From: Pseudomonadota bacterium | GTDB lineage: Bacteria > Pseudomonadota > Gammaproteobacteria > Burkholderiales > Rhodocyclaceae | Direction of reading: 5' to 3' | Assembly (NCBI GenBank): GCA_018241665.1 | Contig: JAFEDK010000005.1 | Location: 124,001-188,000, forward strand | Length of the DNA: 64,000 nucleotides | In this document: positions 1-64,000 of the stretch, piece by piece | How the letters are laid out: each line of letters begins with the position of its first letter | Position numbering within the stretch: the stretch's first letter is position 1 | Program-made: the position numbers and the translations under genes | Notes under the pieces: generated by a model | What the model was told of the DNA's origin: nothing | Databases searched by the model: none | The model's input: the letters and a program-made list of their open reading frames with translations, nothing else

Positions 1-40
1 CCCGCACGGAAGATGGGATTCCGGGGGCCGCCAAACCGCC

Positions 41-640
41 TCAGGAACCCGGCGTGCAGTCCTTCAGGCAGCGCGTGCCGACCACGTCCGGGCGGTCGTC
101 CACCTTGAAGCCGTCCCGGTTGGGCATCACGACACGCGGCAAGCTGGCCGCGTCGAGGCGCCCGTCGGCCGGCAGCAGGCCGTTGAGATGCAACAGGTAG
201 GCGCTCACCGCATAGACCTCGTCCGGCGTCAGGGACTGCGGGCTGTCGAAGGGCATCGCCCGCCGCACGTAGTCGAACAGCGTGGTGGCGTAGGGCCAGA
301 AGCTGCCGACGGTGCGCACCGGGGCCTTGGTGGCGAGACTGCCCTGCCCCCCAGCCAGGCGGTCGGCGATGCCGTTCTGGCCGCCGGCCCCGTGGCAGGC
401 GATGCAGCGGGTCTCGTAGATGCGCTGGCCGGCGGCCACCGTGCCGCTACCGGGCGGCAGGCCTCGGCCGTCCGCGTCGATGTCGATGTCCCAGGCCGCC
501 AGCTGGGCGGCATCCACCGGCGTGCCAAGGCCAAGGGGCTGGCCATTGCGGACGGGCTGGCTGTGGCAGGCGGACAGCGCGGCCGACAAGGCCAGCGCAC
601 CAAGCAGGGCCGCCAGCGGCTTGCGTTCAAACATGGACAT
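41..640 (-). CDS. soxD: SoxD-like monoheme cytochrome c subunit of sulfane dehydrogenase
   Basis: A 199-residue c-type cytochrome, the likely electron acceptor of the SoxC molybdoenzyme encoded just upstream. One heme site CIACH is at residues 79-83, and Met129 in the segment RRAMPF is the probable axial ligand. The N-terminus is a lipoprotein-type signal with lipobox LSAC ending at Cys25. The start chosen is the ATG preceded by GGGGAGG; it overlaps the soxC stop by 14 bases, which indicates translational coupling. Classical SoxD is larger and often diheme, so this is a short monoheme form. A SorB-like role is possible, but the SoxC-type partner favours SoxD. Other sox genes may lie beyond the left edge. 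Confidence 0.8.
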   Translation of the reverse strand: MSMFERKPLAALLGALALSAALSACHSQPVRNGQPLGLGTPVDAAQLAAWDIDIDADGRGLPPGSGTVAAGQRIYETRCIACHGAGGQNGIADRLAGGQGSLATKAPVRTVGSFWPYATTLFDYVRRAMPFDSPQSLTPDEVYAVSAYLLHLNGLLPADGRLDAASLPRVVMPNRDGFKVDDRPDVVGTRCLKDCTPGS

Positions 641-1937
641 TGTGCACCTCCCCGCTCGGCAGCACCTGCCAGCTCTGAATGCCGTTGTAATGGTAGGCGG
701 ACTCGGTGCCGCGGGCAGCGATGAGCTGGCTGCGGGTCGGCTGCACGTTGCCGTGGCTATCCACCGCGCGGCTCTGCAGCACCGCCGGGCCACCGTCCCA
801 CAGCCAGGGCAGGCTGAAGCGGGTCAACGCGCGGTCGAGCACCGGCGTCTGCAGCACCGCCTCTTCCCAGTTGCGGCCGCCGTCGATGGACACGTCCACG
901 CGGCGGATGCGCCCGTGGCCGGACCAGGCCAGGCCGGTGATCTGCTGGCGGCCGCGGCTCTTCAGGGTCTGCCCGCCGGATGGCCCGGTGATCACCGACT
1001 TCACGTCGAGCACGAAGGAGAACTGGCGTGACGTGCCGTCCGGCAGCAGGTCGGTGTATTTGGACGTTTCCTGGCGGCTCTGCCACGGCGCGGTGCCGAG
1101 CTTGAGGCGGCGCAGCCACTTGACGCTGATGTTGCCCTCCCAACCCGGCAGCAGCAGGCGCAGCGGGTAGCCCTGCTCCGGGCGCAGCATCTCACCATTC
1201 TGGGCGTAGACGATCAGTGCATCGTCGAGGGCCTTGTCCAGCGGCACGCTGCGCGTCATCGCCGCCGCGTCGGCCCCTTCGGCGAGCAGCCATTTGGCCT
1301 CCGGCGCCACGCCGACCTCCTGCAGCAACGTGCCGAGGGACACGCCGGTCCATTCGCAGCAGCTCAGCAAACCATGCAGGGACTGCACGGTGAGCTTGCG
1401 CGCCGGCCGCCATTCGCTGCCGCTGTTGCCGGCGCATTCGAGGAAATGCACGCGGGACACCGCCGGAAAGCGCAACAGGTCGTTGAGGCTGAAGGACAGC
1501 GGCCGTTCGACCAATCCGTGGATCACCAGCCGGTGCTGCTCCGGGTCGATGTCAGGAATGCCGGCGTGGTGGCGCTCGAAGACCAGCCCGTTGGGGGTGA
1601 TGGTGCCGAAGATGTCGGCCAGCGGCGTCAGGCTCGACGCGGCGGTGGGAAACGGCGGCTGGGCGCCTTCGCGGACGCGGCGGATCACCCGCCCCTCGAA
1701 GCCCGACGGCTGGCCGTAGGGATTGGCCACCGGCCGCCCCTGGCTGCGTGTCCACGCCGGCACCGGCAGCACCTCGCCGGCGGCGCGGGCCGATCCGGCC
1801 AGCGTGGCAGCGGCAGCGCCACCGGCCAACGCCGCGCCACCTTGCAGGAAACGGCGCCTGCCAGGCGGCTTGGCACTTTTGTCGGCAACCAGATCGGCAC
1901 CGGCATCGAGGCCGGGCGGGGGCAGATAAGGGGGCAT
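627..1937 (-). CDS. soxC: SoxC, molybdopterin-containing sulfane dehydrogenase subunit
   Basis: A 436-residue periplasmic molybdenum-cofactor protein of the sulfite oxidase family. In the Sox pathway SoxCD oxidises the sulfane sulfur bound to SoxYZ. A twin-arginine signal (RRRFLQGG, residues 27-34) is followed by a hydrophobic stretch, so it should be folded in the cytoplasm and exported by Tat. The Mo ligand is probably Cys168 in HFLECAGN. The segments FERHHAGIP and YAQNGEMLRPEQGYP are typical of SoxC rather than of plant or animal sulfite oxidase. The C-terminal part is the Mo-co dimerisation domain. The ATG start was chosen to place the Tat motif near the N-terminus. It lies 32 bases after the amidotransferase gene and overlaps soxD. 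Confidence 0.88.
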   Translation of the reverse strand: MPPYLPPPGLDAGADLVADKSAKPPGRRRFLQGGAALAGGAAAATLAGSARAAGEVLPVPAWTRSQGRPVANPYGQPSGFEGRVIRRVREGAQPPFPTAASSLTPLADIFGTITPNGLVFERHHAGIPDIDPEQHRLVIHGLVERPLSFSLNDLLRFPAVSRVHFLECAGNSGSEWRPARKLTVQSLHGLLSCCEWTGVSLGTLLQEVGVAPEAKWLLAEGADAAAMTRSVPLDKALDDALIVYAQNGEMLRPEQGYPLRLLLPGWEGNISVKWLRRLKLGTAPWQSRQETSKYTDLLPDGTSRQFSFVLDVKSVITGPSGGQTLKSRGRQQITGLAWSGHGRIRRVDVSIDGGRNWEEAVLQTPVLDRALTRFSLPWLWDGGPAVLQSRAVDSHGNVQPTRSQLIAARGTESAYHYNGIQSWQVLPSGEVHNVHV

Positions 1938-1969
1938 GGGTCCTCGCGGGAAGTGATGGAAGGAAAGGC

Positions 1970-2788
1970 TTACACGCAGTCGTCGGTGGCCAGCGGCACC
2001 TGGCCGGCCCGTGTCGGGGCCATCGCCACCAGCTCGCCGGCCTGGAAGCACCACAGGCTGCCGGCCGGCATCGGCACCCAGTGCTCGTTGGCGGTGAGCG
2101 GCACGGTGGCGACGATGACGCTACGGGTCGCCGGGTCGAGGCTGCGGCCGAGGTCCACGCCGAGGTCGGCGTCCACCAGCTGCACGTCGCCAAAGGGTGC
2201 CTGGCGCGTCACGTGGCTGAGGCGGGTGGAGCTGTGGGCGAACAGCAGCTCGCCGTCGGACAGCAGGAAGTTGATGACGCCGAAGCGGGTCAAGGCGATG
2301 GCCGCGCCCTGCAGCCACTCGAAGAGGGCCAGCCGTTCCGGCCGGCTGTCGCCGAAGCGGCGCTGCAGCCCCTCCATCAGCCAGCAAAAGGCCAATTCGC
2401 TGTCGGTGGTGCCGGCCGGCCGGAAGCGCCCTTCGATCACCGGCGCGAAGTCGAGCAGGGTGCCGTTGTGGGCGAACACCCACTGGCGGCCCCACAGCTC
2501 CCGCGAGAAGGGATGGGTGTTCTCCAGGCGGATCGCCCCGATGGTGGCCTTGCGGATGTGGGCGATGATGGTGGTGGCGTGCAGCGGGTGATCCGCCACC
2601 AGCGCCGCCAGCCGCGACGAGCAGGCTGGCTGCGGGTCGTGCAGCACGCGCACGCCGCCCTCCTCGAAGAAGGCGATGCCCCAGCCGTCGGCATGCTTGT
2701 CCGTCTCCCCGCCGCGGGCCCGGAAGCCGGTGAAGGAGAAGCAGATGTCGGTGGGCAGGTTGCTGTTCAGGCCAAGCAGTTGGCACAT
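1970..2788 (-). CDS. Class II glutamine amidotransferase (YafJ/EgtC-type)
   Basis: A 272-residue N-terminal-nucleophile hydrolase that should release ammonia from glutamine or hydrolyse a gamma-glutamyl bond. After removal of Met1, Cys2 (MCQLLGLN) becomes the catalytic nucleophile. Family signatures include HADGWGIAFF near residue 35, the segment AHIRKATIG, and FAHNGTL, the conserved glutamine-binding region. No synthase domain is attached, as in the stand-alone YafJ/EgtC group. The start is fixed by the need for Cys at position 2. It is the first gene of a minus-strand run with soxC and soxD, although no functional link is known. A decayed partial copy lies at 4903-5110. Confidence 0.85.
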   Translation of the reverse strand: MCQLLGLNSNLPTDICFSFTGFRARGGETDKHADGWGIAFFEEGGVRVLHDPQPACSSRLAALVADHPLHATTIIAHIRKATIGAIRLENTHPFSRELWGRQWVFAHNGTLLDFAPVIEGRFRPAGTTDSELAFCWLMEGLQRRFGDSRPERLALFEWLQGAAIALTRFGVINFLLSDGELLFAHSSTRLSHVTRQAPFGDVQLVDADLGVDLGRSLDPATRSVIVATVPLTANEHWVPMPAGSLWCFQAGELVAMAPTRAGQVPLATDDCV

Positions 2789-2799
2789 GGCGGTAATCC

Positions 2800-2866
2800 G
2801 TGGGGGCGAGTTCATTCGCCCGCGGACATCATTGAAGGGGCAGAGGGCGATTGCATTCGCCCCCAC
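2800..2866. repeat. 67-bp paired-palindrome repeat (REPIN-like), copy 1
   Basis: Two inverted 22-base arms, each itself a palindrome of the type GGGCGAATTCATTCGCCC, flank a 23-base spacer. This copy has small changes in both arms (GAGTTC in the left, GATTGC in the right). It sits immediately upstream of the amidotransferase start. The spacer core is TCATTGAA. Confidence 0.9.
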
Positions 2867-3221
2867 GGATCTGGGGCTTACCGGCGGCAGCCGGCCTTCA
2901 TGTCGCTGAAGCGGCTGCCGAAGCCGAAGGACGAGCGCGGAAACCAGCCCGTTGCCAGCGCAAAATCCGCGCCAGGGGCCCACCGCCTGGCGGCCTTCCC
3001 CGCGCTGGCCAGCGCGGGTGCCGCAGACGGCGCTCCATCACGGCGGAACCGCGAGTCCGGACACCTCCGCCGGGGTGCTGCCGGATGCTGCAATCGAGGC
3101 AGTCCGGCCGGCAGCACTGCTGGAATCAGGGCAGGTGCATCCATCCTTGCCGGCCCGCCGGCCGGCAACTAGGCTGAAAGTCCGGCCCCCTGGCGGGGCG
3201 GCCACTTGCGGAGCGCACATC
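2867..3221. other. Intergenic region, no gene recognised
   Basis: About 355 bases between the minus-strand amidotransferase and the plus-strand gene at 3222. It is GC-rich, and frames that stay open here show no protein-like composition or family match. The first part, to about 2940, is weakly repeated at 5061-5110 beside the decayed amidotransferase copy. No convincing promoter was picked out. Confidence 0.5.
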
Positions 3222-4130
3222 ATGGGCGAAGCCAGCAGCCATCCGGTCATGCTCGATGACGAAACCCGGCAACGGCTGGCGGAACGGCAGGCCACCTGCC
3301 CCTTCGTCGGCAGCCTCGTCGCGGAGGGCGTGCTGCCCGTCTGCAACGGGGCGGACGCACCGCTGGCCCGCCTCGAAGATATCCGCACCCTCGGCAACAG
3401 CGGCGGCGGCGACCTGGGCGACCTGCTGGTGCTGTTCGCCGCCGGCAACCACGCCTGCATGGATGACGGGAACGGGCAGCTCGCCCGCCCCGTGCCGACC
3501 GGGCTGTTCTTCCTCGGCTTCCCCGGCTCCCAGGGCGCCCATCCGGGCCACAGCGGCATCCTGATGGGCGACCCGGCGACGCCCGGTTCAGGCCGCTTCG
3601 ATGCCGAGGCCTTCGCCCGCCTCGCCGCCCTGGCCAGGGACGGCTGGATCCGCCGGACGGACATCGGGCATTTCATCGCCGCCAACCTGCACCGCGACCC
3701 GGCGGCCAAAGTGCTCGACAGCCACGTGGTCCGGCTGCTCGCCTCCGATCTGCTGGACCTTGCGGAGAGCGCCGGCAGCCGGCTGTGGCAAAGCCTGTTC
3801 GGCAACGCCGGAGAGCAGGAAGCCGCCCATCGGCGGATGGAGGAGAAGCTGACCCGCCTGCTCGGCGAGGACAACCTGGTGGGGGCGGCAGGCGAGTTCG
3901 GCCTGCTCTTCGCCTTCCTGGCCAACCAGCCCGGCCGCCGGGAGATCGACGGCGAGCCGGCGGTGGATCTGGACGACCTGCTTGCGATGTTCCGCGACAA
4001 GCGCCTGCCCGAGGGCTGGCGCAACTGGAAGAAGACCCGCGGCGACTGGGTGATCCACACCACCGCGCTGCTGCTCAGCGCCGCCCGCGAATACCTCGGC
4101 CTGCAGCACGCCCGGCGCCGGGGTGGCTGA
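3222..4130 (+). CDS. Conserved-looking protein of unknown function
   Basis: A 302-residue protein that I do not recognise. The ATG chosen gives a sensible N-terminus (MGEASSHPVMLDD); the frame is open further upstream but with poor composition. It has no signal peptide or membrane helix, so it is probably cytoplasmic. The N-terminal part holds CPFVGSLVAEGVLP and GGGDLGDLLVLFAAGNHACM; the middle holds PTGLFFLGFPGS and GHFIAANL; the C-terminal third is helical. The CP...LP segment superficially recalls the proximal Cys-Pro region of heme-thiolate (chloroperoxidase-type) peroxidases, but I could not place a distal acid motif, so this is only a hint. It stands alone between divergent and convergent neighbours. 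Confidence 0.7.
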   Translation: MGEASSHPVMLDDETRQRLAERQATCPFVGSLVAEGVLPVCNGADAPLARLEDIRTLGNSGGGDLGDLLVLFAAGNHACMDDGNGQLARPVPTGLFFLGFPGSQGAHPGHSGILMGDPATPGSGRFDAEAFARLAALARDGWIRRTDIGHFIAANLHRDPAAKVLDSHVVRLLASDLLDLAESAGSRLWQSLFGNAGEQEAAHRRMEEKLTRLLGEDNLVGAAGEFGLLFAFLANQPGRREIDGEPAVDLDDLLAMFRDKRLPEGWRNWKKTRGDWVIHTTALLLSAAREYLGLQHARRRGG

Positions 4131-4148
4131 CGCCGGGTCCGCCGGCCC

Positions 4149-4787
4149 TCAGCGGGAGCGGGCCGCCATGTGCTCGGCGATCAGCTCGGTCTGGAAACGG
4201 CTCACCGCATCCGGATCGGTGAAGATGGTCTGGGTATTGTTCTGGGCCTTGTAGCCCGGTCCGCCGGCCTGCCCCTTGACGACGAAAGTGCCCTCCCCCG
4301 ACGCCGACCAGTTGGTGGAGCCTTCACCGCCGACCTTGCCGTCCGCGACGAAGCCCTTGGTGTGGCTGATCTGGTGGGTGGCCGACTGGCCGACGACGAA
4401 GTAGGTGTTGAAGGCGGTCGGATTGCGGGCCATGTCGGAGTCGAGCAGCTTCTTCTCGTGCACGCCGCCGGCCTGGCTCTTGTCCAGGGTGATCATCATC
4501 GTGATCCCGGGATTGGCGGCGAGGGTCATCAGGATGTCGTTCAGCTCATCGTCGTCGAAACCGAACATGTTCATGTAAAGGGAAACGCTGACCCGCGACA
4601 GCACATGCTTGAGGATCTCATGCACATCGTCGCGGCCCACATAGAACAGGTGGAAGTCCTTGCTGGCATGCGTCGAATAGGATTTCTCCTGGGTGTATTG
4701 CTGCAGGTCGAGCAGATCGAAGCGCTGCAGGGTCTGGGTCGGATCCTGAACCACATTGCTGGGGCTGGTGGTGGCGAGCGTATCCAT
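4149..4787 (-). CDS. Phospholipase D-like domain protein with one HKD motif
   Basis: A 212-residue protein with a single phospholipase D/nuclease motif, His142-x-Lys144-x4-Asp149, followed by GSTNWS (residues 156-161), the usual GSxN element. Single-HKD proteins of this size (Nuc or mitoPLD type) act as dimers, cleaving phosphodiester bonds through a phosphohistidine. There is no signal peptide, so a cytoplasmic location is likely. The first 45 residues are polar and match nothing I know. It converges with the gene at 3222. The substrate (nucleic acid or lipid) cannot be told from the sequence. Confidence 0.8.
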   Translation of the reverse strand: MDTLATTSPSNVVQDPTQTLQRFDLLDLQQYTQEKSYSTHASKDFHLFYVGRDDVHEILKHVLSRVSVSLYMNMFGFDDDELNDILMTLAANPGITMMITLDKSQAGGVHEKKLLDSDMARNPTAFNTYFVVGQSATHQISHTKGFVADGKVGGEGSTNWSASGEGTFVVKGQAGGPGYKAQNNTQTIFTDPDAVSRFQTELIAEHMAARSR

Positions 4788-4902
4788 CTGGCAGTACCTC
4801 CAAGGTCGCGGTCGGCGCCAGCCATCCGGCGGGCCGGCCTCCCCTCGATGCAAGGGGGATACCCTGTGTTGTAGGGCATGCGCGCCGAATTGCCAGGTAC
4901 GG

Positions 4903-5110
4903 GCGCTTCAGCCCTCCATCAACCAGCAGAAGGCCAGCTTGCTGTCAGGAGAAGCAGATGTCGGTAGGCCGGTTGCTGTTCAGGCCTGGTCCAGTGGGGG
5001 CGAATTCATTCGCCCTCTGTCCCTTCAATGACGCCTGCGGGCGAATGAATTCGCCCCCACGGAGTTGGGCTTGCCTTCAGTAGCCGGCCGGTTCGGAGCG
5101 AGCGCGGGAT
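4903..5110 (-). pseudogene. Decayed, internally deleted copy of the amidotransferase 5' region and its upstream flank
   Basis: 4903-4946 closely matches 2361-2405 inside the amidotransferase gene. 4947-4986 then matches 2734-2773 near that gene's start, with the intervening roughly 328 bases missing. The segment corresponding to the start codon has been lost. A 67-bp repeat follows (4994-5060), then a flank (5061-5110) resembling 2867-2940. The copy is in the same orientation as the intact gene and cannot encode a working enzyme. This looks like a segmental duplication followed by deletion and drift. The identification rests on my reading alignment, not on a computed score. Confidence 0.75.
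4994..5060. repeat. 67-bp paired-palindrome repeat (REPIN-like), copy 2
   Basis: Two perfect 22-base arms around a 23-base spacer. Its spacer is the reverse complement of the copy 1 spacer with about 19 of 23 matches, although the flanking DNA of the two copies is in the same orientation. Confidence 0.92.
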
Positions 5111-5128
5111 ACTTGCCGGGCCGGGACG

Positions 5129-6343
5129 TCAAACAGGATCAGGAGGAATGACTCCGGCACACCGGACGCGGATCGTGAACCAGAAGCGGCTGCCATGGCC
5201 CACCTCGCTCGAACAGCCGGCCGTACCGCCCATCGCCTCGGCAAGTTTCTTCACCGTCACCAGGCCGATGCCGGTGCCGCCGAAGCGCCGGGTCGGCGAG
5301 TTGTCCACCTGCTCGAAGATGGAAAACAGGCGCTGCACCGCATCCGCCGGAATACCGATACCGGTGTCGCGCACCTCGAAGCGCAGGGTGACGGCAGCCA
5401 GGTCGCCCGAGGCATCCTGCTCTTCGGCCTCCCGCGTCGCGACGACGCAGACCGAGCCCTTCTCGGTGAAGGTGAGGGCGTTGCCGAGATAGCACTGCAG
5501 CGCGATGCGCAGATTGCCGGGATCGCCGATCACCGTCAGCCCGCGCAGCGCGTCCGGGTCGGCGACGAGCTGCAGCTGCTTGGCCGTGGCCCGCGCCTGG
5601 CTCTCCGCCACCACCTCTTCCACCACCGCGCCGGCATCGAAGGACTCCTCGCGCAGCACGATGGTCCGCGACTCCAGCTCGGTCAGCTTGAGGATGCCGT
5701 CCACCAGGTCGATGAGCCGCTTGTGGATCGGCACCATCTTGTCGGCCAGGTTCTTCTGCTTGTCCGACAGCTCGGTGCGCTGCAGCAGGTGGATCATCGC
5801 CGAGAGCTGGTGCAGCGGGGTGCGCAGCTCGTGGGACATGTTGCCGAGGAAGTGGGTCTTGGCGACGCTGGCCGCCTCGGCCGCCAGCTGGGCCTTGCGG
5901 AGCGCCGTGGTGCGCTCGGCGACCAGATCTTCCAGGTTGTCGTTGTACAGCCGCAGCGCCACCTCCTTGGCGCGCAGAGCCAGCTGCACGTCCACCCGCG
6001 CGCGCACCACGTCCGGGTTGATCGGCTTGTGGATGAAATCCATCGCACCGGCGGCGAGGGCCGCGGACTCGCTGGCCGAGTCGTTCATCGCCGTCACGAA
6101 GATGACCGGAATGTCACGGGTCGCCGGACCGCCCTTCAGCTGGCGCAGGACCTCGTAGCCATCCATGCCGGGCATCTGCACGTCGAGGAGGATCAGCTCG
6201 GGCGGGGTCCGGGCGACGAAATCCAGCGCCTGCTCGCCGGACAGCGCGAAGCTGACCTTGCAGCGGTCGGACAGGATGTGGGCCAGCACCTGCACATTGC
6301 TCGGCGCATCATCGACGATCAGGATCAGCGGCTTGGTAGTCAT
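5129..6343 (-). CDS. Response regulator-histidine kinase hybrid (REC-HisKA-HATPase)
   Basis: A 404-residue cytoplasmic signalling protein. An N-terminal receiver domain (about residues 5-120) has the phospho-acceptor Asp in LILLDVQMPGMDGYE near residue 53. A short coiled linker follows, then a dimerisation domain with the phospho-acceptor His in SHELRTPLHQ near 171. The ATPase domain (about 280-395) has GDPGNLRIALQ, DTGIGIP and GGTGIGLVTVKKL. It lacks a transmembrane segment or sensor domain, so input probably comes by phosphotransfer from the kinases upstream. The ATGA overlap with the preceding gene implies coupled translation. It is the last gene of the five-gene operon. Confidence 0.9.
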   Translation of the reverse strand: MTTKPLILIVDDAPSNVQVLAHILSDRCKVSFALSGEQALDFVARTPPELILLDVQMPGMDGYEVLRQLKGGPATRDIPVIFVTAMNDSASESAALAAGAMDFIHKPINPDVVRARVDVQLALRAKEVALRLYNDNLEDLVAERTTALRKAQLAAEAASVAKTHFLGNMSHELRTPLHQLSAMIHLLQRTELSDKQKNLADKMVPIHKRLIDLVDGILKLTELESRTIVLREESFDAGAVVEEVVAESQARATAKQLQLVADPDALRGLTVIGDPGNLRIALQCYLGNALTFTEKGSVCVVATREAEEQDASGDLAAVTLRFEVRDTGIGIPADAVQRLFSIFEQVDNSPTRRFGGTGIGLVTVKKLAEAMGGTAGCSSEVGHGSRFWFTIRVRCAGVIPPDPV

Positions 6344-9300
6344 GTCGGCAGGTCCGTGTCCCCGGTTCCGTAGGGCTTGAGCAACTGGTGGGCGCCCCTG
6401 AAGTCCAGCTGGGCCATGCAGCCGGCCAGTTCGTCAAACAGTGTAACGCCGATGTGGGCGCGCAAGGCAGGCGCCAGCGCGTCGAAACAGCCCCCCGCCT
6501 CGAAATCCTGCGCTTCCAGCAAGGCGCACAGCGTATCGATCTGGGCCCGGTCCACCGGCGCCGCCGCCTGGCTGGCCAGCTCGAGGGCCCGCGCGGCCAC
6601 TTCCTGGCGGGCGGCGATCACCGGCACCGCCACCTCCCGCAAGCCGGCCAGCGCCTCGGCGAGGGCCTGCCGGGCCGGCGCCAGCGCGGCCGTATCGCCG
6701 GCCTGGGCCAGGCTCTCGACCTGGACCGCGCGCCGCGCGATATCGACGGCGCCGATCAGGCCGGCGTTCCCGACCAGCTTGTGCATGCGCTTCGCCAGGG
6801 CATCGCCCGCCACCGCCGGGCCGTCGGCGGCCGCCCCGGTAAACTCCCCGAGGAAACGGTCCACCATCGACACATAGAGCTCGACGTCGTCCCCCAGCCG
6901 CTGCCGGGCCGCCGCGCTGTCGAGTCCGGCGATCTCCGGCCAGCCGCCGGCCGGCTCGCCGGCGCTGCGGGCCAGCGGCCGGGCCTCCGGCGGCACGCCG
7001 CGGCGGCGCTCCAGTTCGGCCCGCAGGGTGGCGATCAGCTGCTGTGGATCGACCGGCTTGGTCAGGAAGGCGGAGGCCCCGGCAGCCAGCGCCTGCTCCT
7101 TCTGGCTGGCCAGCGCACCGGCCGTGAAGGCGACGACCGGGATCTGGCTCAGGCGGCTGTCCTCGCGGATCCGCCGGGTGGCGGTGAAGCCGTCCATCAC
7201 CGGCATCTGCATGTCCATCAGCACGATATCGACGGCCCCGACGTGCATCGCCAGCCAGTCCAGGGCCTGCTGCCCGTTCATGCACAGGCTCACCTCGGCG
7301 CCCTGACGGCTCAGGATGTTGAAGGCCACGTCGAGATTCATCTCGCTGTCGTCCACCACCAGCGCCCGCACCCCGCTCAGCCACTGGAAGCCGCTGAGGT
7401 CCAGCCGGGCCTCGGCCTGGGGCAGCGCCGCCGGATCGGCGGCGATCAGCGGGATCTCGACCCAGAACAGGCTGCCCTGCCCAAGCTCGCTGTCCACCCC
7501 GACCCGGCCGCCCATCAGCTCGGCCAGCTTGCGGACGATGGACAGGCCCAGCCCGGTGCCGCCGAAACGGCGGGTGGTGGAGGCCTCGGCCTGGGTGAAG
7601 GGGGCGAACAGGGAGTCGATGGCCTCGGGGCGGATGCCGATGCCGCTGTCCGCCACTTCGCAGCGCAACAGCCGCGGCGTCCCCTCCACGGCCTGCAGGC
7701 GCATGCGGACCTGGCCCCGGGCGGTGAATTTGATCGCGTTGCCGAGCAGGTTCATCAGGACCTGGCGCAGGCGCGTCTCGTCGCCCAGCAAGACCGGCGG
7801 AATGCCCTCCGGCGGCGGCGCCACCTCGAAGGCCAGGCCCTTGTTGACCGCCTGCACCGCGAACACCGAGCGCAGCTCCTCCAGCAGCGCCGGCAGGCTG
7901 AAGGGCCGGTTCTCCAGGGCCAGCTCGCCGGCCTCGATCTTCGACAGGTCCAGCGTGTCGTTGATGATCGCCAGCAGGGTCCGGCCGGCGATCTGGATCT
8001 TGCCCAGGGTGGCCCGCTGCTCGTCGTCGATGGCGGTCTGCTCGAGCAGCAGGGACATGCCGAGCACCGCGTTCATCGGCGTGCGCAACTCGTGGCTGAT
8101 GAAGGCCAGGAAGTCGCCCTTTGCACGGCTGGCATCCTCGGCGGCGTGCTTGGCCATCACCAGTGCCTGCTCGAAGAGCTTCTGCTCGGTCATGTCGAGC
8201 ACCGTCCCCGTCATGCTGACCGGCGCCCCGGCGGAATCGCGCTCGACCTCGCCCTGAGACAGGATCGTGCGTTGGGTGCCGTCCTTGCGGTTGATGCGGC
8301 ACTCGACCCGGTAGGCCGCCCGCCCGGCCAGGGTCTCGGCGATGGCGGCCTTGACCTGGGCGTGATCCTCCGGCGCCACCAGCGTGAAGAAGTGGTCGTA
8401 GCTGGCCTCCACCTCGCCCGGCTCGTAGCCGAAGATGCGGAACAGCTCGTGCGACCACTCGTTGGCACCGGACGCCACGTCCCAGGTCCAGCTGCCCAGG
8501 TTGGCGATCTTCTGGGCGTCGCGCAGGTGCTTCTCGATCTGCTGCTGGCGCTTCTCGGCCTGCTTGCGCGCCATGATGTCCTCGACCATGCACAGGTGGC
8601 GCGGCCTCTCCCCCGGCGCCACCTGCACCGGCGCCACCTTCATGCGGATCCACACCGGGCTGCCGTCCGGGCGGAGGTAGCGCTTGTCCATCTCGAAGAA
8701 CGAGATCTCGCCGGCGTTGAGGCGGGCCATGTTGTCCAGGTCTTCCTGGAGATCGTCCGGATGGGTGATGGCCATCCAGTCGACGCTCAGCATCTCCGCC
8801 CGGGTCCGCCCGGCGATCGCCGCGAACTTCGGGTTCACCTCGTGGATGCGGCCGCTCAGGGAGTCGATCAGCGCGATGCCGACCGGCGCCTCGTCGAAGA
8901 TGGTGCGGAAGCGCTGCTCCGACTCCTGGGTGAGCTGCATGGCCTGCTCCGCCACCTCCCGGGCATTGAGCCATTCGGCCTGGTAGCGCTTTTCGGAATC
9001 GATGTTGCGCCAGCCGCCGATGCAGGCATGCATCTGGCCGTCGGCATCGCCGACGGGATTGATCCGCACGGACACCCAGCAATAGCTGCCGTCGCGCTTG
9101 CGCAGGCGGGCCTCGAAGACCCCCGAGCGGCCCGGCTGCAGGCCCTCGCGGAAATCCAGCAGCACGGCGCGGTCATCCGGGCTGACGAAATCCACGAAGG
9201 GCTGGCCGACCATGTCCTCCGGCGCCCAGCCGACGTGGCCGGTCACCGACGGCGAGATCCACTCCAGCACGCCGTCGTGGCCGGCCTTGAAGACCACGTC

Positions 9301-10359
9301 CGAGGCGTTCTCGGCGAGCAGCTGGAAGCCGGCCCGCGACGCCTCCAGCTCACCCGTGCGGGCGGCCACCTGGGCGGCAAACCGGCGGGCGAGCAGGACG
9401 AAGAGCACCACCATCGCCAGCCCGATCAGCAGCATGCGCTGGCGCAGGGCCCGCGCCTCGCCCATCGCGTCGTCGAAGCGCTCGCGCAGCACGATGTGCC
9501 AGCCGAGGCCGTTGTCCTCGCCCGGCACCGGCACGACGGCGGTGAGATAGCGCACCCCGTCGATGAGCTCGTCGAAGACTCCCTGCGCCCCGTCTCGCCC
9601 GGCCGGCACGATGGCCTCCCCGAGGCGCCCGTAGGGATACAGCACGACCCCCTGGGCGCTGACGATCAAGACCTCCGGCCGAGCGGCGGCGCCGGTCCGG
9701 GCAACCGCCTTCTCGACCGTCGCGGTCACCCAGCCCCACGGCACATGCGCGCCGACGACGCCCTTCAGCTGCCCCCGGGCATCGTGGACCGGCGCGGCGA
9801 CGTCGATGAAGCGCAGCGGCTCGGCGTCCCCCGGCCTGGCCAGGTGGCGGGCCAGCAGGACCGCCTCATGCACGTCGCCGACGAAGGGGCCGGCCAGGCT
9901 GGCCTTGAACCATGGGCGGGCGCTGACGCATCCTCCCACCAGCAGCTGCCCGGTGGCCTGGAGGACCTTCCCGTCCGGATCGACCAGGCCGATCCACGCG
10001 AAATCGCTGCGCAGCGCCTGGTGCTTTTCGAGGAGCGCCCGCATCGCCGGCGCCGCCAGATCCCCCTGCTGCAACACCGGGCTGGAGCTCAGCAGCACGA
10101 GTTCCCGGCGCCGTTCCTGCAGGCCGACCGCCAGCAGGTCGGCCGCCATCGCCGCGCTGCCCTGCAGGCCCTGGGTCGCATTCCGGACGGCCTGGTCGGC
10201 GATGAGCTGGCCGAAATAGAGCATCGTCGCCACCAGCATGACCAGCGCGATGCCGCCAAGGCCCAGCGACAACTGGCTGCGGAGGCGGCGCAGGAAGGAC
10301 GGGGCAGGAACGGACGGAGGCATGGGCGCGGAGACAAGCCGGATAAGCACTTGCATCAT
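6340..10359 (-). CDS. Large multisensor hybrid histidine kinase (dCache-PAS3-HisKA-HATPase-REC-Hpt)
   Basis: A 1339-residue membrane kinase. Transmembrane helices near 31-55 and 310-330 bracket a periplasmic Cache-type sensor. Three PAS/PAC units follow (about 345-460, 480-610, 615-740). The HisKA motif SHELRTPMNAVLG is near 752, and an ATPase domain carries GGTGLGLSIVRKL. The receiver has IVLMDMQMPVMDG near 1048, and a C-terminal Hpt domain has MHKLVGNAG near 1191. A full internal phosphorelay is therefore encoded. The first ATG has no clear ribosome site; an in-frame ATG at 10323 is an alternative. It overlaps the downstream kinase gene by ATGA. The ligand is unknown, but the neighbouring porin and periplasmic protein suggest a small exported or imported solute. 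Confidence 0.9.
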   Translation of the reverse strand: MMQVLIRLVSAPMPPSVPAPSFLRRLRSQLSLGLGGIALVMLVATMLYFGQLIADQAVRNATQGLQGSAAMAADLLAVGLQERRRELVLLSSSPVLQQGDLAAPAMRALLEKHQALRSDFAWIGLVDPDGKVLQATGQLLVGGCVSARPWFKASLAGPFVGDVHEAVLLARHLARPGDAEPLRFIDVAAPVHDARGQLKGVVGAHVPWGWVTATVEKAVARTGAAARPEVLIVSAQGVVLYPYGRLGEAIVPAGRDGAQGVFDELIDGVRYLTAVVPVPGEDNGLGWHIVLRERFDDAMGEARALRQRMLLIGLAMVVLFVLLARRFAAQVAARTGELEASRAGFQLLAENASDVVFKAGHDGVLEWISPSVTGHVGWAPEDMVGQPFVDFVSPDDRAVLLDFREGLQPGRSGVFEARLRKRDGSYCWVSVRINPVGDADGQMHACIGGWRNIDSEKRYQAEWLNAREVAEQAMQLTQESEQRFRTIFDEAPVGIALIDSLSGRIHEVNPKFAAIAGRTRAEMLSVDWMAITHPDDLQEDLDNMARLNAGEISFFEMDKRYLRPDGSPVWIRMKVAPVQVAPGERPRHLCMVEDIMARKQAEKRQQQIEKHLRDAQKIANLGSWTWDVASGANEWSHELFRIFGYEPGEVEASYDHFFTLVAPEDHAQVKAAIAETLAGRAAYRVECRINRKDGTQRTILSQGEVERDSAGAPVSMTGTVLDMTEQKLFEQALVMAKHAAEDASRAKGDFLAFISHELRTPMNAVLGMSLLLEQTAIDDEQRATLGKIQIAGRTLLAIINDTLDLSKIEAGELALENRPFSLPALLEELRSVFAVQAVNKGLAFEVAPPPEGIPPVLLGDETRLRQVLMNLLGNAIKFTARGQVRMRLQAVEGTPRLLRCEVADSGIGIRPEAIDSLFAPFTQAEASTTRRFGGTGLGLSIVRKLAELMGGRVGVDSELGQGSLFWVEIPLIAADPAALPQAEARLDLSGFQWLSGVRALVVDDSEMNLDVAFNILSRQGAEVSLCMNGQQALDWLAMHVGAVDIVLMDMQMPVMDGFTATRRIREDSRLSQIPVVAFTAGALASQKEQALAAGASAFLTKPVDPQQLIATLRAELERRRGVPPEARPLARSAGEPAGGWPEIAGLDSAAARQRLGDDVELYVSMVDRFLGEFTGAAADGPAVAGDALAKRMHKLVGNAGLIGAVDIARRAVQVESLAQAGDTAALAPARQALAEALAGLREVAVPVIAARQEVAARALELASQAAAPVDRAQIDTLCALLEAQDFEAGGCFDALAPALRAHIGVTLFDELAGCMAQLDFRGAHQLLKPYGTGDTDLPT

Positions 10360-10410
10360 TATTGTGCATGATGCCCGGCCCCGCCCCTGAAACCTCTGTG
10401 AAAAGGTAAG

Positions 10411-12732
10411 TCAACCCGGGGGCATACCGGCACCGGGCGCCCCCGCCGGAGCGAGACGAGCCTGGATCTCCACCCGCAGGGCATCGAAGGCGTCGGCCAG
10501 CTGCCCGGCCAGTTGGCCGCACTCGGGGCTGGACTCCCCGGCGGCCTGTTCCAGCCGCATGGCCAGTTCCTGGCAGGCCGTGGCGGACAGATTGCCGCAG
10601 ACTCCACTCAGGCGGTGGGCCATGAAGCGGAGTTCGGCGAAGTTCGCCTCGGTGCCCAGCCGGCGCAAGGTGGCCGGCGTCTCGCCGTAATCGTCCACCG
10701 CCCGGCGCAACAGCTTGTCGATCAGGGCCGGCCGGCCATCGAAGCGCAGCCGCAGAGCCGGCCAGTCGAGCGCGCCGGCGCCGGCAGGCCCGGACAGGCT
10801 GGCCTGCGCAACCGGCGCCGGGCCGCCCGGCAACGGCGCCGGACGCGGCTCGATCAGGCGGAAATCGACCACCTGCCGGATCGCCGCCACCAGCCGGTCC
10901 GACTCGATCGGCTTGGCCACATGGGCCACCATGCCCGCCGCGAAACAGCGCTCCCGCTCCTGCTGCACCGCGTGGGCGGTCAGGCCGATCACCGGCAGGC
11001 CGGGGGCCAGCTCGCGGATCAGGCGGGTCGCCTCGTAGCCATCCATTTCCGGCATCTGGATGTCCATCAGCACCACGTCGTAGGCGGTGGGCTGCTGGGC
11101 GAGGCAATCGACGGCCTGGCGGCCGTTCTCGGCAAAGCGGCAGTGGGCGCCTTCGTGCCGCAGCAGGTCCTCCAGCACCACGCGGTTGAGCTCGACATCC
11201 TCGGCGGCCAGCACCCGCAGGCCCGCCAGCCGCTGCGCCGCCGGCAGCGCCTGCGCCGGGCAGACTGCACTGGATTCGGGCGCCGCCGCCTCGACGAGGG
11301 GAAGGCGCAGGCTGAAGCAGCTGCCCTCCCCGGCCCGGCTGCGGACCTCGATCCGGCCTCCCATCAGCTGCGCCAGGCGCAGCGAGATCGCCAGCCCCAG
11401 CCCGGTGCCGCCGAAGTTGCGGGTGGTCTGGTTGTTGGCCTGCTCGAAGGGCAGGAAGATCCGCCCGAGCTGCTCCCCGGTCATGCCGATGCCTTCATCG
11501 GCGACCTCGAACAGCAGCTCGCCGCCCTCGGCCCGCAGCGCCAGCGATACACGCCCGCGGGCGGTGAACTTGATCGCATTGGAGAGCAGGTTGACCAGGA
11601 TCTGCCGGATGCGCAGCGCATCCCCTTCGACCCAGGCCGGCAAGCCGGCCGCCACGTCCACCGCCAGATCGAGGCCTTTTTCCTGGCTGCGCGTGCGTAC
11701 CAGCTCGCCGGTCTCGGCCATCAGGGTGCCCAGGCAGACGGGGGCCGGATCGATCTCGAGCTTGCCGGCCTCGATGCGCGAGAAGTCCAGGATGTCGTTG
11801 AGCACCCCCAGCAGGTGCTCCCCCGCCGTCAGGATGCGCCGGAAGTGCTCCCGCCCGGCCCCGTCCGGGCTGTCCCGCGCGCCGATGCGCGCCAGCCCCA
11901 GCACCGCATTCATCGGCGTCCGGATCTCATGGCTCATGTTGGCCAGGAAGGTGCCCTTGGCCTCCGAGGCCGCTTCCGCCAGCTGCCGCGCCCGCTCCGA
12001 CTCGTCCATGGCGTCGGCCAGCCGGTCCGACAGCGCGTTGATGTCGGCCACCAGCTGGCCCAGCTCGGTGCCCTCATGCCCCGTCGGGACCGACAGGTGC
12101 TGGCGGTCGCCGGGCGTCTTGCCTTTCAGCTCCGAGGAGATGCGGAGCAGCGGGCGGATGAAGAAATGCCCGAAGGCCGCGACGAGGACCAGCAGCACGA
12201 ACAGCAGCTGCAGCGCCAGCTGCTGCAGGGCCAGGCGGATGTCGGACTCGCGCAGGGCGGACACCACCTGCCCGTCCGCGAGCAGGGTGATCTCGCCGAT
12301 CGTCTTGTCCTTGCTGAACGGCGAACCGATGCGCCGGGTGATGGGTTTGACGTGGCCGGCTTCAGCGCCGCGGCCGGCCGCCCCGCGCTCGAGCTGCGCC
12401 AGGAGCTCGGCCTCGCTGCGGATCACCACGCTGAGCACCTCGGGATTGCTCATCAGGCCCTGGGCCACCTCCCTGGCCAGTTCGCGGTCCTGCACGTAGC
12501 ACACCACCTTGAGGGCGCTCTCCACGGTGCCCAGCAGGCGCTCGAGGCGGGCCTCGATGGTCCGGGTGGCCCGCTCGCCGGTCACGTGGGCGGTATAGGT
12601 CATCGAGAAGATGCTGGCGACCAGGAAGGCGATGACCGTCACCGCCGCCGCATGCACGGTGATGCCACGGTTCCACAGGCCCGCCATCCCGGGCTGCCGT
12701 GCTCCCGCTGAGCTGGCCCCCGGCGCGGTCAT
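10411..12732 (-). CDS. Membrane hybrid histidine kinase (HAMP-HisKA-HATPase-REC-Hpt)
   Basis: A 773-residue kinase with helices near 25-50 and 165-190 enclosing a roughly 115-residue periplasmic domain. HAMP follows, then HisKA (SHEIRTPMNAVLG, His near 270), an ATPase domain (GGTGLGLAISLRL), a receiver (VVLMDIQMPEMDGYE, Asp near 557) and a C-terminal Hpt (MAHRLSGVCGNL, His near 704). It resembles BarA/TorS-type phosphorelay kinases but has no recognised sensor family. Its ATG overlaps the stop of the upstream periplasmic protein gene (ATGA). The adjacent binding-type protein is a candidate partner for its periplasmic domain. Confidence 0.9.
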   Translation of the reverse strand: MTAPGASSAGARQPGMAGLWNRGITVHAAAVTVIAFLVASIFSMTYTAHVTGERATRTIEARLERLLGTVESALKVVCYVQDRELAREVAQGLMSNPEVLSVVIRSEAELLAQLERGAAGRGAEAGHVKPITRRIGSPFSKDKTIGEITLLADGQVVSALRESDIRLALQQLALQLLFVLLVLVAAFGHFFIRPLLRISSELKGKTPGDRQHLSVPTGHEGTELGQLVADINALSDRLADAMDESERARQLAEAASEAKGTFLANMSHEIRTPMNAVLGLARIGARDSPDGAGREHFRRILTAGEHLLGVLNDILDFSRIEAGKLEIDPAPVCLGTLMAETGELVRTRSQEKGLDLAVDVAAGLPAWVEGDALRIRQILVNLLSNAIKFTARGRVSLALRAEGGELLFEVADEGIGMTGEQLGRIFLPFEQANNQTTRNFGGTGLGLAISLRLAQLMGGRIEVRSRAGEGSCFSLRLPLVEAAAPESSAVCPAQALPAAQRLAGLRVLAAEDVELNRVVLEDLLRHEGAHCRFAENGRQAVDCLAQQPTAYDVVLMDIQMPEMDGYEATRLIRELAPGLPVIGLTAHAVQQERERCFAAGMVAHVAKPIESDRLVAAIRQVVDFRLIEPRPAPLPGGPAPVAQASLSGPAGAGALDWPALRLRFDGRPALIDKLLRRAVDDYGETPATLRRLGTEANFAELRFMAHRLSGVCGNLSATACQELAMRLEQAAGESSPECGQLAGQLADAFDALRVEIQARLAPAGAPGAGMPPG

Positions 12733-13160
12733 GGATTCCCCAGCGACAGGACGATCCGCAGCCGCTCATCGACCTGGCTGCGTTCGAGGTAGCCCACCGC
12801 CCCCTCGACGCTGGCCACCGCCTTGATGAGCTCCGCGGCGGACGGGCTGACCTCGGGCGGCTTGGTCTTGCCGGAGAAATACAGCCGGGCCCAGTAGGCG
12901 CTGATCTCGGCCGGGTTCTTGTCCACCAGGCGGCGATAGAACACCGTGCGCAGCTCGTCGCCGGGGGGAAGGTCATAGGGCCGCGCCTGCCCCCCCGACG
13001 GCAGCTTCCGGTAGCGGCCGAGGAAGATATTGATGACCTCATCCTGCGTCAGCGACTTGATGCCGCTGCCGGCCCCCACCACCACGACCACTTCCGCCAG
13101 CACCGATGTCGGCGCTAACGCGGCCAGCAGGGCGAACAGGAAGGTACGCAGCTTGGCCAT
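12729..13160 (-). CDS. Short periplasmic phosphate-binding-type (PstS-like fold) protein
   Basis: A 143-residue exported protein with a Sec signal (FLFALLAALAPTSVLA, cleavage after about residue 22). The mature part resembles half of a PstS-like periplasmic binding protein: GAGSGIKSLTQDEVINIFLG is a typical start of the small PBP-like proteins found next to porins and sensor kinases. It is too short for a full two-lobed transporter component, and no ABC permease is nearby, so a sensory rather than uptake role is inferred. It lies 6 bases after the porin gene and overlaps the kinase gene by four bases. Confidence 0.8.
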   Translation of the reverse strand: MAKLRTFLFALLAALAPTSVLAEVVVVVGAGSGIKSLTQDEVINIFLGRYRKLPSGGQARPYDLPPGDELRTVFYRRLVDKNPAEISAYWARLYFSGKTKPPEVSPSAAELIKAVASVEGAVGYLERSQVDERLRIVLSLGNP

Positions 13161-13166
13161 GGTCGG

Positions 13167-14519
13167 TCAGTAGGCGAAATCCAGCGCGGCGCTGATCACA
13201 TTCATGCGCCCGTCCCACTGGATGTTGGAACCGCGAAACAGGAATATCGAATCGCTGCTGCCCCGGATGGCATCGGCCTGGAACTTGAGGGCCCAGTTGG
13301 GCCGGAAATCCCAGCGCACCCCCAGCGTTACCGTGTGCTGCTGCAGATGGGTGGCCGCGACGATCTCCTTCCCGAGCGCATTCAGGGCGGGCCCGAAGGG
13401 GCCGGCCGGCACCGTGGTGACCCGGCCCGGCGTGCTCTTCACCCAGGAATACCCCAGATAAGGCGTCAGCGCGCCAAAGCGGTAGGCCCCGAGCACGAAA
13501 CCGGCCCGGCTGTCCTCGTAGGATTCGCTCTGATGCTTGATCCGGCCGATCATCCCCTGCAGCTGCAGCGCCCCCTTGTCGTAAACCACGCCGACCGAAT
13601 CGAAGCGGGAGTGGGTATTGACGGTGCTGAGCTCCGGCAGCTGGCCGGTGAGATCGACCGGGGCGATCGCCCTGAACGGCGCCAGCGCCGGCTTCGAGGC
13701 GATCAGCAGATTGGTCAGGTAGTTGAGGGGCAGCTCGTGCGACGAGAACTTCACCTCCATGTGGGTGGCCCGCAACTGCCACGGCCCCTTCAGATAATCC
13801 AGATAGCCGCCGAACAGCTGCGACCCGCTGATGTCCCAGGTCACCGGATCGAAGAAACCGGTTCGTTCCGGAGAGCGCCCCCCGTACAGCTTGGCGCGCA
13901 GCACCCCGTCCCCCAAGCCGGTGCTCGCCATCACGTCGGCGCCGTCGAAATAGGCGAACACCAGCGAACCGTAGAAATCAGGAGGCGGGCGGATGGCGAT
14001 GTTCGAATAACCGACCAGCCGTGAATCGGCCAGCATGTAGATCTCCGGCGCCAGCCGCCCGACGCGGACCTGCAGGTCCGGCGAGAACTCGTGGCGGAGA
14101 AAGGCCCACGACACCTCCGGCGTGTGGTTGCCCTCCGGGCGATAGCGGCTGATCACCTGCAAAGCCCCCTCGGTTTGCGGCCCAAGGCGCAGGTTCATCT
14201 GCACGCCCAGCACCGAATCGTTGCGGGTCGTCCACTGCCGGGAGATCCCGCGCGGCTGCGACAGATCCCGCACGAACTCGGCGCCATTGCTGTCCGACCG
14301 CGCCACCCCGAGGGTGCCGAAGCCCTTGAACTCCACCGGCCAGCCCGCGGCCGGCAAGGCCGTGTCCTCGGCATGGACGGAAACGGACGGCAGGACGGCT
14401 GCCATCACGAGAAGCCTGGCTAGCGCGCGAATCGAGGCGTAGAGATCGACGTCGTCGCACATCGGCATGGGACCTGGGACTCGAGAAAACCGGTTGAAGC
14501 TGGGGAGGGGACCGGTCAA
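13167..14519 (-). CDS. Outer-membrane porin-like beta-barrel protein
   Basis: A protein of about 450 residues with an N-terminal signal (ARLLVMAAVLPSVSVHA) and a mature part of alternating, aromatic-rich strands. It ends in aromatic Tyr (ALDFAY), the usual outer-membrane assembly signal. It resembles the short porin-like proteins paired with PstS-like sensory proteins. The start is uncertain: a TTG at 14519 has a strong AGGAGG 11 bases upstream, whereas ATGs at 14468 and 14462 give a more usual signal length but lack a ribosome site. As first gene of the operon, it may admit the solute sensed by the downstream kinases. Confidence 0.8.
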   Translation of the reverse strand: MTGPLPSFNRFSRVPGPMPMCDDVDLYASIRALARLLVMAAVLPSVSVHAEDTALPAAGWPVEFKGFGTLGVARSDSNGAEFVRDLSQPRGISRQWTTRNDSVLGVQMNLRLGPQTEGALQVISRYRPEGNHTPEVSWAFLRHEFSPDLQVRVGRLAPEIYMLADSRLVGYSNIAIRPPPDFYGSLVFAYFDGADVMASTGLGDGVLRAKLYGGRSPERTGFFDPVTWDISGSQLFGGYLDYLKGPWQLRATHMEVKFSSHELPLNYLTNLLIASKPALAPFRAIAPVDLTGQLPELSTVNTHSRFDSVGVVYDKGALQLQGMIGRIKHQSESYEDSRAGFVLGAYRFGALTPYLGYSWVKSTPGRVTTVPAGPFGPALNALGKEIVAATHLQQHTVTLGVRWDFRPNWALKFQADAIRGSSDSIFLFRGSNIQWDGRMNVISAALDFAY

Positions 14520-14530
14520 GGAGATCTGCG

Positions 14531-14536
14531 CCTCCT
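14531..14536 (-). promoter_or_regulatory. Ribosome binding site supporting the TTG start of the porin gene
   Basis: The minus strand reads AGGAGG here, 11 bases before the TTG at 14519. The downstream ATG codons at 14468 and 14462 lack a comparable site, which makes the TTG start likely. Confidence 0.5.
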
Positions 14537-14828
14537 GTGACCAACTTCATCATAGCCAGACACGGCGTACCCGGACAGTGTAACCATGCTGCATTCCGTA
14601 CGAACACCCAAAATTTAACAGTTTGGACGAAAACAGTACCGCATTCCGGCGCTTCAAACCGAGGCCGGCCGGAATAAAAGCAAATCGCAGCGGCAATAAT
14701 GAAAAGAATGAAACGAAAACCGCGATTTTGTTTTCGGCTAATAAGAAATAACGATAAAAATCATAAAAATCAAAAGACTTGGCACAGCGGCCGGCTTCGA
14801 ATGGTTTCTTATTTCAATAAGCAGGGAT
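14537..14828. other. AT-rich intergenic DNA
   Basis: About 290 bases upstream of the porin operon, including a strongly AT-rich tract (14690-14790) rich in short A-runs. It probably carries the porin operon promoter; TATGAT occurs on the minus strand near 14550, but I could not pair it with a convincing -35 box. No coding sequence is supported. Confidence 0.5.
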
Positions 14829-14850
14829 GGGCGAATGAATTCGCCCCCAC
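14829..14850. repeat. Single arm of the 67-bp repeat family
   Basis: One right-hand arm, GGGCGAATGAATTCGCCC plus CCAC, without a recognisable left partner: a solo REP-like palindrome. Confidence 0.85.
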
Positions 14851-14885
14851 GGGCATCGGGACAGTTTTTACATATGAAAAAATAA

Positions 14886-14918
14886 AAACCCCCGACGCCT
14901 ATTGAGCGCCGGGGGTTT
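14886..14918 (-). terminator. Rho-independent terminator, minus-strand direction
   Basis: A 13-base stem (AAACCCCCGACGC with GCGCCGGGGGTTT, one mismatch) and 7-base loop. On the minus strand the stem is followed by a run of T residues. It would end minus-strand transcripts coming from the GAPDH-like operon (15571-18163), which would then carry the 21-bp array in their 3' untranslated region. Confidence 0.8.
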
Positions 14919-15003
14919 CAAAATGGTGACTCTCTTCCTGTTGGGCCCCGCCCCCCGTTGGGCCTCTCCCGCTGGGACTCTCCTGTAGGGACCCTCTCCC
15001 CAC

Positions 15004-15070
15004 GTGGGGGCGAATTCATTCGCCCGCAGACTTCGATCAACCGGCTGAGGCCAAATGAATTCACCCCCAC
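15004..15070. repeat. 67-bp paired-palindrome repeat (REPIN-like), copy 3
   Basis: A perfect left arm, 23-base spacer with core TCGATCAA, and a slightly decayed right arm (AAATGAATTCACCCC). Confidence 0.9.
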
Positions 15071-15182
15071 AGAAGCCAGTCCCAACAGGAGCCCGCCGCA
15101 CAGGAATCAGCTCGGTACTCCACCCAACTCTCCAGCCCGCCAGTCCCGTACAGACCACGCAGTCAAAAAAGCACGCCACCGG

Positions 15183-15540
15183 AAGATTTTTTCATGCCGA
15201 GGAATCATTTCTTCATATGAAAGAAAGCCTTTTTCAGATGACAGAAATGCGGAGACGCATGACAGAACCAGCGGGACACGCCCCCCAATCCCTCAGCCAT
15301 GTGTCGCAACCATCCAGCCACATGCCAGAACCATTCCGACACGTGACGCAGGTATTCCGTCATGTGTCGCAATCATCCAGCGGCGTGTCGCGCACCTTTT
15401 GTCATGTGACAAAACCAGTTTGTGGCGTGACGCGGTGCTTTTTCCATATGACAAAACATGTTTGCCATATGGAAAAAACAGTTTTTCATGAGGAAAAATG
15501 ATTTTTTCAGGCGGAGAAATCATTCTTTCATAGAGAGTGT
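15183..15540. repeat. Phase-locked degenerate 21-bp tandem array, at least 17 units
   Basis: Seventeen consecutive units with no insertion or deletion. Hexamer centres of the type CAYRTG begin at 15193, 15214, 15235, 15256, 15277, 15298, 15319, 15340, 15361, 15382, 15403, 15424, 15445, 15466, 15487, 15508 and 15529. A weaker unit (CACGCC) at 15172 keeps the phase. Many units are themselves near-palindromes, for example TTTTGTCATGTGACAAAA. Units diverge strongly in sequence while spacing is invariant. Because 21 is a multiple of three, open frames arise on both strands, including a 94-codon heptad frame from the ATG at 15217 to 15501 (H-M/V-T/S-E/Q/K-P pattern). Whether that frame is translated is unknown; no ribosome site precedes it. 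Confidence 0.9.
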
Positions 15541-15570
15541 CGGTAATTTTGTGTTCAACGCTCCCTGACC

Positions 15571-16557
15571 CTATCCAAGAACTGCATGCTCCGACAGCCA
15601 ATTCACGAGCTCAAGGTAACGAAATGCCGAATTTTCGTTGTCGAAATAACCCGCCAGACAGAGAGTATCTCCCTTCAAGGCAATACCCGCCTCATAGAAC
15701 ATAGCATTCCAGGGAGCCCCCAACGCGCCTTGCACGCCCGGATCCTGGTCAAGGAGCGCATAACGCCCTGCAAGCACACCATCGGTGCAGGCTGCTTGCA
15801 GAGCGCTGAGGAAAACCGGCCGCGAAGGCGGATCACAGAGCCGAAAGCGCAAATCGATCAACGAGGCGCCCGTGTATGGAATGAGCGCATAGCCAACAAA
15901 GAAGCGATCAGCGTCGAGCCATGGCAACAGACGGGGGGCCATAAACTCCAGCGTACAGGTGCGGCGTGCAGGATGGGCATGCTCGACAAGACGGTGGGCG
16001 GGGACGTTATGGATGATGTTCGCCTGCGCCTCGCGCACACCGCAAGTGTCATGCAGCCAGTGCGCCAGCGGTACGAAAGCATTAACAGTGCAGGACCCAT
16101 AGGAAATCACTCGAGATTTACTATGAAGATCTCCCTGATTGAACCCCATCACCAACGTCTGATCCGCGTCCCAGCTAGTGGCAGAGATAAGTACATGACC
16201 GGTCTTGCCTTTAAGGAAAGGCTGGCAGTCTGCCGCTATGGAATACCGCCCAGAACACTCCAGCCACAGCCCAGGCTCTCCCAGCCAAGGAGCATGAATG
16301 GCAGAACCGTGGTGGAAGGCGATGCATAGACGCACCCCATCTGCACGGGTGAGACACAAACAGCCCGCCTCCACCGTCGGTGCAGCCGAGCTGAAATCCA
16401 GCCGATCGTGTTCTCTAAGCAGAGTACAGACGGCCTCCGCGCTCAGATATTCGTCACAGGCGTAGTCGATAGAAAACTCGCACTCACCAGCAGCCAGCCA
16501 CGCATGGATGAGATGCTGGCCAAACCGGCCAAGCCCATTCAAGGCCACGGAAATCAT
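15571..16557 (-). CDS. Glyceraldehyde-3-phosphate dehydrogenase-like protein
   Basis: A 328-residue divergent member of the GAPDH superfamily. The Rossmann start VALNGLGRFGQHL replaces the usual NGFGRIGR. The catalytic Cys156 lies in SYGSCTVNAF (canonical SNASCTTN), and His183 in IIHNVPAHR matches the base position. It is unlikely to be the glycolytic enzyme. Its place as last gene of a three-gene overlapping set with a cytidylyltransferase and a LicD-type transferase suggests oxidation or reduction of an activated polyol or aldehyde for surface decoration. The ATG overlaps the upstream gene by ATGA. Confidence 0.8.
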   Translation of the reverse strand: MISVALNGLGRFGQHLIHAWLAAGECEFSIDYACDEYLSAEAVCTLLREHDRLDFSSAAPTVEAGCLCLTRADGVRLCIAFHHGSAIHAPWLGEPGLWLECSGRYSIAADCQPFLKGKTGHVLISATSWDADQTLVMGFNQGDLHSKSRVISYGSCTVNAFVPLAHWLHDTCGVREAQANIIHNVPAHRLVEHAHPARRTCTLEFMAPRLLPWLDADRFFVGYALIPYTGASLIDLRFRLCDPPSRPVFLSALQAACTDGVLAGRYALLDQDPGVQGALGAPWNAMFYEAGIALKGDTLCLAGYFDNENSAFRYLELVNWLSEHAVLG

Positions 16558-16994
16558 GTCGTCCCGCCTTGACGAATGCGCTCAAGAATCAGCGTAGTCG
16601 ACAACCCCTTAGTCTCTGGTGCGAAACTCACCGAGATGCCCCGCTGCGCTAGGGCCGGAATCAAGCGCGCCCAACGGGCACTCCCCTCCCATCCGCCCCC
16701 CGCCACAACATGATCAATCTGCCAGCTGGCAATCCATACCGCCGCAGCGTCTGTCTCCTCGGTGCTGCAGGGCTGCAACGCTGCTTCATCCACCCAGCCA
16801 AGGCCACGCACGATTTCGAGCCGCTCGAGCTCCGGAATGATTGGAAGCTTTTTCTTTGCACTCACACTGACGGCGTCGGTGCTGACAGCGACAACAAGGA
16901 CACGCCCCTGCTCACGGGCGTACTGCAGATAACGGAGGTGCCCGACGTGGAAAAGGTCAAACACGCCAACGGCCAGAACGCGGCGAGGCGTCAT
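16554..16994 (-). CDS. TagD/RfaE-type cytidylyltransferase
   Basis: A 146-residue nucleotidyltransferase of the glycerol-3-phosphate cytidylyltransferase class. It has the HxGH motif in GVFDLFHVGHLRYL (HVGH at 17-20) and a C-terminal KGLSTTLI resembling the STT(K/R)I signature. It should activate a phosphorylated polyol or similar with CTP. An ATG at 16994 overlapping the upstream stop (ATGA) was preferred to a GTG six bases earlier. It sits between a LicD-like protein and a GAPDH-like enzyme, fitting a CDP-activated donor pathway. The exact substrate is not determinable. Confidence 0.85.
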   Translation of the reverse strand: MTPRRVLAVGVFDLFHVGHLRYLQYAREQGRVLVVAVSTDAVSVSAKKKLPIIPELERLEIVRGLGWVDEAALQPCSTEETDAAAVWIASWQIDHVVAGGGWEGSARWARLIPALAQRGISVSFAPETKGLSTTLILERIRQGGTT

Positions 16995-18163
16995 ACGCAC
17001 GCCTCACTTTCAACGACGAGTGTTTGCGCAATCTGACAAGAGAGAACTGCCTCCGCCTGCCGCAAGACCTCGTCATCAGGCAGATGGCGAAGGGTATGAC
17101 GCGCCAAGGACAGGGCTTTATTGAGTCTGCCAAGAACCCAGCTGCTATATATTCGCGCAAACGCATAGCACTGGGTCAGCACAGAACAGCCCCGCATATT
17201 GCATGCCGCAATGACAGTATCGAAGTCAGGGTCGGGCACTCGCCAGCACTCGCCGTACAAAGGCACGAGGATTGCCTCAGGGTCGGCCAAATGCCAAACC
17301 TTACCGTGTGGACTGTTCCTTGGCTGCAATGTCAGATCAGGAAACTCGGTAACACGGCTCCAGGGGTGTTCGGGACGTTGGAACCAGAAGCCGCTGATCA
17401 CCTTGCGGGTTACAGGATCGGGCAGGAAACCGCACAGATCTAACGCCACCCCTGGTCCATGCCATTCTTGGGGCGTGACCATTCCATCCATGTTGATCTT
17501 GCGCTTCCACCCTGCAGCCTTCAGGCTGGCAGCCGCAGCTTCCATCTGCTCAAAAGGCAATCCGATGTCCAGATCTTTATCGAAAGGCAGCAAATGGCCT
17601 TCACGCGTTAGCCCGAGCAAGGTGCCCGAGGTAGCAAAGGCGTGAATGCCCGCCGTTGCCAGTTGAGCCAGCACTTGCCATAGAGTGTCTTCCGCCGCGC
17701 GATGGTCGAACGCTGCAGGTGATGGCGGCGTAATGGCGTGTTTGGGTCGCTGGCACTGGTAATGCAAGGCTGCCCTGAAATGGGCAAGGGCTTGCTGCAG
17801 CGCCCCCTGGACCTGCAGACAGCGCCCAGCTCCGGTGTGAGACTGACTGTCGTCCGGTTCGAGGGTCAGCGCCTGTCGAAACATCCCCAGCGCAGCCTCC
17901 GTTTGACCTGCCTGCTGGAGGATACCGCCTTGCAGACGATAAATTGCTGCATGTCGAGGATTGATCTGGGCCAGTTGTAGTAATTGCTGCCACGCGGCTT
18001 GATACTGCCCAGCAGCAATTTGTTGCCCCACTTGATTGCAAGCGACGTCAATGTCAGCGGGACGCACTGATTCTTCATCGACGCGAACAGGATGCACATT
18101 CATGCAATTTGGAGCTTGAATTGACACATTGAAAATTGGCGTGGAGCTTCGGGCAGGAGCCAT
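16991..18163 (-). CDS. TPR plus LicD-family phosphotransferase
   Basis: A 390-residue protein. Residues about 40-135 form tetratricopeptide-like repeats (AALGMFRQALTLEPDD, QALAHFRAAL). Residues about 155-330 form a LicD/fukutin-type nucleotidyltransferase-fold domain with SGTLLGLTREG (179-189) and the acidic metal motif FDKDLDIGL (194-202). LicD-family enzymes transfer phosphocholine or another phospho-alcohol from a CDP donor to a glycan. It is first in a minus-strand set with a cytidylyltransferase that could supply the donor. The start is uncertain; Met21 at 18103 is an alternative and neither has a good ribosome site. Confidence 0.8.
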   Translation of the reverse strand: MAPARSSTPIFNVSIQAPNCMNVHPVRVDEESVRPADIDVACNQVGQQIAAGQYQAAWQQLLQLAQINPRHAAIYRLQGGILQQAGQTEAALGMFRQALTLEPDDSQSHTGAGRCLQVQGALQQALAHFRAALHYQCQRPKHAITPPSPAAFDHRAAEDTLWQVLAQLATAGIHAFATSGTLLGLTREGHLLPFDKDLDIGLPFEQMEAAAASLKAAGWKRKINMDGMVTPQEWHGPGVALDLCGFLPDPVTRKVISGFWFQRPEHPWSRVTEFPDLTLQPRNSPHGKVWHLADPEAILVPLYGECWRVPDPDFDTVIAACNMRGCSVLTQCYAFARIYSSWVLGRLNKALSLARHTLRHLPDDEVLRQAEAVLSCQIAQTLVVESEACV

Positions 18164-18223
18164 CCCTGACCAAGGGAATGCTCACGCACAAGCCACACGG
18201 GCATGTCGAACTTCATTTATGAA

Positions 18224-18255
18224 AAAACCCCCAACTCCGAAGAGTCGGGGGTTTT
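18224..18255 (-). terminator. Terminator after the S-layer-like gene
   Basis: A 14-base stem (AAAACCCCCAACTC with GAGTCGGGGGTTTT, one mismatch), a CGAA loop, and a T-run on the minus strand. It lies 56 bases past the S-layer-like stop codon and separates that gene from the LicD cassette. Confidence 0.85.
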
Positions 18256-18310
18256 CAAAGGCTTTCACCTCAAGCACCCACCCAAGGGCAAGTGCTTGTC
18301 TCCGGAGAGA

Positions 18311-21300
18311 TTAGACGATCAGCAGGGTGTCAGCAGAAGAGCTGAACGAAGCGGTGCTGAGGTCAACCAGACCGGTGATCTTGACGATGATGTCGGTGTT
18401 GTTCACAAACGCGGAGGCGTTGTTCGACACGTTCTCGATCACGTAGGTGTTGCCGCTGAACTGGAACCAAGCCACATCACCGGTATCGCTATTGGCGATT
18501 GCAGCATTGGCCAAGTCTTGGAACACAGCGGTGTCACCCAGGGTCACCTTGGCAGACACGAAGTCAGCAGCAGCAGCCGTGAACTTGATCACGTCGCCTG
18601 CAGCCAGGTCGGTGATGGTCGCATAGCTGTTGACGTTGGTCGTGGCATTGCCGATGTTGAACACGTCGTTGCCAGCGCCACCGGACAGGGTTGCCAGGTC
18701 ACCAGTCACGATCAGGGTGTCAGCACCTGCGCCACCGTTCAGGGTCTGGCTGTTGCCAGTAGCCGTCAGGGTGTCGGCAGCGGAACCGCCGGTGATCACA
18801 GCGCTGTTGACCGCGGAGCTGAAGGCCAGCTTGCCGGTCAGATTGGCAGCATTGACCGAGGTCAGCGACGCGCCAGCAGCCGTCAGATCCAGATCGGAGT
18901 TGCCGGTCACCACGATCGACTTAACGTCGCTGTCAGAGACAGTCAGGGTGGCCTTGCTGATGGTGGCAGTGCCGGTCACGACGTTCACCGGGGTGGTGTC
19001 GGTAGCCGTGATGTTGACCGTCTCGACACCAGCAACAGCAACGGTACCGAAGTTCAGATCAGCAGCATCAACCTTGGTCACGATGTTGAAGATGTCAGCG
19101 GTCGTGCTGGTTGCATCGGCCATAGTGACGGTCACGCCAGCGCCAGCTCCGGTCAGTTCCAGGGTACCGTTGTTGGCCATCTTGTCCAGGGTCAGGGAGC
19201 CACCTGCACCAGAAGTAGTGGTTGCAGCTGTACCCGTACCGGAGAGAGTTGCAGTGCCATTGGTAACGGAAGCTTGAGCGACATCACCATAAGCAGCCGT
19301 GTAGGTAATGGTTACGACCGGGGTAGTGCCACCCAAATTAGTTGCGGTTGCATCACCAATCGCGGTACCCGCAGCCACGGCGTTGAGCGCAGCAACAACT
19401 TTGTCAGCGATACCCTGAGTTGTATCTGCCGCAAGCACCGCAACAGTCACACCGGCAACCGTGAAGTTGCCATCAGCACCAGCAGTTACACCCGTGAGGT
19501 CAATGGTTTGAACCTCAGCACCTGCAGGCGCGTTTGCACTGATGACGTAGTTGATGTCATCCAGATTAGACAGATCAACCGTCTTGGTCGCGCCGTTAGC
19601 CAATGCACCCAGGCTCAGCTTCTCGAAGCCATCGATCTTGGTTTCAAAGACGTTGGAAGCAGAAGCGGTTGCCGCATCAGCGACATCCATCACCAGGGTA
19701 TCGGTGCCGTCACCAGCAACGATCGCTTCAGTCAGGGACGTGGTGCCAGAGGCCAGGGTCACCTTGTCGTTGCCAGCGCCGGTGTTGACAGCCTTGGAAA
19801 CGGTGGTGGAAGACAGGGTCACGTTGTCCGCACCAGCGCCGCCGGTGTAGGTAGCCTTGGAGGCGTCAACAGTAGCAGTCACGGTGCCGGTGGTGGCCGC
19901 AGTGTTCACCGCAGTCACGTTCGCGCCAGAAGCGTTGATCGTAAGACCAGCGGAACCGCTGACGGTCACAGTCTTGAGCGCAGTCAGGGTCGCACCGCTC
20001 AGATCAACCGCCTTGTCACCAGCCACGGTCAGGGTTTGAACGCCGCCAGCCACCAGGGTCACGTCGGAGTCAGCGCCGGTGGCGGTGACGTTCAGCGTGG
20101 TGTAGGTGCTGCCGATGTCCAGCGAAGAGCCGGTGCCGATGTTGTTCAGGGACAGAGCCAGGGTGGTGGCCGCCGTGTTGTCGACATCCAGATCAGTCTT
20201 GCTGTTGGCCAGGGTCAGGGAGGTCAGCGCGTCGGAATCGATTGCCGACGATGCACCATAACCGTCGAGGGACACCGCAGCCAGCACGTCGGTGCCGGTG
20301 ATGTTGCCTTCGATGGTCACGGTGCCGCCAACCACGCCCAGCACGCCGGTGACGGCAGTGGTTTCCGCAGAACCAGCAGCGACATCCACCGCGGACACGT
20401 TACCCGCCGCAGCGGTATCGTTTACCGTCAATGCAGCGACGTCAGCCTTGGTTGCCGACGTAAAGGTGACCGTGCTCACGCCAGCCGCAGTGGTGACTGC
20501 ACCGGTCGAACCGCCGACCGTGCTGAAGGTCCCGCTGTACACACCATTGCCAGCAGGCGCAGAACCTTGCGTGGCGCCATTGGTCAGGTTTGCGAAAGCG
20601 GCAGCCACTTCCGCGGCGGTCAGCGCCTTGGAGGCGGTAAAGGTCAGGCCATTGACGACGACCGTTTCGGTAGCAGCCAAAGCAACGAACGTCACCTTCT
20701 GGGTTTCGTAAGCGCCAGCAACAGCGGCCACGCCATTAACGGCAGCAACAGCAGCGGACTGATTCACGGTCACGGAGGTCGTGGCCGAACTACCCGTCAC
20801 ATTGACGTTGCTTTGAGTGATTTCATTGCCGATCGTGGTGGTATCGGTAGCAGCAGCGGAGCTATCCGAAGTCGCGACTTGGTTCACGGTAACCGTGGTG
20901 CCGCCAACGATGGTGATGGCGCCGCGCGTGGCAGCTGCATCGGCAGCAGCGTAGGCTGCGCCAGTCGTGGTCAGGGCAACAGCGCCGGACGGCATGTCAG
21001 CAGCAACAGAACCAGCGGTCGTGTCACCAATCTTGACGGTACCCGTAGTCGCCTTGGAGGCGGTCACGGTCACGGAGGTGCCACCGTCGATGGCGATGGC
21101 GCCAGAGGTTTGATTGGTATCGGTAACGGTCACGGAGCCGGCACCAACCGTCGTGCCGCCGATGGTGATGGCGTTGGCTGCGGTCGCGTCCGTCACAACG
21201 GTATTCTTGCCACCGTCAACGATGACGGCACCGGTCACGCCGGAGACCGAAACATCGGTGGTCGTAGCAGCCGTAACGGTTGCTGCGGTTGCCTGAGTAA

Positions 21301-22183
21301 CAGCAACAGACTCCAAGCCGGTGATGTTGGAACCGCTGACATCCACCGTGGCTGCTTGCGCGCTACGGACGGTGACCTTCTCGATGCCATCCAAAGTGGC
21401 GGCGGGGAAGGTAAAGTTGCCAGCATGCTGGTCGGTGATCTGCAGGGTATCGGTGCCAGCACCGCCCTTGAGCACATCCAGAGCACCCAGGGTGTGCGCG
21501 GTGTTAGCGACGTCGTAATCTGCAACGAAGGTGTCGTTACCGGCAGTACCCGTGAATGCAGCACCTTGATCCACGCCAACGGTGAGCGTGAAGGTGCCAG
21601 CGACACCAGCAGCGACCTGTTCAGCGGCGGGAACAGCGGTCACGGCAACACCAGCTTCGGTGCTACCGGTAGACAGGTAGTGAGCAACCGGGTCAACGCC
21701 GGCGGCAACGAAAGCGGCCTGCACATCAGCGGCCGTCCAGTCGGTCTTGCCGTTGTAGGCAGCGGCGTTCAGCGCAGCAGCCTTGGTCGCCAGGTAGGCG
21801 CTGAGGTCAAAAGCGTTGGACGGGTTGACGTTTTCGGTCCAGCCCACCTTTGCGAAGTGGTCGTAGGCGCTGGTGAAGCCGGCGTTCTGCAGGGCCAGCG
21901 CGACGGTGTCGGCGGTCCAGTTGGTCTTGCCCTGGTAGGCAGCGGTGTTCAGCGCAGCGGCCTTGGCAGCCAGATATTCGTTGGTGTTGAAGTAGTCGTT
22001 CGGGTTGGTACGCTCGACCAGGCTGAACTGTTCAAAATGGCTGTAGGTCGTGTAACCCGCAGCCTCAATCGCAACCTTCAGCTGGTTGATGTTGGCGTAG
22101 TCGTTATTGCCGATGGACTTCAGTTGTGCGAGCTTGCTGGTCAGGTACGAAGCTTCGTCAAACCAAGCGGGAATTGCAGCCAT
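18311..22183 (-). CDS. RTX-type S-layer-like secreted protein
   Basis: A 1290-residue secreted protein, rich in Thr, Ala and Val, with no cysteine that I could find and no Sec signal. The N-terminal 170 residues contain repeated DUF4214-like units (for example AYDHFAKVGWTENVNPSNAFDL). Calcium-binding RTX-like nonapeptides occur near 215 (GTAGNDTF) and in the C-terminal region (NGGAGADTL, SGGAGNDVF). It ends in a type I secretion-like tail with ADTLLIV. This matches the layout of RsaA-like S-layer or adhesin proteins. A strong AGGAG site precedes the ATG, as expected for an abundant protein. The cognate secretion ATPase is not in the window. Confidence 0.85.
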   Translation of the reverse strand: MAAIPAWFDEASYLTSKLAQLKSIGNNDYANINQLKVAIEAAGYTTYSHFEQFSLVERTNPNDYFNTNEYLAAKAAALNTAAYQGKTNWTADTVALALQNAGFTSAYDHFAKVGWTENVNPSNAFDLSAYLATKAAALNAAAYNGKTDWTAADVQAAFVAAGVDPVAHYLSTGSTEAGVAVTAVPAAEQVAAGVAGTFTLTVGVDQGAAFTGTAGNDTFVADYDVANTAHTLGALDVLKGGAGTDTLQITDQHAGNFTFPAATLDGIEKVTVRSAQAATVDVSGSNITGLESVAVTQATAATVTAATTTDVSVSGVTGAVIVDGGKNTVVTDATAANAITIGGTTVGAGSVTVTDTNQTSGAIAIDGGTSVTVTASKATTGTVKIGDTTAGSVAADMPSGAVALTTTGAAYAAADAAATRGAITIVGGTTVTVNQVATSDSSAAATDTTTIGNEITQSNVNVTGSSATTSVTVNQSAAVAAVNGVAAVAGAYETQKVTFVALAATETVVVNGLTFTASKALTAAEVAAAFANLTNGATQGSAPAGNGVYSGTFSTVGGSTGAVTTAAGVSTVTFTSATKADVAALTVNDTAAAGNVSAVDVAAGSAETTAVTGVLGVVGGTVTIEGNITGTDVLAAVSLDGYGASSAIDSDALTSLTLANSKTDLDVDNTAATTLALSLNNIGTGSSLDIGSTYTTLNVTATGADSDVTLVAGGVQTLTVAGDKAVDLSGATLTALKTVTVSGSAGLTINASGANVTAVNTAATTGTVTATVDASKATYTGGAGADNVTLSSTTVSKAVNTGAGNDKVTLASGTTSLTEAIVAGDGTDTLVMDVADAATASASNVFETKIDGFEKLSLGALANGATKTVDLSNLDDINYVISANAPAGAEVQTIDLTGVTAGADGNFTVAGVTVAVLAADTTQGIADKVVAALNAVAAGTAIGDATATNLGGTTPVVTITYTAAYGDVAQASVTNGTATLSGTGTAATTTSGAGGSLTLDKMANNGTLELTGAGAGVTVTMADATSTTADIFNIVTKVDAADLNFGTVAVAGVETVNITATDTTPVNVVTGTATISKATLTVSDSDVKSIVVTGNSDLDLTAAGASLTSVNAANLTGKLAFSSAVNSAVITGGSAADTLTATGNSQTLNGGAGADTLIVTGDLATLSGGAGNDVFNIGNATTNVNSYATITDLAAGDVIKFTAAAADFVSAKVTLGDTAVFQDLANAAIANSDTGDVAWFQFSGNTYVIENVSNNASAFVNNTDIIVKITGLVDLSTASFSSSADTLLIV

Positions 22184-22267
22184 TCTAGGAATCTCCTAAT
22201 CGATAAGTATGAAACGCAGACAGCAAGCAATGCTGTTGGTCGCATTTAAGCACAATGTGGCAGTGCA

Positions 22268-22295
22268 ATCATAACGTTTTTTGATGGTTTTGAAA
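22268..22295 (-). promoter_or_regulatory. Candidate sigma-70 promoter of the S-layer-like gene
   Basis: On the minus strand TTTCAA (22295-22290) and TATGAT (22273-22268) are separated by 16 bases. This predicts a leader of about 75 bases before the ATG at 22183. Confidence 0.55.
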
Positions 22296-22721
22296 GCACT
22301 GTTGTTGCAAAAAAACAGCGTCTTGACGCCGCTCCAAGGCCCCATGCAATACGTGCCTGACGGCCGATGAAGAGCCCCAAAAGTACGCTTATGCAGCAAC
22401 GACGTGCGCAGCCCCGTCTCTCGCCGCCAAGCATGGCCTTATGCCCCGGACGCATACGAAACCGCGAGAACCCCAGGCATACCCAGACTTCTGACGATCA
22501 TACCCGCCAGCCTGCGCAAAATTGTTACACCCGGAACACCCCAGGCAGCCGCGGCGATAAGCAAGACCACCGGCCCCAGCCGCCGCCCCTGAGCGCTGCC
22601 ATCCACACCCCCTCGGTGGCCTCGTGCAGCACCTACAAGTTAGAATGCGGCCTTAGCCTAGCAAGCGATGCGCCCCGCCTCCCGTTCGCCGCCGGCTCGA
22701 CATCCACAACCACGCGACGCA
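22296..22721. other. Divergent intergenic region
   Basis: About 425 bases between the S-layer-like gene and the acyltransferase. I see no supported gene. It must hold the plus-strand promoter of the acyltransferase, which I could not assign. Confidence 0.5.
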
Positions 22722-23906
22722 ATGGAAAGATCACGCCCGACCGCCAGCAAGGAGACCAAGCGCTCCCTTGGTCTGGACATCACACGCTCGACGGCCATCG
22801 GGGCGGTGCTACTGTGCCACGTGAGCATATTACATAGCGCGCTTTTCCCGCCCGAGCCCGGGGTGACGACAAGCAGCGTGCTGCTCGGATACTACGGCGT
22901 TGAACTGTTCTTCGTGCTGAGCGGCTTTCTGATCGGCGAGATCCTGCTGCGCGATGTGCTGCCCAAGCCCAACGCGCAATCCATCGGCCGTTTCTTCGTG
23001 CGGCGCTGGATGCGTATCCTCCCCGCTTACTATGCAGTCCTTTTTTTTTTGCTAGCCATCGAGGCCTTGACGCCCCAGAGCTTCAAGCCCCACTGGGACT
23101 ACGTCTTCTTCGTGCAAAACTACGATCACGGCGCCGAACTGTTTTTTCCGGTCAGTTGGAGCCTGACCATCGAACAGTGGTCTTACGTGCTAGCCCCCAT
23201 CGTGCTGCTTGGCCTGCCAGGGCTGTTTGCCCATGCCACGGAAACACCAGCACGCCAGATCTGGCTGAGCCTTGCGAGCGTCTTCATCTTTTTTCTGGCG
23301 CTACGCCTATCGGCGGCACTTGACAGCGGCACACCCTGGGATATGGGCTTTCGCAAACAGATCCACCTGCGCCTGGATGCGGTGTTCTTCGGCGTACTGG
23401 TTGCCAGCATCCGGCACTTCAAGCCAACGCTCTTTCAACGCTTGGCGGCCACCTCTTTTTTCAGGGCAACGCTTGCGAGCCTGCTGACTCTGATCGCCTA
23501 CCAAGGCGCTCTGATGATCACCCAGAACTCGCCCGGCGGGCCAGATGGGTCGCTGTTCTTCAAATCCCTGGGGTTCACACTCACGGACCTGCTACTGGCA
23601 CTGACACTCCCGTTCATGTCGAACTACAAACACGTTCAGAAGACCGAGCAAGCGCCTACGCACCTATCCCGCTTCTTTACAGCATGCAGCCGCTATGCGT
23701 ACTCGCTCTACCTTGTGCACTTCACGATCTTCATGCTCGTTCACGATCAGCTGATCCCGTTCAGGACGGCAGAGCTGGGCTCGCGTCTGGCAGTGATGAT
23801 CCTGGGCACCGCGGTCGCACTACTCTCTTCAGTCGCGATTGCCGCCCTGCTGCACCATTTCATCGAACAACCCGGCATGGATCTGCGCAAGAGGATGGCT
23901 GCCTAG
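22722..23906 (+). CDS. Acyltransferase 3 family membrane protein (OafA-type)
   Basis: A 394-residue integral membrane acyltransferase with about ten hydrophobic segments. The family pattern is present: LDITRSTAIGAVLLCH near the start, YYGVELFFVLSGFLIG, FFVRRWMRILPAYY, and FPVSWSLTIEQWSYVL. Such proteins O-acetylate or otherwise acylate cell-surface sugars. The ATG at 22722 was chosen over one 54 bases upstream because the N-terminal extension is low in protein character. It precedes the Wzm/Wzt export genes on the same strand, so it probably modifies the glycan made by this locus. Confidence 0.85.
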   Translation: MERSRPTASKETKRSLGLDITRSTAIGAVLLCHVSILHSALFPPEPGVTTSSVLLGYYGVELFFVLSGFLIGEILLRDVLPKPNAQSIGRFFVRRWMRILPAYYAVLFFLLAIEALTPQSFKPHWDYVFFVQNYDHGAELFFPVSWSLTIEQWSYVLAPIVLLGLPGLFAHATETPARQIWLSLASVFIFFLALRLSAALDSGTPWDMGFRKQIHLRLDAVFFGVLVASIRHFKPTLFQRLAATSFFRATLASLLTLIAYQGALMITQNSPGGPDGSLFFKSLGFTLTDLLLALTLPFMSNYKHVQKTEQAPTHLSRFFTACSRYAYSLYLVHFTIFMLVHDQLIPFRTAELGSRLAVMILGTAVALLSSVAIAALLHHFIEQPGMDLRKRMAA

Positions 23907-24057
23907 AAAGGAAGCCTTAAGTGCAAGCGCCCACCGGCGGAACCACAATGACGCACTCTCTGCCCTGTAGATACATTCAATTACGAGATCAGCCCAAACC
24001 AGATGTTCTGGCCCCATAAAATGGCGCCCCTCTCATCTGACTTAAACACCCAAGCCG

Positions 24058-24876
24058 ATGCAGACTTTTTCCATCTCGCCCCGTGAAATGATAGCCAGCT
24101 TCTGGCGCAATCGAAACCTGATAGCGTCTTTGGTGCAGCGGGAGGTTGTGGGCCGCTACCGGGGCTCTTTCATGGGAATCCTGTGGTCTTTCTTTAACCC
24201 GGTCCTGATGCTTGCTGTATACACCTTTGTTTTCAGCGTAGTCTTCAAGGCTCGCTGGAACATTGGTAGCGACTCCAAGACCGAGTTCGCGATGGTGTTG
24301 TTTGCCGGTCTGCTGGTGTTCAACTTATTCGCTGAATGCATCAATCGCGCCCCGACACTGATCCTGTCAAATACGAACTATGTCAAAAAGGTGGTATTTC
24401 CTCTGGAGGTACTACCCTGGGCTACGGTCGGTGCGGCCTTATTCCACGCATTCATCAGCCTGGCTGTATGGATCTTGGCATATTTGATTTTCTTTGGAGT
24501 GCCACACGCCAGCGTCTTGCTGACGCCGCTAATCCTCCTCCCCTTGATTTTTTGCACAATAGGCCTGACCTGGCTACTGGCTTCAATAGGCGTATACCTG
24601 CGTGACGCAGCGCAGTTTGTCGGCGTTCTGACATCAGTACTGATGTTCATGTCGCCAATTTTTTACCGCGCCTCCTCATTGCCAGAGACATACCGCGACC
24701 TGCTTTATTTGAACCCCCTCACTCTCATGATCGAGCTTGCGCGCGACGTGCTTTACTGGGGCCACATGCCCGACTGGCTCTCTCTGGCTCAATACACCGC
24801 CGTTTCCCTGATCGTTTCATGGTTGGGCTTTGCCTGGTTTCAGAAAACGCGGAAGGGATTTGCCGATGTCCTCTGA
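24058..24876 (+). CDS. wzm: ABC-2 polysaccharide export permease (Wzm-type)
   Basis: A 272-residue inner-membrane permease with about six helices. The N-terminal segment LIASLVQREVVGRYRGSFMGILW is the classic ABC-2 start, followed by FFNPVLMLAVYTFVF. With the ATPase encoded next (11-base overlap) it forms the exporter that moves an undecaprenyl-linked glycan across the inner membrane. No Wzx/Wzy genes are visible, so an ABC-transporter-dependent O-antigen or S-layer glycan pathway is implied. Confidence 0.9.
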   Translation: MQTFSISPREMIASFWRNRNLIASLVQREVVGRYRGSFMGILWSFFNPVLMLAVYTFVFSVVFKARWNIGSDSKTEFAMVLFAGLLVFNLFAECINRAPTLILSNTNYVKKVVFPLEVLPWATVGAALFHAFISLAVWILAYLIFFGVPHASVLLTPLILLPLIFCTIGLTWLLASIGVYLRDAAQFVGVLTSVLMFMSPIFYRASSLPETYRDLLYLNPLTLMIELARDVLYWGHMPDWLSLAQYTAVSLIVSWLGFAWFQKTRKGFADVL

Positions 24877-26236
24877 AATCGCAATCAAGGTTGAGAATCT
24901 GGGCAAGTGCTACCAGATTTATGAACATCCACGCGATCGCCTCAAGCAGTTCATCCTGCCTCGCTTTCGCCGCATCACCGGGCAGAAACCCAAGCAATAC
25001 TTTCGGGAGTTCTGGGCCCTGCGCGATGTATCTTTCGAGATTCGGAAAGGGGAGACGATAGGCATAGTCGGGCGCAACGGAAGCGGAAAATCGACATTGC
25101 TGCAAATGATCTGCAGCACCTTGACCCCCACCACAGGCAACATCCACGCCCAAGGAAGGGTGGCCGCATTGCTGGAGCTGGGCTCAGGCTTCAATCCGGA
25201 GTTCACAGGTCGGGAAAACGTGCATATGAACGCGGCAATTCTCGGCTTGACGCGGGAAGAAACCAATGCCCGTTTTGACGACATCATTGCCTTTGCCGAC
25301 ATCGGGGAGTTCATCGAACAACCCGTCAAGACATACTCAAGCGGCATGATGGTCAGACTTGCCTTTGCCGTCATAGCGCACGTCGACGCCGACATCCTAG
25401 TCATTGACGAGGCTCTGGCTGTCGGTGACGCATTCTTCACACAGAAATGCATGCGCTTTCTGCGTGAGTTCATGAAGACAGGAACAGTATTGTTTGTCAG
25501 CCATGACACCAATGCCGTCAAGAGTCTGTGCACACGTGCCATATGGATCGAGAAAGGGCGAGTGCTCCAAGAGGACACATCAAAAGTCGTTTGCGAGAAC
25601 TACCTGGAGGCGTTTTACGAAGCCCAACAAGGCAAGAGTTCGACCACTCGCCAAAAGATCTCCCGGGAGCGCCGCCAGACGCAAAGCATCAAGGACCAAC
25701 GGCAGAGCCTGATCAATGCGAGCAACCTGCGTAATGATATTCGGCTATTCAGTTTCACCCCAGGTGCAGCATCCTTCGGCACGGGGTTCGCGCAAATAAC
25801 TTCCGCCCAATTTCTGGACGCCGATGGCAGCCCGCTATCGTGGATAGTCGGGGGCGAGGATATCGTATTGAGAATTGAAGTCGTTGCTCTTGCCCCCCTC
25901 CACTCGCCGATCGTGGGCTTCTTTGTGAAAGACAGGCTTGGTCAATGCCTTTTTGGCGACAACACCTATTTGAGCTATATGGACACACCTGTAACCTGTG
26001 AAGAAGGCGAGCACCTTTATGCCGACTTCTCGTTCCAGATGCCACGCCTAGCCGCCGGAGACTATGCAGTAACCGTGGCGCTGGCCGAAGGCACTCAAGA
26101 AGAACACGTCCAGCACCACTGGATACACGATGCCATTGCTTTCAAATCAGAATCCACCAGCATTGCAGCAGGCCTGGTGGGAATTCCCATGAGGGATATA
26201 AAGCTCGAAATCGGAGGCGCACGTGAGCGGCTTTGA
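24866..26236 (+). CDS. wzt: ABC polysaccharide export ATPase (Wzt-type) with C-terminal glycan-binding domain
   Basis: A 456-residue protein. The ATPase domain has Walker A GRNGSGKST (69-77), the signature YSSGMMVRLA (157-166) and Walker B ILVIDEA (Asp181). Residues about 300-450 form a beta-rich domain like Wzt C-terminal domains that recognise the modified non-reducing end of the exported glycan. The presence of that domain predicts a chain-terminating modification; the next gene is a methyltransferase. The ATG overlaps the permease gene by 11 bases. Confidence 0.9.
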   Translation: MSSEIAIKVENLGKCYQIYEHPRDRLKQFILPRFRRITGQKPKQYFREFWALRDVSFEIRKGETIGIVGRNGSGKSTLLQMICSTLTPTTGNIHAQGRVAALLELGSGFNPEFTGRENVHMNAAILGLTREETNARFDDIIAFADIGEFIEQPVKTYSSGMMVRLAFAVIAHVDADILVIDEALAVGDAFFTQKCMRFLREFMKTGTVLFVSHDTNAVKSLCTRAIWIEKGRVLQEDTSKVVCENYLEAFYEAQQGKSSTTRQKISRERRQTQSIKDQRQSLINASNLRNDIRLFSFTPGAASFGTGFAQITSAQFLDADGSPLSWIVGGEDIVLRIEVVALAPLHSPIVGFFVKDRLGQCLFGDNTYLSYMDTPVTCEEGEHLYADFSFQMPRLAAGDYAVTVALAEGTQEEHVQHHWIHDAIAFKSESTSIAAGLVGIPMRDIKLEIGGARERL

Positions 26237-27278
26237 AAATGAATTGCTGAAGGCAGCAAACTTTTCCCCCCTGTCCCTGCAGCTTCCCGATGCCTGGTGC
26301 GGACATCTCCCGTTTGCGGCCTGGCTCATCAAGAGCTTTAAGCCTAAGACCTTCGTCGAGCTCGGCACTCACACCGGAAACTCTTTTTTTGCGTTCTGCC
26401 AGGCAGCAATCGAAAGCCAACTCGCTACAAAATGCTACGCCGTTGATACATGGCAGGGAGACGAGCACGCTGGCGTGTATGGAGATGAGATTTTTCATCA
26501 AGTAAGTACCCATCATCAAGAGCATTACTCAGGCTTCGCGCGCCTGATGCGGATGACTTTCGATGAGGCCACCTCTTATTTCTCGGACGCGTCAATCGAT
26601 CTGTTACATATAGACGGGCTACATACCTATGAGGCCGTAAAGCACGACTTTGAGAATTGGCTCCCAAAGTTGGCACCGGGTTCGATCGTACTGTTTCACG
26701 ACACCAACGTACGCGAACGGGATTTTGGGGTATGGAAACTTTGGGCTGAACTGCAAAGCGCCTACCCAAACAATCTAGAGTTCACGCACTCCAATGGCCT
26801 TGGGGTACTCCAACTCAACAACGCCCCGGAAGGAAAAAGGCTATCTTGGCTGGGGCCCGACTACCAGGGGCGGAGGCAACTGGCTGACTACTTTTCCGCC
26901 CTGGGCGCCAAACAAGTAGATCGCCTTAGCCTGGAGCAACAAAAAATTCAAACCGCATATTTTCGCCAATCCGCGGCCGAACTCGAACAGCAGCTCACGA
27001 CCGTTCATCAAACGATAAGCGAGAAAGATGCATACCTCAAGACACTTGAGGATGCGTTCCGCGCAAAGAGCCAATATCTTAGCGAACTGGAGCAGCGCTT
27101 TCATAAATTGGAAGCTGAAGCCAGGGAGGCAATCCAAGCAAAAAGCAATCAGCTTTTAGAACTGGAAAGCACTCTCAGACAACAAGCCGACAATCTAGAA
27201 CAGCTCAAAAGGGAAATTAAAAATCCCTTGTTACTCATCAAACGTAAAATTGTTCAGTCCCTGGCTCCCAAGTCGTAA
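26223..27278 (+). CDS. SAM-dependent methyltransferase with C-terminal coiled coil
   Basis: A 351-residue protein. Residues about 35-200 form a class I methyltransferase fold (TFVELGTHTGNSFFAF, then DLLHIDGLHTYEAVKHDFENW and LFHDTNVRERDFGV). Residues about 235-330 are a heptad-rich coiled coil (SELEQRFHKLEAEAREA). Start is GTG, overlapping wzt by 14 bases, so the genes are coupled. A methyltransferase with a coiled coil beside Wzt fits chain-length-controlling terminal methylation of an ABC-exported glycan, as in WbdD systems. That is inference: WbdD also has a kinase domain, which is absent here. Confidence 0.8.
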   Translation: MSGFENELLKAANFSPLSLQLPDAWCGHLPFAAWLIKSFKPKTFVELGTHTGNSFFAFCQAAIESQLATKCYAVDTWQGDEHAGVYGDEIFHQVSTHHQEHYSGFARLMRMTFDEATSYFSDASIDLLHIDGLHTYEAVKHDFENWLPKLAPGSIVLFHDTNVRERDFGVWKLWAELQSAYPNNLEFTHSNGLGVLQLNNAPEGKRLSWLGPDYQGRRQLADYFSALGAKQVDRLSLEQQKIQTAYFRQSAAELEQQLTTVHQTISEKDAYLKTLEDAFRAKSQYLSELEQRFHKLEAEAREAIQAKSNQLLELESTLRQQADNLEQLKREIKNPLLLIKRKIVQSLAPKS

Positions 27279-27312
27279 CGACAACGAGTAAAAGAGACCT
27301 TGGAGTAGTTGC

Positions 27313-28929
27313 ATGGAAACTAAAGGCATTCAGGTAATCGAAGGCAAGCAGGGGCGTATCCAGTATCGAAAGCCGATCTCGATCTCAACGGAGAACCTTG
27401 AGGCAGACAATGGCTACTGCAGAGCACAAGGCGAGAACGGCATCATTGACATTGACTTCGGGCCATCCACCTCTAACCAAAAGCTGATTGTCCATTTTGG
27501 CCTTTCTTCGGAGCGCGCCATCGTTGAACTCCGGTTCTATGGTCCAGAAAACCACACTCCGCAACGACAGCTTCAGCTCCGTGCACCTCATGGGCAGTTG
27601 GTTGAATATGTCGGAAAATCGTTTTCCAGGCTTGTTGTCGCCATAGCGCCCGGCTTTCCCGTCAGCATTACGTCAATTGGCTGCTGCGAAGTTTCGGGCC
27701 TTGAAACCATAGTTGCCACTCGCCACCCCCAACTACTGCGGAGCGCGCAGCAAGTAAAAGCCAGTGCAACCCTGGCTCGCCGAACGATTGCTTTTGCGCA
27801 GCGCCATGGCGTCGGAAAAGTCTTCTTCAATCGATTCCGGGAGCGCCTCCAAAACGCTTCTCCGCGTGAACTCAAGGTGGGGGCGGCCCACGACGACCTG
27901 AAGGACCCGGCACGAGACGTTTTTGGCTACAGCAGCCTATCGGGCCCCGGCAACACATTGCGGTCAGTGGCCATTGGAACGTCCTCCAAGGGCAATTTTT
28001 TCATGACGGAAATCTCACGCCTCCTGGGCTGCGGCTTTTCCGAATTGGGCCTAACGGTCGAGTATTTTGACGAAACATCTCCGCCCGCCCCCAACAAGTA
28101 TGACGCAGCAATTATCGTTGCTCCTCACGAGTTCTTCGTTATTGATTGCCCATCCACAACCTTTGAGATCCTGCGCCAGAATAGTCGTTTGTTGATGCTC
28201 AACACCGAGCAGCCACAGACCACTTGGTTTGCCAAGGCACTCCGATACCTGAAGAAGGCTGACGTGGTTCTCGACATGAACTATCAGTCCGCCATTCAAC
28301 TCAGGTACAACGGAATACCCGCGCTGTTCGTTCCGCTGGGCCACTCCCCACTTTATCAGGAACAATTCTCGAACAAGCCCCTGCGCAGATCACGTCCGCT
28401 CCTCAGCCTTTCTCAAGACCTCCTGAACGAGACCCCGATATCTTTTTCCGAGCGGCCGATCGACATTTTGTTCGTTGGCACAGAGTCAGAGCGACGTAAG
28501 GATTTTTTTGCGCGGAATGCGGAGTTTTTTGCCAGCCGCGAATGCTTTATCTACATCCCGAGCGGCAGCGATCCTTTTCATGCGGACGCGCCAGCAACCA
28601 TAGACTTCGGACAAATGATCGGCTTGGCGCAAAGATCAAAAATTATTCTAAACATTCATCGGGACCCGAATCGCTATCTTGAGTGGCAGCGGGTGGTAAA
28701 TATCGGCGTATTCTCCGGGGCAGCCGTCTTATCCGAGACCTGCGAAGGAAACCCTGAACTCGTCCCAGGCTTGCATTACTTCGACTCCCCCCTGGAAGAG
28801 ATGATCGACCTTTGCGAACAACTGCTCTCGAATGTGGAGAAAACAGGTAGGTTTGCAGAGCGGGCGTCCAAGCTGCTTGCCCAAGCCACGTCGATGAAGA
28901 CCACGCTAAAAAAGCTCACACTGGAGTAA
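27313..28929 (+). CDS. CgeB-like glycosyltransferase with an unassigned N-terminal domain
   Basis: A 538-residue protein. The C-terminal half (about 220-530) resembles GT-B enzymes of the CgeB/DUF3880 type: YDAAIIVAPHEFF, LMLNTEQPQTTWF, IDILFVGTESERRKDF and VNIGVFSGAAVLSETCEGNPEL. The first about 130 residues are beta-rich and I could not assign them; they may bind sugar. It lies 34 bases after the methyltransferase and 7 bases before another glycosyltransferase, so it is part of the glycan operon. Donor and acceptor are unknown. Confidence 0.75.
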   Translation: METKGIQVIEGKQGRIQYRKPISISTENLEADNGYCRAQGENGIIDIDFGPSTSNQKLIVHFGLSSERAIVELRFYGPENHTPQRQLQLRAPHGQLVEYVGKSFSRLVVAIAPGFPVSITSIGCCEVSGLETIVATRHPQLLRSAQQVKASATLARRTIAFAQRHGVGKVFFNRFRERLQNASPRELKVGAAHDDLKDPARDVFGYSSLSGPGNTLRSVAIGTSSKGNFFMTEISRLLGCGFSELGLTVEYFDETSPPAPNKYDAAIIVAPHEFFVIDCPSTTFEILRQNSRLLMLNTEQPQTTWFAKALRYLKKADVVLDMNYQSAIQLRYNGIPALFVPLGHSPLYQEQFSNKPLRRSRPLLSLSQDLLNETPISFSERPIDILFVGTESERRKDFFARNAEFFASRECFIYIPSGSDPFHADAPATIDFGQMIGLAQRSKIILNIHRDPNRYLEWQRVVNIGVFSGAAVLSETCEGNPELVPGLHYFDSPLEEMIDLCEQLLSNVEKTGRFAERASKLLAQATSMKTTLKKLTLE

Positions 28930-28936
28930 GTTCAAC

Positions 28937-29719
28937 ATGGCTATTCATCCGGAAGCATTCGAGGTCTTGTTCTCCAGTGAAAACGCGTGGTCCTCACAAG
29001 CATCAATCACTGTTGCAATCACATGCTACAAGTATGGAAAGGTGTGTCTTGAAGCCCTTGACTCGCTCAAAAGGCAGACAGAGCCTGTCATCAATATTAT
29101 TGTTATCGACGACAAGTCCCCTGATGACTCAGTGGAACAAATCCTTCCTTGGTTCGTGGAACATGCCGAGAGCAGTAAGTTCGGCAGCCTGTCCTTGATT
29201 CGTCACTGCAACAACAGCGGTCTATCAAAGGCACGTAATACGGTCGTATCGCAGGTCAAGACACCTTACACCTTTGTGCTTGATGCAGATAATCTCGTTT
29301 ACCCCCGTGCACTATCTGTATTGAGGCAAGCCATCGAGAACTCTGGCTGTGCGATGGCATATTCATTGATCGAGGTGTTCGGAGGAAAAAGCGACATCTT
29401 CGATAACTCTGTCTGGATCCCAGAGAAATTTTCGAAAGGCAATTACATCGACGCAATGGCACTCATCAGGACCTCTGTTCTGCATGAACTGGACGGCTAT
29501 CGCGTAATGCCAAACAAATTTGGCTGGGAGGATTACGATTTCTGGTGCAAGATGGTCGATCACGACCTGACCGGTTGCCACGTCCCCCAGATACTTTGTC
29601 GCTATCGCTCGCACCCCACCTCTATGGTGAATACCGAGACTTACGAATTTGTCAAAAACAAGCTCAACCAAATAAAGCAGGACTTCGAAAAGCATCACAA
29701 AATGAAGTTCACGTTTTGA
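28937..29719 (+). CDS. Family 2 glycosyltransferase
   Basis: A 260-residue GT-A enzyme. It shows ITVAITCYKYGKVCLEALDSL at the start of the nucleotide-binding fold, VIDDKSPDDS, the DXD-type metal motif in FVLDADNLV, and GWEDYDFWCKMV (the ED motif of GT2 enzymes). There is no membrane segment, so it acts on the cytoplasmic face on a lipid-linked glycan. It sits within the plus-strand glycan operon. Confidence 0.88.
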   Translation: MAIHPEAFEVLFSSENAWSSQASITVAITCYKYGKVCLEALDSLKRQTEPVINIIVIDDKSPDDSVEQILPWFVEHAESSKFGSLSLIRHCNNSGLSKARNTVVSQVKTPYTFVLDADNLVYPRALSVLRQAIENSGCAMAYSLIEVFGGKSDIFDNSVWIPEKFSKGNYIDAMALIRTSVLHELDGYRVMPNKFGWEDYDFWCKMVDHDLTGCHVPQILCRYRSHPTSMVNTETYEFVKNKLNQIKQDFEKHHKMKFTF

Positions 29720-29772
29720 ACGTACCGACCGCAACATACACAGAATCAAAACCAGAACAGCATTTTCATAGA

Positions 29773-30723
29773 ATGTTCGCTCAAGCCCAGAGCAGGCCGG
29801 AGGCTGGCTCAAACGTCTGCGCAATAGCAGTCACCTATCACCCGGATATCGAGGTTTTCCAGCGCCTGACTCAAGCGGTCATTCATCAGGTGAGGATCTT
29901 GGTGATCGTCGACAATGGCAGCAACGCATCGGCGCTGGAGTCGCTGCGCGATTTGGCTGCGTCAGACAGCAGGATTGTCCTGATTGAGTTGGGTAGCAAC
30001 CTTGGTTTGGGAGCCGCCCACAACGCGGGCATAGAGATCTGCCGCAGTCGGGGGTGTCCATACATACTGCTACTGGATCAGGACAGTGAGCCTGCCAGCG
30101 ACATGGTGGCGCAATTACTTTTCGCACATCAGGATCTCAGCCAGACAAAGAGGATTGCCGCCGTAGGCCCGCGCTATGTGGATCCGACATCTCAGCATTG
30201 GTCGCGCTTCGTGCGTTTCGGACTATTACGTTTTCAGAGCATTCCATGCAGCGAAACAAATAGCATGCCGGCCGCGGATTTCTTAATTTCGTCAGGCTCA
30301 CTCATTTCCATTGCAGCCCTCGATACAATCGGTCGGATGGATGAGGCTTTATTTGTTGATCACATCGATACCGAATGGTGCCTTCGCGCCAGGCAACATG
30401 GATGGCACATTCACGGCGTCTGTGCAGCAACCATGTACCACAGCCTGGGAGATGACGGCATTCACATCAAATTACTCCGTTCGCGGCGTATCGCGGTCCA
30501 CTCCCCATTACGGCATTATTATGTTTATCGCAACAGCATTGCATTGATGCTTCGCCCATATGTTCCGATCAAATGGCGCATCAACGATGGCTACCGCCTT
30601 CTAGGCATGCTGGTCATTTTCATGCTGCTGGCACCACGACGTATTGAACGGCTGGGAAATATTCTGCTCGGGCTCTATCACGGTTTCCGTGGACGTTTAG
30701 GTCCGAAAAATTCAGGCACCTAG
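29773..30723 (+). CDS. Family 2 glycosyltransferase, rhamnosyltransferase-like
   Basis: A protein of about 316 residues with the start AIAVTYHPD, DNGSN, LGSNLGLGAAHNAGI and LLLDQDSEP. FVDHIDTEWCLRA follows in the acceptor region. This set matches bacterial dTDP-rhamnosyltransferases (RfbF/WbbL-like). A hydrophobic C-terminal stretch may anchor it. The start is ambiguous: the ATG at 29773 lacks a ribosome site, and a TTG at 29716 would overlap the previous stop (TTGA). It is the last gene of the plus-strand run and converges with the epimerase at 30735. Confidence 0.82.
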   Translation: MFAQAQSRPEAGSNVCAIAVTYHPDIEVFQRLTQAVIHQVRILVIVDNGSNASALESLRDLAASDSRIVLIELGSNLGLGAAHNAGIEICRSRGCPYILLLDQDSEPASDMVAQLLFAHQDLSQTKRIAAVGPRYVDPTSQHWSRFVRFGLLRFQSIPCSETNSMPAADFLISSGSLISIAALDTIGRMDEALFVDHIDTEWCLRARQHGWHIHGVCAATMYHSLGDDGIHIKLLRSRRIAVHSPLRHYYVYRNSIALMLRPYVPIKWRINDGYRLLGMLVIFMLLAPRRIERLGNILLGLYHGFRGRLGPKNSGT

Positions 30724-30734
30724 TCTTTTTGGAA

Positions 30735-31700
30735 CTACACTTTGGCGCGAAGCAAAATCTCCAAACCTTTTTTCAGACTTATCTCCGCTCTCCAGCCCAG
30801 CTCCTCGTGTATCCGCTCTGGCGAGTAACAAGCAGAACCAAGGAGTCGTGACAGCGCCTCACTATCCAACGGCACACGACGATTGATGATGGACTCAACT
30901 CCATCACCAAGTCGCGCCAAGCTTTGAAGTAAGGCCTGCGGGCATGTCCAAGCAACTGCAGGAAGACTTGCTGCTGCTCTAATCGCGTTGTACAAGTCGC
31001 GACCCGATACCGCTGCGCGATGAGCCACGATATAGGTCCTCCCCGCCGCGCGTGGATCCACCGCGACCAAACGCATCGCAGCAATAAGGTCATCGACGTG
31101 TACGAAAGAGCGACGGTTACCGGTTTCCGGCAAGGGGGGGAAGAGTCCGCGGCGAACCAATGCAACCATTCTCTCCAGGTTTCCACGGCCACCACCAAAA
31201 ACCATTACCGGACGCAGATTGATAATACGCATCTTGTAGTGGTTGCCAATTTCCAGAATGGCGCTCTCCGCAGCACGTTTGGCACGTCCGTAATCGGTAT
31301 CAGGAGGATATGGCCAGTCTTCCGAGACGCATTCATCACCGGGATCGCCCATTGCTTTCACGCTGGACAAAAAGACAAACACTTTTGCGCCCGCGCGCCC
31401 AGCAGCCTCAGCAAGCGTGCATGTGCCTTCGAAGTTCACCTGCCAATGATGTCTGGCCGCGGCAGCGCCACGAGCACTGAAAGCATGGGCATGGCCAGCG
31501 CAGTGAAAGATCGTATGGATTCCTTGGCATGCTGCCGTTACAGCATGCACGTCGGAGAGATCGGCCTGATGCTCGCTTGGATCAGCAGGCAAACCCCGCG
31601 TCATAACCGTAGGCTGCTCCCCATCGGCCTTCAGCGCAGAAACCAGCCGACTTCCGATGAAACCCCGCCCGCCGGTCACCAGGATGGTCGCTTGGCTCAA
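30735..31700 (-). CDS. NAD-dependent sugar epimerase/dehydratase
   Basis: A 321-residue extended short-chain dehydrogenase with the NAD motif VTGGRGFIGSRL, the segment FLSSVKAMG supplying the catalytic Ser, and the YGRAKRAAE catalytic Tyr-Lys pair. It resembles nucleotide-sugar epimerases and reductases of O-antigen clusters (WbpV or GalE-like). The start is TTG overlapping the upstream stop (TTGA), with GGGAG seven bases before it. It is the last gene of the minus-strand set that starts at 34393. Confidence 0.82.
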   Translation of the reverse strand: MSQATILVTGGRGFIGSRLVSALKADGEQPTVMTRGLPADPSEHQADLSDVHAVTAACQGIHTIFHCAGHAHAFSARGAAAARHHWQVNFEGTCTLAEAAGRAGAKVFVFLSSVKAMGDPGDECVSEDWPYPPDTDYGRAKRAAESAILEIGNHYKMRIINLRPVMVFGGGRGNLERMVALVRRGLFPPLPETGNRRSFVHVDDLIAAMRLVAVDPRAAGRTYIVAHRAAVSGRDLYNAIRAAASLPAVAWTCPQALLQSLARLGDGVESIINRRVPLDSEALSRLLGSACYSPERIHEELGWRAEISLKKGLEILLRAKV

Positions 31701-32593
31701 AACATCTCCCGCCGCCGCAGATACGTCGCAAAACGCGGCACTCCCGCCGCGGTCAGGTCACGGTAACGATAGGTGATGACGCTGCCGACCGGCGGCGGAT
31801 TGCGGCGCTCCTCATCGGTAAAGCCGCTGCCGATCTGGAAATGCACGCCGGCCGGCGTTTCCACCCGCAGCGCCCCCAGCATGCCGGTCAGCCGGCCCCG
31901 TCCGGGCAGATGGGCAATGACCCGCGCTTCCGCGTCGAGTTGCGGCTTGAGCTTGAGGAGCACGTCGCTGCGCCCGGTCGCGTAAGGCGCATCGGCCCGG
32001 TGCAGCATCAGCCCCTCGCCGCCGTCGCGGACCACCGCGGCCAGGCGGGCCTCCAGCCCGGCCCGGTCGGCCACCCGGAACTGCTCCACCGCGGCCAGCC
32101 AGGGCACCGCTGCCCGGGCCACGATGGCGCGCAGGCGCTCCAGGCGCTGGGTGAAGTCACCTTCACCGCCCGGCAGCTCGAAGACCATGAAACGCACCCG
32201 GCGCCATTCCTCATCCACCGGCTGCAGACGACGCACCGTACCCGACAGCTGCTCGAAACGGCCGCGACCGATCCACAGCTCGCCATCCAGCGGCTCCGGC
32301 GGCAAGCCGGCCAGGAACCAGGCCGGCGCAGCCACCTCGCGCCCGCTGCGGAAACGCAGACGCTGGCCATCCCACAGCGCGCGGGCACCGTCCAGTTTTT
32401 CGCTGACCCAGTAGCGCTCGACTGCCACGTTGCCCCGCAGCACTTCGGCGAGCAGCAAGGGCGGCGCGACCGGCGCGTCAGCCGAAACAAAGGGATGGGC
32501 GAGCAGCACCGCCGCCCCCAGCAGTAAATTGCGCCGCTGCCGCGAAACCGCGCTCAAATCCAGCGCCAGCCGTGAAGTTGGAAGAATCGCCAT
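31697..32593 (-). CDS. ligE: Periplasmic-type ATP-dependent DNA ligase (Lig E)
   Basis: A 298-residue minimal ATP-dependent DNA ligase. The adenylation motif is SEKLDGARALW (Lys is the AMP acceptor), followed by LDGELWIGRGRF (motif III), GEGLMLHR (motif IV) and LLKLKPQLDAEA (motif V), then a short OB-fold domain. The N-terminus is a secretion signal (LLLGAAVLLAHPFVSA), as in Lig E enzymes proposed to act on extracellular or incoming DNA. The gene overlaps the end of the upstream glycosyltransferase by 40 bases and the epimerase start by four, so it is embedded in a glycan operon. Confidence 0.88.
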   Translation of the reverse strand: MAILPTSRLALDLSAVSRQRRNLLLGAAVLLAHPFVSADAPVAPPLLLAEVLRGNVAVERYWVSEKLDGARALWDGQRLRFRSGREVAAPAWFLAGLPPEPLDGELWIGRGRFEQLSGTVRRLQPVDEEWRRVRFMVFELPGGEGDFTQRLERLRAIVARAAVPWLAAVEQFRVADRAGLEARLAAVVRDGGEGLMLHRADAPYATGRSDVLLKLKPQLDAEARVIAHLPGRGRLTGMLGALRVETPAGVHFQIGSGFTDEERRNPPPVGSVITYRYRDLTAAGVPRFATYLRRREMF

Positions 32594-33348
32594 GCCGACC
32601 GTACGAAGAGTTGGATGTGGTGCCGCCCCTTACGGGCGGCATGGCCTCCATGATGCACGATCCGCACCGCCGGCACATATGCAATTTTCATCAACCGGGC
32701 CAGCCGCAGGCTGAGGTCGAAATCCTCGAAGTACAGGAAGTAGCGCGGATCGAAGCCGCCGATCCGGCGCAGCCCTTCGCCGCGCACGAACATGCAGCAG
32801 CCGCTGGCGATCGGCGGATCCCACACCACCTGTTCGCCGATCAGGTCACGCATCTCGTAGCGCGCCAGGCGGTCGTCACAGGCCCGTTTCAGCCAGCCCG
32901 GCGCAAAACCGCGCAGGAACAGATCCCACACCGCCGGCGGGCGCTTGCACAGATACTGCACGCGACCGTCGTCCCAGCGCGCCGCCGGGGCCAGCAGGCC
33001 GCATTCCGGGTGGGCCCCGAGGAAGGCCAGCGCCTCGGCCAGCGCGTCCACCGCCAGTTCGACATCCGGATTGAGGATCAGATGGATATCGCCTACCTGA
33101 TCGAGGCACAGGTTGTGGCCAGCCCCGAAGCCGGGATTGCCATGGCCGCGATAGACGCGGAGCGGCCAATCCTGCGGGATATCCAGCGCCGCCAACGCGG
33201 CCTCGCTGCCGCCGTTGTCGATGAGGAACAGGCTCGGCACCACGTCCGCCCGGCGGGCCGCCTCCCGCAGCGAGGCGAGCGTGGCCCGGAGTAAATCAAC
33301 CTCCGGGTGGTACAAGACGATCGCCACCGACAGGCGCCCCACCGGCAT
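32554..33348 (-). CDS. Family 2 glycosyltransferase
   Basis: A GT-A enzyme of about 264 residues. It begins LSVAIVLYHPEVDLL, with IDNGG, GNPGFGAGHNLCL, the metal motif LILNPDVEL, and FLYFEDFDLSLRL. The pattern is that of rhamnosyl- or N-acetylglucosaminyl-type GT2 proteins. The ATG at 33348 was chosen; a TTG at 33384 with AAGGTC upstream, directly after the stop of the epimerase gene, is an equally plausible start. The 3' end overlaps ligE by 40 bases. Confidence 0.85.
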   Translation of the reverse strand: MPVGRLSVAIVLYHPEVDLLRATLASLREAARRADVVPSLFLIDNGGSEAALAALDIPQDWPLRVYRGHGNPGFGAGHNLCLDQVGDIHLILNPDVELAVDALAEALAFLGAHPECGLLAPAARWDDGRVQYLCKRPPAVWDLFLRGFAPGWLKRACDDRLARYEMRDLIGEQVVWDPPIASGCCMFVRGEGLRRIGGFDPRYFLYFEDFDLSLRLARLMKIAYVPAVRIVHHGGHAARKGRHHIQLFVRSAWRFFQLHGWRWI

Positions 33349-33385
33349 CCCGGTGCCTGCCAACGCCTCGAGCTTGCCGTTCAAA

Positions 33386-34393
33386 TCAGACCTTGTAGTA
33401 GGAGCGGTACCACTCGACGAAGCGGCCGACGCCCACCGGTACCGGCGTGGCCGGCGCGAAGCCGGTCCAGGCGTTGAGTTCGTCGGTGTTGGCGTAGGTG
33501 GCCGGTACGTCGCCGTCCTGCAGCGGCAGGAAGTTCTTCTCGGCCTTCTTGCCGAGAGCATCTTCGATGGCCTCGACGAAGGTCATCAGCTCGACAGGGT
33601 CGTTGTTGCCGATGTTGAAGACCCGGTACGGCACGTTGCTGCGGCCCGGATCGGGCTGGTCGGCGTTGTAGGCCGGGTCAGCGGCAGCGGTGTGGTCGAG
33701 GGTCTTGATCACGCCCTGCACGATGTCGTCGATGTAGGTGAAATCGCGCTTCATCTTGCCGTGGTTGAACACGTCGATGGCGCGCCCTTCGAGGATCGCC
33801 TTGGTGAACAGGAACAGGGCCATGTCGGGCCGGCCCCACGGGCCATACACCGTAAAGAAGCGCAGCCCGGTGGTGGGCAGACCATACAGGTGGCTGTAGG
33901 TGTGGGCCATCAGCTCGTTGGCCTTCTTGGTGGCGGCGTAGATGCTGACCGGGTGATCGACGCTGTCGTGCTCGGAGAACGGCATCCTGGTGTTGCCGCC
34001 ATACACGCTGGAGCTGCTGGCATACACCAGGTGCTGCACCTTGTTGTGGCGACAGCCTTCGAGGATGTTCATGAAACCGACCAGGTTGCTCTCCACGTAG
34101 GCGTGGGGATTGACCAGCGAGTAGCGCACGCCGGCCTGGGCCGCCAGGTGGATGACCCGGTCGAACTTCTCTTCGGCGAACAGCTTCTCCATGCCTTCCC
34201 GGTCGGCCACATCCAGCTTCACGAAGCGGAAGTTCTCGTGGGGGGTCAGGCGAGCGAGGCGGTCGTGCTTGAGCTGGACGTCGTAGTAGTCATTGAGGTT
34301 GTCGATGCCGACGACCTGGTCGCCACGGCCCAGCAGGACCTGGCTGGTGTGCATGCCGATGAAACCGGCGGCGCCGGTAACGAGGATTTTCAT
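33386..34393 (-). CDS. UDP-glucuronate 4-epimerase-like NAD-dependent epimerase
   Basis: A 335-residue nucleotide-sugar epimerase. It has [51 protein letters not shown], the catalytic YAATKKANE, and [15 protein letters not shown]. These segments are those of UDP-glucuronate 4-epimerases (CapI/LspL type), which make UDP-galacturonate for surface glycans. It starts a minus-strand operon and is divergent from waaA across a 190-base gap. Confidence 0.9.
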
Positions 34394-34582
34394 GGTTGCG
34401 GGAATGCCTGGGTAGTTGAAATCGGGGCCGGCCGACGACGCCAGAAAAAAGGACGCGCGAATAAATCAGCCAATAGTCCGGCATTTTCGCACGGCCACAT
34501 GGCAGGGTAAATCGGCGTCCTGCCCTATCCGTGCGTTCCGCTACGACTTTATACTGCCGCCTCCGCAAGACCATCGCGTCCC

Positions 34583-35860
34583 TTGATCCCTCGCCTCCTC
34601 TATACCGCCGTCTGGTACCTGGCCGCACCGCTGATCCTGCTGCGCCTGGCCTGGCGTGCACGTCGCCAACCCGAATACCTGCGCCACCTGGGCGAACGCA
34701 TCGGCCGCTACCGCACCCGCACCGCCGGCCCGCTGATCTGGCTGCACGCGGTATCGGTCGGCGAAACCCGCGCCTGCGCGCCGCTGCTGCGCGCCCTGCT
34801 CGACGCCTACCCGGAACACGGCGTGCTGCTGACCCACATGACGCCCACCGGCCGTGCCACCGCCGCCGAGCTGTTTGGCGAGCTGGCGCCACGGGTGCAG
34901 AGCGTCTATCTGCCCTACGACTTCCCGTGGGCGGTGCGGCGCTTCCTGCGCCGCTACCACCCGGACCTCGGCATCCTGATGGAAACCGAGCTGTGGCCCA
35001 ACCTGGTGGAAGCCTGCCGGCGCAGCGGCACGCCGCTGGCGATGGTCAACGCGCGCCTGTCGGAACGCTCCGCCCGCGGTTACCGACGCATAGGCCGGCT
35101 GGCCAGCGACGCCTTCGCCCACCTCACCCAGGTGGGCGCCCAGAGCGAGGGCGACCGCCGCCGGCTCGCCGGGCTCGGCGCCGCCACCGCGGCGGTCACT
35201 GGCAACATCAAGTTCGACATCGAGGCCCCGGCAGCCCTGCTGGAACTGAGCCAGCGCTTCCGCGCCGGCTTCGGCCAGCGCCGCGTGCTGCTCGCCGCCA
35301 GCACCCGCGAGGGCGAGGAAGGGCCGCAGCTGGAAGCCTTCGCACGGCTGGCGCCGCCGGATGCGTTGCTGGTGATCGTCCCGCGCCATCCGCAGCGCTT
35401 CGACGAGGTCGCCCGCCTGATCAAACGCAGCGGCCTCGCCATGCAGCGCCGCTCGGAAGACCGGTCGCTGGCCGCCGACACCCGCGTGTGGCTCGGCGAC
35501 TCGATGGGCGAGATGTACGCGTATTACGCCGCCGCCGACGTGGCGCTGATCGGCGGTTCGTGGGAAAAGCTCGGCGGGCAGAACCCCATCGAGGCCAGCG
35601 CGGTCGGCTGCCCGGTGATCGTCGGCCCGCACACCTTCAACTTCACGGCGGTCTGCGAGCAGGCCATCGAGGCCGGCGCCGCACTGCGCGCCGCCGACAT
35701 CGAAGCCGGGCTACGGGATGCCGTCAAACTCCTCGACGATGCACCGCGCCGCCAGGCCATCGGCGAGGCCGGGCGCGCCTTTGCCCGCGCCCACCGGGGC
35801 GCCACCGCACGCACGGTGGCGCTGCTGGCGCCCCTTATCGCGGCACGCCAGCGCCGCTGA
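34583..35860 (+). CDS. waaA: Kdo transferase
   Basis: A 425-residue inner-membrane-anchored GT-B enzyme that adds Kdo to lipid IVA in lipopolysaccharide assembly. An N-terminal helix (LLYTAVWYLAAPLILL) is followed by HAVSVGETRAC with the catalytic Glu, then YLPYDFPWAVRRFL, METELWPNL and NARLSERS. The C-terminal domain has GGSWEKLGGQNPIE. Start is TTG; no ATG fits, and the ribosome site is weak. It ends three bases before the convergent ubiA stop. Confidence 0.95.
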   Translation: MIPRLLYTAVWYLAAPLILLRLAWRARRQPEYLRHLGERIGRYRTRTAGPLIWLHAVSVGETRACAPLLRALLDAYPEHGVLLTHMTPTGRATAAELFGELAPRVQSVYLPYDFPWAVRRFLRRYHPDLGILMETELWPNLVEACRRSGTPLAMVNARLSERSARGYRRIGRLASDAFAHLTQVGAQSEGDRRRLAGLGAATAAVTGNIKFDIEAPAALLELSQRFRAGFGQRRVLLAASTREGEEGPQLEAFARLAPPDALLVIVPRHPQRFDEVARLIKRSGLAMQRRSEDRSLAADTRVWLGDSMGEMYAYYAAADVALIGGSWEKLGGQNPIEASAVGCPVIVGPHTFNFTAVCEQAIEAGAALRAADIEAGLRDAVKLLDDAPRRQAIGEAGRAFARAHRGATARTVALLAPLIAARQRR

Positions 35861-35863
35861 GGC

Positions 35864-36745
35864 TTACTGCGCCGACGCCAACAGGTAGTCCAGCGCCCAG
35901 CCGGCGAAGATCGCCCCGCCAACCCAGTTGTTGTGCAGGAAGGCCTTGAAGCACTTCGGCCGGTCGCGCTCGCGGATCAGCGTGTAGTGATAGATCGTGA
36001 TCCCTGCCGCCACCGTCAGCCCCGCCAGGAACACCGCGCCACGGCCGGTATGCAGGCCAGCCCAGCCGATCAGCGTCAGCGTCACCGCGTAGCAACTCAT
36101 CACCGCCGCCACGTCGTAGCGGCCGAAAGTGATCGCCGAGGTCTTGATGCCGATCTTGAGATCATCCGGGCGGTCCACCATTGCGTACTCGGTGTCGTAG
36201 GCCACCGCCCAGAACACGTTGGCGATGAGCATCACCCACGCCACCGCTGGCACCTCGCCCTGCAGCGCGGCAAAGGCCATCGGGATGCCGAAGCCGAAGG
36301 CGATGCCCAGGTAGGCCTGCGGGATCGCCAGGAAGCGCTTGGTGTAGGGATAGCTGCCGGCCAGGAACAGGGCTGGCACGCTGAGGGCGATGGTCAGCCC
36401 GTTGAGCGGCAGGATCAGCAGCAGGGACACCAGCGACAAGCCGGCAGCCAGCAGCAGCGCCTCTTTGGGTGCGACCCGCCGGGCCGCCAGCGGCCGGTTG
36501 CGGGTGCGCTCCACGTGGCCATCGAAGTCCTTGTCGGCGTAGTCGTTGATCACGCAGCCGGCCGAGCGCATCAGCACCGTACCGATCACGAAGATCGCCA
36601 CCACCAGCACCGATGGACGCCCCTCCCCTGCCACCCACAGGGCCCACAGCGTCGGCCACAGCAGCAGCAGAATGCCGATGGGCTTGTCGATGCGCATCAG
36701 CTTGCCGTATTCGGACATTCGTTCGGAAAAGCTCAGACTCATCAT
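35864..36745 (-). CDS. ubiA: 4-hydroxybenzoate polyprenyltransferase
   Basis: A 293-residue membrane prenyltransferase of ubiquinone synthesis, with about eight or nine helices. The two Asp-rich motifs are NDYADKDFD and [18 protein letters not shown]-type N-terminus ([18 protein letters not shown]) is typical of UbiA. It overlaps the upstream chorismate lyase gene (ATGATGA) and would attach the polyprenyl tail to that enzyme's product. Confidence 0.95.
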
Positions 36746-37296
36746 GGCGCCAGGTTCCCGATTGCGGGCAAGAAGACTTCAGTGATCAACAGTGGCGAGC
36801 CACTGCGGCGAAAGGCCGAGCGGCGCGCCCACAGGGGCGGCAATGCCGCTCCGCCGGTGGCGCTGAGCGCGTCGTGCCAGCGCGGATCGCGGGTATCCAG
36901 GCGAGCCGCCTCCAGCGGCGAACGGCGCACCCGCGGATCGTCGAACAGCACCGCCGCCAACGGCCGCCCGCCCAGCTGGCGCAGCAGATGCCAGGCAGCG
37001 GGGATCGCCGTGGCGGCGACCAGCGAGCGGGCGAACACCACCGGTTCCCCATCGGCCAGCAGCAGGACTTCCCGCTGCCACAGATCGCCGTGGCGATGCA
37101 CGCCCAGCGCGGCCATCTCGTCGGGCAGCACGACGCCCTTGCCCTGGCTCACCACCTTGAGGGAAAACCGCCCGCAGCGGACACGGATGCGGGCCGTCAG
37201 CGAACTGTCGTCGGTGAGCCAGCCGCGCATGCCACGCGGCGCACGCCAGGCTGCCATACGAAAAGGGTCACGGCCCGGAAAATGGGCGAGGGTCAT
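36742..37296 (-). CDS. ubiC: Chorismate lyase
   Basis: A 184-residue enzyme that turns chorismate into 4-hydroxybenzoate and pyruvate, the first committed step of ubiquinone synthesis. It has [13 protein letters not shown] and [20 protein letters not shown], characteristic of UbiC. The ATG at 37296 was chosen to give a family-like length. It is directly coupled to ubiA downstream. Confidence 0.9.
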
Positions 37297-37396
37297 CGGA
37301 ACTCGGGGATGCGAAGGGAAGCGGGCGGTATTGTAGTGGGCGAGCCGCGCGGGGGCTATTGCCATTCACCCCAACGGCCTGTCGCCGGGGCAACCT

Positions 37397-37463
37397 GTAG
37401 GGGCGAATTCATTCGCCCTCTGCTGGTGGATTGACCACCGCGGGCGAATGAATTCGCCCCCAC
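37397..37463. repeat. 67-bp paired-palindrome repeat (REPIN-like), copy 4
   Basis: Near-perfect arms (the left begins GTAGGGG) around a 23-base spacer, in the gap between ubiC and recG. Confidence 0.92.
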
Positions 37464-37530
37464 AGAGATCCCTCAGAAATCCCTCAGAGCCATCCCACAG
37501 AGGCCCCAACGGATCGGGCCTGATCTGGAC

Positions 37531-39636
37531 TCACGCCTTCAGCAGCGCGGCCCGGCCGCCGAACCAGCGGGCGGTGACGGCGTCGGCGACGCGAGGGGCG
37601 TCGCGCAGGATCTCCTCGGCCAGCTCGCGGGCGATGTCCACCAGCACCGCGTCCTCTTCCAGGTCGGCGTAGCGCAGCAAGGGCACGCCACTCTGGCGGG
37701 CGCCGATGAACTCGCCGGGGCCGCGGATACGCAGATCCTCGCGGGCGATCACGAAGCCGTCGGTGTTCTCGTAGATCGCCTTCAGGCGCTCGCGGCCGGT
37801 CTGCGACAAGGGCTGGGCGAACATCAGGATGCACACAGATTCATGCACACCGCGGCCGACCCGCCCGCGCAACTGGTGCAGCTGGGCGAGGCCGAAGCGC
37901 TCGGCGTGCTCGATGACCATCAGGCTGGCGTTGGGCACATCGACACCGACCTCGATGACCGTGGTGGCCACCAGCACCTTGATGTCGCCGGCCACGAAAG
38001 CCGCCATCGTCGCCGACTTCTCGTCGTTCTTCAGACGCCCATGCACCAGCCCCACGGGCAGGTCGGGCAATGCCTCCGACAGCATCTCGTAGGTTTCCTG
38101 GGCGGTCTTCAGCTGCAGCGCCTCGGACTCCTCGATCAGCGGGCACACCCAGTAGGCCTGGCGGCCGGCCACGCAGGCCTGGCGGACCCGCGCGATCACC
38201 TCGTCGCGGCGCTCGTCCTTGATCAGCTTGGTGATGATCGGCGTGCGGCCAGGCGGCAACTCGTCCAGCACCGACACGTCCAGGTCGGCGTAGTAGCTCA
38301 TCGCCAGCGTGCGCGGGATCGGCGTGGCCGACATCATCAGCATGTGCGGCGATTCGCCGGCCTGGCCCTTCTCGCGTAGGGCCAGACGCTGGCGCACGCC
38401 AAAGCGGTGCTGCTCGTCCACCACCGCCAGCGCCAGCAGCGGCAAGGCCACCGGGTCTTCGATCAGCGCGTGGGTACCGACGGCGAGCAGGATCTCGCCG
38501 CTGGCGAGGCGGGCCATCGTCGCCTCGCGTTCTTTCTTCTTGCGGCTGCCGGACAGCCACGCCACCTCGATGCCCAGCGGCGCCAGCCAGGCGGCGAGCT
38601 TGCGGAAATGCTGCTCGGCGAGGATCTCGGTGGGCGCCATCAGCACCGCCTGGCGGCCGTTCTCGGCGGCCTGCAGCATGGCCAGCGCGGCCACGCAGGT
38701 CTTGCCGGAGCCCACGTCGCCCTGCAGCAGGCGCTGCATTGGGTGATCGGAGGCCAGGTCGCGGGCGATCTCGGCGAAGGCGCGGGCCTGGGCGCCGGTC
38801 AGCGCGAAGGGTAACTGGCCCAGCAGGTCGCGGGTCAGGGTGTCGAGCAGCGGCAGACTGGGCGCATTCTTGGCGCGCCGCGCGGCATAGGCGCGACGCA
38901 GGGAGATCTGCTGGGCCAGCAGCTCGTCCAGCTTGACCCGCTGCCAGGCCGGGTGGCCGCGGTCCTCGATGTCGAGGATCGACACCGACGGTGGCGGCGC
39001 GTGCAGCAGGCGCAGCGCGTCGGGCAGGGACGGCAGGTTGAGGCGGCGGCGCAGTTCGTCCGGCATCTCGTCGCGGATGCCGTTGTGGCGCAGCGCCCCG
39101 CCGATCAGCTTGCGCAGCGCCGACTGGGCCAGCCCGGCGGTGGTCGGATAGACCGGCGTCAGGCTCTCCGGCAGCGGCTCGCCGGCGGCCACCGGCTTGA
39201 TGCGCGGGTGGATCATCTCGGCGCCGAAGAAGCCGTCGCGCAGCTCGCCGAAGATGCGCAGGCGGGCACCCGCCGCCAGCTGCTTCTGCTGGCTCGGGTA
39301 GAAATGCACGAAGCGCAACATCACCTCACCGCTTGCGTCGGTCGCGTGCGCCACCAGCTGGCGGCGCGGCGGCGGCGTGACTTCGCAGGAGCGCACCTCC
39401 ACCTCGCACTGCACCGGCACGCCGGTGCGCGCATCGGCCAGCATGGTCAGGCGGGTTTCGTCCTCGTAGCGCAGCGGCAAGTGGAAGATCAGGTCGGCCG
39501 GCGAGAAGATGTCGATCTTCGCCAGCCGCTCGGCCAGTTGCGGCCCGACGCCCGGCCAGCCGCGCACCGCCGGCTTCTTCGCCGGAGCGGCAGAAGACGG
39601 CGGCGTGACGGCGGCGGACTCCACAGGCAAGCTCAA
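37531..39636 (-). CDS. recG: ATP-dependent DNA helicase RecG
   Basis: A 701-residue replication-fork reversal helicase. An N-terminal wedge domain (VGPQLAERLAKIDIFSPADL, then the OB-like part) is followed by superfamily 2 motifs: QGDVGSGKT (Walker A), MAPTEILAEQHF, VVDEQHRFGVRQR (DEQH box), MMSATPIPRT and QLHQLRGRVGRG. Length is normal. The start is uncertain: a TTG just after the ridA stop is used, with no good ribosome site, so translation may depend on ridA. Confidence 0.95.
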   Translation of the reverse strand: MSLPVESAAVTPPSSAAPAKKPAVRGWPGVGPQLAERLAKIDIFSPADLIFHLPLRYEDETRLTMLADARTGVPVQCEVEVRSCEVTPPPRRQLVAHATDASGEVMLRFVHFYPSQQKQLAAGARLRIFGELRDGFFGAEMIHPRIKPVAAGEPLPESLTPVYPTTAGLAQSALRKLIGGALRHNGIRDEMPDELRRRLNLPSLPDALRLLHAPPPSVSILDIEDRGHPAWQRVKLDELLAQQISLRRAYAARRAKNAPSLPLLDTLTRDLLGQLPFALTGAQARAFAEIARDLASDHPMQRLLQGDVGSGKTCVAALAMLQAAENGRQAVLMAPTEILAEQHFRKLAAWLAPLGIEVAWLSGSRKKKEREATMARLASGEILLAVGTHALIEDPVALPLLALAVVDEQHRFGVRQRLALREKGQAGESPHMLMMSATPIPRTLAMSYYADLDVSVLDELPPGRTPIITKLIKDERRDEVIARVRQACVAGRQAYWVCPLIEESEALQLKTAQETYEMLSEALPDLPVGLVHGRLKNDEKSATMAAFVAGDIKVLVATTVIEVGVDVPNASLMVIEHAERFGLAQLHQLRGRVGRGVHESVCILMFAQPLSQTGRERLKAIYENTDGFVIAREDLRIRGPGEFIGARQSGVPLLRYADLEEDAVLVDIARELAEEILRDAPRVADAVTARWFGGRAALLKA

Positions 39637-39638
39637 GC

Positions 39639-40019
39639 TCAGCCGAGCACCAGCACCGCGTCGGCCTCGACGACCGCGCCACGGGGCAGTTCCTTCACGC
39701 CGACAGCGGCGCGGGCCGGATAGGGCTCGGCAAAGTAACGGGACATGACTTCATTCACCTTGGCGAAGTTGGCCAGGTCGGTCAGGTAGATGTTCAGCTT
39801 GACCGCGTCGGCGAGGGAGCCACCGGCCGCCTCGGCCACCGCCTTGAGGTTCTCGAAGACGCGCACGGTCTGGGCTTCGAAGCCGTCCACCAGCTGCATC
39901 GTGGCAGGGTCGAGGCCGATCTGGCCGGACATATAGACGGTATTGCCGGCCTTCACGGCCTGGGAATAGGTGCCGATGGCGGCGGGGGCGTTGGGGGTGG
40001 CGATGATCTGCTTGGACAT
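39639..40019 (-). CDS. ridA: RidA family enamine/imine deaminase
   Basis: A 126-residue YjgF/YER057c/UK114 family protein that hydrolyses reactive enamines. [23 protein letters not shown] and the C-terminal [17 protein letters not shown] are the family signature, including the substrate-binding Arg. It normally forms trimers. It sits directly upstream of recG and may be co-transcribed. Confidence 0.93.
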
Positions 40020-40192
40020 GGGCGTGCTCCGGAAGAGGGCCGGCGAACCGGCGAAAGTCGCGAAACACGGAGTTTACCCTGCCGTGGCACAGCGCACGCC
40101 ATGGCAGCGTCACCCGCTTCAATGCGGGCAAGACACGAGCTATAACAATTCCGAGTACGGCAACAGGTAAGAATTTGAGCCAGATCTATGAC

Positions 40193-40223
40193 GTAGGTCA
40201 CAGCCCTCCGTAAAGTGACCTAC
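40193..40223. promoter_or_regulatory. Perfect 9-bp inverted repeat upstream of the chemoreceptor gene
   Basis: GTAGGTCAC and GTGACCTAC are separated by 13 bases, so their centres are 22 bases apart, about two helical turns. The site is 41 bases before the start at 40264. It could be a regulator-binding site or an mRNA hairpin; no T-run follows. Confidence 0.45.
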
Positions 40224-40263
40224 TTCCGGGTCGTTCCCCCACCCGTCACCCGCACAGTTCCCC

Positions 40264-41490
40264 ATGGCCTCCTCCAGCATCCGCGCCGACGACATCGCCA
40301 CCTTCTCGGGTATTACCCTGTCCATCGCCAGCATGGCCTCGGTCGCCCTCGGCGGCCCGTCGGAACTCAATTACGCGCTGGGCAGCGGCACCATCCTTGC
40401 GCTGATCGCCGCCACCATCATCAGCCACGGCGCGCGCGCCCGGGCCCGCGCCCACAAGCTGGCGCAGAACAAACGGATCGACGACAGCGTGCGGGAATAC
40501 GACGCGCTGTGCGCGCGCATCGCCGGCAACAGCGAAACCCAGTATCTGCGCCTGCGGGAATCCCTGCTGCAAATGCAGGAGGTGTTCGGCAGCGCGGTCG
40601 GCGACCTGCACCGCAGCCTCACCGGCGACGGCAGCCAGCACCAGGACTCCCTGCGCAACCTGGCCGACGAACTGGTGGCTCTCGCCGCCACCCAGGATGA
40701 AGCGACCCACAACGGCGGCGTTGAACGCTTCACCACCGAAACCCAGGCCGCCATCAGCAGCTTCGTTGCCACCGTCCAGCAGTTGCAGGCCAGCGGCAGC
40801 GACATCGCCCGCCGCTTTGCCGACATGCGCGCCAAGGTGGACGCGGTCACCCAGCTGATGACGGAAGTGAACCAGATCAACAGCCAGACCGAGCTGCTGG
40901 CCCTCAACGCCGCCATCGAAGCCGCCCGCGCCGGCGAGGCCGGCCGCGGCTTCGCGGTGGTGGCCGACGAGGTGCGCAAACTGGCCCAGCGCACGGAGAA
41001 CTTCAGCGCCCAGATCGGGGGCCTGCTGCAGGAAATCCACACCGCCATCGACGCCGTCGGTGCCGTGGTGGACGTCACCGCCTCCACCGACATCAGCCAG
41101 GCGGCAGGCTCCGAGGCCAAGGTGGCAGCCCTCGGCGTGGAAATGCGCGACCTCACCGCCCGCGCCGCCGAGCAGTCGCGCCGCATCAACGAGGTGTCCG
41201 AGGCGATCCACCGGCTGGTCATGCAGGGCGTGCTGTCGATGCAGTTCGAAGACATCGTCAGCCAGGTGCTCGACAAGCTGCGCCAGCACACCGACTTCAT
41301 GAGCCGCTACGCCCAAGGCTTCTTCGACGCCCACCGGGACGTGGAGGAACGGGATGGGGTGGCCCGCATCCAGCGCCGCAATGCGACCCTCGGCCTGCTG
41401 CTCGAGGACTCCACCCGCTCCGCGCAGGAAATCCGCTTCGAAGCCGTCCGCCAGACCGCGGTCAGCGCTGGCGACGTCGATCTGTTTTGA
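40264..41490 (+). CDS. Methyl-accepting chemotaxis protein-like receptor
   Basis: A 408-residue protein with two N-terminal hydrophobic segments (about 12-30 and 37-53) and almost no periplasmic loop, so it probably senses an internal signal. The signalling hairpin tip is fully recognisable: [20 protein letters not shown], then [20 protein letters not shown]. The cytoplasmic domain is short and ends in VDLF. It is divergent from ridA, with no other chemotaxis genes nearby. The ligand is unknown. Confidence 0.88.
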
Positions 41491-41646
41491 ACCTGCCACC
41501 TGCCCCTGAGGGACACAAACATTCACCGATCCGACCTGCAGGGCACCGAATAAGCGGTTTCTCGCCCCCGGATCGGAGTAATAAACTTGCAATGACCTGA
41601 CACGCGCTGCGCGACAGGCTTGGTCCACAAACTCCGGGAGGGCGGC

Positions 41647-43680
41647 ATGTCATCCTTGGTGTCCCTGGTCAGGAATGAAAGCTACGCGCCCGATGCGCTG
41701 CGCCAGTCGATCGAACAAGCCCTCGCGCTGATCCGCCAGCCGCTGCGGCAACTGATCCGGCCGGGCGACCGGGTCCTCGTCAAACCCTATCTGCGGCACG
41801 GCAGCGTCCGTCAGCCCGAGACCCGGATGGTCTCCCACCCCGCCGTGGTGGAAGCCGTGCTGGGGCTGGTGTGCGACTGCGGTGGCCGCCCGCAGCTTGG
41901 CGATGAAGGGTCGCGCCGCCCGGGCCACCCCCAGTTGCACCATGAGGCCCTGTGGTTGCACCTTCTCGCCGAACGCTTCGGCGCCGAACTGGTGAGCTTC
42001 GCCATGTCGGGTGGCCGGGTGGTGCCGAGCGCCATCCCCCAGCCCGCCAGCTATCTGCTGAGCCGGGCAGTCCTCGACGCCGACAGCGTGATCAGCCTCG
42101 TCAACGCCCAGCCCCACCCCTCGCTGATGTGGAGCGGCGCGCTGAAGAACATGTTCAACACGATCATCGGGGCCGGCAACACACAGCTGTCCGCCCTGCT
42201 GCCCGATGCCGCCGAGCTCGCCGGGGCTGTCGCCGACGTATGCCGCCTGGCCCGGCCACGGATCTCGGTGGCGGACATGACCAGCGTCTGCCCGGGTTTC
42301 AAGCAGGAGCTATGGCGAGTCGGCCTGCTGGGCGCCTCCACTGATCCGGTGGCCCTCGACAGCGCCTGCCTGCAGGCCCTCGGCTGGGAGCCCGGCACGA
42401 TTCCGAGCCTGAGGTGGGGCGCCCGCCTGGGCGTCGGCACCTGGCAACGGGAAGCCATCACGCTGCGCGGGCTGGACTGGCAGGACTTGCCGGTACTCAC
42501 CCCACCCTCGCCAACCGCCTCGCCCGAACCCCCCGAGCCCCGGCTGGCGCGCACCCTGCGGATTCTCAGCAAGACCCGCCTGCGTCCTCGCCCCCGCATC
42601 GACCGGAGGCGATGCACCGCCTGCACCACCTGTCAGCAGGCCTGCCCGGTGCAGGCCATCAGCCGCGACACCAGCGGCCGGCTGCAGATCGACTATGGGC
42701 GTTGCGCCGACTGCCTGGTCTGCGCCGACGCCTGCCACCAGCAGGCGATCCAGCTGCGCCCCCATGGCTGGATGGCCGCACTGCAAGCCCCACGCACACT
42801 GGCCCACCGCCTGTGGCAGCGGGGCAAGGCAGGGCATGTGTGGCGCATCGGCGGGCTGGCCGTCCGCTGGCACCTGGAAAGAAGCCACCCGGTTCACCCG
42901 CCCCGCCCGGCGCAGCCGCGCCCCCATGACCAGGAGTCCGCCCCCGTGAGCCCCAGCCTGCAGAACGCACGCGAAGAAAGCGGCGTCGCCCTCATCGTCG
43001 ATGCCGGCCCCGGACTGGGCAGTGCCCTGGCCCGCCGTTTCGCCCTGGCCGGCATGGACGTGGCCGTCGTCGCCCGGGACGGCCGACGACTCGATGGACT
43101 GGTTGCCGAGCTCCACGCCCTCGGCGTTGCCGCCCGTGCCTATGCCTGCGACGTGACGGACGACGGCGCGGTGAGCCGGATGGTCGGCCAGGTGTGCGGC
43201 GAACTGGGCGTGCCGCGGCTGGCCGTCTATAACGTGGAGCACTTCGGCCCCGGCCATGTGGTGGATATCGAGACAGCGGCCTTCCTCGAATGCTGGCGGG
43301 TCAACTGCCTGGGCGCCTTCCTGGTCGGCCGCGAGGTCGCCAAGGCCATGCTCACGCGCGCCAGCGGCACCCTGATCTTCACCGGCTCCACGGCCGCCAC
43401 CCGGGGGCGCGAGGGCTACGCCAACATGGCGGTCGGCAAGTGGGGGCAGCGCGCGCTGACCCAATGCATGGCGCGGGAACTGGGCCCCAAGGGCATCCAC
43501 GTGGCCCACGTCATCCTCGACGGCGGCATCCTCAAGCAGAACGCCCCCGCCTTCATGCAGGAACGCATGCTCGGCCTGTTTCCCGAACAGATCGCCGACA
43601 ACTACCTGGCCCTGCATCGCCAGCATCCGAGTACCTGGACACAGGAGCTGGATCTCCGTCCATGGATGGAGAAATTCTGA
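41647..43680 (+). CDS. DUF362-ferredoxin-short-chain dehydrogenase fusion protein
   Basis: A 677-residue protein with three parts. Residues about 1-290 are DUF362 (GDRVLVKPYLR, ALKNMFNTIIGAGN). Residues about 318-370 hold two 4Fe-4S clusters (CTACTTCQQACP and CADCLVCADACH, the second lacking the usual Pro). After a Pro-rich linker, residues about 440-677 are a short-chain dehydrogenase with DAGPGLGSALA, but the catalytic Tyr of YxxxK is replaced (MAVGK). An in-frame GTG at 42946, nine bases after AGGAG, falls exactly at the junction and could start a separate 244-residue SDR. A clear GGGAG precedes the ATG at 41647. The function is unknown; the next gene is a ferredoxin-linked oxidoreductase. 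Confidence 0.8.
   Translation: MSSLVSLVRNESYAPDALRQSIEQALALIRQPLRQLIRPGDRVLVKPYLRHGSVRQPETRMVSHPAVVEAVLGLVCDCGGRPQLGDEGSRRPGHPQLHHEALWLHLLAERFGAELVSFAMSGGRVVPSAIPQPASYLLSRAVLDADSVISLVNAQPHPSLMWSGALKNMFNTIIGAGNTQLSALLPDAAELAGAVADVCRLARPRISVADMTSVCPGFKQELWRVGLLGASTDPVALDSACLQALGWEPGTIPSLRWGARLGVGTWQREAITLRGLDWQDLPVLTPPSPTASPEPPEPRLARTLRILSKTRLRPRPRIDRRRCTACTTCQQACPVQAISRDTSGRLQIDYGRCADCLVCADACHQQAIQLRPHGWMAALQAPRTLAHRLWQRGKAGHVWRIGGLAVRWHLERSHPVHPPRPAQPRPHDQESAPVSPSLQNAREESGVALIVDAGPGLGSALARRFALAGMDVAVVARDGRRLDGLVAELHALGVAARAYACDVTDDGAVSRMVGQVCGELGVPRLAVYNVEHFGPGHVVDIETAAFLECWRVNCLGAFLVGREVAKAMLTRASGTLIFTGSTAATRGREGYANMAVGKWGQRALTQCMARELGPKGIHVAHVILDGGILKQNAPAFMQERMLGLFPEQIADNYLALHRQHPSTWTQELDLRPWMEKF
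42932..42948 (+). promoter_or_regulatory. Internal ribosome site and GTG start at the fusion junction
   Basis: AGGAG at 42932-42936 and an in-frame GTG at 42946-42948, spaced nine bases apart, lie between the ferredoxin and SDR domains. They could allow independent translation of the SDR part or be the remnant of a once-separate gene. A TGA in another frame lies at 42927. Confidence 0.6.
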
Positions 43681-43844
43681 CGTTTGGCAACACGACGGCC
43701 GGAACCCGTTCCGGCGCAGATACTCAAACCGTCGGGCCGCGCAACGATCACGCGCCCCAGCCTGCTTGCAGCACCTCGGCGGCGAAGCCCACAAGGCCTT
43801 CGCCGCGAGCGGATCAAGAACACGATTTTTGCGAGGAAACCACC

Positions 43845-46800
43845 ATGGCCGAGCAAGATCCCGTCCGCGTGCTCCCCCCTTCCGGCGCCGCCTCGGCGCA
43901 GCTGGACGACAAATACACCGCAGCTTCCGGGCGGGTCTACCTCAGCGGCTACCAGGCGCTGGTGCGCCTGCTGCTGATCCAGCGTGACCGCGACCGGGCC
44001 GCCGGCCTCCACACTGCCGGCTTCGTGTCCGGCTACCGGGGCTCGCCGCTGGGCGGCCTCGACCTGACCCTGTGGAAGGCCAAGGACCACCTCGCCGACC
44101 ACGACATCGTCTTCCAGCCCGGCGTCAATGAAGACCTGGCCGCCACCGCCGTGTGGGGCACCCAGCAGGTCTCCCTGTCGCCGAAGGCCCGTGTGCAGGG
44201 CGTGTTCAGCATGTGGTACGGCAAGGGACCGGGGGTGGACCGCTGTGGCGACGTGTTCCGCCATGCCAATGCGGCCGGCAGCTCCAAATACGGCGGCGTG
44301 CTGGTGATCGCCGGCGACGACCACGCCGCCAAGTCGTCCACGCTGCCGCACCAGACCGACCACTTCTTCAAGTCGATGATGATGCCGGTGCTGGCCCCGG
44401 CCGGCGTGCAGGAATATCTCGACTTCGGCGTGCACGGCTGGGCCATGTCCCGCTACTCGGGCTGCTGGGTGGCCTTCAAGGCGCTGGCCGACACGGTGGA
44501 AACCTCCGCCTCGGTGGACGTCGATCCGCTGCGCGTCGTCACGCGCGAACCCTCCGACTTCGCGCTGCCGCCGGACGGCCTCAACATCCGCTGGCCGGAC
44601 CCGCCGCTGGTGCAGGAAAAACGCCTGCTCCACGCCAAGCTGTACGCCGCGCTGGCCTACTGCCGCGCCAACGGACTCAACCGGGTGGTCATCGACTCAC
44701 CCCAGCCGCGGCTGGGCATCATCACTGCCGGCAAGAGCTACCTGGACGTGCGCCAGGCCTTCGACGACCTGGGCATCGACGAGGCCCTCGCCGCCCAGAT
44801 CGGCATCCGCCTCTACAAGGTCGGCATGGTATGGCCGCTGGAAGCCGAAGGCGTGCGCCGCTTCGCCGAAGGGCTGGAAGAGATCCTGGTCGTCGAGGAG
44901 AAGCGCCAGCTGATCGAATACCAGCTCAAGGAAGAGCTCTACAACTGGCGCGAAGACGTACGCCCGCGGGTCATCGGCAAGTTCGACGAAAAGGGCGAAT
45001 GGGCGATCCTCACCACCCTCGGCCCGGACGGCCGAGCTACCGTCGATCACGGCGAATGGCTGCTGCCGGCGGCCGGCGAGCTGACGCCGGCGATGATCGC
45101 CCAGGTGATCGCCGGCCGTATCGAACGCTTCTTCACGTCCGAGCGCATCCGCGCCCGCCTCGCCTTCCTGCACGCCAAGGAGGCGACGCTGGCCCAGCGG
45201 GTCTTCGCGATCGACCGGGTGCCGACCTTCTGCCCCGGCTGCCCGCACAACACATCCACCGTGGTGCCGGATGGCAGCCGCGCGATGGCCGGCATCGGCT
45301 GCCACTACATGGCCACCTTCATGCCGGACCGCAAGACCACCACCTTCACCCACATGGGCGGCGAAGGCGTGCCATGGGTCGGCCAAGCGCCTTTCACCGA
45401 CGAACCACACATCTTCGCCAACCTCGGTGACGGCACCTACTTTCACTCAGGCCTGCTGGCGATCCGCCAGTCGGTGGCAGCCTTCAACAAGCCCGGCGTC
45501 ACCAGCGGGATCACCTACAAGATCCTCTACAACGACGCGGTGGCGATGACCGGCGGCCAGCCGGTGGACGGCGTGCTCAGCGTCCCCAAGCTGATCCGCC
45601 AGCTCCAGGCCGAGGGGGTGAGCACCATCGTCCTCGTCACCGACGGCACCGACCGCCCGTGGCACGTGGCGGACATCCCCCACGGCGTGCCGATCCGCCA
45701 CCGGGACGAGCTGGAGGTCATCCAGCGCGAGCTGCGCACCGTGGCCGGCGTGTCGGCGCTGGTCTTCGACCAGACCTGCGCCGCCGAGAAGCGCCGGCGC
45801 CGGAAACGCGGCCGCTACCCCGACCCGCAGACCCGCGTCTTCATCAATGAGGCGGTGTGCGAAGGCTGCGGCGACTGCGGGCGCGAGTCCAACTGCATGG
45901 CGATCCTGCCGGTGGAGACCGACTTCGGCCGCAAACGCCAGATCGACCAGTCGGCCTGCAACAAGGACTACTCGTGCATGAACGGCTTCTGCCCGAGCTT
46001 CGTCACCGTCGAGGGCGGCCAGCTGCGCAAGGGCAAGGCCATGCAGACCGGCGACAGCCGCTTCGGCGCGCTGCCTGCCCCGACGCTGCCGGCCACCCGC
46101 GAGCCGTGGGGCATCCTGGTCACCGGCGTCGGCGGCACCGGCGTGGTCACCATCGGCGCGCTGATCGGCATGGCCGCCCACCTGGACGGCAAGGGCGTCA
46201 CCGTGCTCGACATGACCGGCCTGGCCCAGAAGGGCGGCTCGGTGTTCAGCCATGTGCGCATCGCCGACCGGCCGGAGGACCTGCACGCGGTGCGCATCGC
46301 CGCGGGCGAGGCCAACGCGGTGATCGGCGGCGACCTGGTGGTCACAGCGAGCGTGGACGCCCTGGCCAAGATGGCCGTCGGGCGCACCCGCGGCGTGGTG
46401 AATTGCACCGAGACGCCAACCTCCGAATTCACCCGCAACCCCAACTGGCAGTTTCCCCTCGACAAGATGGAGGCCGCCATCGCCGAGGCCGTCGGGCGGG
46501 ACGGCTGCGACTTCCTCGACGCCCAGCAGCTGGCCATCCGCCTGCTCGGTGACGCCATCGCCACCAACCTGTTCCTGCTCGGCTACGCCTGGCAGAAAGG
46601 CTGGGTGCCGGTCAGCGAGGCCAGCCTCGACAAGGCCATCGAACTCAACGGCGCCGCCGTGGCGATGAACCGCCAGGCCTTGCTGTGGGGCCGCCGCGCC
46701 GCGGTGGATCTGGCCGCCGTGCAGCGCGAGGTGATCCCGGCGCCGGTCATCCCGATCCGCCCGGAGACCCTGGACGAGCGCATCGCCCGCCGGGCGGCGA

Positions 46801-47420
46801 TCCTCACCGATTACCAGGACGCCGCCTACGCCCGCCGCTACACCGAACTGCTGGCCCGGGTGCGGACCGCCGAAGGTCCGCTGGGCGGCGAACGGCTAGC
46901 CCGCGCGGTGACCGACAACTACTTCAAGCTGCTGGCCTACAAGGACGAGTACGAAGTGGCCCGCCTGTACGGCGATCCGGCCTTCTGGGACGCCATCGGC
47001 GCGGCCTTCGATGGCGACTACGCCGTGCGCTTCCACCTCGCCCCGACCTTCCTGGCCCGCCCCGACCCGGCCTCCGGCCGCATCGCCAAGCGCATCTTCG
47101 GGCCCTGGATGCGCAGCGGCTTCAAGTGGCTGGCCAAGCTGCGCCGCCTGCGCGGCACGCCCTTCGACGTGTTCGGCCACCACCCGGACCGCAAGGCCGA
47201 GCGGGCGCTGATCGTTGAGTACGAACAGGACGTGGCGCGCCTGCTCGGCGGCCTTTCCGCCGACAAGCTGGCGCTGGCCGTACAGATCGCCGAATGGCCC
47301 GACCACGTGCGCGGCTACGGCCACATCAAGATGACCTCGATCGGCTGGGCGGAAAAGCACCGCCAGGGGCTATGGGCCCAGTGGGAAGGCCAGGCCGGCA
47401 GCGGATCGCGGGCGGCCTGA
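43845..47420 (+). CDS. Fused indolepyruvate:ferredoxin oxidoreductase
   Basis: An 1191-residue enzyme that oxidatively decarboxylates aryl-pyruvates to acyl-CoA using thiamine diphosphate and ferredoxin. The N-terminal pyrimidine-binding part has GFVSGYRGSPLGGLD. The central thiamine-binding part has FCPGCPHNTSTV, GIGCHYMA and NLGDGTYFHSG. A cysteine cluster follows (CEGCGDCGRESNC, then CNKDYSC and CPSF). The C-terminal gamma-type domain has GVGGTGVVTIGAL and GLAQKGGSVFSHVR. This single-chain layout is the proteobacterial form of IorA plus IorB. The ATG with AGGA upstream was chosen; the frame is open well before it. Confidence 0.93.
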   Translation: MAEQDPVRVLPPSGAASAQLDDKYTAASGRVYLSGYQALVRLLLIQRDRDRAAGLHTAGFVSGYRGSPLGGLDLTLWKAKDHLADHDIVFQPGVNEDLAATAVWGTQQVSLSPKARVQGVFSMWYGKGPGVDRCGDVFRHANAAGSSKYGGVLVIAGDDHAAKSSTLPHQTDHFFKSMMMPVLAPAGVQEYLDFGVHGWAMSRYSGCWVAFKALADTVETSASVDVDPLRVVTREPSDFALPPDGLNIRWPDPPLVQEKRLLHAKLYAALAYCRANGLNRVVIDSPQPRLGIITAGKSYLDVRQAFDDLGIDEALAAQIGIRLYKVGMVWPLEAEGVRRFAEGLEEILVVEEKRQLIEYQLKEELYNWREDVRPRVIGKFDEKGEWAILTTLGPDGRATVDHGEWLLPAAGELTPAMIAQVIAGRIERFFTSERIRARLAFLHAKEATLAQRVFAIDRVPTFCPGCPHNTSTVVPDGSRAMAGIGCHYMATFMPDRKTTTFTHMGGEGVPWVGQAPFTDEPHIFANLGDGTYFHSGLLAIRQSVAAFNKPGVTSGITYKILYNDAVAMTGGQPVDGVLSVPKLIRQLQAEGVSTIVLVTDGTDRPWHVADIPHGVPIRHRDELEVIQRELRTVAGVSALVFDQTCAAEKRRRRKRGRYPDPQTRVFINEAVCEGCGDCGRESNCMAILPVETDFGRKRQIDQSACNKDYSCMNGFCPSFVTVEGGQLRKGKAMQTGDSRFGALPAPTLPATREPWGILVTGVGGTGVVTIGALIGMAAHLDGKGVTVLDMTGLAQKGGSVFSHVRIADRPEDLHAVRIAAGEANAVIGGDLVVTASVDALAKMAVGRTRGVVNCTETPTSEFTRNPNWQFPLDKMEAAIAEAVGRDGCDFLDAQQLAIRLLGDAIATNLFLLGYAWQKGWVPVSEASLDKAIELNGAAVAMNRQALLWGRRAAVDLAAVQREVIPAPVIPIRPETLDERIARRAAILTDYQDAAYARRYTELLARVRTAEGPLGGERLARAVTDNYFKLLAYKDEYEVARLYGDPAFWDAIGAAFDGDYAVRFHLAPTFLARPDPASGRIAKRIFGPWMRSGFKWLAKLRRLRGTPFDVFGHHPDRKAERALIVEYEQDVARLLGGLSADKLALAVQIAEWPDHVRGYGHIKMTSIGWAEKHRQGLWAQWEGQAGSGSRAA

Positions 47421-47517
47421 GCCACAACCCGAGGGGCCATCCAGAACCTATCCCGGACGGAGGGAAACAGCCGCGGTATGCTGTCGGCGTGTTCCTCTCC
47501 GCAAGCCCTTGCTGCCG

Positions 47518-48027
47518 ATGCTGACCCTGCGCCCCCTGCTGCCCACCGATGCCGATGCACTGTCGGCCGCGGCCCTCGAATCCCTCGCCACCGTCGGGCG
47601 CTGGATGCCCTGGTGTACCGCGGACTACTCCCCGACCCGCGCGGCGGAATGGATAGCGCACTGCACCCAGGCCCGCACCGACGGCAGCGCCTACGAGTTC
47701 GGAATCTTCAGCGCGGACGGGAGTGAACTCTTCGGGCTGGCCGGCCTCAACCAGTTCAACCGCCTGCACAACTTCTGCAACCTCGGCTACTGGGTGCGCG
47801 AATCCCGCCAGCACCAGGGCATCGCCCCGACGACGGTGCGGCGCCTGGCCGAGTTTGGCTTCCGCGAGCTGGGTCAAACCCGTATCGAGATCGTCATTGC
47901 CGAAGGCAACACGGGCAGTGAGGCCGTCGCTCGCAAGGTCGGCGCCCATTTCGAGGGAATCGCCCGCAACCGCCTGCAACTGGCCGACGGACCGGTCGCA
48001 GCCTCCGTGTATTCACTGATCCCGTAA
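47518..48027 (+). CDS. GNAT acetyltransferase, RimJ/RimL type
   Basis: A 169-residue N-acetyltransferase. LTLRPLLPTDADALSAA is the usual beginning of RimJ/RimL proteins, with LGYWVRESRQHQGIAPTTVRRL forming the acetyl-CoA loop and IEIVIAEGNTGSEAVARKVG the conserved helix. It probably acetylates a protein N-terminus or an amino compound; the substrate is unknown. It lies four bases before a second GNAT gene. Confidence 0.88.
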   Translation: MLTLRPLLPTDADALSAAALESLATVGRWMPWCTADYSPTRAAEWIAHCTQARTDGSAYEFGIFSADGSELFGLAGLNQFNRLHNFCNLGYWVRESRQHQGIAPTTVRRLAEFGFRELGQTRIEIVIAEGNTGSEAVARKVGAHFEGIARNRLQLADGPVAASVYSLIP

Positions 48028-48031
48028 GCCA

Positions 48032-48427
48032 ATGATCGACTACCGCCTGCACACGCCCCTCGCCGCCGCAGACATCGCCCGCCTCTTCGACGCCTCCGGC
48101 ATCAAGCGGCCGACCGGCGACCTGTCGCGCATCGCCCGCATGTTCGCCAACGCCAACCTGGTGGTCTCGGCCTGGTCGGGCGAACAGCTGGTCGGCGTGT
48201 GCCGGGCGCTGACCGACTTCAGCTACTGCTGCTACCTGTCCGACCTGGCGGTGGACCAGACCTTCCAGCGCCAGGGCATCGGCCGCGAGCTGGTAGCCCG
48301 CGTGCAGGCCGCCGTCGGCGAAGAGGTCTCCATCGTGCTGCTGTCCGCCCCTGGTGCGATGGACTACTACCCCAGGCTCGGCTTCGAAAAGCTGGACAAC
48401 GGCTTCGTCCTGCGCCGCCGACGCTGA
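48032..48427 (+). CDS. GNAT acetyltransferase
   Basis: A 131-residue acetyltransferase with YLSDLAVDQTFQRQGIGRELV as the acetyl-CoA binding loop (QRQGIG) and LLSAPGAMDYYPRLGFEKL near the C-terminus, where the Tyr is the usual proton donor region. It resembles small aminoglycoside- or metabolite-type GNATs of unassigned function. It is co-directional and closely spaced with the preceding GNAT gene. Confidence 0.88.
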   Translation: MIDYRLHTPLAAADIARLFDASGIKRPTGDLSRIARMFANANLVVSAWSGEQLVGVCRALTDFSYCCYLSDLAVDQTFQRQGIGRELVARVQAAVGEEVSIVLLSAPGAMDYYPRLGFEKLDNGFVLRRRR

Positions 48428-48449
48428 ACGACAACCGGCTGCGGCTGGC

Positions 48450-48485
48450 CTGTGGGGGCTGGCCTGTGGGGGCCAGCCCCCACAG
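48450..48485. repeat. 13-bp perfect inverted repeat hairpin
   Basis: CTGTGGGGGCTGG and CCAGCCCCCACAG enclose a 10-base loop, and the left part is preceded by a near-duplicate. It lies 22 bases past the second GNAT gene. It could be a terminator without a T-run, or another REP-like palindrome; it does not match the 67-bp family beyond the G-rich start. Confidence 0.7.
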
Positions 48486-48688
48486 GGGTTCTCTTCCACT
48501 TAACCACTACACAGGTGTTTTCTTCCTCAGGGATTCTCTTCATCCCTCCTGCTCCCAACCCTTTCCTTTTTGCACTTGTCCGTGCCCCAGCGCCCGACAC
48601 CGACAGGTGAGCCGCCCATCACGGGCAACCGCTCCGGTGCTCGGCTACACTCCGGCCTGTTGCACCCGCCGCAGCCCAGCTGACTGCC

Positions 48689-49465
48689 ATGCCCCCGTTC
48701 CTGAAAGCCCTCCTCGCCCAACTCGCCGGAACCGCCGTCGCCTACGGCAGCGCCCAGGCAGGCCTCTTGCCGGCCGGCCTTACGCCGGTGCTGGCGGTGC
48801 AGGCCGTCGCCGCCGCCGGCACGGCGAGCCTGCTGCGCAGCGCCCCCTGGTGGCGCTGGATCCACCTGGGCTTCGCACCGCTGGTGATCGGCGCCCTCAG
48901 CCTGGGCATCGCCCCGGCGTGGTACCTGGCGGCCTTCGTCGTCTGCGCTTTGGTGTACTGGAGCAGCTTCCGCACCCAGGTACCGCTCTACCTGTCGAAC
49001 GGCCTGACCGCCGAAGCCGTGGCCGGGCTGCTGCCCCGTGGCCGGCCCGCCATGCTGCTCGACCTGGGCAGCGGCACCGGCGCGCTGCTGCGCCCGCTGG
49101 CCCGGCTGCGCCCCGATTGCCGCCTCGAAGGGCTGGAGTCAGCCCCCGCCCCCTATGCCCTGTCGCGCCTGCTGTCCCGCCGGCAGCCCAACGTGAGCCT
49201 GGCCCGCGGCGACTTCTGGAAAATCCCGTGGACCGACTACGATGTGGTGTACGCTTTCCTGTCCCCCGTACCGATGGCCGCCGTCTGGAAGAAGGCCTGT
49301 GCGGAAATGCGTCCCGGCAGCCTGCTGGTCAGCAACAGCTTCCCGGTGCCCGGCGTGGAACCCGAAACAGTCGTCGAAGTGGACGACCGGCGGCGCACGC
49401 AGCTGTATTGCTACCTGCCGGCCGGCCCCGGGCTGAGCGGCAAAATGCGAAATGCCGGCCGATGA
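48689..49465 (+). CDS. Membrane-anchored SAM-dependent methyltransferase
   Basis: A 258-residue protein. Three hydrophobic segments occupy about residues 5-95. A class I methyltransferase domain follows with LLDLGSGTGALLRPLARL, GDFWKIPWTDYDVVYAFLSP and MRPGSLLVSNSFPVPG. The active site faces the cytoplasm. The substrate is unknown; membrane attachment suggests a lipid, quinone or membrane protein. It stands alone between the GNAT pair and the ParA-like gene. Confidence 0.82.
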   Translation: MPPFLKALLAQLAGTAVAYGSAQAGLLPAGLTPVLAVQAVAAAGTASLLRSAPWWRWIHLGFAPLVIGALSLGIAPAWYLAAFVVCALVYWSSFRTQVPLYLSNGLTAEAVAGLLPRGRPAMLLDLGSGTGALLRPLARLRPDCRLEGLESAPAPYALSRLLSRRQPNVSLARGDFWKIPWTDYDVVYAFLSPVPMAAVWKKACAEMRPGSLLVSNSFPVPGVEPETVVEVDDRRRTQLYCYLPAGPGLSGKMRNAGR

Positions 49466-49549
49466 GCCCTCAATTCCGGCCGCATCTTTTCCGTTAAAGC
49501 GCGAATAATGGCGCCATTGCGCCTTGCACCATTGCGAGAGGTTTCAACC

Positions 49550-50257
49550 ATGTCCCCGATCATCTGCATCATCGGCAACAAGGGCGGTACCGGCAAGACC
49601 ACCCTGTCCCACCTCCTGTGCCAGGGCTTCGGCCTGCTCGGCCAGCGCTCCGCCTGCGTGCTGACCGACACGTCCCGCGAGCCCCTGTCGCCGGAAGGGC
49701 GACGCTACGCGATTGCCGATGCGCGCACCCCCGAGGCCCTCAACCGGGTCGTCGGCAAGCTGCGGGCGATGGAACACTGGGTCGGCGTGGTCGATGGCGG
49801 CGGCAACCGGGCCGACGTGGACCGCATGCTCGACGGCCTGGCCGACATCGTGCTGCTGCCCTTCCGCGACTCCCACGAAGACCTGCGCACCGTGCTGCGC
49901 GACCTGGAGACCTTCCCGCGCGCCTACGCCTTGCCGTCCCAGTGGCCCACCAATGCCTGGCAACGGGACGCCGCCGACCGCAACGTGGCGCAGATCCTCG
50001 GCGCCCACAAGCACCGCATCCTCAACCCGGTGATCAGCCTGTCGGCGTCGAAGCTGCTGCTGCAGAAGAACGTCCCGGACGGCCTGCCGACCAACCTCGG
50101 CAACGCCTGCCGCGCGCTGGCCCGCCAGGTGAGCGAGGTCCTCGAGCTTGGCGATGCGGACGGCACGCCCTCCGCCGGGCAGGAAGCGGGCGAGAACGCC
50201 GCCACCGCGCCGTCCACCGTGGTGCCCGAAGGCTACGCCAGCACCGCCCGCCACTGA
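49550..50257 (+). CDS. ParA/MinD-type ATPase, orphan
   Basis: A 235-residue P-loop ATPase with the deviant Walker A motif NKGGTGKTTLSHLL near residue 10 and VVDGGGNRADVDRML as the likely switch region. No ParB or DNA partition site is seen nearby, and it is not a canonical chromosome ParA. The C-terminal 35 residues are Ala/Thr-rich and probably disordered. GAGAGG precedes the ATG at 49550. It lies 113 bases upstream of ccmA on the same strand; a shared role is not evident. Confidence 0.8.
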   Translation: MSPIICIIGNKGGTGKTTLSHLLCQGFGLLGQRSACVLTDTSREPLSPEGRRYAIADARTPEALNRVVGKLRAMEHWVGVVDGGGNRADVDRMLDGLADIVLLPFRDSHEDLRTVLRDLETFPRAYALPSQWPTNAWQRDAADRNVAQILGAHKHRILNPVISLSASKLLLQKNVPDGLPTNLGNACRALARQVSEVLELGDADGTPSAGQEAGENAATAPSTVVPEGYASTARH

Positions 50258-50370
50258 TCCGTCAGCCGCCGGTCCTGCGGCTCCGGCACTTCTGCTTGAT
50301 GTAACCGGTTTACCCACTCCGGGGGGTCGGGCAGAATGCGCCGACTCGATTTCCCGGTTTTGCCCTTCCA

Positions 50371-50985
50371 ATGCTTCAAGCCCACGGCCTCGCCTGTGTC
50401 CGCGGTGACCGCCGCCTGTTTTCCGGTGTGGATCTCGCCGTCGCGCCAGGCCAATGGCTGCAGGTGGAGGGCGCCAACGGGGCCGGCAAGACCAGCCTGC
50501 TACGCATCCTGGCCGGCCTGTCGCCGGCCGCCGAAGGGCACATCGAATGGGAAGGCCGGCCCGTCGCCGAGGTGCGCGACGACTTCCACGCCCGCCTGCT
50601 CTACCTGGGCCACGCGCCCGCCATCAAGGACGACCTGTCGGCCCTCGAGAACCTGCAGACTTCCGCCGCCGTGGGCGGCCGCCCCCTTGACGAGGCAACG
50701 GCCCTCGCCGCGCTGCGCCGCATTGGCCTCAAAGGCCGCGAGGATCTGCCCAGCCGCGTGCTGTCCCAGGGCCAGAAGCGCCGCGTGGCGCTGGCCCGCC
50801 TGCTGTGCGGCCAAGCCCGCCTGTGGATCCTCGACGAGCCCTTCGTGGCCCTCGACGTCGGCGCCGTGGACATGCTGTGCGGCATCCTCAACGAACACAT
50901 CGGCCGCGGCGGCATGCTGATCTTCACCAGCCACCAGGCGGTGCAACTGCAGGGCAATGGGGCCCGCCTGGAGCTGACCCGATGA
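50371..50985 (+). CDS. ccmA: Heme exporter ATPase CcmA
   Basis: A 204-residue ABC ATPase of cytochrome c maturation. It has Walker A GANGAGKTS, signature LSQGQKRRVALAR, and Walker B LWILDEPFVALD. With CcmB and CcmC it releases holo-CcmE after heme loading. It is the first gene of ccmABCDEFGHI. A 67-bp repeat separates it from ccmB. Confidence 0.95.
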   Translation: MLQAHGLACVRGDRRLFSGVDLAVAPGQWLQVEGANGAGKTSLLRILAGLSPAAEGHIEWEGRPVAEVRDDFHARLLYLGHAPAIKDDLSALENLQTSAAVGGRPLDEATALAALRRIGLKGREDLPSRVLSQGQKRRVALARLLCGQARLWILDEPFVALDVGAVDMLCGILNEHIGRGGMLIFTSHQAVQLQGNGARLELTR

Positions 50986-50996
50986 AATCCGTTACC

Positions 50997-51063
50997 GTTG
51001 GGACGAACGTGTTCGCTCAAGGCCAGTTGATCGACTTCTGTGGGCGAATGAATTCGCCCCTAC
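50997..51063. repeat. 67-bp paired-palindrome repeat (REPIN-like), copy 5, inside the ccm operon
   Basis: The right arm is intact (GGGCGAATGAATTCGCCC); the left arm is decayed (GACGAACGTGTTCGCTC). Total length is still 67 bases. It fills most of the ccmA-ccmB gap, the only long gap in this operon. Confidence 0.85.
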
Positions 51064-51076
51064 AGGGAGAGGCGCG

Positions 51077-51742
51077 ATGAATGCCTTCGTCGCCATCCTG
51101 CGCCGCGACCTGCTGCTGGCCATGCGGCGCAAGAGCGAGATGCTCACCGCGCTGTTCTTCTTCATGATCGTGGTCAGCCTGTTCCCCCTCGGCATCGGGC
51201 CGGAGACCGCGCTGCTCAGGCGCATCGCCCCCGGCGTGCTGTGGGTGGCGGCGCTGCTCGCCGCAATGCTGTCCCTCAACCGCCTGTTCGCCGCCGACCA
51301 TCAGGACGGCACGCTGGAACAGATGACCCTGTCACCGACCCCGCTGAGCCTGCTGGTGGGCGGCAAGGTGCTGGCCCACTGGCTGACCGCCGGCCTGCCG
51401 CTGGTGCTGCTGGCTCCGGTACTGGGCCTGCAGTTCGATCTGTCGTCACGGGCGCTCGGTATCCTGATGCTCTCGCTGCTGCTCGGCACCCCGCTGCTGT
51501 CGCTGATCGGCGCCATCGGCGCGGCGCTGACCCTCGGCGTGCGCGGCGGCGGCGTGCTGCTGTCGCTGCTGGTGCTGCCCCTGTATATTCCGGCGCTGAT
51601 TTTCGGCGCCGGCGCCGTCGAGGCCGACATGGCCGGCCTGGGTGCCGGCGGTCACCTGTCCCTGCTCGGTGCCCTGCTCGCCCTCGGCGTGTTCTTCGCC
51701 CCGTGGGCGGCCACCGCCGCGCTGCGCATCGCCCTCGAATAA
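51077..51742 (+). CDS. ccmB: Heme exporter permease CcmB
   Basis: A 221-residue inner-membrane protein with six hydrophobic segments. FVAILRRDLLLAMRRKSE is the typical CcmB start, followed by NRLFAADHQDGTLEQM. It pairs with CcmA. GGAGAGG precedes the ATG, so it has its own ribosome site after the repeat insertion. Confidence 0.95.
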   Translation: MNAFVAILRRDLLLAMRRKSEMLTALFFFMIVVSLFPLGIGPETALLRRIAPGVLWVAALLAAMLSLNRLFAADHQDGTLEQMTLSPTPLSLLVGGKVLAHWLTAGLPLVLLAPVLGLQFDLSSRALGILMLSLLLGTPLLSLIGAIGAALTLGVRGGGVLLSLLVLPLYIPALIFGAGAVEADMAGLGAGGHLSLLGALLALGVFFAPWAATAALRIALE

Positions 51743-51772
51743 CGTTCAAATCTTCCCCAACCGGATTCGCCC

Positions 51773-52522
51773 ATGAGTCAGCCCCTGATCAACTGGTTCA
51801 AGTTCGCCTCCCCGGCCAGCTTCTACCCCCTCGCCGGCAAGCTGTGGCCGTGGTTTGCCGCGCTGGCCACGGCATTTGCCGCCGCCGGGCTGTGGATCAG
51901 CTTCTTCGTCGCACCCACCGACTTCCAGCAGGGCGAGGGCTACCGGATCATCTTCATCCACGTGCCGGCCTCGTGGATGTCCATGTTCATCTACTGCGTG
52001 ATGGCCTTCTGGTCGGCCATCGGCATCGGCTTCAACACCCGCCTGTCGGGCATGATGAGTTCGGCGCTGGCCCCCACCGGCGCGCTGTTCGCCTTCCTGT
52101 CCCTATGGACCGGCGCCCTGTGGGGCAAGCCGATGTGGGGCGCCTGGTGGGTGTGGGACGCGCGCCTGACCTCCGAGCTGATCCTGCTCTTCCTCTACCT
52201 CGGCTACATCGCCCTCACCGCCGCCATCGACGACCCGCGCCGGGCCGACAAGGCCGGCGCGATCGTGTCGCTGGTGGGCGTCATCAACGTGCCGATCATC
52301 TATTTCTCGGTGAAGTGGTGGAACACCCTGCACCAGGGCGCCTCGGTGTCGATGACCAAGGCCCCGACGATGGCCGCCACGATGCTGTGGGGCATGCTTC
52401 TGATGGCGCTGGCCTTCTGGATGTACAGCATCGCCGTGGCGCTGTACCGGGTGCGCGCCATCATCCTCGAACGGGAACGCCACGCCACCTGGGTGGCCGA
52501 ACTGCCGGAGATGCAACGATGA
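51773..52522 (+). CDS. ccmC: Heme lyase-associated protein CcmC
   Basis: A 249-residue membrane protein with six helices and the tryptophan-rich heme-handling motif [13 protein letters not shown]. It passes heme to the chaperone CcmE in the periplasm. Start ATG lies 30 bases after ccmB; the stop overlaps ccmD (ATGA). Confidence 0.95.
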
Positions 52523-52701
52523 ACTGGGGCAGCGCGAGCGAATTCTTCGCGATGGGAGGCTACGGCTTCTACGTGTGGGGCAGTTTCGGCGTCACCGCCG
52601 CGGCCCTGCTGATCGAAACCCTGCTGGTCAAAAAGCGCCTCGGCGACACCCGCCGACTGCTGCGCCGGGAACTGGCGGCCGACAGAGAGAGTCAGGACTA
52701 A
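52519..52701 (+). CDS. ccmD: Small heme-exporter protein CcmD
   Basis: A 60-residue single-helix membrane protein. It begins [20 protein letters not shown], has one hydrophobic helix ([12 protein letters not shown]) and a basic cytoplasmic tail, the standard CcmD layout. It helps CcmABC release heme-loaded CcmE. It is translationally coupled to ccmC by ATGA and ends two bases before ccmE. Confidence 0.92.
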
Positions 52702-52703
52702 CC

Positions 52704-53144
52704 ATGAAAGCACGACACAAACGTTTCGCCATCGTCCTTGGTGGCCTGGCCGCCCTCGGCATCGCCGCGGCGCTGATCCTCAACGCCTTCCAGAGCAACC
52801 TGGTGTTTTTCTTCACGCCGACCCAGGTAGCCAACGGCGAGGCACCCAAGGACCGGGCCTTCCGCATCGGCGGGCTGGTGAAGGAAGGCAGCCTGCAGCG
52901 CACCGACATCACCGCCCGCTTCGTCGTCACCGACACCGCCAAGGAGATCCCGGTGGCCTACACCGGCATCCTTCCGGACCTGTTCAGCGAAGGCAAGGGC
53001 GTCGTCGCCCAGGGCGCCCTCGACGCGGATGGCAAGTTCACCGCCACCGAGGTGCTCGCCAAGCACGACGAGAACTACATGCCGCCGGAAGCCAAGCACG
53101 CCGTCGACCAGGCCCACGAGGCCTCCAAGACCCTCAAGCAGTAA
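52704..53144 (+). CDS. ccmE: Periplasmic heme chaperone CcmE
   Basis: A 146-residue membrane-anchored chaperone. A helix near 8-28 is followed by an OB-fold. The heme is bound covalently by His121 in [10 protein letters not shown], the HxxxY form. The C-terminal tail is polar. The ATG at 52704 directly follows ccmD. Confidence 0.95.
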
Positions 53145-53159
53145 GCACGGAGGCTCACC

Positions 53160-55115
53160 ATGATCCCGGAAATCGGCACCTTCGCACTCATTCTCGCCCT
53201 GCTGGTCGCCCTGGTGCAGGGCAGCCTGCCGCTGATCGGCGCCCAGCGCGGCATCCCGGCCTGGGTCGGGCTGGCGCGGCCGGCCTCGGCGACACTGTTC
53301 CTGCTGATCGCAGTGGCCTTCAGCTGCCTCACCGCGAGCTTCATCAACAACGACTTCTCGGTGCTCTACGTCGTCCAGCACTCCAACTCCAAGCTGCCGC
53401 TGCAGTACCGGATCGCTGGCGTGTGGGGCGGCCATGAAGGCTCCCTCCTATTGTGGGTGCAGATGCTGTCCCTGTGGGCGCTGGCGGTGGCGGCCTTTTC
53501 CCGCAGCCTGCCGGACGACATGGTAGCCCGCGTGCAGGGCGTGCTGGGCCTGGTGGCCGCCGGCTTCATCCTGTTCATCCTGACCACTTCCAACCCCTTC
53601 GAGCGCCTGCTGCCGGGTGCCGACGACGGCCGCGACCTCAACCCGCTGCTGCAGGACCCGGGCCTGATCTTCCACCCGCCGATGCTCTACATGGGCTACG
53701 TGGGCTTCTCGGTGGCCTTCGCCTTCGCCATCGCGGCGCTGCTGTCGGGCCGCCTCGACGCCGCCTGGGCACGCTGGTCGCGCCCCTGGACCACCGCCGC
53801 GTGGATCTTCCTGACCCTCGGCATCGGCCTCGGCTCGATCTGGGCCTACTACGAGCTGGGCTGGGGCGGCTGGTGGTTCTGGGACCCGGTCGAGAACGCC
53901 TCCTTCATGCCCTGGCTGGTCGGCACCGCGCTGATCCATTCCCTGGCCGTCACCGAGAAGCGCGGCAGCTTCAAGAACTGGACCGTGCTGCTGGCCATCG
54001 GCGCCTTCTCCCTGTCCCTGCTCGGCACTTTCCTGGTCCGTTCCGGTGTGCTGAGTTCGGTGCATGCCTTCGCGTCCGACCCCAAGCGCGGCATCTTCAT
54101 CCTGCTCTTCCTGGCCGTCGTCGTCGGCGCATCGCTGACCCTGTTCGCCTGGCGTGCACCGAAGGTCAGCCTCGGCGGTGCCTTCGCGCTGGTGTCGCGG
54201 GAGACCTTCCTGCTGGTCAACAACGTACTGCTGCTGTCCGCCGCCGGTGCAGTGCTGCTCGGCACCCTCTACCCGCTGGTAATCGACGCCCTCAACCTCG
54301 GCAAGCTGTCGGTCGGCCCCCCGTACTTCAACGCGGTGTTCGCACCGCTGATGGTGCCGGTGCTGTTCCTGATGGCCATCGGCCCGGTGGCACGCTGGAA
54401 GCAGGCCAGCCTGGCCGACATCGCACGGCCGCTGCGCTGGGCCTTCACCGTCGCCGTGGTGATCGGCGTTGGCGCCCCCTTCGCCGCCGGTGCCTGGTCG
54501 GCCGGCGTGGCGCTGGGCATCGGCCTGGCGATCTGGATCATCGGCGCGTCGGTGGTTCAGATCCTCGCCCGCCGCAAGTCCGGCACGCCGCCGCGGGCCT
54601 TCTGGGGCATGCACCTGGCCCACGTCGGCATCGCGGTGACGGTGATCGGCATCGTGATGGTCAAGCACTACGAGACCGAGCGCGACGTGCGCATGGCCCC
54701 CGGCGACACCGTCAAGATCGGTGGCTACGAGATCCGCTTCCAGGGCGTCAATAACGTGCCTGGCCCCAACTACATGGCCGCCCGCGGCGACCTGGAGCTG
54801 TTGAAGGACGGCCAGGTGGTGATGCCGCTGCACCCCGAGAAGCGCAAGTACTTCTCCTCCACCATGCCGATGACCGAGGCCTTCATCGACCCGGGCCTGA
54901 CCCGCGACATCTACGTATCCCTCGGCGATCCGCTGGAAGGCGGCGACGGCGCGTGGAGCGTCCGCGTCTATCACAAGCCCTTCGTCGACTGGATCTGGGC
55001 CGGTGCCGTGCTCATGGCCCTCGGCGGCCTGCTCGCCGCCAGCGACCGTCGTTACCGCATCACGTCCAAGGCCGCCAAGGCCGCGCGCCTGGCCGCCGAA
55101 GGAGCCGCATCTTGA
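53160..55115 (+). CDS. ccmF: Heme lyase subunit CcmF
   Basis: A 651-residue membrane protein with many helices. The WWD domain is GWGGWWFWDPVENASFMPWL, and HEGSLLLW and HPPMLYMGYVG provide conserved histidines. With CcmH and CcmI it ligates heme to CXXCH motifs of apocytochromes, such as SoxD in this window. The stop overlaps the ccmG start (TTGA). Confidence 0.95.
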   Translation: MIPEIGTFALILALLVALVQGSLPLIGAQRGIPAWVGLARPASATLFLLIAVAFSCLTASFINNDFSVLYVVQHSNSKLPLQYRIAGVWGGHEGSLLLWVQMLSLWALAVAAFSRSLPDDMVARVQGVLGLVAAGFILFILTTSNPFERLLPGADDGRDLNPLLQDPGLIFHPPMLYMGYVGFSVAFAFAIAALLSGRLDAAWARWSRPWTTAAWIFLTLGIGLGSIWAYYELGWGGWWFWDPVENASFMPWLVGTALIHSLAVTEKRGSFKNWTVLLAIGAFSLSLLGTFLVRSGVLSSVHAFASDPKRGIFILLFLAVVVGASLTLFAWRAPKVSLGGAFALVSRETFLLVNNVLLLSAAGAVLLGTLYPLVIDALNLGKLSVGPPYFNAVFAPLMVPVLFLMAIGPVARWKQASLADIARPLRWAFTVAVVIGVGAPFAAGAWSAGVALGIGLAIWIIGASVVQILARRKSGTPPRAFWGMHLAHVGIAVTVIGIVMVKHYETERDVRMAPGDTVKIGGYEIRFQGVNNVPGPNYMAARGDLELLKDGQVVMPLHPEKRKYFSSTMPMTEAFIDPGLTRDIYVSLGDPLEGGDGAWSVRVYHKPFVDWIWAGAVLMALGGLLAASDRRYRITSKAAKAARLAAEGAAS

Positions 55116-55702
55116 AACGTTTCCTGATTCCCCTCGGACTATTCCTGGTCCTCGTCGTCTTCCTGGCCATCGGCCTCAACCGCGATCCGCACGAAGTCCC
55201 GTCGCCGCTGGTCGGCAAGCCGGCCCCCGACTTCAAGCTGGCGCAGCTCGCCGAGCCGGGCAAGACCTTCTCGCCGGCCGACATGCGCGGCCAGGTGTGG
55301 CTGCTCAACGTGTGGGCGTCCTGGTGCGTGTCCTGCCGTGCCGAGCACCCGCTGCTGGTGGCCTTCGCCCGTCAGGGCGGCCTGCCCATCGTCGGCCTCA
55401 ACTACAAGGAAGTGCGCGGCGACGGCGAGACCGACGTGAAGAAGCTGGCCGCCGACGAGGAAAGCACGCTGACCCGCCAGCGCGCCTCGGCCTGGCTGTC
55501 CCAGCACGGCAACCCCTACGTGCTGTCGGCCCTCGACATGGACGGCCGGGTCGGCATCGACTACGGCGTGTATGGCGTGCCGGAAACCTATCTGATCGAC
55601 AAGAAGGGCGTCATCCGCTACAAGCAGATCGGTCCGATCACCCCCGAGGCGCTGGAGAAGAAGATCCTGCCGCTGGCCAAGCAACTGGCCGGGGAGTCCT
55701 GA
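55112..55702 (+). CDS. ccmG: Thiol:disulfide oxidoreductase CcmG/DsbE
   Basis: A 196-residue membrane-anchored thioredoxin-like protein. An N-terminal helix (FLIPLGLFLVLVVFLAIGL) is followed by the active site WASWCVSCRAEHP and the cis-Pro region YGVYGVPETYLID. It keeps apocytochrome cysteines reduced for heme attachment. The start is TTG, overlapping the ccmF stop, with GGAG seven bases before it; an ATG is not available. Confidence 0.93.
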   Translation: MKRFLIPLGLFLVLVVFLAIGLNRDPHEVPSPLVGKPAPDFKLAQLAEPGKTFSPADMRGQVWLLNVWASWCVSCRAEHPLLVAFARQGGLPIVGLNYKEVRGDGETDVKKLAADEESTLTRQRASAWLSQHGNPYVLSALDMDGRVGIDYGVYGVPETYLIDKKGVIRYKQIGPITPEALEKKILPLAKQLAGES

Positions 55703-55703
55703 G

Positions 55704-56198
55704 ATGAAACTGCGTCTAGCCACCCTGGCCACCGCCGTGCTGCTCGGCCTGGCTCCCGTCGCCCATGCCGGCGAAGCCGCGCCGCTGGCCGCCGACCCGG
55801 CGGTCGAGGCGCGCATGATCTCCATCTCCGAGGAACTGCGCTGCCTGGTGTGCCAGAACGAGAGCCTGGCCGCCTCCCACGCCGAACTGGCCGAAGACCT
55901 GCGCCGGGAAGTGCGCAGCCTGATCCGCGACGGCAAGAGCGACGCGGAGATCCGCGACTACCTGGTCAGCCGCTACGGCGACTTCGTGCTCTACCGCCCG
56001 CCGGTCAAGCCGACCACCTGGCTGCTGTGGTTCGGCCCCTTCCTCATTCTCGCCGGCGCCATCATCGGCCTGATCGCCTACCTGCGCCGCCGCGCCGGTC
56101 AGATCACGCCGCCGACGCTGTCCGCCGCCGACCGCGCCGCCGCCGAAGCCCTGCTTGCCGGCGACTCGAAACCCACCCAACCGAAAGACCAGGCATGA
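55704..56198 (+). CDS. ccmH: Cytochrome c maturation protein CcmH
   Basis: A 164-residue protein with a Sec signal (LATAVLLGLAPVAHA), the thiol motif LRCLVCQNESLA, and one C-terminal helix (WLLWFGPFLILAGAIIGLIAYL). It receives apocytochrome from the thiol pathway and works with CcmF and CcmI. This is the short CcmH; the TPR part is the separate CcmI encoded next (ATGA overlap). Confidence 0.95.
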   Translation: MKLRLATLATAVLLGLAPVAHAGEAAPLAADPAVEARMISISEELRCLVCQNESLAASHAELAEDLRREVRSLIRDGKSDAEIRDYLVSRYGDFVLYRPPVKPTTWLLWFGPFLILAGAIIGLIAYLRRRAGQITPPTLSAADRAAAEALLAGDSKPTQPKDQA

Positions 56199-57436
56199 CC
56201 GCCTTCTGGATTGCCGCCGGGCTGCTCACCGCCCTCGTCCTCGCCCTGATCAGCCGCCCGCTGCTGCGCCAGCGCCAGGCCAGCCACGCCTCCCGCAAAG
56301 CCCTCAACACCGCCATCTACCGCGACCAGATGGCCGAACTGGAGCGCGACCTGGCCAGCGGCGCCCTGTCTGCCGCCGACCACGCCACCGCCCGCGACGA
56401 ACTTGAGCGGCGCGTCCTCGAAGACCTGGCCGACGACAGCGCCGAACCCGCCGAGGCCCCGCGCCGCCTGCCGCGCACCGCGATCGCTCTCGGCCTCGCG
56501 CTGCCCGCCGCCGCCGTCCTCCTCTACCTCGTACTCGGCACGCCGGCCGCCCTCGACCCGGCAGCTGTGCAGGCCAGCAACAGCGAGCAGATGCCGACCC
56601 AGGCCGAAGTCGAGAAGATGGTCGCCACCCTGGCTGCCAAGCTCGAGAAGGAACCGGACAATCCCAAGGGCTGGGTGATGCTCGGCCGCAGCTACAAGGT
56701 CATGGGCCGTCTCGACGAGGCCGCCCGCGCCTTCGAGAAGGCCGGCCCGGTGATGGAGACCGAGCCGGAACTGATGCTGGAAATGGCCGAACTGTCCGCC
56801 GCGCAGAACGAAGGCAAGGTGGAAGGCAAGGGCCAGGAGCTCCTCAAGCGCGTGCTGGCCGACCAGCCGGACAACCCACAGGCCCTCGTACTGGCCGGCA
56901 CCGATGCCTATTTCCGCAAGAACTACGCGGATGCGGCCCGCCACTGGGAACGCGTGCTGGCCCAGGTGCCGCCGGACTCGGAAGATGCCCGCAACCTGTC
57001 CGCCGGCATCGAGAAGGTCCGCCAGCTGATGGGCGACAGCAGCGGCGCCAAGCCGGCGCCGCGGGAAACCGCCCAGAAGGCCGTCGCCGGCGCCACCTCG
57101 GTCAGCGGCCGGGTCAGCCTGGCACCAGCCCTGAAGGACAAGGCCGGCCCGGACGACACGCTGTTCATCTTCGCCCGCCACGCCAACGGCCCTCGCATGC
57201 CGCTGGCCATCCTGCGCCTCAAGGCTTCCGAGCTGCCCAAGGAATTCACCCTCGACGACAGCATGGCGATGAGTCCGGAGATGAAGCTGTCCTCCGCCGC
57301 CGAGCTGCGCATCGAGGCGCGCATCTCCAAGTCAGGCGACGCGATCCCGAAGTCCGGCGACCTGGCCGGCGAACTCACGCCGGTCAAGCCCGGCGCCAAG
57401 GGCCTCAAACTGGTCATCGACAAGCTCGTACCGTAA
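56195..57436 (+). CDS. ccmI: Apocytochrome chaperone CcmI
   Basis: A 413-residue protein. Two N-terminal helices (about 3-20 and 95-115) flank a cytoplasmic coiled segment. Periplasmic TPR repeats (PDNPKGWVMLGRSYKVMGR, then NPQALVLAGTDAYFRKNYADA) bind apocytochrome C-termini. A C-terminal beta-rich domain (DDTLFIFARHANGPRMPLA) completes the usual layout. It is the last gene of the ccm operon. Confidence 0.93.
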   Translation: MTAFWIAAGLLTALVLALISRPLLRQRQASHASRKALNTAIYRDQMAELERDLASGALSAADHATARDELERRVLEDLADDSAEPAEAPRRLPRTAIALGLALPAAAVLLYLVLGTPAALDPAAVQASNSEQMPTQAEVEKMVATLAAKLEKEPDNPKGWVMLGRSYKVMGRLDEAARAFEKAGPVMETEPELMLEMAELSAAQNEGKVEGKGQELLKRVLADQPDNPQALVLAGTDAYFRKNYADAARHWERVLAQVPPDSEDARNLSAGIEKVRQLMGDSSGAKPAPRETAQKAVAGATSVSGRVSLAPALKDKAGPDDTLFIFARHANGPRMPLAILRLKASELPKEFTLDDSMAMSPEMKLSSAAELRIEARISKSGDAIPKSGDLAGELTPVKPGAKGLKLVIDKLVP

Positions 57437-57446
57437 GGCCCCCAGG

Positions 57447-57468
57447 GCCGGGCGTCCGTCCGGCCCCG
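57447..57468. terminator. Possible terminator hairpin between ccmI and the diguanylate cyclase
   Basis: GGGCCGG and CCGGCCC enclose an 8-base loop between the two convergent genes. No T-run follows on either strand, so the assignment is weak. Confidence 0.35.
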
Positions 57469-57479
57469 CTCAAACACCC

Positions 57480-59921
57480 TCACCCCACTTTCAGCGGCAC
57501 CGGCAGGCGCCGCGGCTCGAAGAAGCACACCGCATTGCGGCCGGCCGCCTTGGCCCGGTACATCGCGATATCGGCCCGCTTGATCAGCTCATCCCGGCTC
57601 TCCTCATGGCCGAGGAACATGCACACGCCGATACTGGCCGTGCATCGATGGATCACGCTGTCGCTACCGCCCGGCACGCTGAGGTGGTAAGGACGGGCCA
57701 GCTCCTCACGCAGCTTCTCGGCGACCCGCCCGGCGTGGGACTCGGCATCCCGCTCTTCCTCGTCGAGGTTTTCCAGGATCACCACGAACTCGTCGCCACC
57801 GAGGCGCGCCACGGTGTCCGACTCGCGCAGGCTGCCCACCAGGCGATGGGCCACCTCCACCAGCAGCGCATCGCCCATCACGTGGCCGTGGGTGTCGTTG
57901 AGTCCCTTGAAACCGTCCAGGTCGAGGAACAGCAGCGCCCCGCCGTGGTGGCTGCGGGCACTGGCCGCCAGCGCCTGGTCGAGCCGGTCATGGAACAGGC
58001 GGCGGTTCGGCAACTGGGTCAGCGGATCGTAGAAGGCCAGCTGATGGACCTGCTCCTCGGCCTTCTTGTGCTCGGTGATGTCGGAGAAGGCCGCCACGTA
58101 GTGGGTGATCCTGCCGGCATCGTCCCGCACCGCCGAGATCGTCGCCCATTCGACGAACACCTCGCCGCTCTTGCGGCGATTCCAGATCTCGCCCTGCCAG
58201 AAGCCGTCCCGTTCAAGACCCGCATAGAGGCGCCGGTAGAACTCCTGGCCGTGGCGCCCGGAACGCAACAGGTTGGGCCGCTGGCCGATCGCCTCCCGCG
58301 CCGAGTAGCCGGTCATCGCGCTGAAGGCCTGGTTCACGCGCACGATGCGGGTTTCCGCATCGGTGATGAAGATGCCTTCCTGGCTTTCGAAGGTCGCCGC
58401 GGCGATGCGCAGCTTGATCTCGGTTTCCTTGGCCTCGGTGATGTCGGTGGCAAAGCCCTGCCAGGTCACGCAGCCGCCGTCCACCGCTTCGGGCAAGGCA
58501 TCGATACGCATCCAGCGCACCCCGCGCGCTGGATGTTCGATGCGGAACTCCCGGTGCAGCCGGCTCTGGCTACGGGCAGACTCATCAATGGCGGCAAGCA
58601 GCGCCGGCAGATCCTCCGGCTGTACCCGCGCATGCAGCGGCGCGGCAGACTCCAGCAGGGAGTCAGGCTCAAGGCCGAACAGTTCGCGCAGCGCATCGCT
58701 GGCAAAAGGCAGGCTGTGATGGCCGGCGACATCCACCCGATACTGGAAGACCAGGCCAGGGATCTGCGCGACGATGCCGCGCAGACGCTGGTTGAGCGCA
58801 TGTTCGGCCGCCCGTGCCTCGCCTTCCAGGATGGTCGCCAGCAGGCCGTTGAAAGCCCCGGTCAGCGCGCCGATCTCGTCGTCCCGCCGCACCGGCAGGG
58901 GCTGGCGAGGAAGCAGGCCGTCGCGCATGCGGCCCAGCTGCTCGGCAGCTTCGCCAAGGGGCTGCAGTTGCCGACGCAGCCACCACCAAGTAAGCACGCT
59001 GGCCAGCACGGTAAGGGCGGCGGCCGAGCCGAGCAGGCGCCATTGCATCACGTACAGCGGCGCGAAGGCCTCCTCGAGCGGCAACACCGACTGCATCAGC
59101 CAGCCGGTACTCTTCACCCGGTGGCTCGACGACAGCTCAACCACGCCGCGGGAGCTGCGCGCCAGCCCGGAACCATCGTGCCCGGCCAGATAGTGGTCGT
59201 AGACCGGATTGAGCCCCGGCGGCGGCCCCGGCGTCATCACCCGGCTCCGGTCGGTGGCAGCGATGAACAGGCGCTGGCCCGGATCGGTGATCAGATAACC
59301 ACCCTTGCGGCCGAAACGGTTGGCACTGATCTCGTCGAGGAAATTGGCGATCGCCAGATTGGTGAGGCCGATCACCGACCCCAGCACCTCGCCGCCGGGA
59401 GCGCGGATCGGCACGATCATCGGCACCACCGGCTGATGGGTCGTCTTGCCGATCAGCGCCGACCCGACCTGCGCCTCGCCACTCTCCAGCGTTCGGCGGA
59501 CGGCCGGCACATCCATGTAATTGACGCCCCCCCGGCCAAGCTCGTCAGGCAGGCTGACCAGCGTGGTGCCCTGGCGGTCGGTGACCAGCACGCCCCAGTT
59601 GAACAGGGTCAGCAACACGTGCTGGTCGCGCAATTCCTTCTCCAGCGCGGCTGGCGTCACCAGCTTGGCGGCATCGAATTCGTCGGCCACCGCCTGCAGC
59701 GCGCGCATGCGCTCCGACACGGAGCGGTCGATCTCGTCCGCCAGCAGGGTCACCACCGAGAACTGCTGGGCTGCCAGCGTGGCCTGCATTTCCTGGCGCA
59801 GCACGTAGCCCACCAGCAAGGTGGTACCCCACAGGGCCAGGAGCAGGCCCAGCAGAACCCCTGCGGCAATACGCGTCCGCAAGGAACGAAGTAATGATCC
59901 CCATTGGCCCAGCCTGATCAT
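57480..59921 (-). CDS. Membrane diguanylate cyclase (Cache-HAMP-PAS-PAS-GGDEF)
   Basis: An 813-residue enzyme making cyclic di-GMP. A helix near 20-45, a periplasmic dCache-type sensor (about 50-285) and a second helix (about 290-310) precede HAMP, two PAS/PAC units and the C-terminal cyclase domain. The active-site motif is intact (ARLGGDEFVVIL, GGDEF near 705), and a product-inhibition site RESD lies five residues before it. No EAL domain is present. The ATG at 59921 has GGGAGGG upstream; a GTG 18 bases earlier is less likely. It is convergent with the ccm operon. Confidence 0.92.
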   Translation of the reverse strand: MIRLGQWGSLLRSLRTRIAAGVLLGLLLALWGTTLLVGYVLRQEMQATLAAQQFSVVTLLADEIDRSVSERMRALQAVADEFDAAKLVTPAALEKELRDQHVLLTLFNWGVLVTDRQGTTLVSLPDELGRGGVNYMDVPAVRRTLESGEAQVGSALIGKTTHQPVVPMIVPIRAPGGEVLGSVIGLTNLAIANFLDEISANRFGRKGGYLITDPGQRLFIAATDRSRVMTPGPPPGLNPVYDHYLAGHDGSGLARSSRGVVELSSSHRVKSTGWLMQSVLPLEEAFAPLYVMQWRLLGSAAALTVLASVLTWWWLRRQLQPLGEAAEQLGRMRDGLLPRQPLPVRRDDEIGALTGAFNGLLATILEGEARAAEHALNQRLRGIVAQIPGLVFQYRVDVAGHHSLPFASDALRELFGLEPDSLLESAAPLHARVQPEDLPALLAAIDESARSQSRLHREFRIEHPARGVRWMRIDALPEAVDGGCVTWQGFATDITEAKETEIKLRIAAATFESQEGIFITDAETRIVRVNQAFSAMTGYSAREAIGQRPNLLRSGRHGQEFYRRLYAGLERDGFWQGEIWNRRKSGEVFVEWATISAVRDDAGRITHYVAAFSDITEHKKAEEQVHQLAFYDPLTQLPNRRLFHDRLDQALAASARSHHGGALLFLDLDGFKGLNDTHGHVMGDALLVEVAHRLVGSLRESDTVARLGGDEFVVILENLDEEERDAESHAGRVAEKLREELARPYHLSVPGGSDSVIHRCTASIGVCMFLGHEESRDELIKRADIAMYRAKAAGRNAVCFFEPRRLPVPLKVG

Positions 59922-60324
59922 GCGCCGGCCCTCCCGCACGTGTTCGGCAAACTGCCGCCGTCTTTCACATTGTTCTAATATGAATGCAAGCTTAAGCCTG
60001 CCTCCATCGCTCGCCTAGCCTGCCCGAGCGATCGAAATGCAAAGCTGCGTGACGTGATAGGCAATCGCTATTCAACCGATTTCCACATTCAATTAGCTGC
60101 ATCGTCTCAAGCGGCGTAGCATGCAAGGCAATTCAGGTCGGCGAGCAGCCGACCCTCCCACCGGTTAAACGGCGCGCCGGGGCACACAAGACCCCCAATA
60201 CCCCAACAGAGATTTCTTCCCGGCGTCGCCCTTTTATTCCCGCCACCTCGTCCGTTCGCCTGCTCCTGAGCAGCGGACGCACGCTGGAGCATACTGGCAG
60301 GCCTGTCATCTGGAACTTGCCTGC
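59922..60324. other. Intergenic region without a recognised gene
   Basis: About 400 bases between the divergent diguanylate cyclase and cupin genes. The part near 59965-60110 is less GC-rich and likely holds promoters, but I could not match convincing boxes. No repeat of the 67-bp family is present. Confidence 0.5.
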
Positions 60325-60645
60325 ATGCGCACGCGCAACCTGCTCGAGAACCTCCCCGCCCCCGGCCCCGACGAAGCCTTCGAGACCCTTTTCGAAGGCC
60401 GTGGCGCGCGCGTCGAACGCATTGTTTCCCACCGTCATGCCAGCCCGCCCGGCTTCTGGTACGACCAGGCCGGTGACGAATGGGTGATGCTCGTCCAGGG
60501 CAGCGCGGAACTGGAATTCGACGACGGCCGCCACGAGTCGCTGATGCCGGGCGACTGGCTGGTGATCCCCGCCGGCTGCCGCCACCGGGTCGCCGCCACC
60601 GGCCCGGACACCATCTGGCTGGCCGTTCATACCACGGACGCGTAA
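60325..60645 (+). CDS. Small cupin-domain protein
   Basis: A 106-residue single-domain cupin. The first cupin motif covers FWYDQAGDEWVMLVQGSAEL, and the second is MPGDWLVIPAGCRHRV. The metal ligands of typical cupins are only partly kept (Glu in DEWV, His in CRHRV). Such proteins may bind a small ligand or act as isomerases; no function is assigned. It lies 44 bases before the hydrolase gene. Confidence 0.82.
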   Translation: MRTRNLLENLPAPGPDEAFETLFEGRGARVERIVSHRHASPPGFWYDQAGDEWVMLVQGSAELEFDDGRHESLMPGDWLVIPAGCRHRVAATGPDTIWLAVHTTDA

Positions 60646-60689
60646 TCCGGATTATCCTTTTGTCCTTTTCAGCCCCCGGAGATGCATCC

Positions 60690-61658
60690 ATGATCCGTCG
60701 CAGTCTCAGCGCCCTCGCCTTTGCCGTCAGTGCCAGCCTGCTTCCCGTCGCCCCTGCCTGCGCCGAAGCACCGGCCGTCAAGACCCAGGTGCCCGGCTAC
60801 TACCGCCTGAACATCGGCGATTACGAGATCACCGCCCTCTACGACGGCTACGTGGACCTGGACGCCAAGCTGCTGACCAACGCCAGCCAGGCCGAGATCC
60901 AGCGCCTGCTCGCGCGCCTGTTCATCGCCGGCGAGAAGGTGCAGACCGCCGTCAATACCTACCTGGTCAATGCCGGCGGCAAGCTGATCCTCGTCGATAC
61001 CGGCACCGCCAAGGTCTTCGGCCCGACCCTCGGCTACGTCGCCGAGCACATCCGCGCCGCCGGCTACACACCGGAACAGGTGGACCTGGTGCTGCTGACC
61101 CACCTGCACGCCGACCACGTCGCCGGCCTGCTCGACGCAGACGGCAAGCCCTTGTTCCCGAACGCCGAGGTGCGCGTCGCCCAGAGCGAGAGCGACTACT
61201 GGCTGTCCGAGGACAACGCGGCCAAGGCGCCGAAGGCACTGCAAGGCCTGTTCACGATCGCCCGCAAGTCCGCCGCGCCCTACCAGGCGACCGGCAAGTG
61301 GAAGCCCTTCAGCGGCGACGCCGAACTGGCGCCGGGCATCAAACCGGTGTCGGCCATCGGCCACACGCCGGGCCACAGCGCCTACCTGGTCGAATCCAAG
61401 GGCCAGCGCCTGCTGATCCTCGGCGACTCGGTGCACAGCTACGCGGTACAGTTCGCGCGTCCCGAGGTCGCCATCGAGTTCGACAGCGACAAGAAGCAGG
61501 CCGTCGCCACCCGCAAGAAGCTGTTCTCGTGGGCTGCCAAGGAGAAGATGACCGTCGCCGGCATGCACCTGCCCTTCCCCGGCCTCGGCCACATCCGCGC
61601 CGACGGCAAGGCCTTCGGCTGGGTGCCGGTGGAATACAGCCCGCTGCGCAGCAAGTAA
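60690..61658 (+). CDS. Secreted metallo-beta-lactamase-fold hydrolase
   Basis: A 322-residue exported protein with a Sec signal (LSALAFAVSASLLPVAPACA). The metal-binding motif is LLTHLHADHVAGL, with later ligands in IGHTPGHSAYL and the Asp of LILGDSV. It resembles lactonase/PNP-type MBL-fold hydrolases such as quorum-quenching or methyl-parathion hydrolase relatives. The substrate is unknown. GGAG precedes the ATG at 60690. Confidence 0.87.
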   Translation: MIRRSLSALAFAVSASLLPVAPACAEAPAVKTQVPGYYRLNIGDYEITALYDGYVDLDAKLLTNASQAEIQRLLARLFIAGEKVQTAVNTYLVNAGGKLILVDTGTAKVFGPTLGYVAEHIRAAGYTPEQVDLVLLTHLHADHVAGLLDADGKPLFPNAEVRVAQSESDYWLSEDNAAKAPKALQGLFTIARKSAAPYQATGKWKPFSGDAELAPGIKPVSAIGHTPGHSAYLVESKGQRLLILGDSVHSYAVQFARPEVAIEFDSDKKQAVATRKKLFSWAAKEKMTVAGMHLPFPGLGHIRADGKAFGWVPVEYSPLRSK

Positions 61659-61721
61659 GGACGCGGTCGGCCGGCAGCGCAGGCCCTCCTGACCAGGTAC
61701 AGGCTGGAGGGAACTTCACCT

Positions 61722-61788
61722 GTGGGGGCGAATTCATTCGCCCTACGCCGGTCGATCAAGCTCCGCGGGCGAATGAATTCGCCCCCAC
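61722..61788. repeat. 67-bp paired-palindrome repeat (REPIN-like), copy 6
   Basis: Two perfect arms and a 23-base spacer with core TCGATCAA, between the convergent MBL-fold hydrolase and metK genes. Confidence 0.93.
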
Positions 61789-61819
61789 AGTACCCCGCAG
61801 GAAATTGCATGGGCATGAA

Positions 61820-61853
61820 GCAGAAAGGGCGCCCCGCGGGGCGCCCTTTCTGC
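61820..61853. terminator. Bidirectional terminator hairpin
   Basis: A perfect 34-base palindrome: 16-base arms (GCAGAAAGGGCGCCCC and its complement) with a 2-base centre. Placed between convergent genes, 16 bases past the metK stop, it can serve both directions; the TTTC in the arm substitutes for a T-run. Confidence 0.75.
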
Positions 61854-61869
61854 GATCAACAGCGGGGAA

Positions 61870-63036
61870 TTACAGACCGGCAGCGGCGCGCAGTGCGGCG
61901 GCCTTGTCGATGTTTTCCCACGTGAAGTCCGCCTCGTCGCGGCCGAAATGGCCGTAGGCGGCGGTACGCGAGTAGATCGGGCGCAGCAGGTCGAGCGCCG
62001 CGATGATGCCCTTCGGACGCAGGTCGAAGTGGGCCTGGATCAGTTCGACGATCTTCTCGTCTGCGATCTTGCCGGTGCCGAAGGTTTCCACCATCAGGCT
62101 CACCGGCTTGGCGACGCCGATCGCGTAGGCGACCTGCACCTCGCAGCGGTCGGCCAGGCCGGCGGCGACCACGTTCTTGGCCACATAGCGGCCGGCATAG
62201 GCGCCGGAACGGTCCACCTTGGACGGATCCTTGCCGGAGAACGCGCCACCGCCGTGGTGGGCCGCGCCGCCGTAGGTGTCGACGATGATCTTGCGGCCGG
62301 TCAGGCCGCAGTCGCCGTTCGGGCCACCGATGACGAAACGGCCGGTGGGGTTGATCAGGTAACGGGTGTTGCCGCTCAGGAATTCCTTCGGCAGCACCGG
62401 CTTGATGACTTCCTCGATGACCGCCTCGGTGAGGTCGGCGTGGGAGATGTCCGGATGATGCTGGGTGGACACCACCACGGTGTCGATCGCCACCGGCTTG
62501 CCGTCCACGTACTTGACGGTCAGCTGGCTCTTGGCGTCCGGGCGCAGCCACGGCAGGCGGCCATCCTTACGCACTTCCGCCTGGCGCTGCATGATGCGGT
62601 GGGCGTAGTAGATCGGGAAGGGCATCAGGCTCGGCGTTTCGTTGGTCGCGTAGCCGAACATCAGGCCCTGGTCGCCGGCGCCCTGATCGAGGTCGAGGCC
62701 CTCGCCCTCGTTCACGCCCTGGGCGATGTCGGAGGACTGGCGGTTGATCGCGGTCAGCACCGCGCAGCTCTTGTAGTCGAAACCGATTTCGGAATCGTCG
62801 TAACCGATGCGCTTGACGGTGTTACGGGCGATGTCCATGTAGTTGATGTCGGCGCGCGTCGTGATCTCACCGGAGATCACCACCAGACCGGTGGACACCA
62901 GGGTTTCGCAGGCGACGCGACCGTGCGGGTCCTGCGCGAGGATCGCGTCGAGGACGGCATCGGAAATCTGGTCGGCGACCTTGTCGGGGTGACCTTCGGA
63001 GACGGATTCCGAAGTAAAAAGGTATTCTCTGGCCAT
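61870..63036 (-). CDS. metK: S-adenosylmethionine synthetase
   Basis: A 388-residue enzyme making S-adenosylmethionine from ATP and methionine. It has [18 protein letters not shown], the hexapeptide region [12 protein letters not shown] and the phosphate loop [19 protein letters not shown]. Length and motifs are standard. The start is the ATG preceded by CAGGAG. The 5' leader carries a terminator-like hairpin and a strong promoter, suggesting attenuation. Confidence 0.97.
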
Positions 63037-63048
63037 GGAGGCGCTCCT

Positions 63049-63112
63049 GAAAAACAAAAATCCCCGTGACTGACGGCGTTGCCGTCTCGGGGGATTCTCG
63101 GAGCGGCGACGC
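63049..63112 (-). promoter_or_regulatory. metK leader attenuator: terminator hairpin and possible antiterminator
   Basis: On the minus strand a hairpin (63095-63060) pairs ATCCCC with GGGGAT and, inside, GACGGC with GCCGTC around an AAC loop. TTTTTGTTTTT follows immediately, ahead of the metK ribosome site. The upstream segment GCGTCGCCG (63112-63104) can pair with CGGCAACGC (63084-63076) in the hairpin, eight of nine bases, giving an alternative structure. No known SAM or SAH riboswitch consensus was recognised. Confidence 0.65.
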
Positions 63113-63200
63113 TTTAGCAGTATTTTTGCCGGCACATCCGCAGCTGATCTGCGAACCGCCACCGCCCTGCAAGTTGTCGGATTAACTCGGCGGAATCACA

Positions 63201-63228
63201 ATTATAGCTTTGCCTTCCGGGCCGTCAA
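63201..63228 (-). promoter_or_regulatory. Sigma-70 promoter of metK
   Basis: On the minus strand TTGACG (63228-63223) and a perfect TATAAT (63206-63201) are 16 bases apart. This predicts a start near 63194 and a leader of about 158 bases. Confidence 0.75.
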
Positions 63229-63250
63229 TTCGGCCACCCCACAGCCCCTG

Positions 63251-64000
63251 ATGGCGTCACTCATTTTCTCCCTTCTCGCCCGCCTGCCCCTCGGGCTCCT
63301 GCAGCGTCTCGGCTGCGTTGCCGGATGGCTGACCTACGCCGGTTCGCCCACCTACCGGCGGCGCCTGCGCGACAATCTGGCCCAAGCTCTCGGACCGGAG
63401 GAAGCCGCCCGGACCTGGCGCCGCGCGGTCGGCGAGACCGGCAAGCAGGCGCTGGAACTACCGTGGCTGCTGCTGCGCCCCCAGGCCGAGATCGTCACCA
63501 AGGTCGTCCGCGTCAGCGGCTGGGAACACGTCGAAACCGCCGAGGCCAGTGGCGGCGGCCTCCTCTTCATCACGCCGCACCTGGGGTGCTTCGAGATCAC
63601 CGCCCAGTATTTCTCCACCCACAAGCCGATCACGGTGCTCTACCGGGCACCACGCAAGGCGGTGCTGCAGCCCGTCATCAATGCCGGGCGCAGCCGCGGC
63701 AACATGCGCCTGGCACCGGCCGACGTGGGCGGCGTGCGGCGCCTGATCAAGGCCCTGCGCGCCGGCGAGGCGGTCGGCATGCTGCCGGACCAGGTCCCCG
63801 GGGCTGGTGAAGGCGCCTGGCTGCCCTTCTTCGGCCGTCCGGCCTACACGATGACGCTGGCCGCGCGCCTGTCCGAGGTGTCCGGCGTCAGCACGATCTT
63901 CGCATGGGCCGAACGCCTGCCCGGCGGCACCGGCTTCCACCTGCGCCTGCGGCCGGCCCTCGAAGCACTGACTGGCGACACGGAAGCCCGCGCCGCCGCC
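63251..64000 (+). CDS. lpxL: Lipid A biosynthesis acyltransferase (LpxL/HtrB family), cut by the window end
   Basis: The first 250 codons of a lysophospholipid acyltransferase-family protein; the frame is open to the last base. An N-terminal hydrophobic segment (LIFSLLARLPLGLLQ) anchors it to the inner membrane. The catalytic H-x4-D/E motif is HLGCFE (His110), followed by VLYRAPRKAVLQPVI and GMLPDQVPGAGEGAWLPFFG, typical of LpxL. It would add a secondary acyl chain to Kdo2-lipid IVA. The ATG at 63251 is divergent from metK. Assignment between lpxL and lpxM types is uncertain. Confidence 0.88.
   Translation, partial: MASLIFSLLARLPLGLLQRLGCVAGWLTYAGSPTYRRRLRDNLAQALGPEEAARTWRRAVGETGKQALELPWLLLRPQAEIVTKVVRVSGWEHVETAEASGGGLLFITPHLGCFEITAQYFSTHKPITVLYRAPRKAVLQPVINAGRSRGNMRLAPADVGGVRRLIKALRAGEAVGMLPDQVPGAGEGAWLPFFGRPAYTMTLAARLSEVSGVSTIFAWAERLPGGTGFHLRLRPALEALTGDTEARAAA

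What the first reader, a model, noticed from the sequence alone, without database searches (positions are those of the whole stretch)
15183..15540. Strictly phase-locked degenerate 21-bp palindromic array in a 3' intergenic region
At least 17 units keep an exact 21-base period with no indel while the unit sequence has drifted widely. Each centre is a CAYRTG-like hexamer, often within a longer palindrome. Twenty-one bases is two helical turns, so all centres face the same side of the helix; it is also seven codons, giving a heptad peptide frame on the plus strand and an open frame on the minus strand. Invariant spacing with divergent units suggests selection on spacing (cooperative protein binding or a structured RNA) or on a heptad-repeat peptide. 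It lies directly behind the GAPDH-like gene and before a minus-strand terminator, so it would be in that operon's 3' region.
Basis: partly seen in the sequence, partly recalled or inferred. Interest (0 to 1): 0.85.

Follow-up and report, generated by a model that had tools for sequence, protein, structure and literature searches.

The report
Dispersed 21-bp palindrome arrays in Zoogloea
Between genes of this bacterium lie arrays of up to eighteen 21-base palindromes set end to end; they recur at different places in related species, show no sign of encoding a peptide, and look like DNA-level elements of unknown function that change fast in sequence while mostly keeping their spacing.

Summary
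In detail: window 15186-15542 is 17 units of exactly 21 bp. It is not unique. A profile finds such arrays in 10 of 23 genomes of the genus (Zoogloea, inferred), five of them in this genome; the few hits outside the genus are other short repeats. They sit in gaps between unrelated genes. At two convergent loci, relatives without an array have far shorter gaps, so the arrays are added DNA. Units of different arrays are almost as alike as units of one array: all look drawn from one palindromic profile.

The peptide reading fails: no synonymous excess in any of six frames. Selection on spacing is only partly supported: in-phase orthologues have threefold fewer phase-breaking indels than other intergenic DNA (p 0.014), but the deficit loses significance once decayed arrays are counted (p 0.26), among them arrays at the equivalent locus of two relatives. 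Junction-centred palindromes show compensatory double changes (31 of 109; mean 11.3 at other centres). Best reading: a lineage-specific DNA-level palindrome lattice, probably a register of protein sites. Main rival: an old repeat kept in register by template switching.

The parts
15186..15542 (.). array of 17 imperfect palindromes of exactly 21 bp, no spacers, two interleaved sets of dyads (unit centres and unit junctions)
15571..16557 (-). divergent GAPDH-like gene whose stop codon lies 28 bp from the array; the array would be in its 3' transcribed region
   Evidence: ORF; PDB sequence match E 2.3e-18; Pfam none at 0.001
14885..14919 (-). intrinsic-terminator-like hairpin beyond the array, in the direction of the GAPDH-like gene
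15004..15070 (.). REP doublet (GTGGGGGCGAATTCATTCGCCC ... GAATGAATTCACCCCCAC), a separate dispersed repeat next to the array
13167..14519 (-). porin-like gene on the other side (weak Porin_4 match below its cut-off); its relatives in G020 and G021 also lie beside a decayed array

Best explanation
This is one copy of a dispersed, non-coding DNA element of the Zoogloea lineage: a lattice of up to 18 imperfect 21-bp palindromes with dyads at the unit centres and again at the unit junctions, added into the gap between two genes. Shown: copies in several genomes and loci, longer gaps than at empty sites, one shared palindromic unit profile, no coding signal, and compensatory change across the junction dyads. 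Inferred: the array works at the DNA level. Dyads repeat every 21 bp (two helical turns), so that a symmetric, probably dimeric, DNA-binding protein could occupy many sites on one face of the helix. The bound or hairpin-extruded stretch would act as a boundary or 3'-end element between neighbouring transcription units. The protein and the biological effect are not known.
For: Profile search: matches in 10 of 23 genus genomes; arrays were fetched and looked at in 9 of those 10 (not G008). All 30 fetched array loci (window plus L051-L079, chosen because the profile had hit them) score above a shuffled null, and 21 of 30 hold a run of at least 10 in-phase units. Units from different arrays share one profile: within-array nearest-neighbour similarity is barely above that of units drawn from other arrays (mean z 0.6, combined 2.6, 17 arrays); unit identity 0.44 between arrays and 0.42-0.48 within. 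Two half-site kinds, CA and GG, occur in both orientations inside arrays. Positions -2 and +3 are G or C in 96% and 95% of 255 units. Polarised changes erode the profile less than neutral mutation (-0.88 +- 0.17 against -1.51; 155 changes, triples share sequences). Compensatory double changes at junction dyads 31 of 109, against a mean of 11.3 (sd 3.2, maximum 19) at the 41 other centres (12 pairs of arrays, not all independent). Both strands fold better than shuffles in the 12 arrays tested (z -2.55 to -9.13, orthologues among them). Neighbour genes differ from locus to locus. Two convergent loci without an array have 83-136 bp (four genomes) and 42-144 bp (fourteen genomes) between the aligned flanks, against about 515-545 and 430-447 bp with one.
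Against: No binding protein was identified and no expression or binding data exist here. Some arrays decay with indels (G020 and G021 beside glmS; G009/G005) or are absent from close relatives, so no single copy is essential. Arrays diverge faster than flanking genes (G016/G020: array 72%, flanks 93%). Unit-centre dyads show no compensatory excess (14 of 128). Some copies lie upstream of genes (moeA; an unidentified ORF at g2), not between convergent genes. The spacing deficit of indels is not significant when decayed arrays are counted.
Confidence: 0.39

Rival explanations
1. An old selfish or neutral repeat. An ancestral array of similar units spread early to several gaps, then decayed. Copying between palindrome arms (template switching) and recombination at multiples of 21 bp keep the lattice in register without any selected function.
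For: A lattice with two sets of dyads maps onto itself under hairpin copying (inference). Junction-dyad compensatory changes are what template switching gives; PMC8604942 (abstract seen in a search listing) says template switching homogenises inverted-repeat arms. Differences between orthologues cluster next to each other in several pairs. Indels of 21 or 42 bp make up 3 of 9 in arrays and 0 of 15 in control DNA (one 42-bp and one 1-bp event were counted in two pairs, so there are only two independent multiples of 21). Paralogous arrays in G018. Decayed arrays exist, and the overall indel deficit is not significant once they are counted.
Against: With unit divergence of about 0.48 substitutions per site per lineage, about 4 phase breaks per 357-bp array are expected at the control indel rate (2.6 at the pooled array rate), yet I count 9 breaks in the 30 arrays, though detection favours in-phase arrays. 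The profile is eroded less than neutrally. Units show almost no sign of recent duplication.
Confidence: 0.35
2. A structured RNA: transcribed hairpin arrays in 3' untranslated regions that protect or terminate mRNA.
For: Strong predicted folding on both strands, edges within about 65 bp of stop codons at several loci, a terminator beyond the window array, compensatory pairs at junction dyads.
Against: No intrinsic-terminator-like site in the three arrays scanned. G-U against A-C mismatches are skewed in some arrays, the g2 set above all, but not in one direction throughout, and skew of the DNA would mimic this. Some arrays lie upstream of genes or between divergent genes. No Rfam family at gathering score in the arrays of the seven loci scanned. 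The centre is palindromic in sequence, which RNA pairing alone does not need.
Confidence: 0.13
3. A supercoiling-related site between genes, working like gyrase-binding BIME-2 arrays.
For: Intergenic palindrome arrays, several between convergent genes; E. coli gyrase sites are over-represented in BIME-2 and its motif has GC oscillating at 10.75 bp (PMC6379681, passages read). AT content of the arrays has some excess power at 10.75 bp (1.54 and 1.62 against shuffled 0.97 and 0.79) and more at 11 bp (3.25 and 2.18 against 0.83 and 0.82).
Against: Power at 10.5 bp is only what the unit profile gives (1.45 and 0.51), while 21 and 7 bp dominate. The 11-bp excess may be a side band of slow changes in composition along the array (inference). 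Not tested against gyrase itself.
Confidence: 0.1
4. A heptad-repeat peptide encoded on one strand.
For: Twenty-one is seven codons, and long open frames cross much of the window array on both strands. One frame is open in 17 (plus) and 13 (minus) of 35 array segments, with fewer nonsense changes than expected on the plus strand.
Against: Synonymous observed/expected 0.91-1.00 in six frames; stops in the CAT-ATG frame in 28 and 27 of 35 segments; palindromic units make open frames on both strands easy.
Confidence: 0.03

Closest known systems
REP / BIME elements (RAYT-mobilised repetitive extragenic palindromes)
   Same: intergenic, palindromic, clustered, dispersed in a lineage, often at 3' ends; REPs lie within 1 kb of four of the five arrays of this genome
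   Different: no GTAG/GTRG head, no inter-REP spacers, units not near-identical, a handful of arrays per genome; 6 of 10 array-bearing genomes have no detectable Y1 transposase
BIME-2 gyrase sites of E. coli
   Same: palindrome arrays between genes that could act on the chromosome as DNA
   Different: 21-bp register without spacers; periodicity near that of the gyrase motif weak and inconclusive
Iteron or operator arrays for cooperative DNA-binding proteins (from general knowledge)
   Same: many sites at about two helical turns
   Different: chromosomal, several loci, no replication or partition gene among the 20 neighbours searched (one YhcG-type nuclease has a sub-cut-off ParB-HTH match); sites much more degenerate
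Tandem satellites / VNTRs
   Same: head-to-tail units, some indels in multiples of the unit
   Different: neighbouring units hardly more alike than units of other arrays; shared profile in the arrays examined
CRISPR arrays
   Same: regular spacing of palindromic motifs
   Different: no unique spacers, no near-identical repeats

Membership tests
REP/BIME | conserved GTAG/GTRG head next to a GC-rich palindrome (PMC2817692, passages) | tested here: not met
   unit consensus ATTTTGTCACGTGACAAAATC has no such head
REP/BIME | usually more than 100 copies per genome, many nearly identical | tested here: not met
   72 degenerate units in 5 arrays in this genome (17+17+18+4+16); unit identity about 0.42-0.48
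REP/BIME | cognate REP-associated tyrosine transposase in the genome | tested here: not met
   Y1_Tnp not found in 6 of 10 array-bearing genomes (G005, G008, G009, G016, G020, G021), found in 4; some are incomplete drafts; one RAYT lies 1.5 kb from an array in G019
BIME-2 gyrase site | GC content oscillating at about 10.75 bp beside a cleavage motif | tested here: inconclusive
   power 1.54 and 1.62 at 10.75 bp (shuffled 0.97 and 0.79, sd about 0.26), 3.25 and 2.18 at 11 bp, 1.45 and 0.51 at 10.5 bp
BIME-2 gyrase site | gyrase cleavage in vivo | not testable with these tools
   needs Topo-Seq or similar mapping
Tandem satellite from unit duplication | neighbouring units clearly more alike than units of other arrays | tested here: not met
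   mean z 0.6 over 17 arrays, combined 2.6; identity 0.476 at distance 1 against 0.441 between arrays
Heptad-repeat protein gene | purifying selection on the reading frame | tested here: not met
   six-frame synonymous ratio 0.91-1.00; stops
Known structured RNA | match to an Rfam family | tested here: not met
   no match at gathering score in the arrays of 7 sources scanned
Intrinsic terminator cluster | GC-rich hairpin followed by a T run inside the array | tested here: not met
   0 found in the window, L055 and L057 arrays; other arrays not scanned
Cooperative protein-binding array | a protein that binds the units in register | not testable with these tools
   no candidate protein identified
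CRISPR | near-identical repeats with unique spacers | tested here: not met
   unit listings show no spacers

The most novel reading that the evidence does not exclude
A new class of chromosomal element in Zoogloea: a two-dyad, 21-bp-register palindrome lattice that nucleates a cooperative protein-DNA assembly in gaps between genes, where register and a loose palindromic profile are kept while the sequence of each site is free to drift; an insulator-like or 3'-boundary device whose protein is unknown.
Probability: 0.2. Interest if true: 0.75.

Novelty: new variant of a known kind. Interest (0 to 1): 0.5.

Why it matters
I found no description of this family of intergenic repeats, and its architecture differs from REPs and satellites. 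It offers a natural test of whether register alone can be maintained, by selection or by template switching, while sequence drifts. Empty sites, filled sites, decayed copies and recent paralogues within one genus that has cultured members make the question directly testable.

Tried and rejected
Peptide in any frame: rejected, with the open second frame told above. Intrinsic terminators inside arrays: none in three scanned; L057 had two promoter-like matches against 0.2 expected, not followed. Known RNA: no Rfam match in the arrays; the RT-12 match at L054 is a separate retron-like locus. RAYT as the driver: presence does not follow the arrays. Strand of a possible RNA from G-U against A-C mismatches: no consistent answer. 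Gyrase-like period: first read as absent from 10.5 bp alone; on checking 10.75 and 11 bp it became inconclusive, and I moved 0.02 of odds. Insertion junctions: the coding flanks of the empty sites align, the short gaps themselves do not, so no junction or target duplication could be read (4 g1 sites, and 6 of the 15 g3 sites that lack the array, were aligned). Relatives outside the genus: profile hits in four other genera (G113; G329, G432, G449) are 2 to 7 copy repeats with closely similar units of other sequence. The exact core in the named species genomes hit 48 stretches; three (L101, L111, L124) carry a long array, all of this genus by contig or name; four others (L088, L089, L090, L099) gave low scores of 22.8-33.7, of which L088 and L099 were looked at and are not arrays; the rest gave none. 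A first test of constraint, the mean profile score at differing sites (0.04 against a neutral -0.07), was dropped because it cannot tell neutral decay from equilibrium; polarised changes were used instead, which parsimony biases towards decay. Of six further pairs aligned for indels I added three; L058/L238 was left out as overlapping the others (107 substitutions, gaps 1 and 52), and L061/L075 and L070/L053 as unalignable (0.41 and 0.51 identity). In the literature searches (listings read) I saw no paper describing these arrays; that covers only the open-licence library held here.

Full report
What is there. Window 15186-15542 consists of 17 units of exactly 21 bp. The match at lags 21, 42 and 63 is 0.56, 0.53 and 0.49 against at most 0.346 at all other lags to 69; among lags 10-60 no other lag reaches 0.45 in any 336-bp stretch of the window. 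Eight of 17 centres are exact CAYRTG, three have one mismatch and six have two (hand count).

It belongs to a family. The genome holds a second array that BLAST can see. BLAST over 100 genomes, this one included, found matches in 6, all in one genus, and all 20 loci then held showed a lag-21 signal. A 104-position profile without base pairs matched 10 of 23 genomes of the genus, 7 of 249 of the family (six of the genus, one other) and 4 of 399 of the order (this genome and three others). I fetched and looked at arrays in 9 of the 10 genus genomes (not G008). The hits outside the genus are repeats of 2 to 7 closely similar units of other sequence. The genus is Zoogloea by inference: contig lengths and array scores tie G018 and G019 to Zoogloea oleivorans records and G020 to the MAG SZAS-76. 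This genome has five arrays of 17, 17, 18, 16 and 4 units.

Anatomy. The unit consensus is ATTTTGTCACGTGACAAAATC (symmetrised). There are two sets of dyads: A at the centre of each unit and B at each junction. Half-sites are mostly of CA or GG kind, in both orientations within arrays, so the lattice has no clear polarity. All 12 arrays folded (orthologues among them) gave better energies than dinucleotide shuffles on both strands. AT content varies mainly with 21-bp and 7-bp periods; 10.5 bp adds little, and there is an excess at 10.75-11 bp that I cannot explain with confidence.

Where the arrays sit. They lie in gaps between genes, with an edge within about 65 bp of a stop codon at several loci. 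Neighbours are unrelated: a Na/H exchanger and an asparaginase, a SIS/glutamine-amidotransferase protein (glmS, name recalled), MoeA, short-chain dehydrogenases, an outer-membrane efflux protein and a GAF protein, a beta-CASP protein, and others (the LysR-type and sigma-54 regulator names at the g1 locus were recognised by eye and not searched). Some loci are convergent, some co-directional, and at the g2 and moeA loci the array lies upstream of a gene or ORF. At the g1 locus four genomes without an array have 83-136 bp between the aligned flanks where G016 has about 515-545; at g3 fourteen have 42-144 bp where G016 has about 430-447, and this genome has 179 bp, with REP repeats in place of an array (distances from the BLAST coordinates). 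The arrays are therefore added DNA; the exact junctions could not be read. Arrays of G018 at three loci are related: L060 and L063 are 80% identical over nine units, L063 and L064 share flanking sequence as well, and L064 is split by what looks by eye like an insertion sequence. The window locus itself: in G020 and G021 the porin-like gene also lies beside an array next to glmS, but that array is decayed and out of phase. The tblastn search with glmS found nothing in the 64-kb window, so here the glmS side is replaced by the GAPDH-like operon. That the window array is the same array rests on the porin side; its sequence identity to the others is only 0.41-0.50.

How they evolve. Flanks of the g1 locus are mostly 93-96% identical between species (89% on one flank of G020/G021). 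The arrays are 95% identical for G016/G021, 72% for G016/G020, and only 53% for this genome against G016, barely above other registers (0.49-0.50), although all four have 14-16 units in phase. Units of one array are only slightly more alike than units taken from other arrays (mean z 0.6, combined 2.6, over 17 arrays). This is either one profile held by constraint or a common early origin with equal decay. Among 155 polarised changes the profile score falls by 0.88 per change against 1.51 for random mutation, which points to partial constraint; the triples share sequences, and parsimony biases this towards decay.

Spacing. In eleven in-phase orthologous pairs there were 805 substitutions, 6 indels that break phase and 3 of 21 or 42 bp; other intergenic DNA of the same loci had 630 substitutions and 15 indels, none a multiple of 21 (Fisher p 0.014 and 0.04). 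Pairs share species, one 42-bp and one 1-bp event were counted twice, and arrays were found by being in phase. Adding three pairs with decayed arrays gives 15 phase-breaking indels per 979 substitutions, p 0.26. Against that, a neutral array with units this diverged should carry about 4 breaks per 357 bp at the control rate, some 88 over 370 units, where I count 9 in the 30 arrays and 3 more in the two decayed ones (my count). Selection on spacing is plausible but not shown.

Pairing. Where both partners of a dyad pair changed between orthologues or paralogues (12 pairs of arrays), 31 of 109 such changes at B dyads kept Watson-Crick pairing, against a mean of 11.3 (sd 3.2, maximum 19) at the 41 other centres; A dyads gave 14 of 128. 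An earlier count over units also showed an excess of pairing at B (z 7.0) and a smaller one at A (z 3.6). Partners in neighbouring units thus co-evolve across the junction. Selection for hairpins or cruciforms and template switching both predict this; the present data do not separate them.

Not a peptide. In six frames the synonymous fraction of changes is 0.91-1.00 of expectation. The CAT-ATG frame has stops in 28 and 27 of 35 array segments, the next frame in 33 and 32, the third in 18 and 22. That third frame has fewer stops than column shuffles (27 and 36 against 73 and 90) and, on the plus strand, fewer nonsense changes than expected (8.5 against 18.7). I attribute this to the linked CA/GG and TG/CC states rather than to translation, because that frame shows no synonymous excess (0.94 and 0.91).

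Comparison with the known. REP/BIME elements are the nearest kind in position and palindromy, but the tested defining features (head, copy number, RAYT) are not met. A gyrase-type oscillation is inconclusive. Literature searches (listings only, plus passages of PMC6379681 and PMC2817692) showed no description of these arrays.

Verdict. A real and, as far as these searches go, undescribed lineage-specific family of DNA palindrome lattices. My preferred mechanism, a register of sites for a symmetric DNA-binding protein acting as a boundary in gaps between genes, is inferred; the strongest rival is a repeat kept in register by template switching.

Noticed in passing
window 15004-15070; also 14830, 5003-5052, 37406-37455, 51043, 61731-61780: Dispersed REP doublets (GGGCGAATGAATTCGCCCCCAC type); 16 of 23 genus genomes match the query stretch, in the listed rows mostly through this repeat. 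Four of the five arrays of this genome have a REP core within 1 kb.
   Followed up: partly
L065:1808-2401 (-) and G000:C3:133924-134235: A REP-associated tyrosine transposase (NF047646) 1.5 kb from the g2 array of G019, and a Y1 transposase about 3.6 kb from the array at the same locus of this genome. Possible link between RAYT and arrays, but six array-bearing genomes show none.
   Followed up: partly
L054:410-1820 (-): Reverse transcriptase (PF00078) with an RT-12 RNA beside it, a retron-like locus about 2 kb from an array of this genome.
   Followed up: no
L133 about 4006-4152 (G113, another genus of the family): A 7-unit 21-bp repeat of different, closely similar units (TTTCAGACSCATGRYGGGAAT) next to a CGGGAAT palindrome. 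A possible young parallel of the same architecture.
   Followed up: partly
window 16554-18163 and 18311-22183 (-): Beside the GAPDH-like gene lie a cytidylyltransferase-like and a TPR/LicD gene and a 1290-aa protein without Pfam match at 0.001; in G020 and G021 glmS stands in this place beside the array.
   Followed up: no
L064:3877-5346 (G018): A 21-bp array split by what looks by eye like an insertion sequence.
   Followed up: no
L057:3850-4450: Two minus-strand promoter-like matches in the array region against 0.2 expected from shuffles.
   Followed up: no
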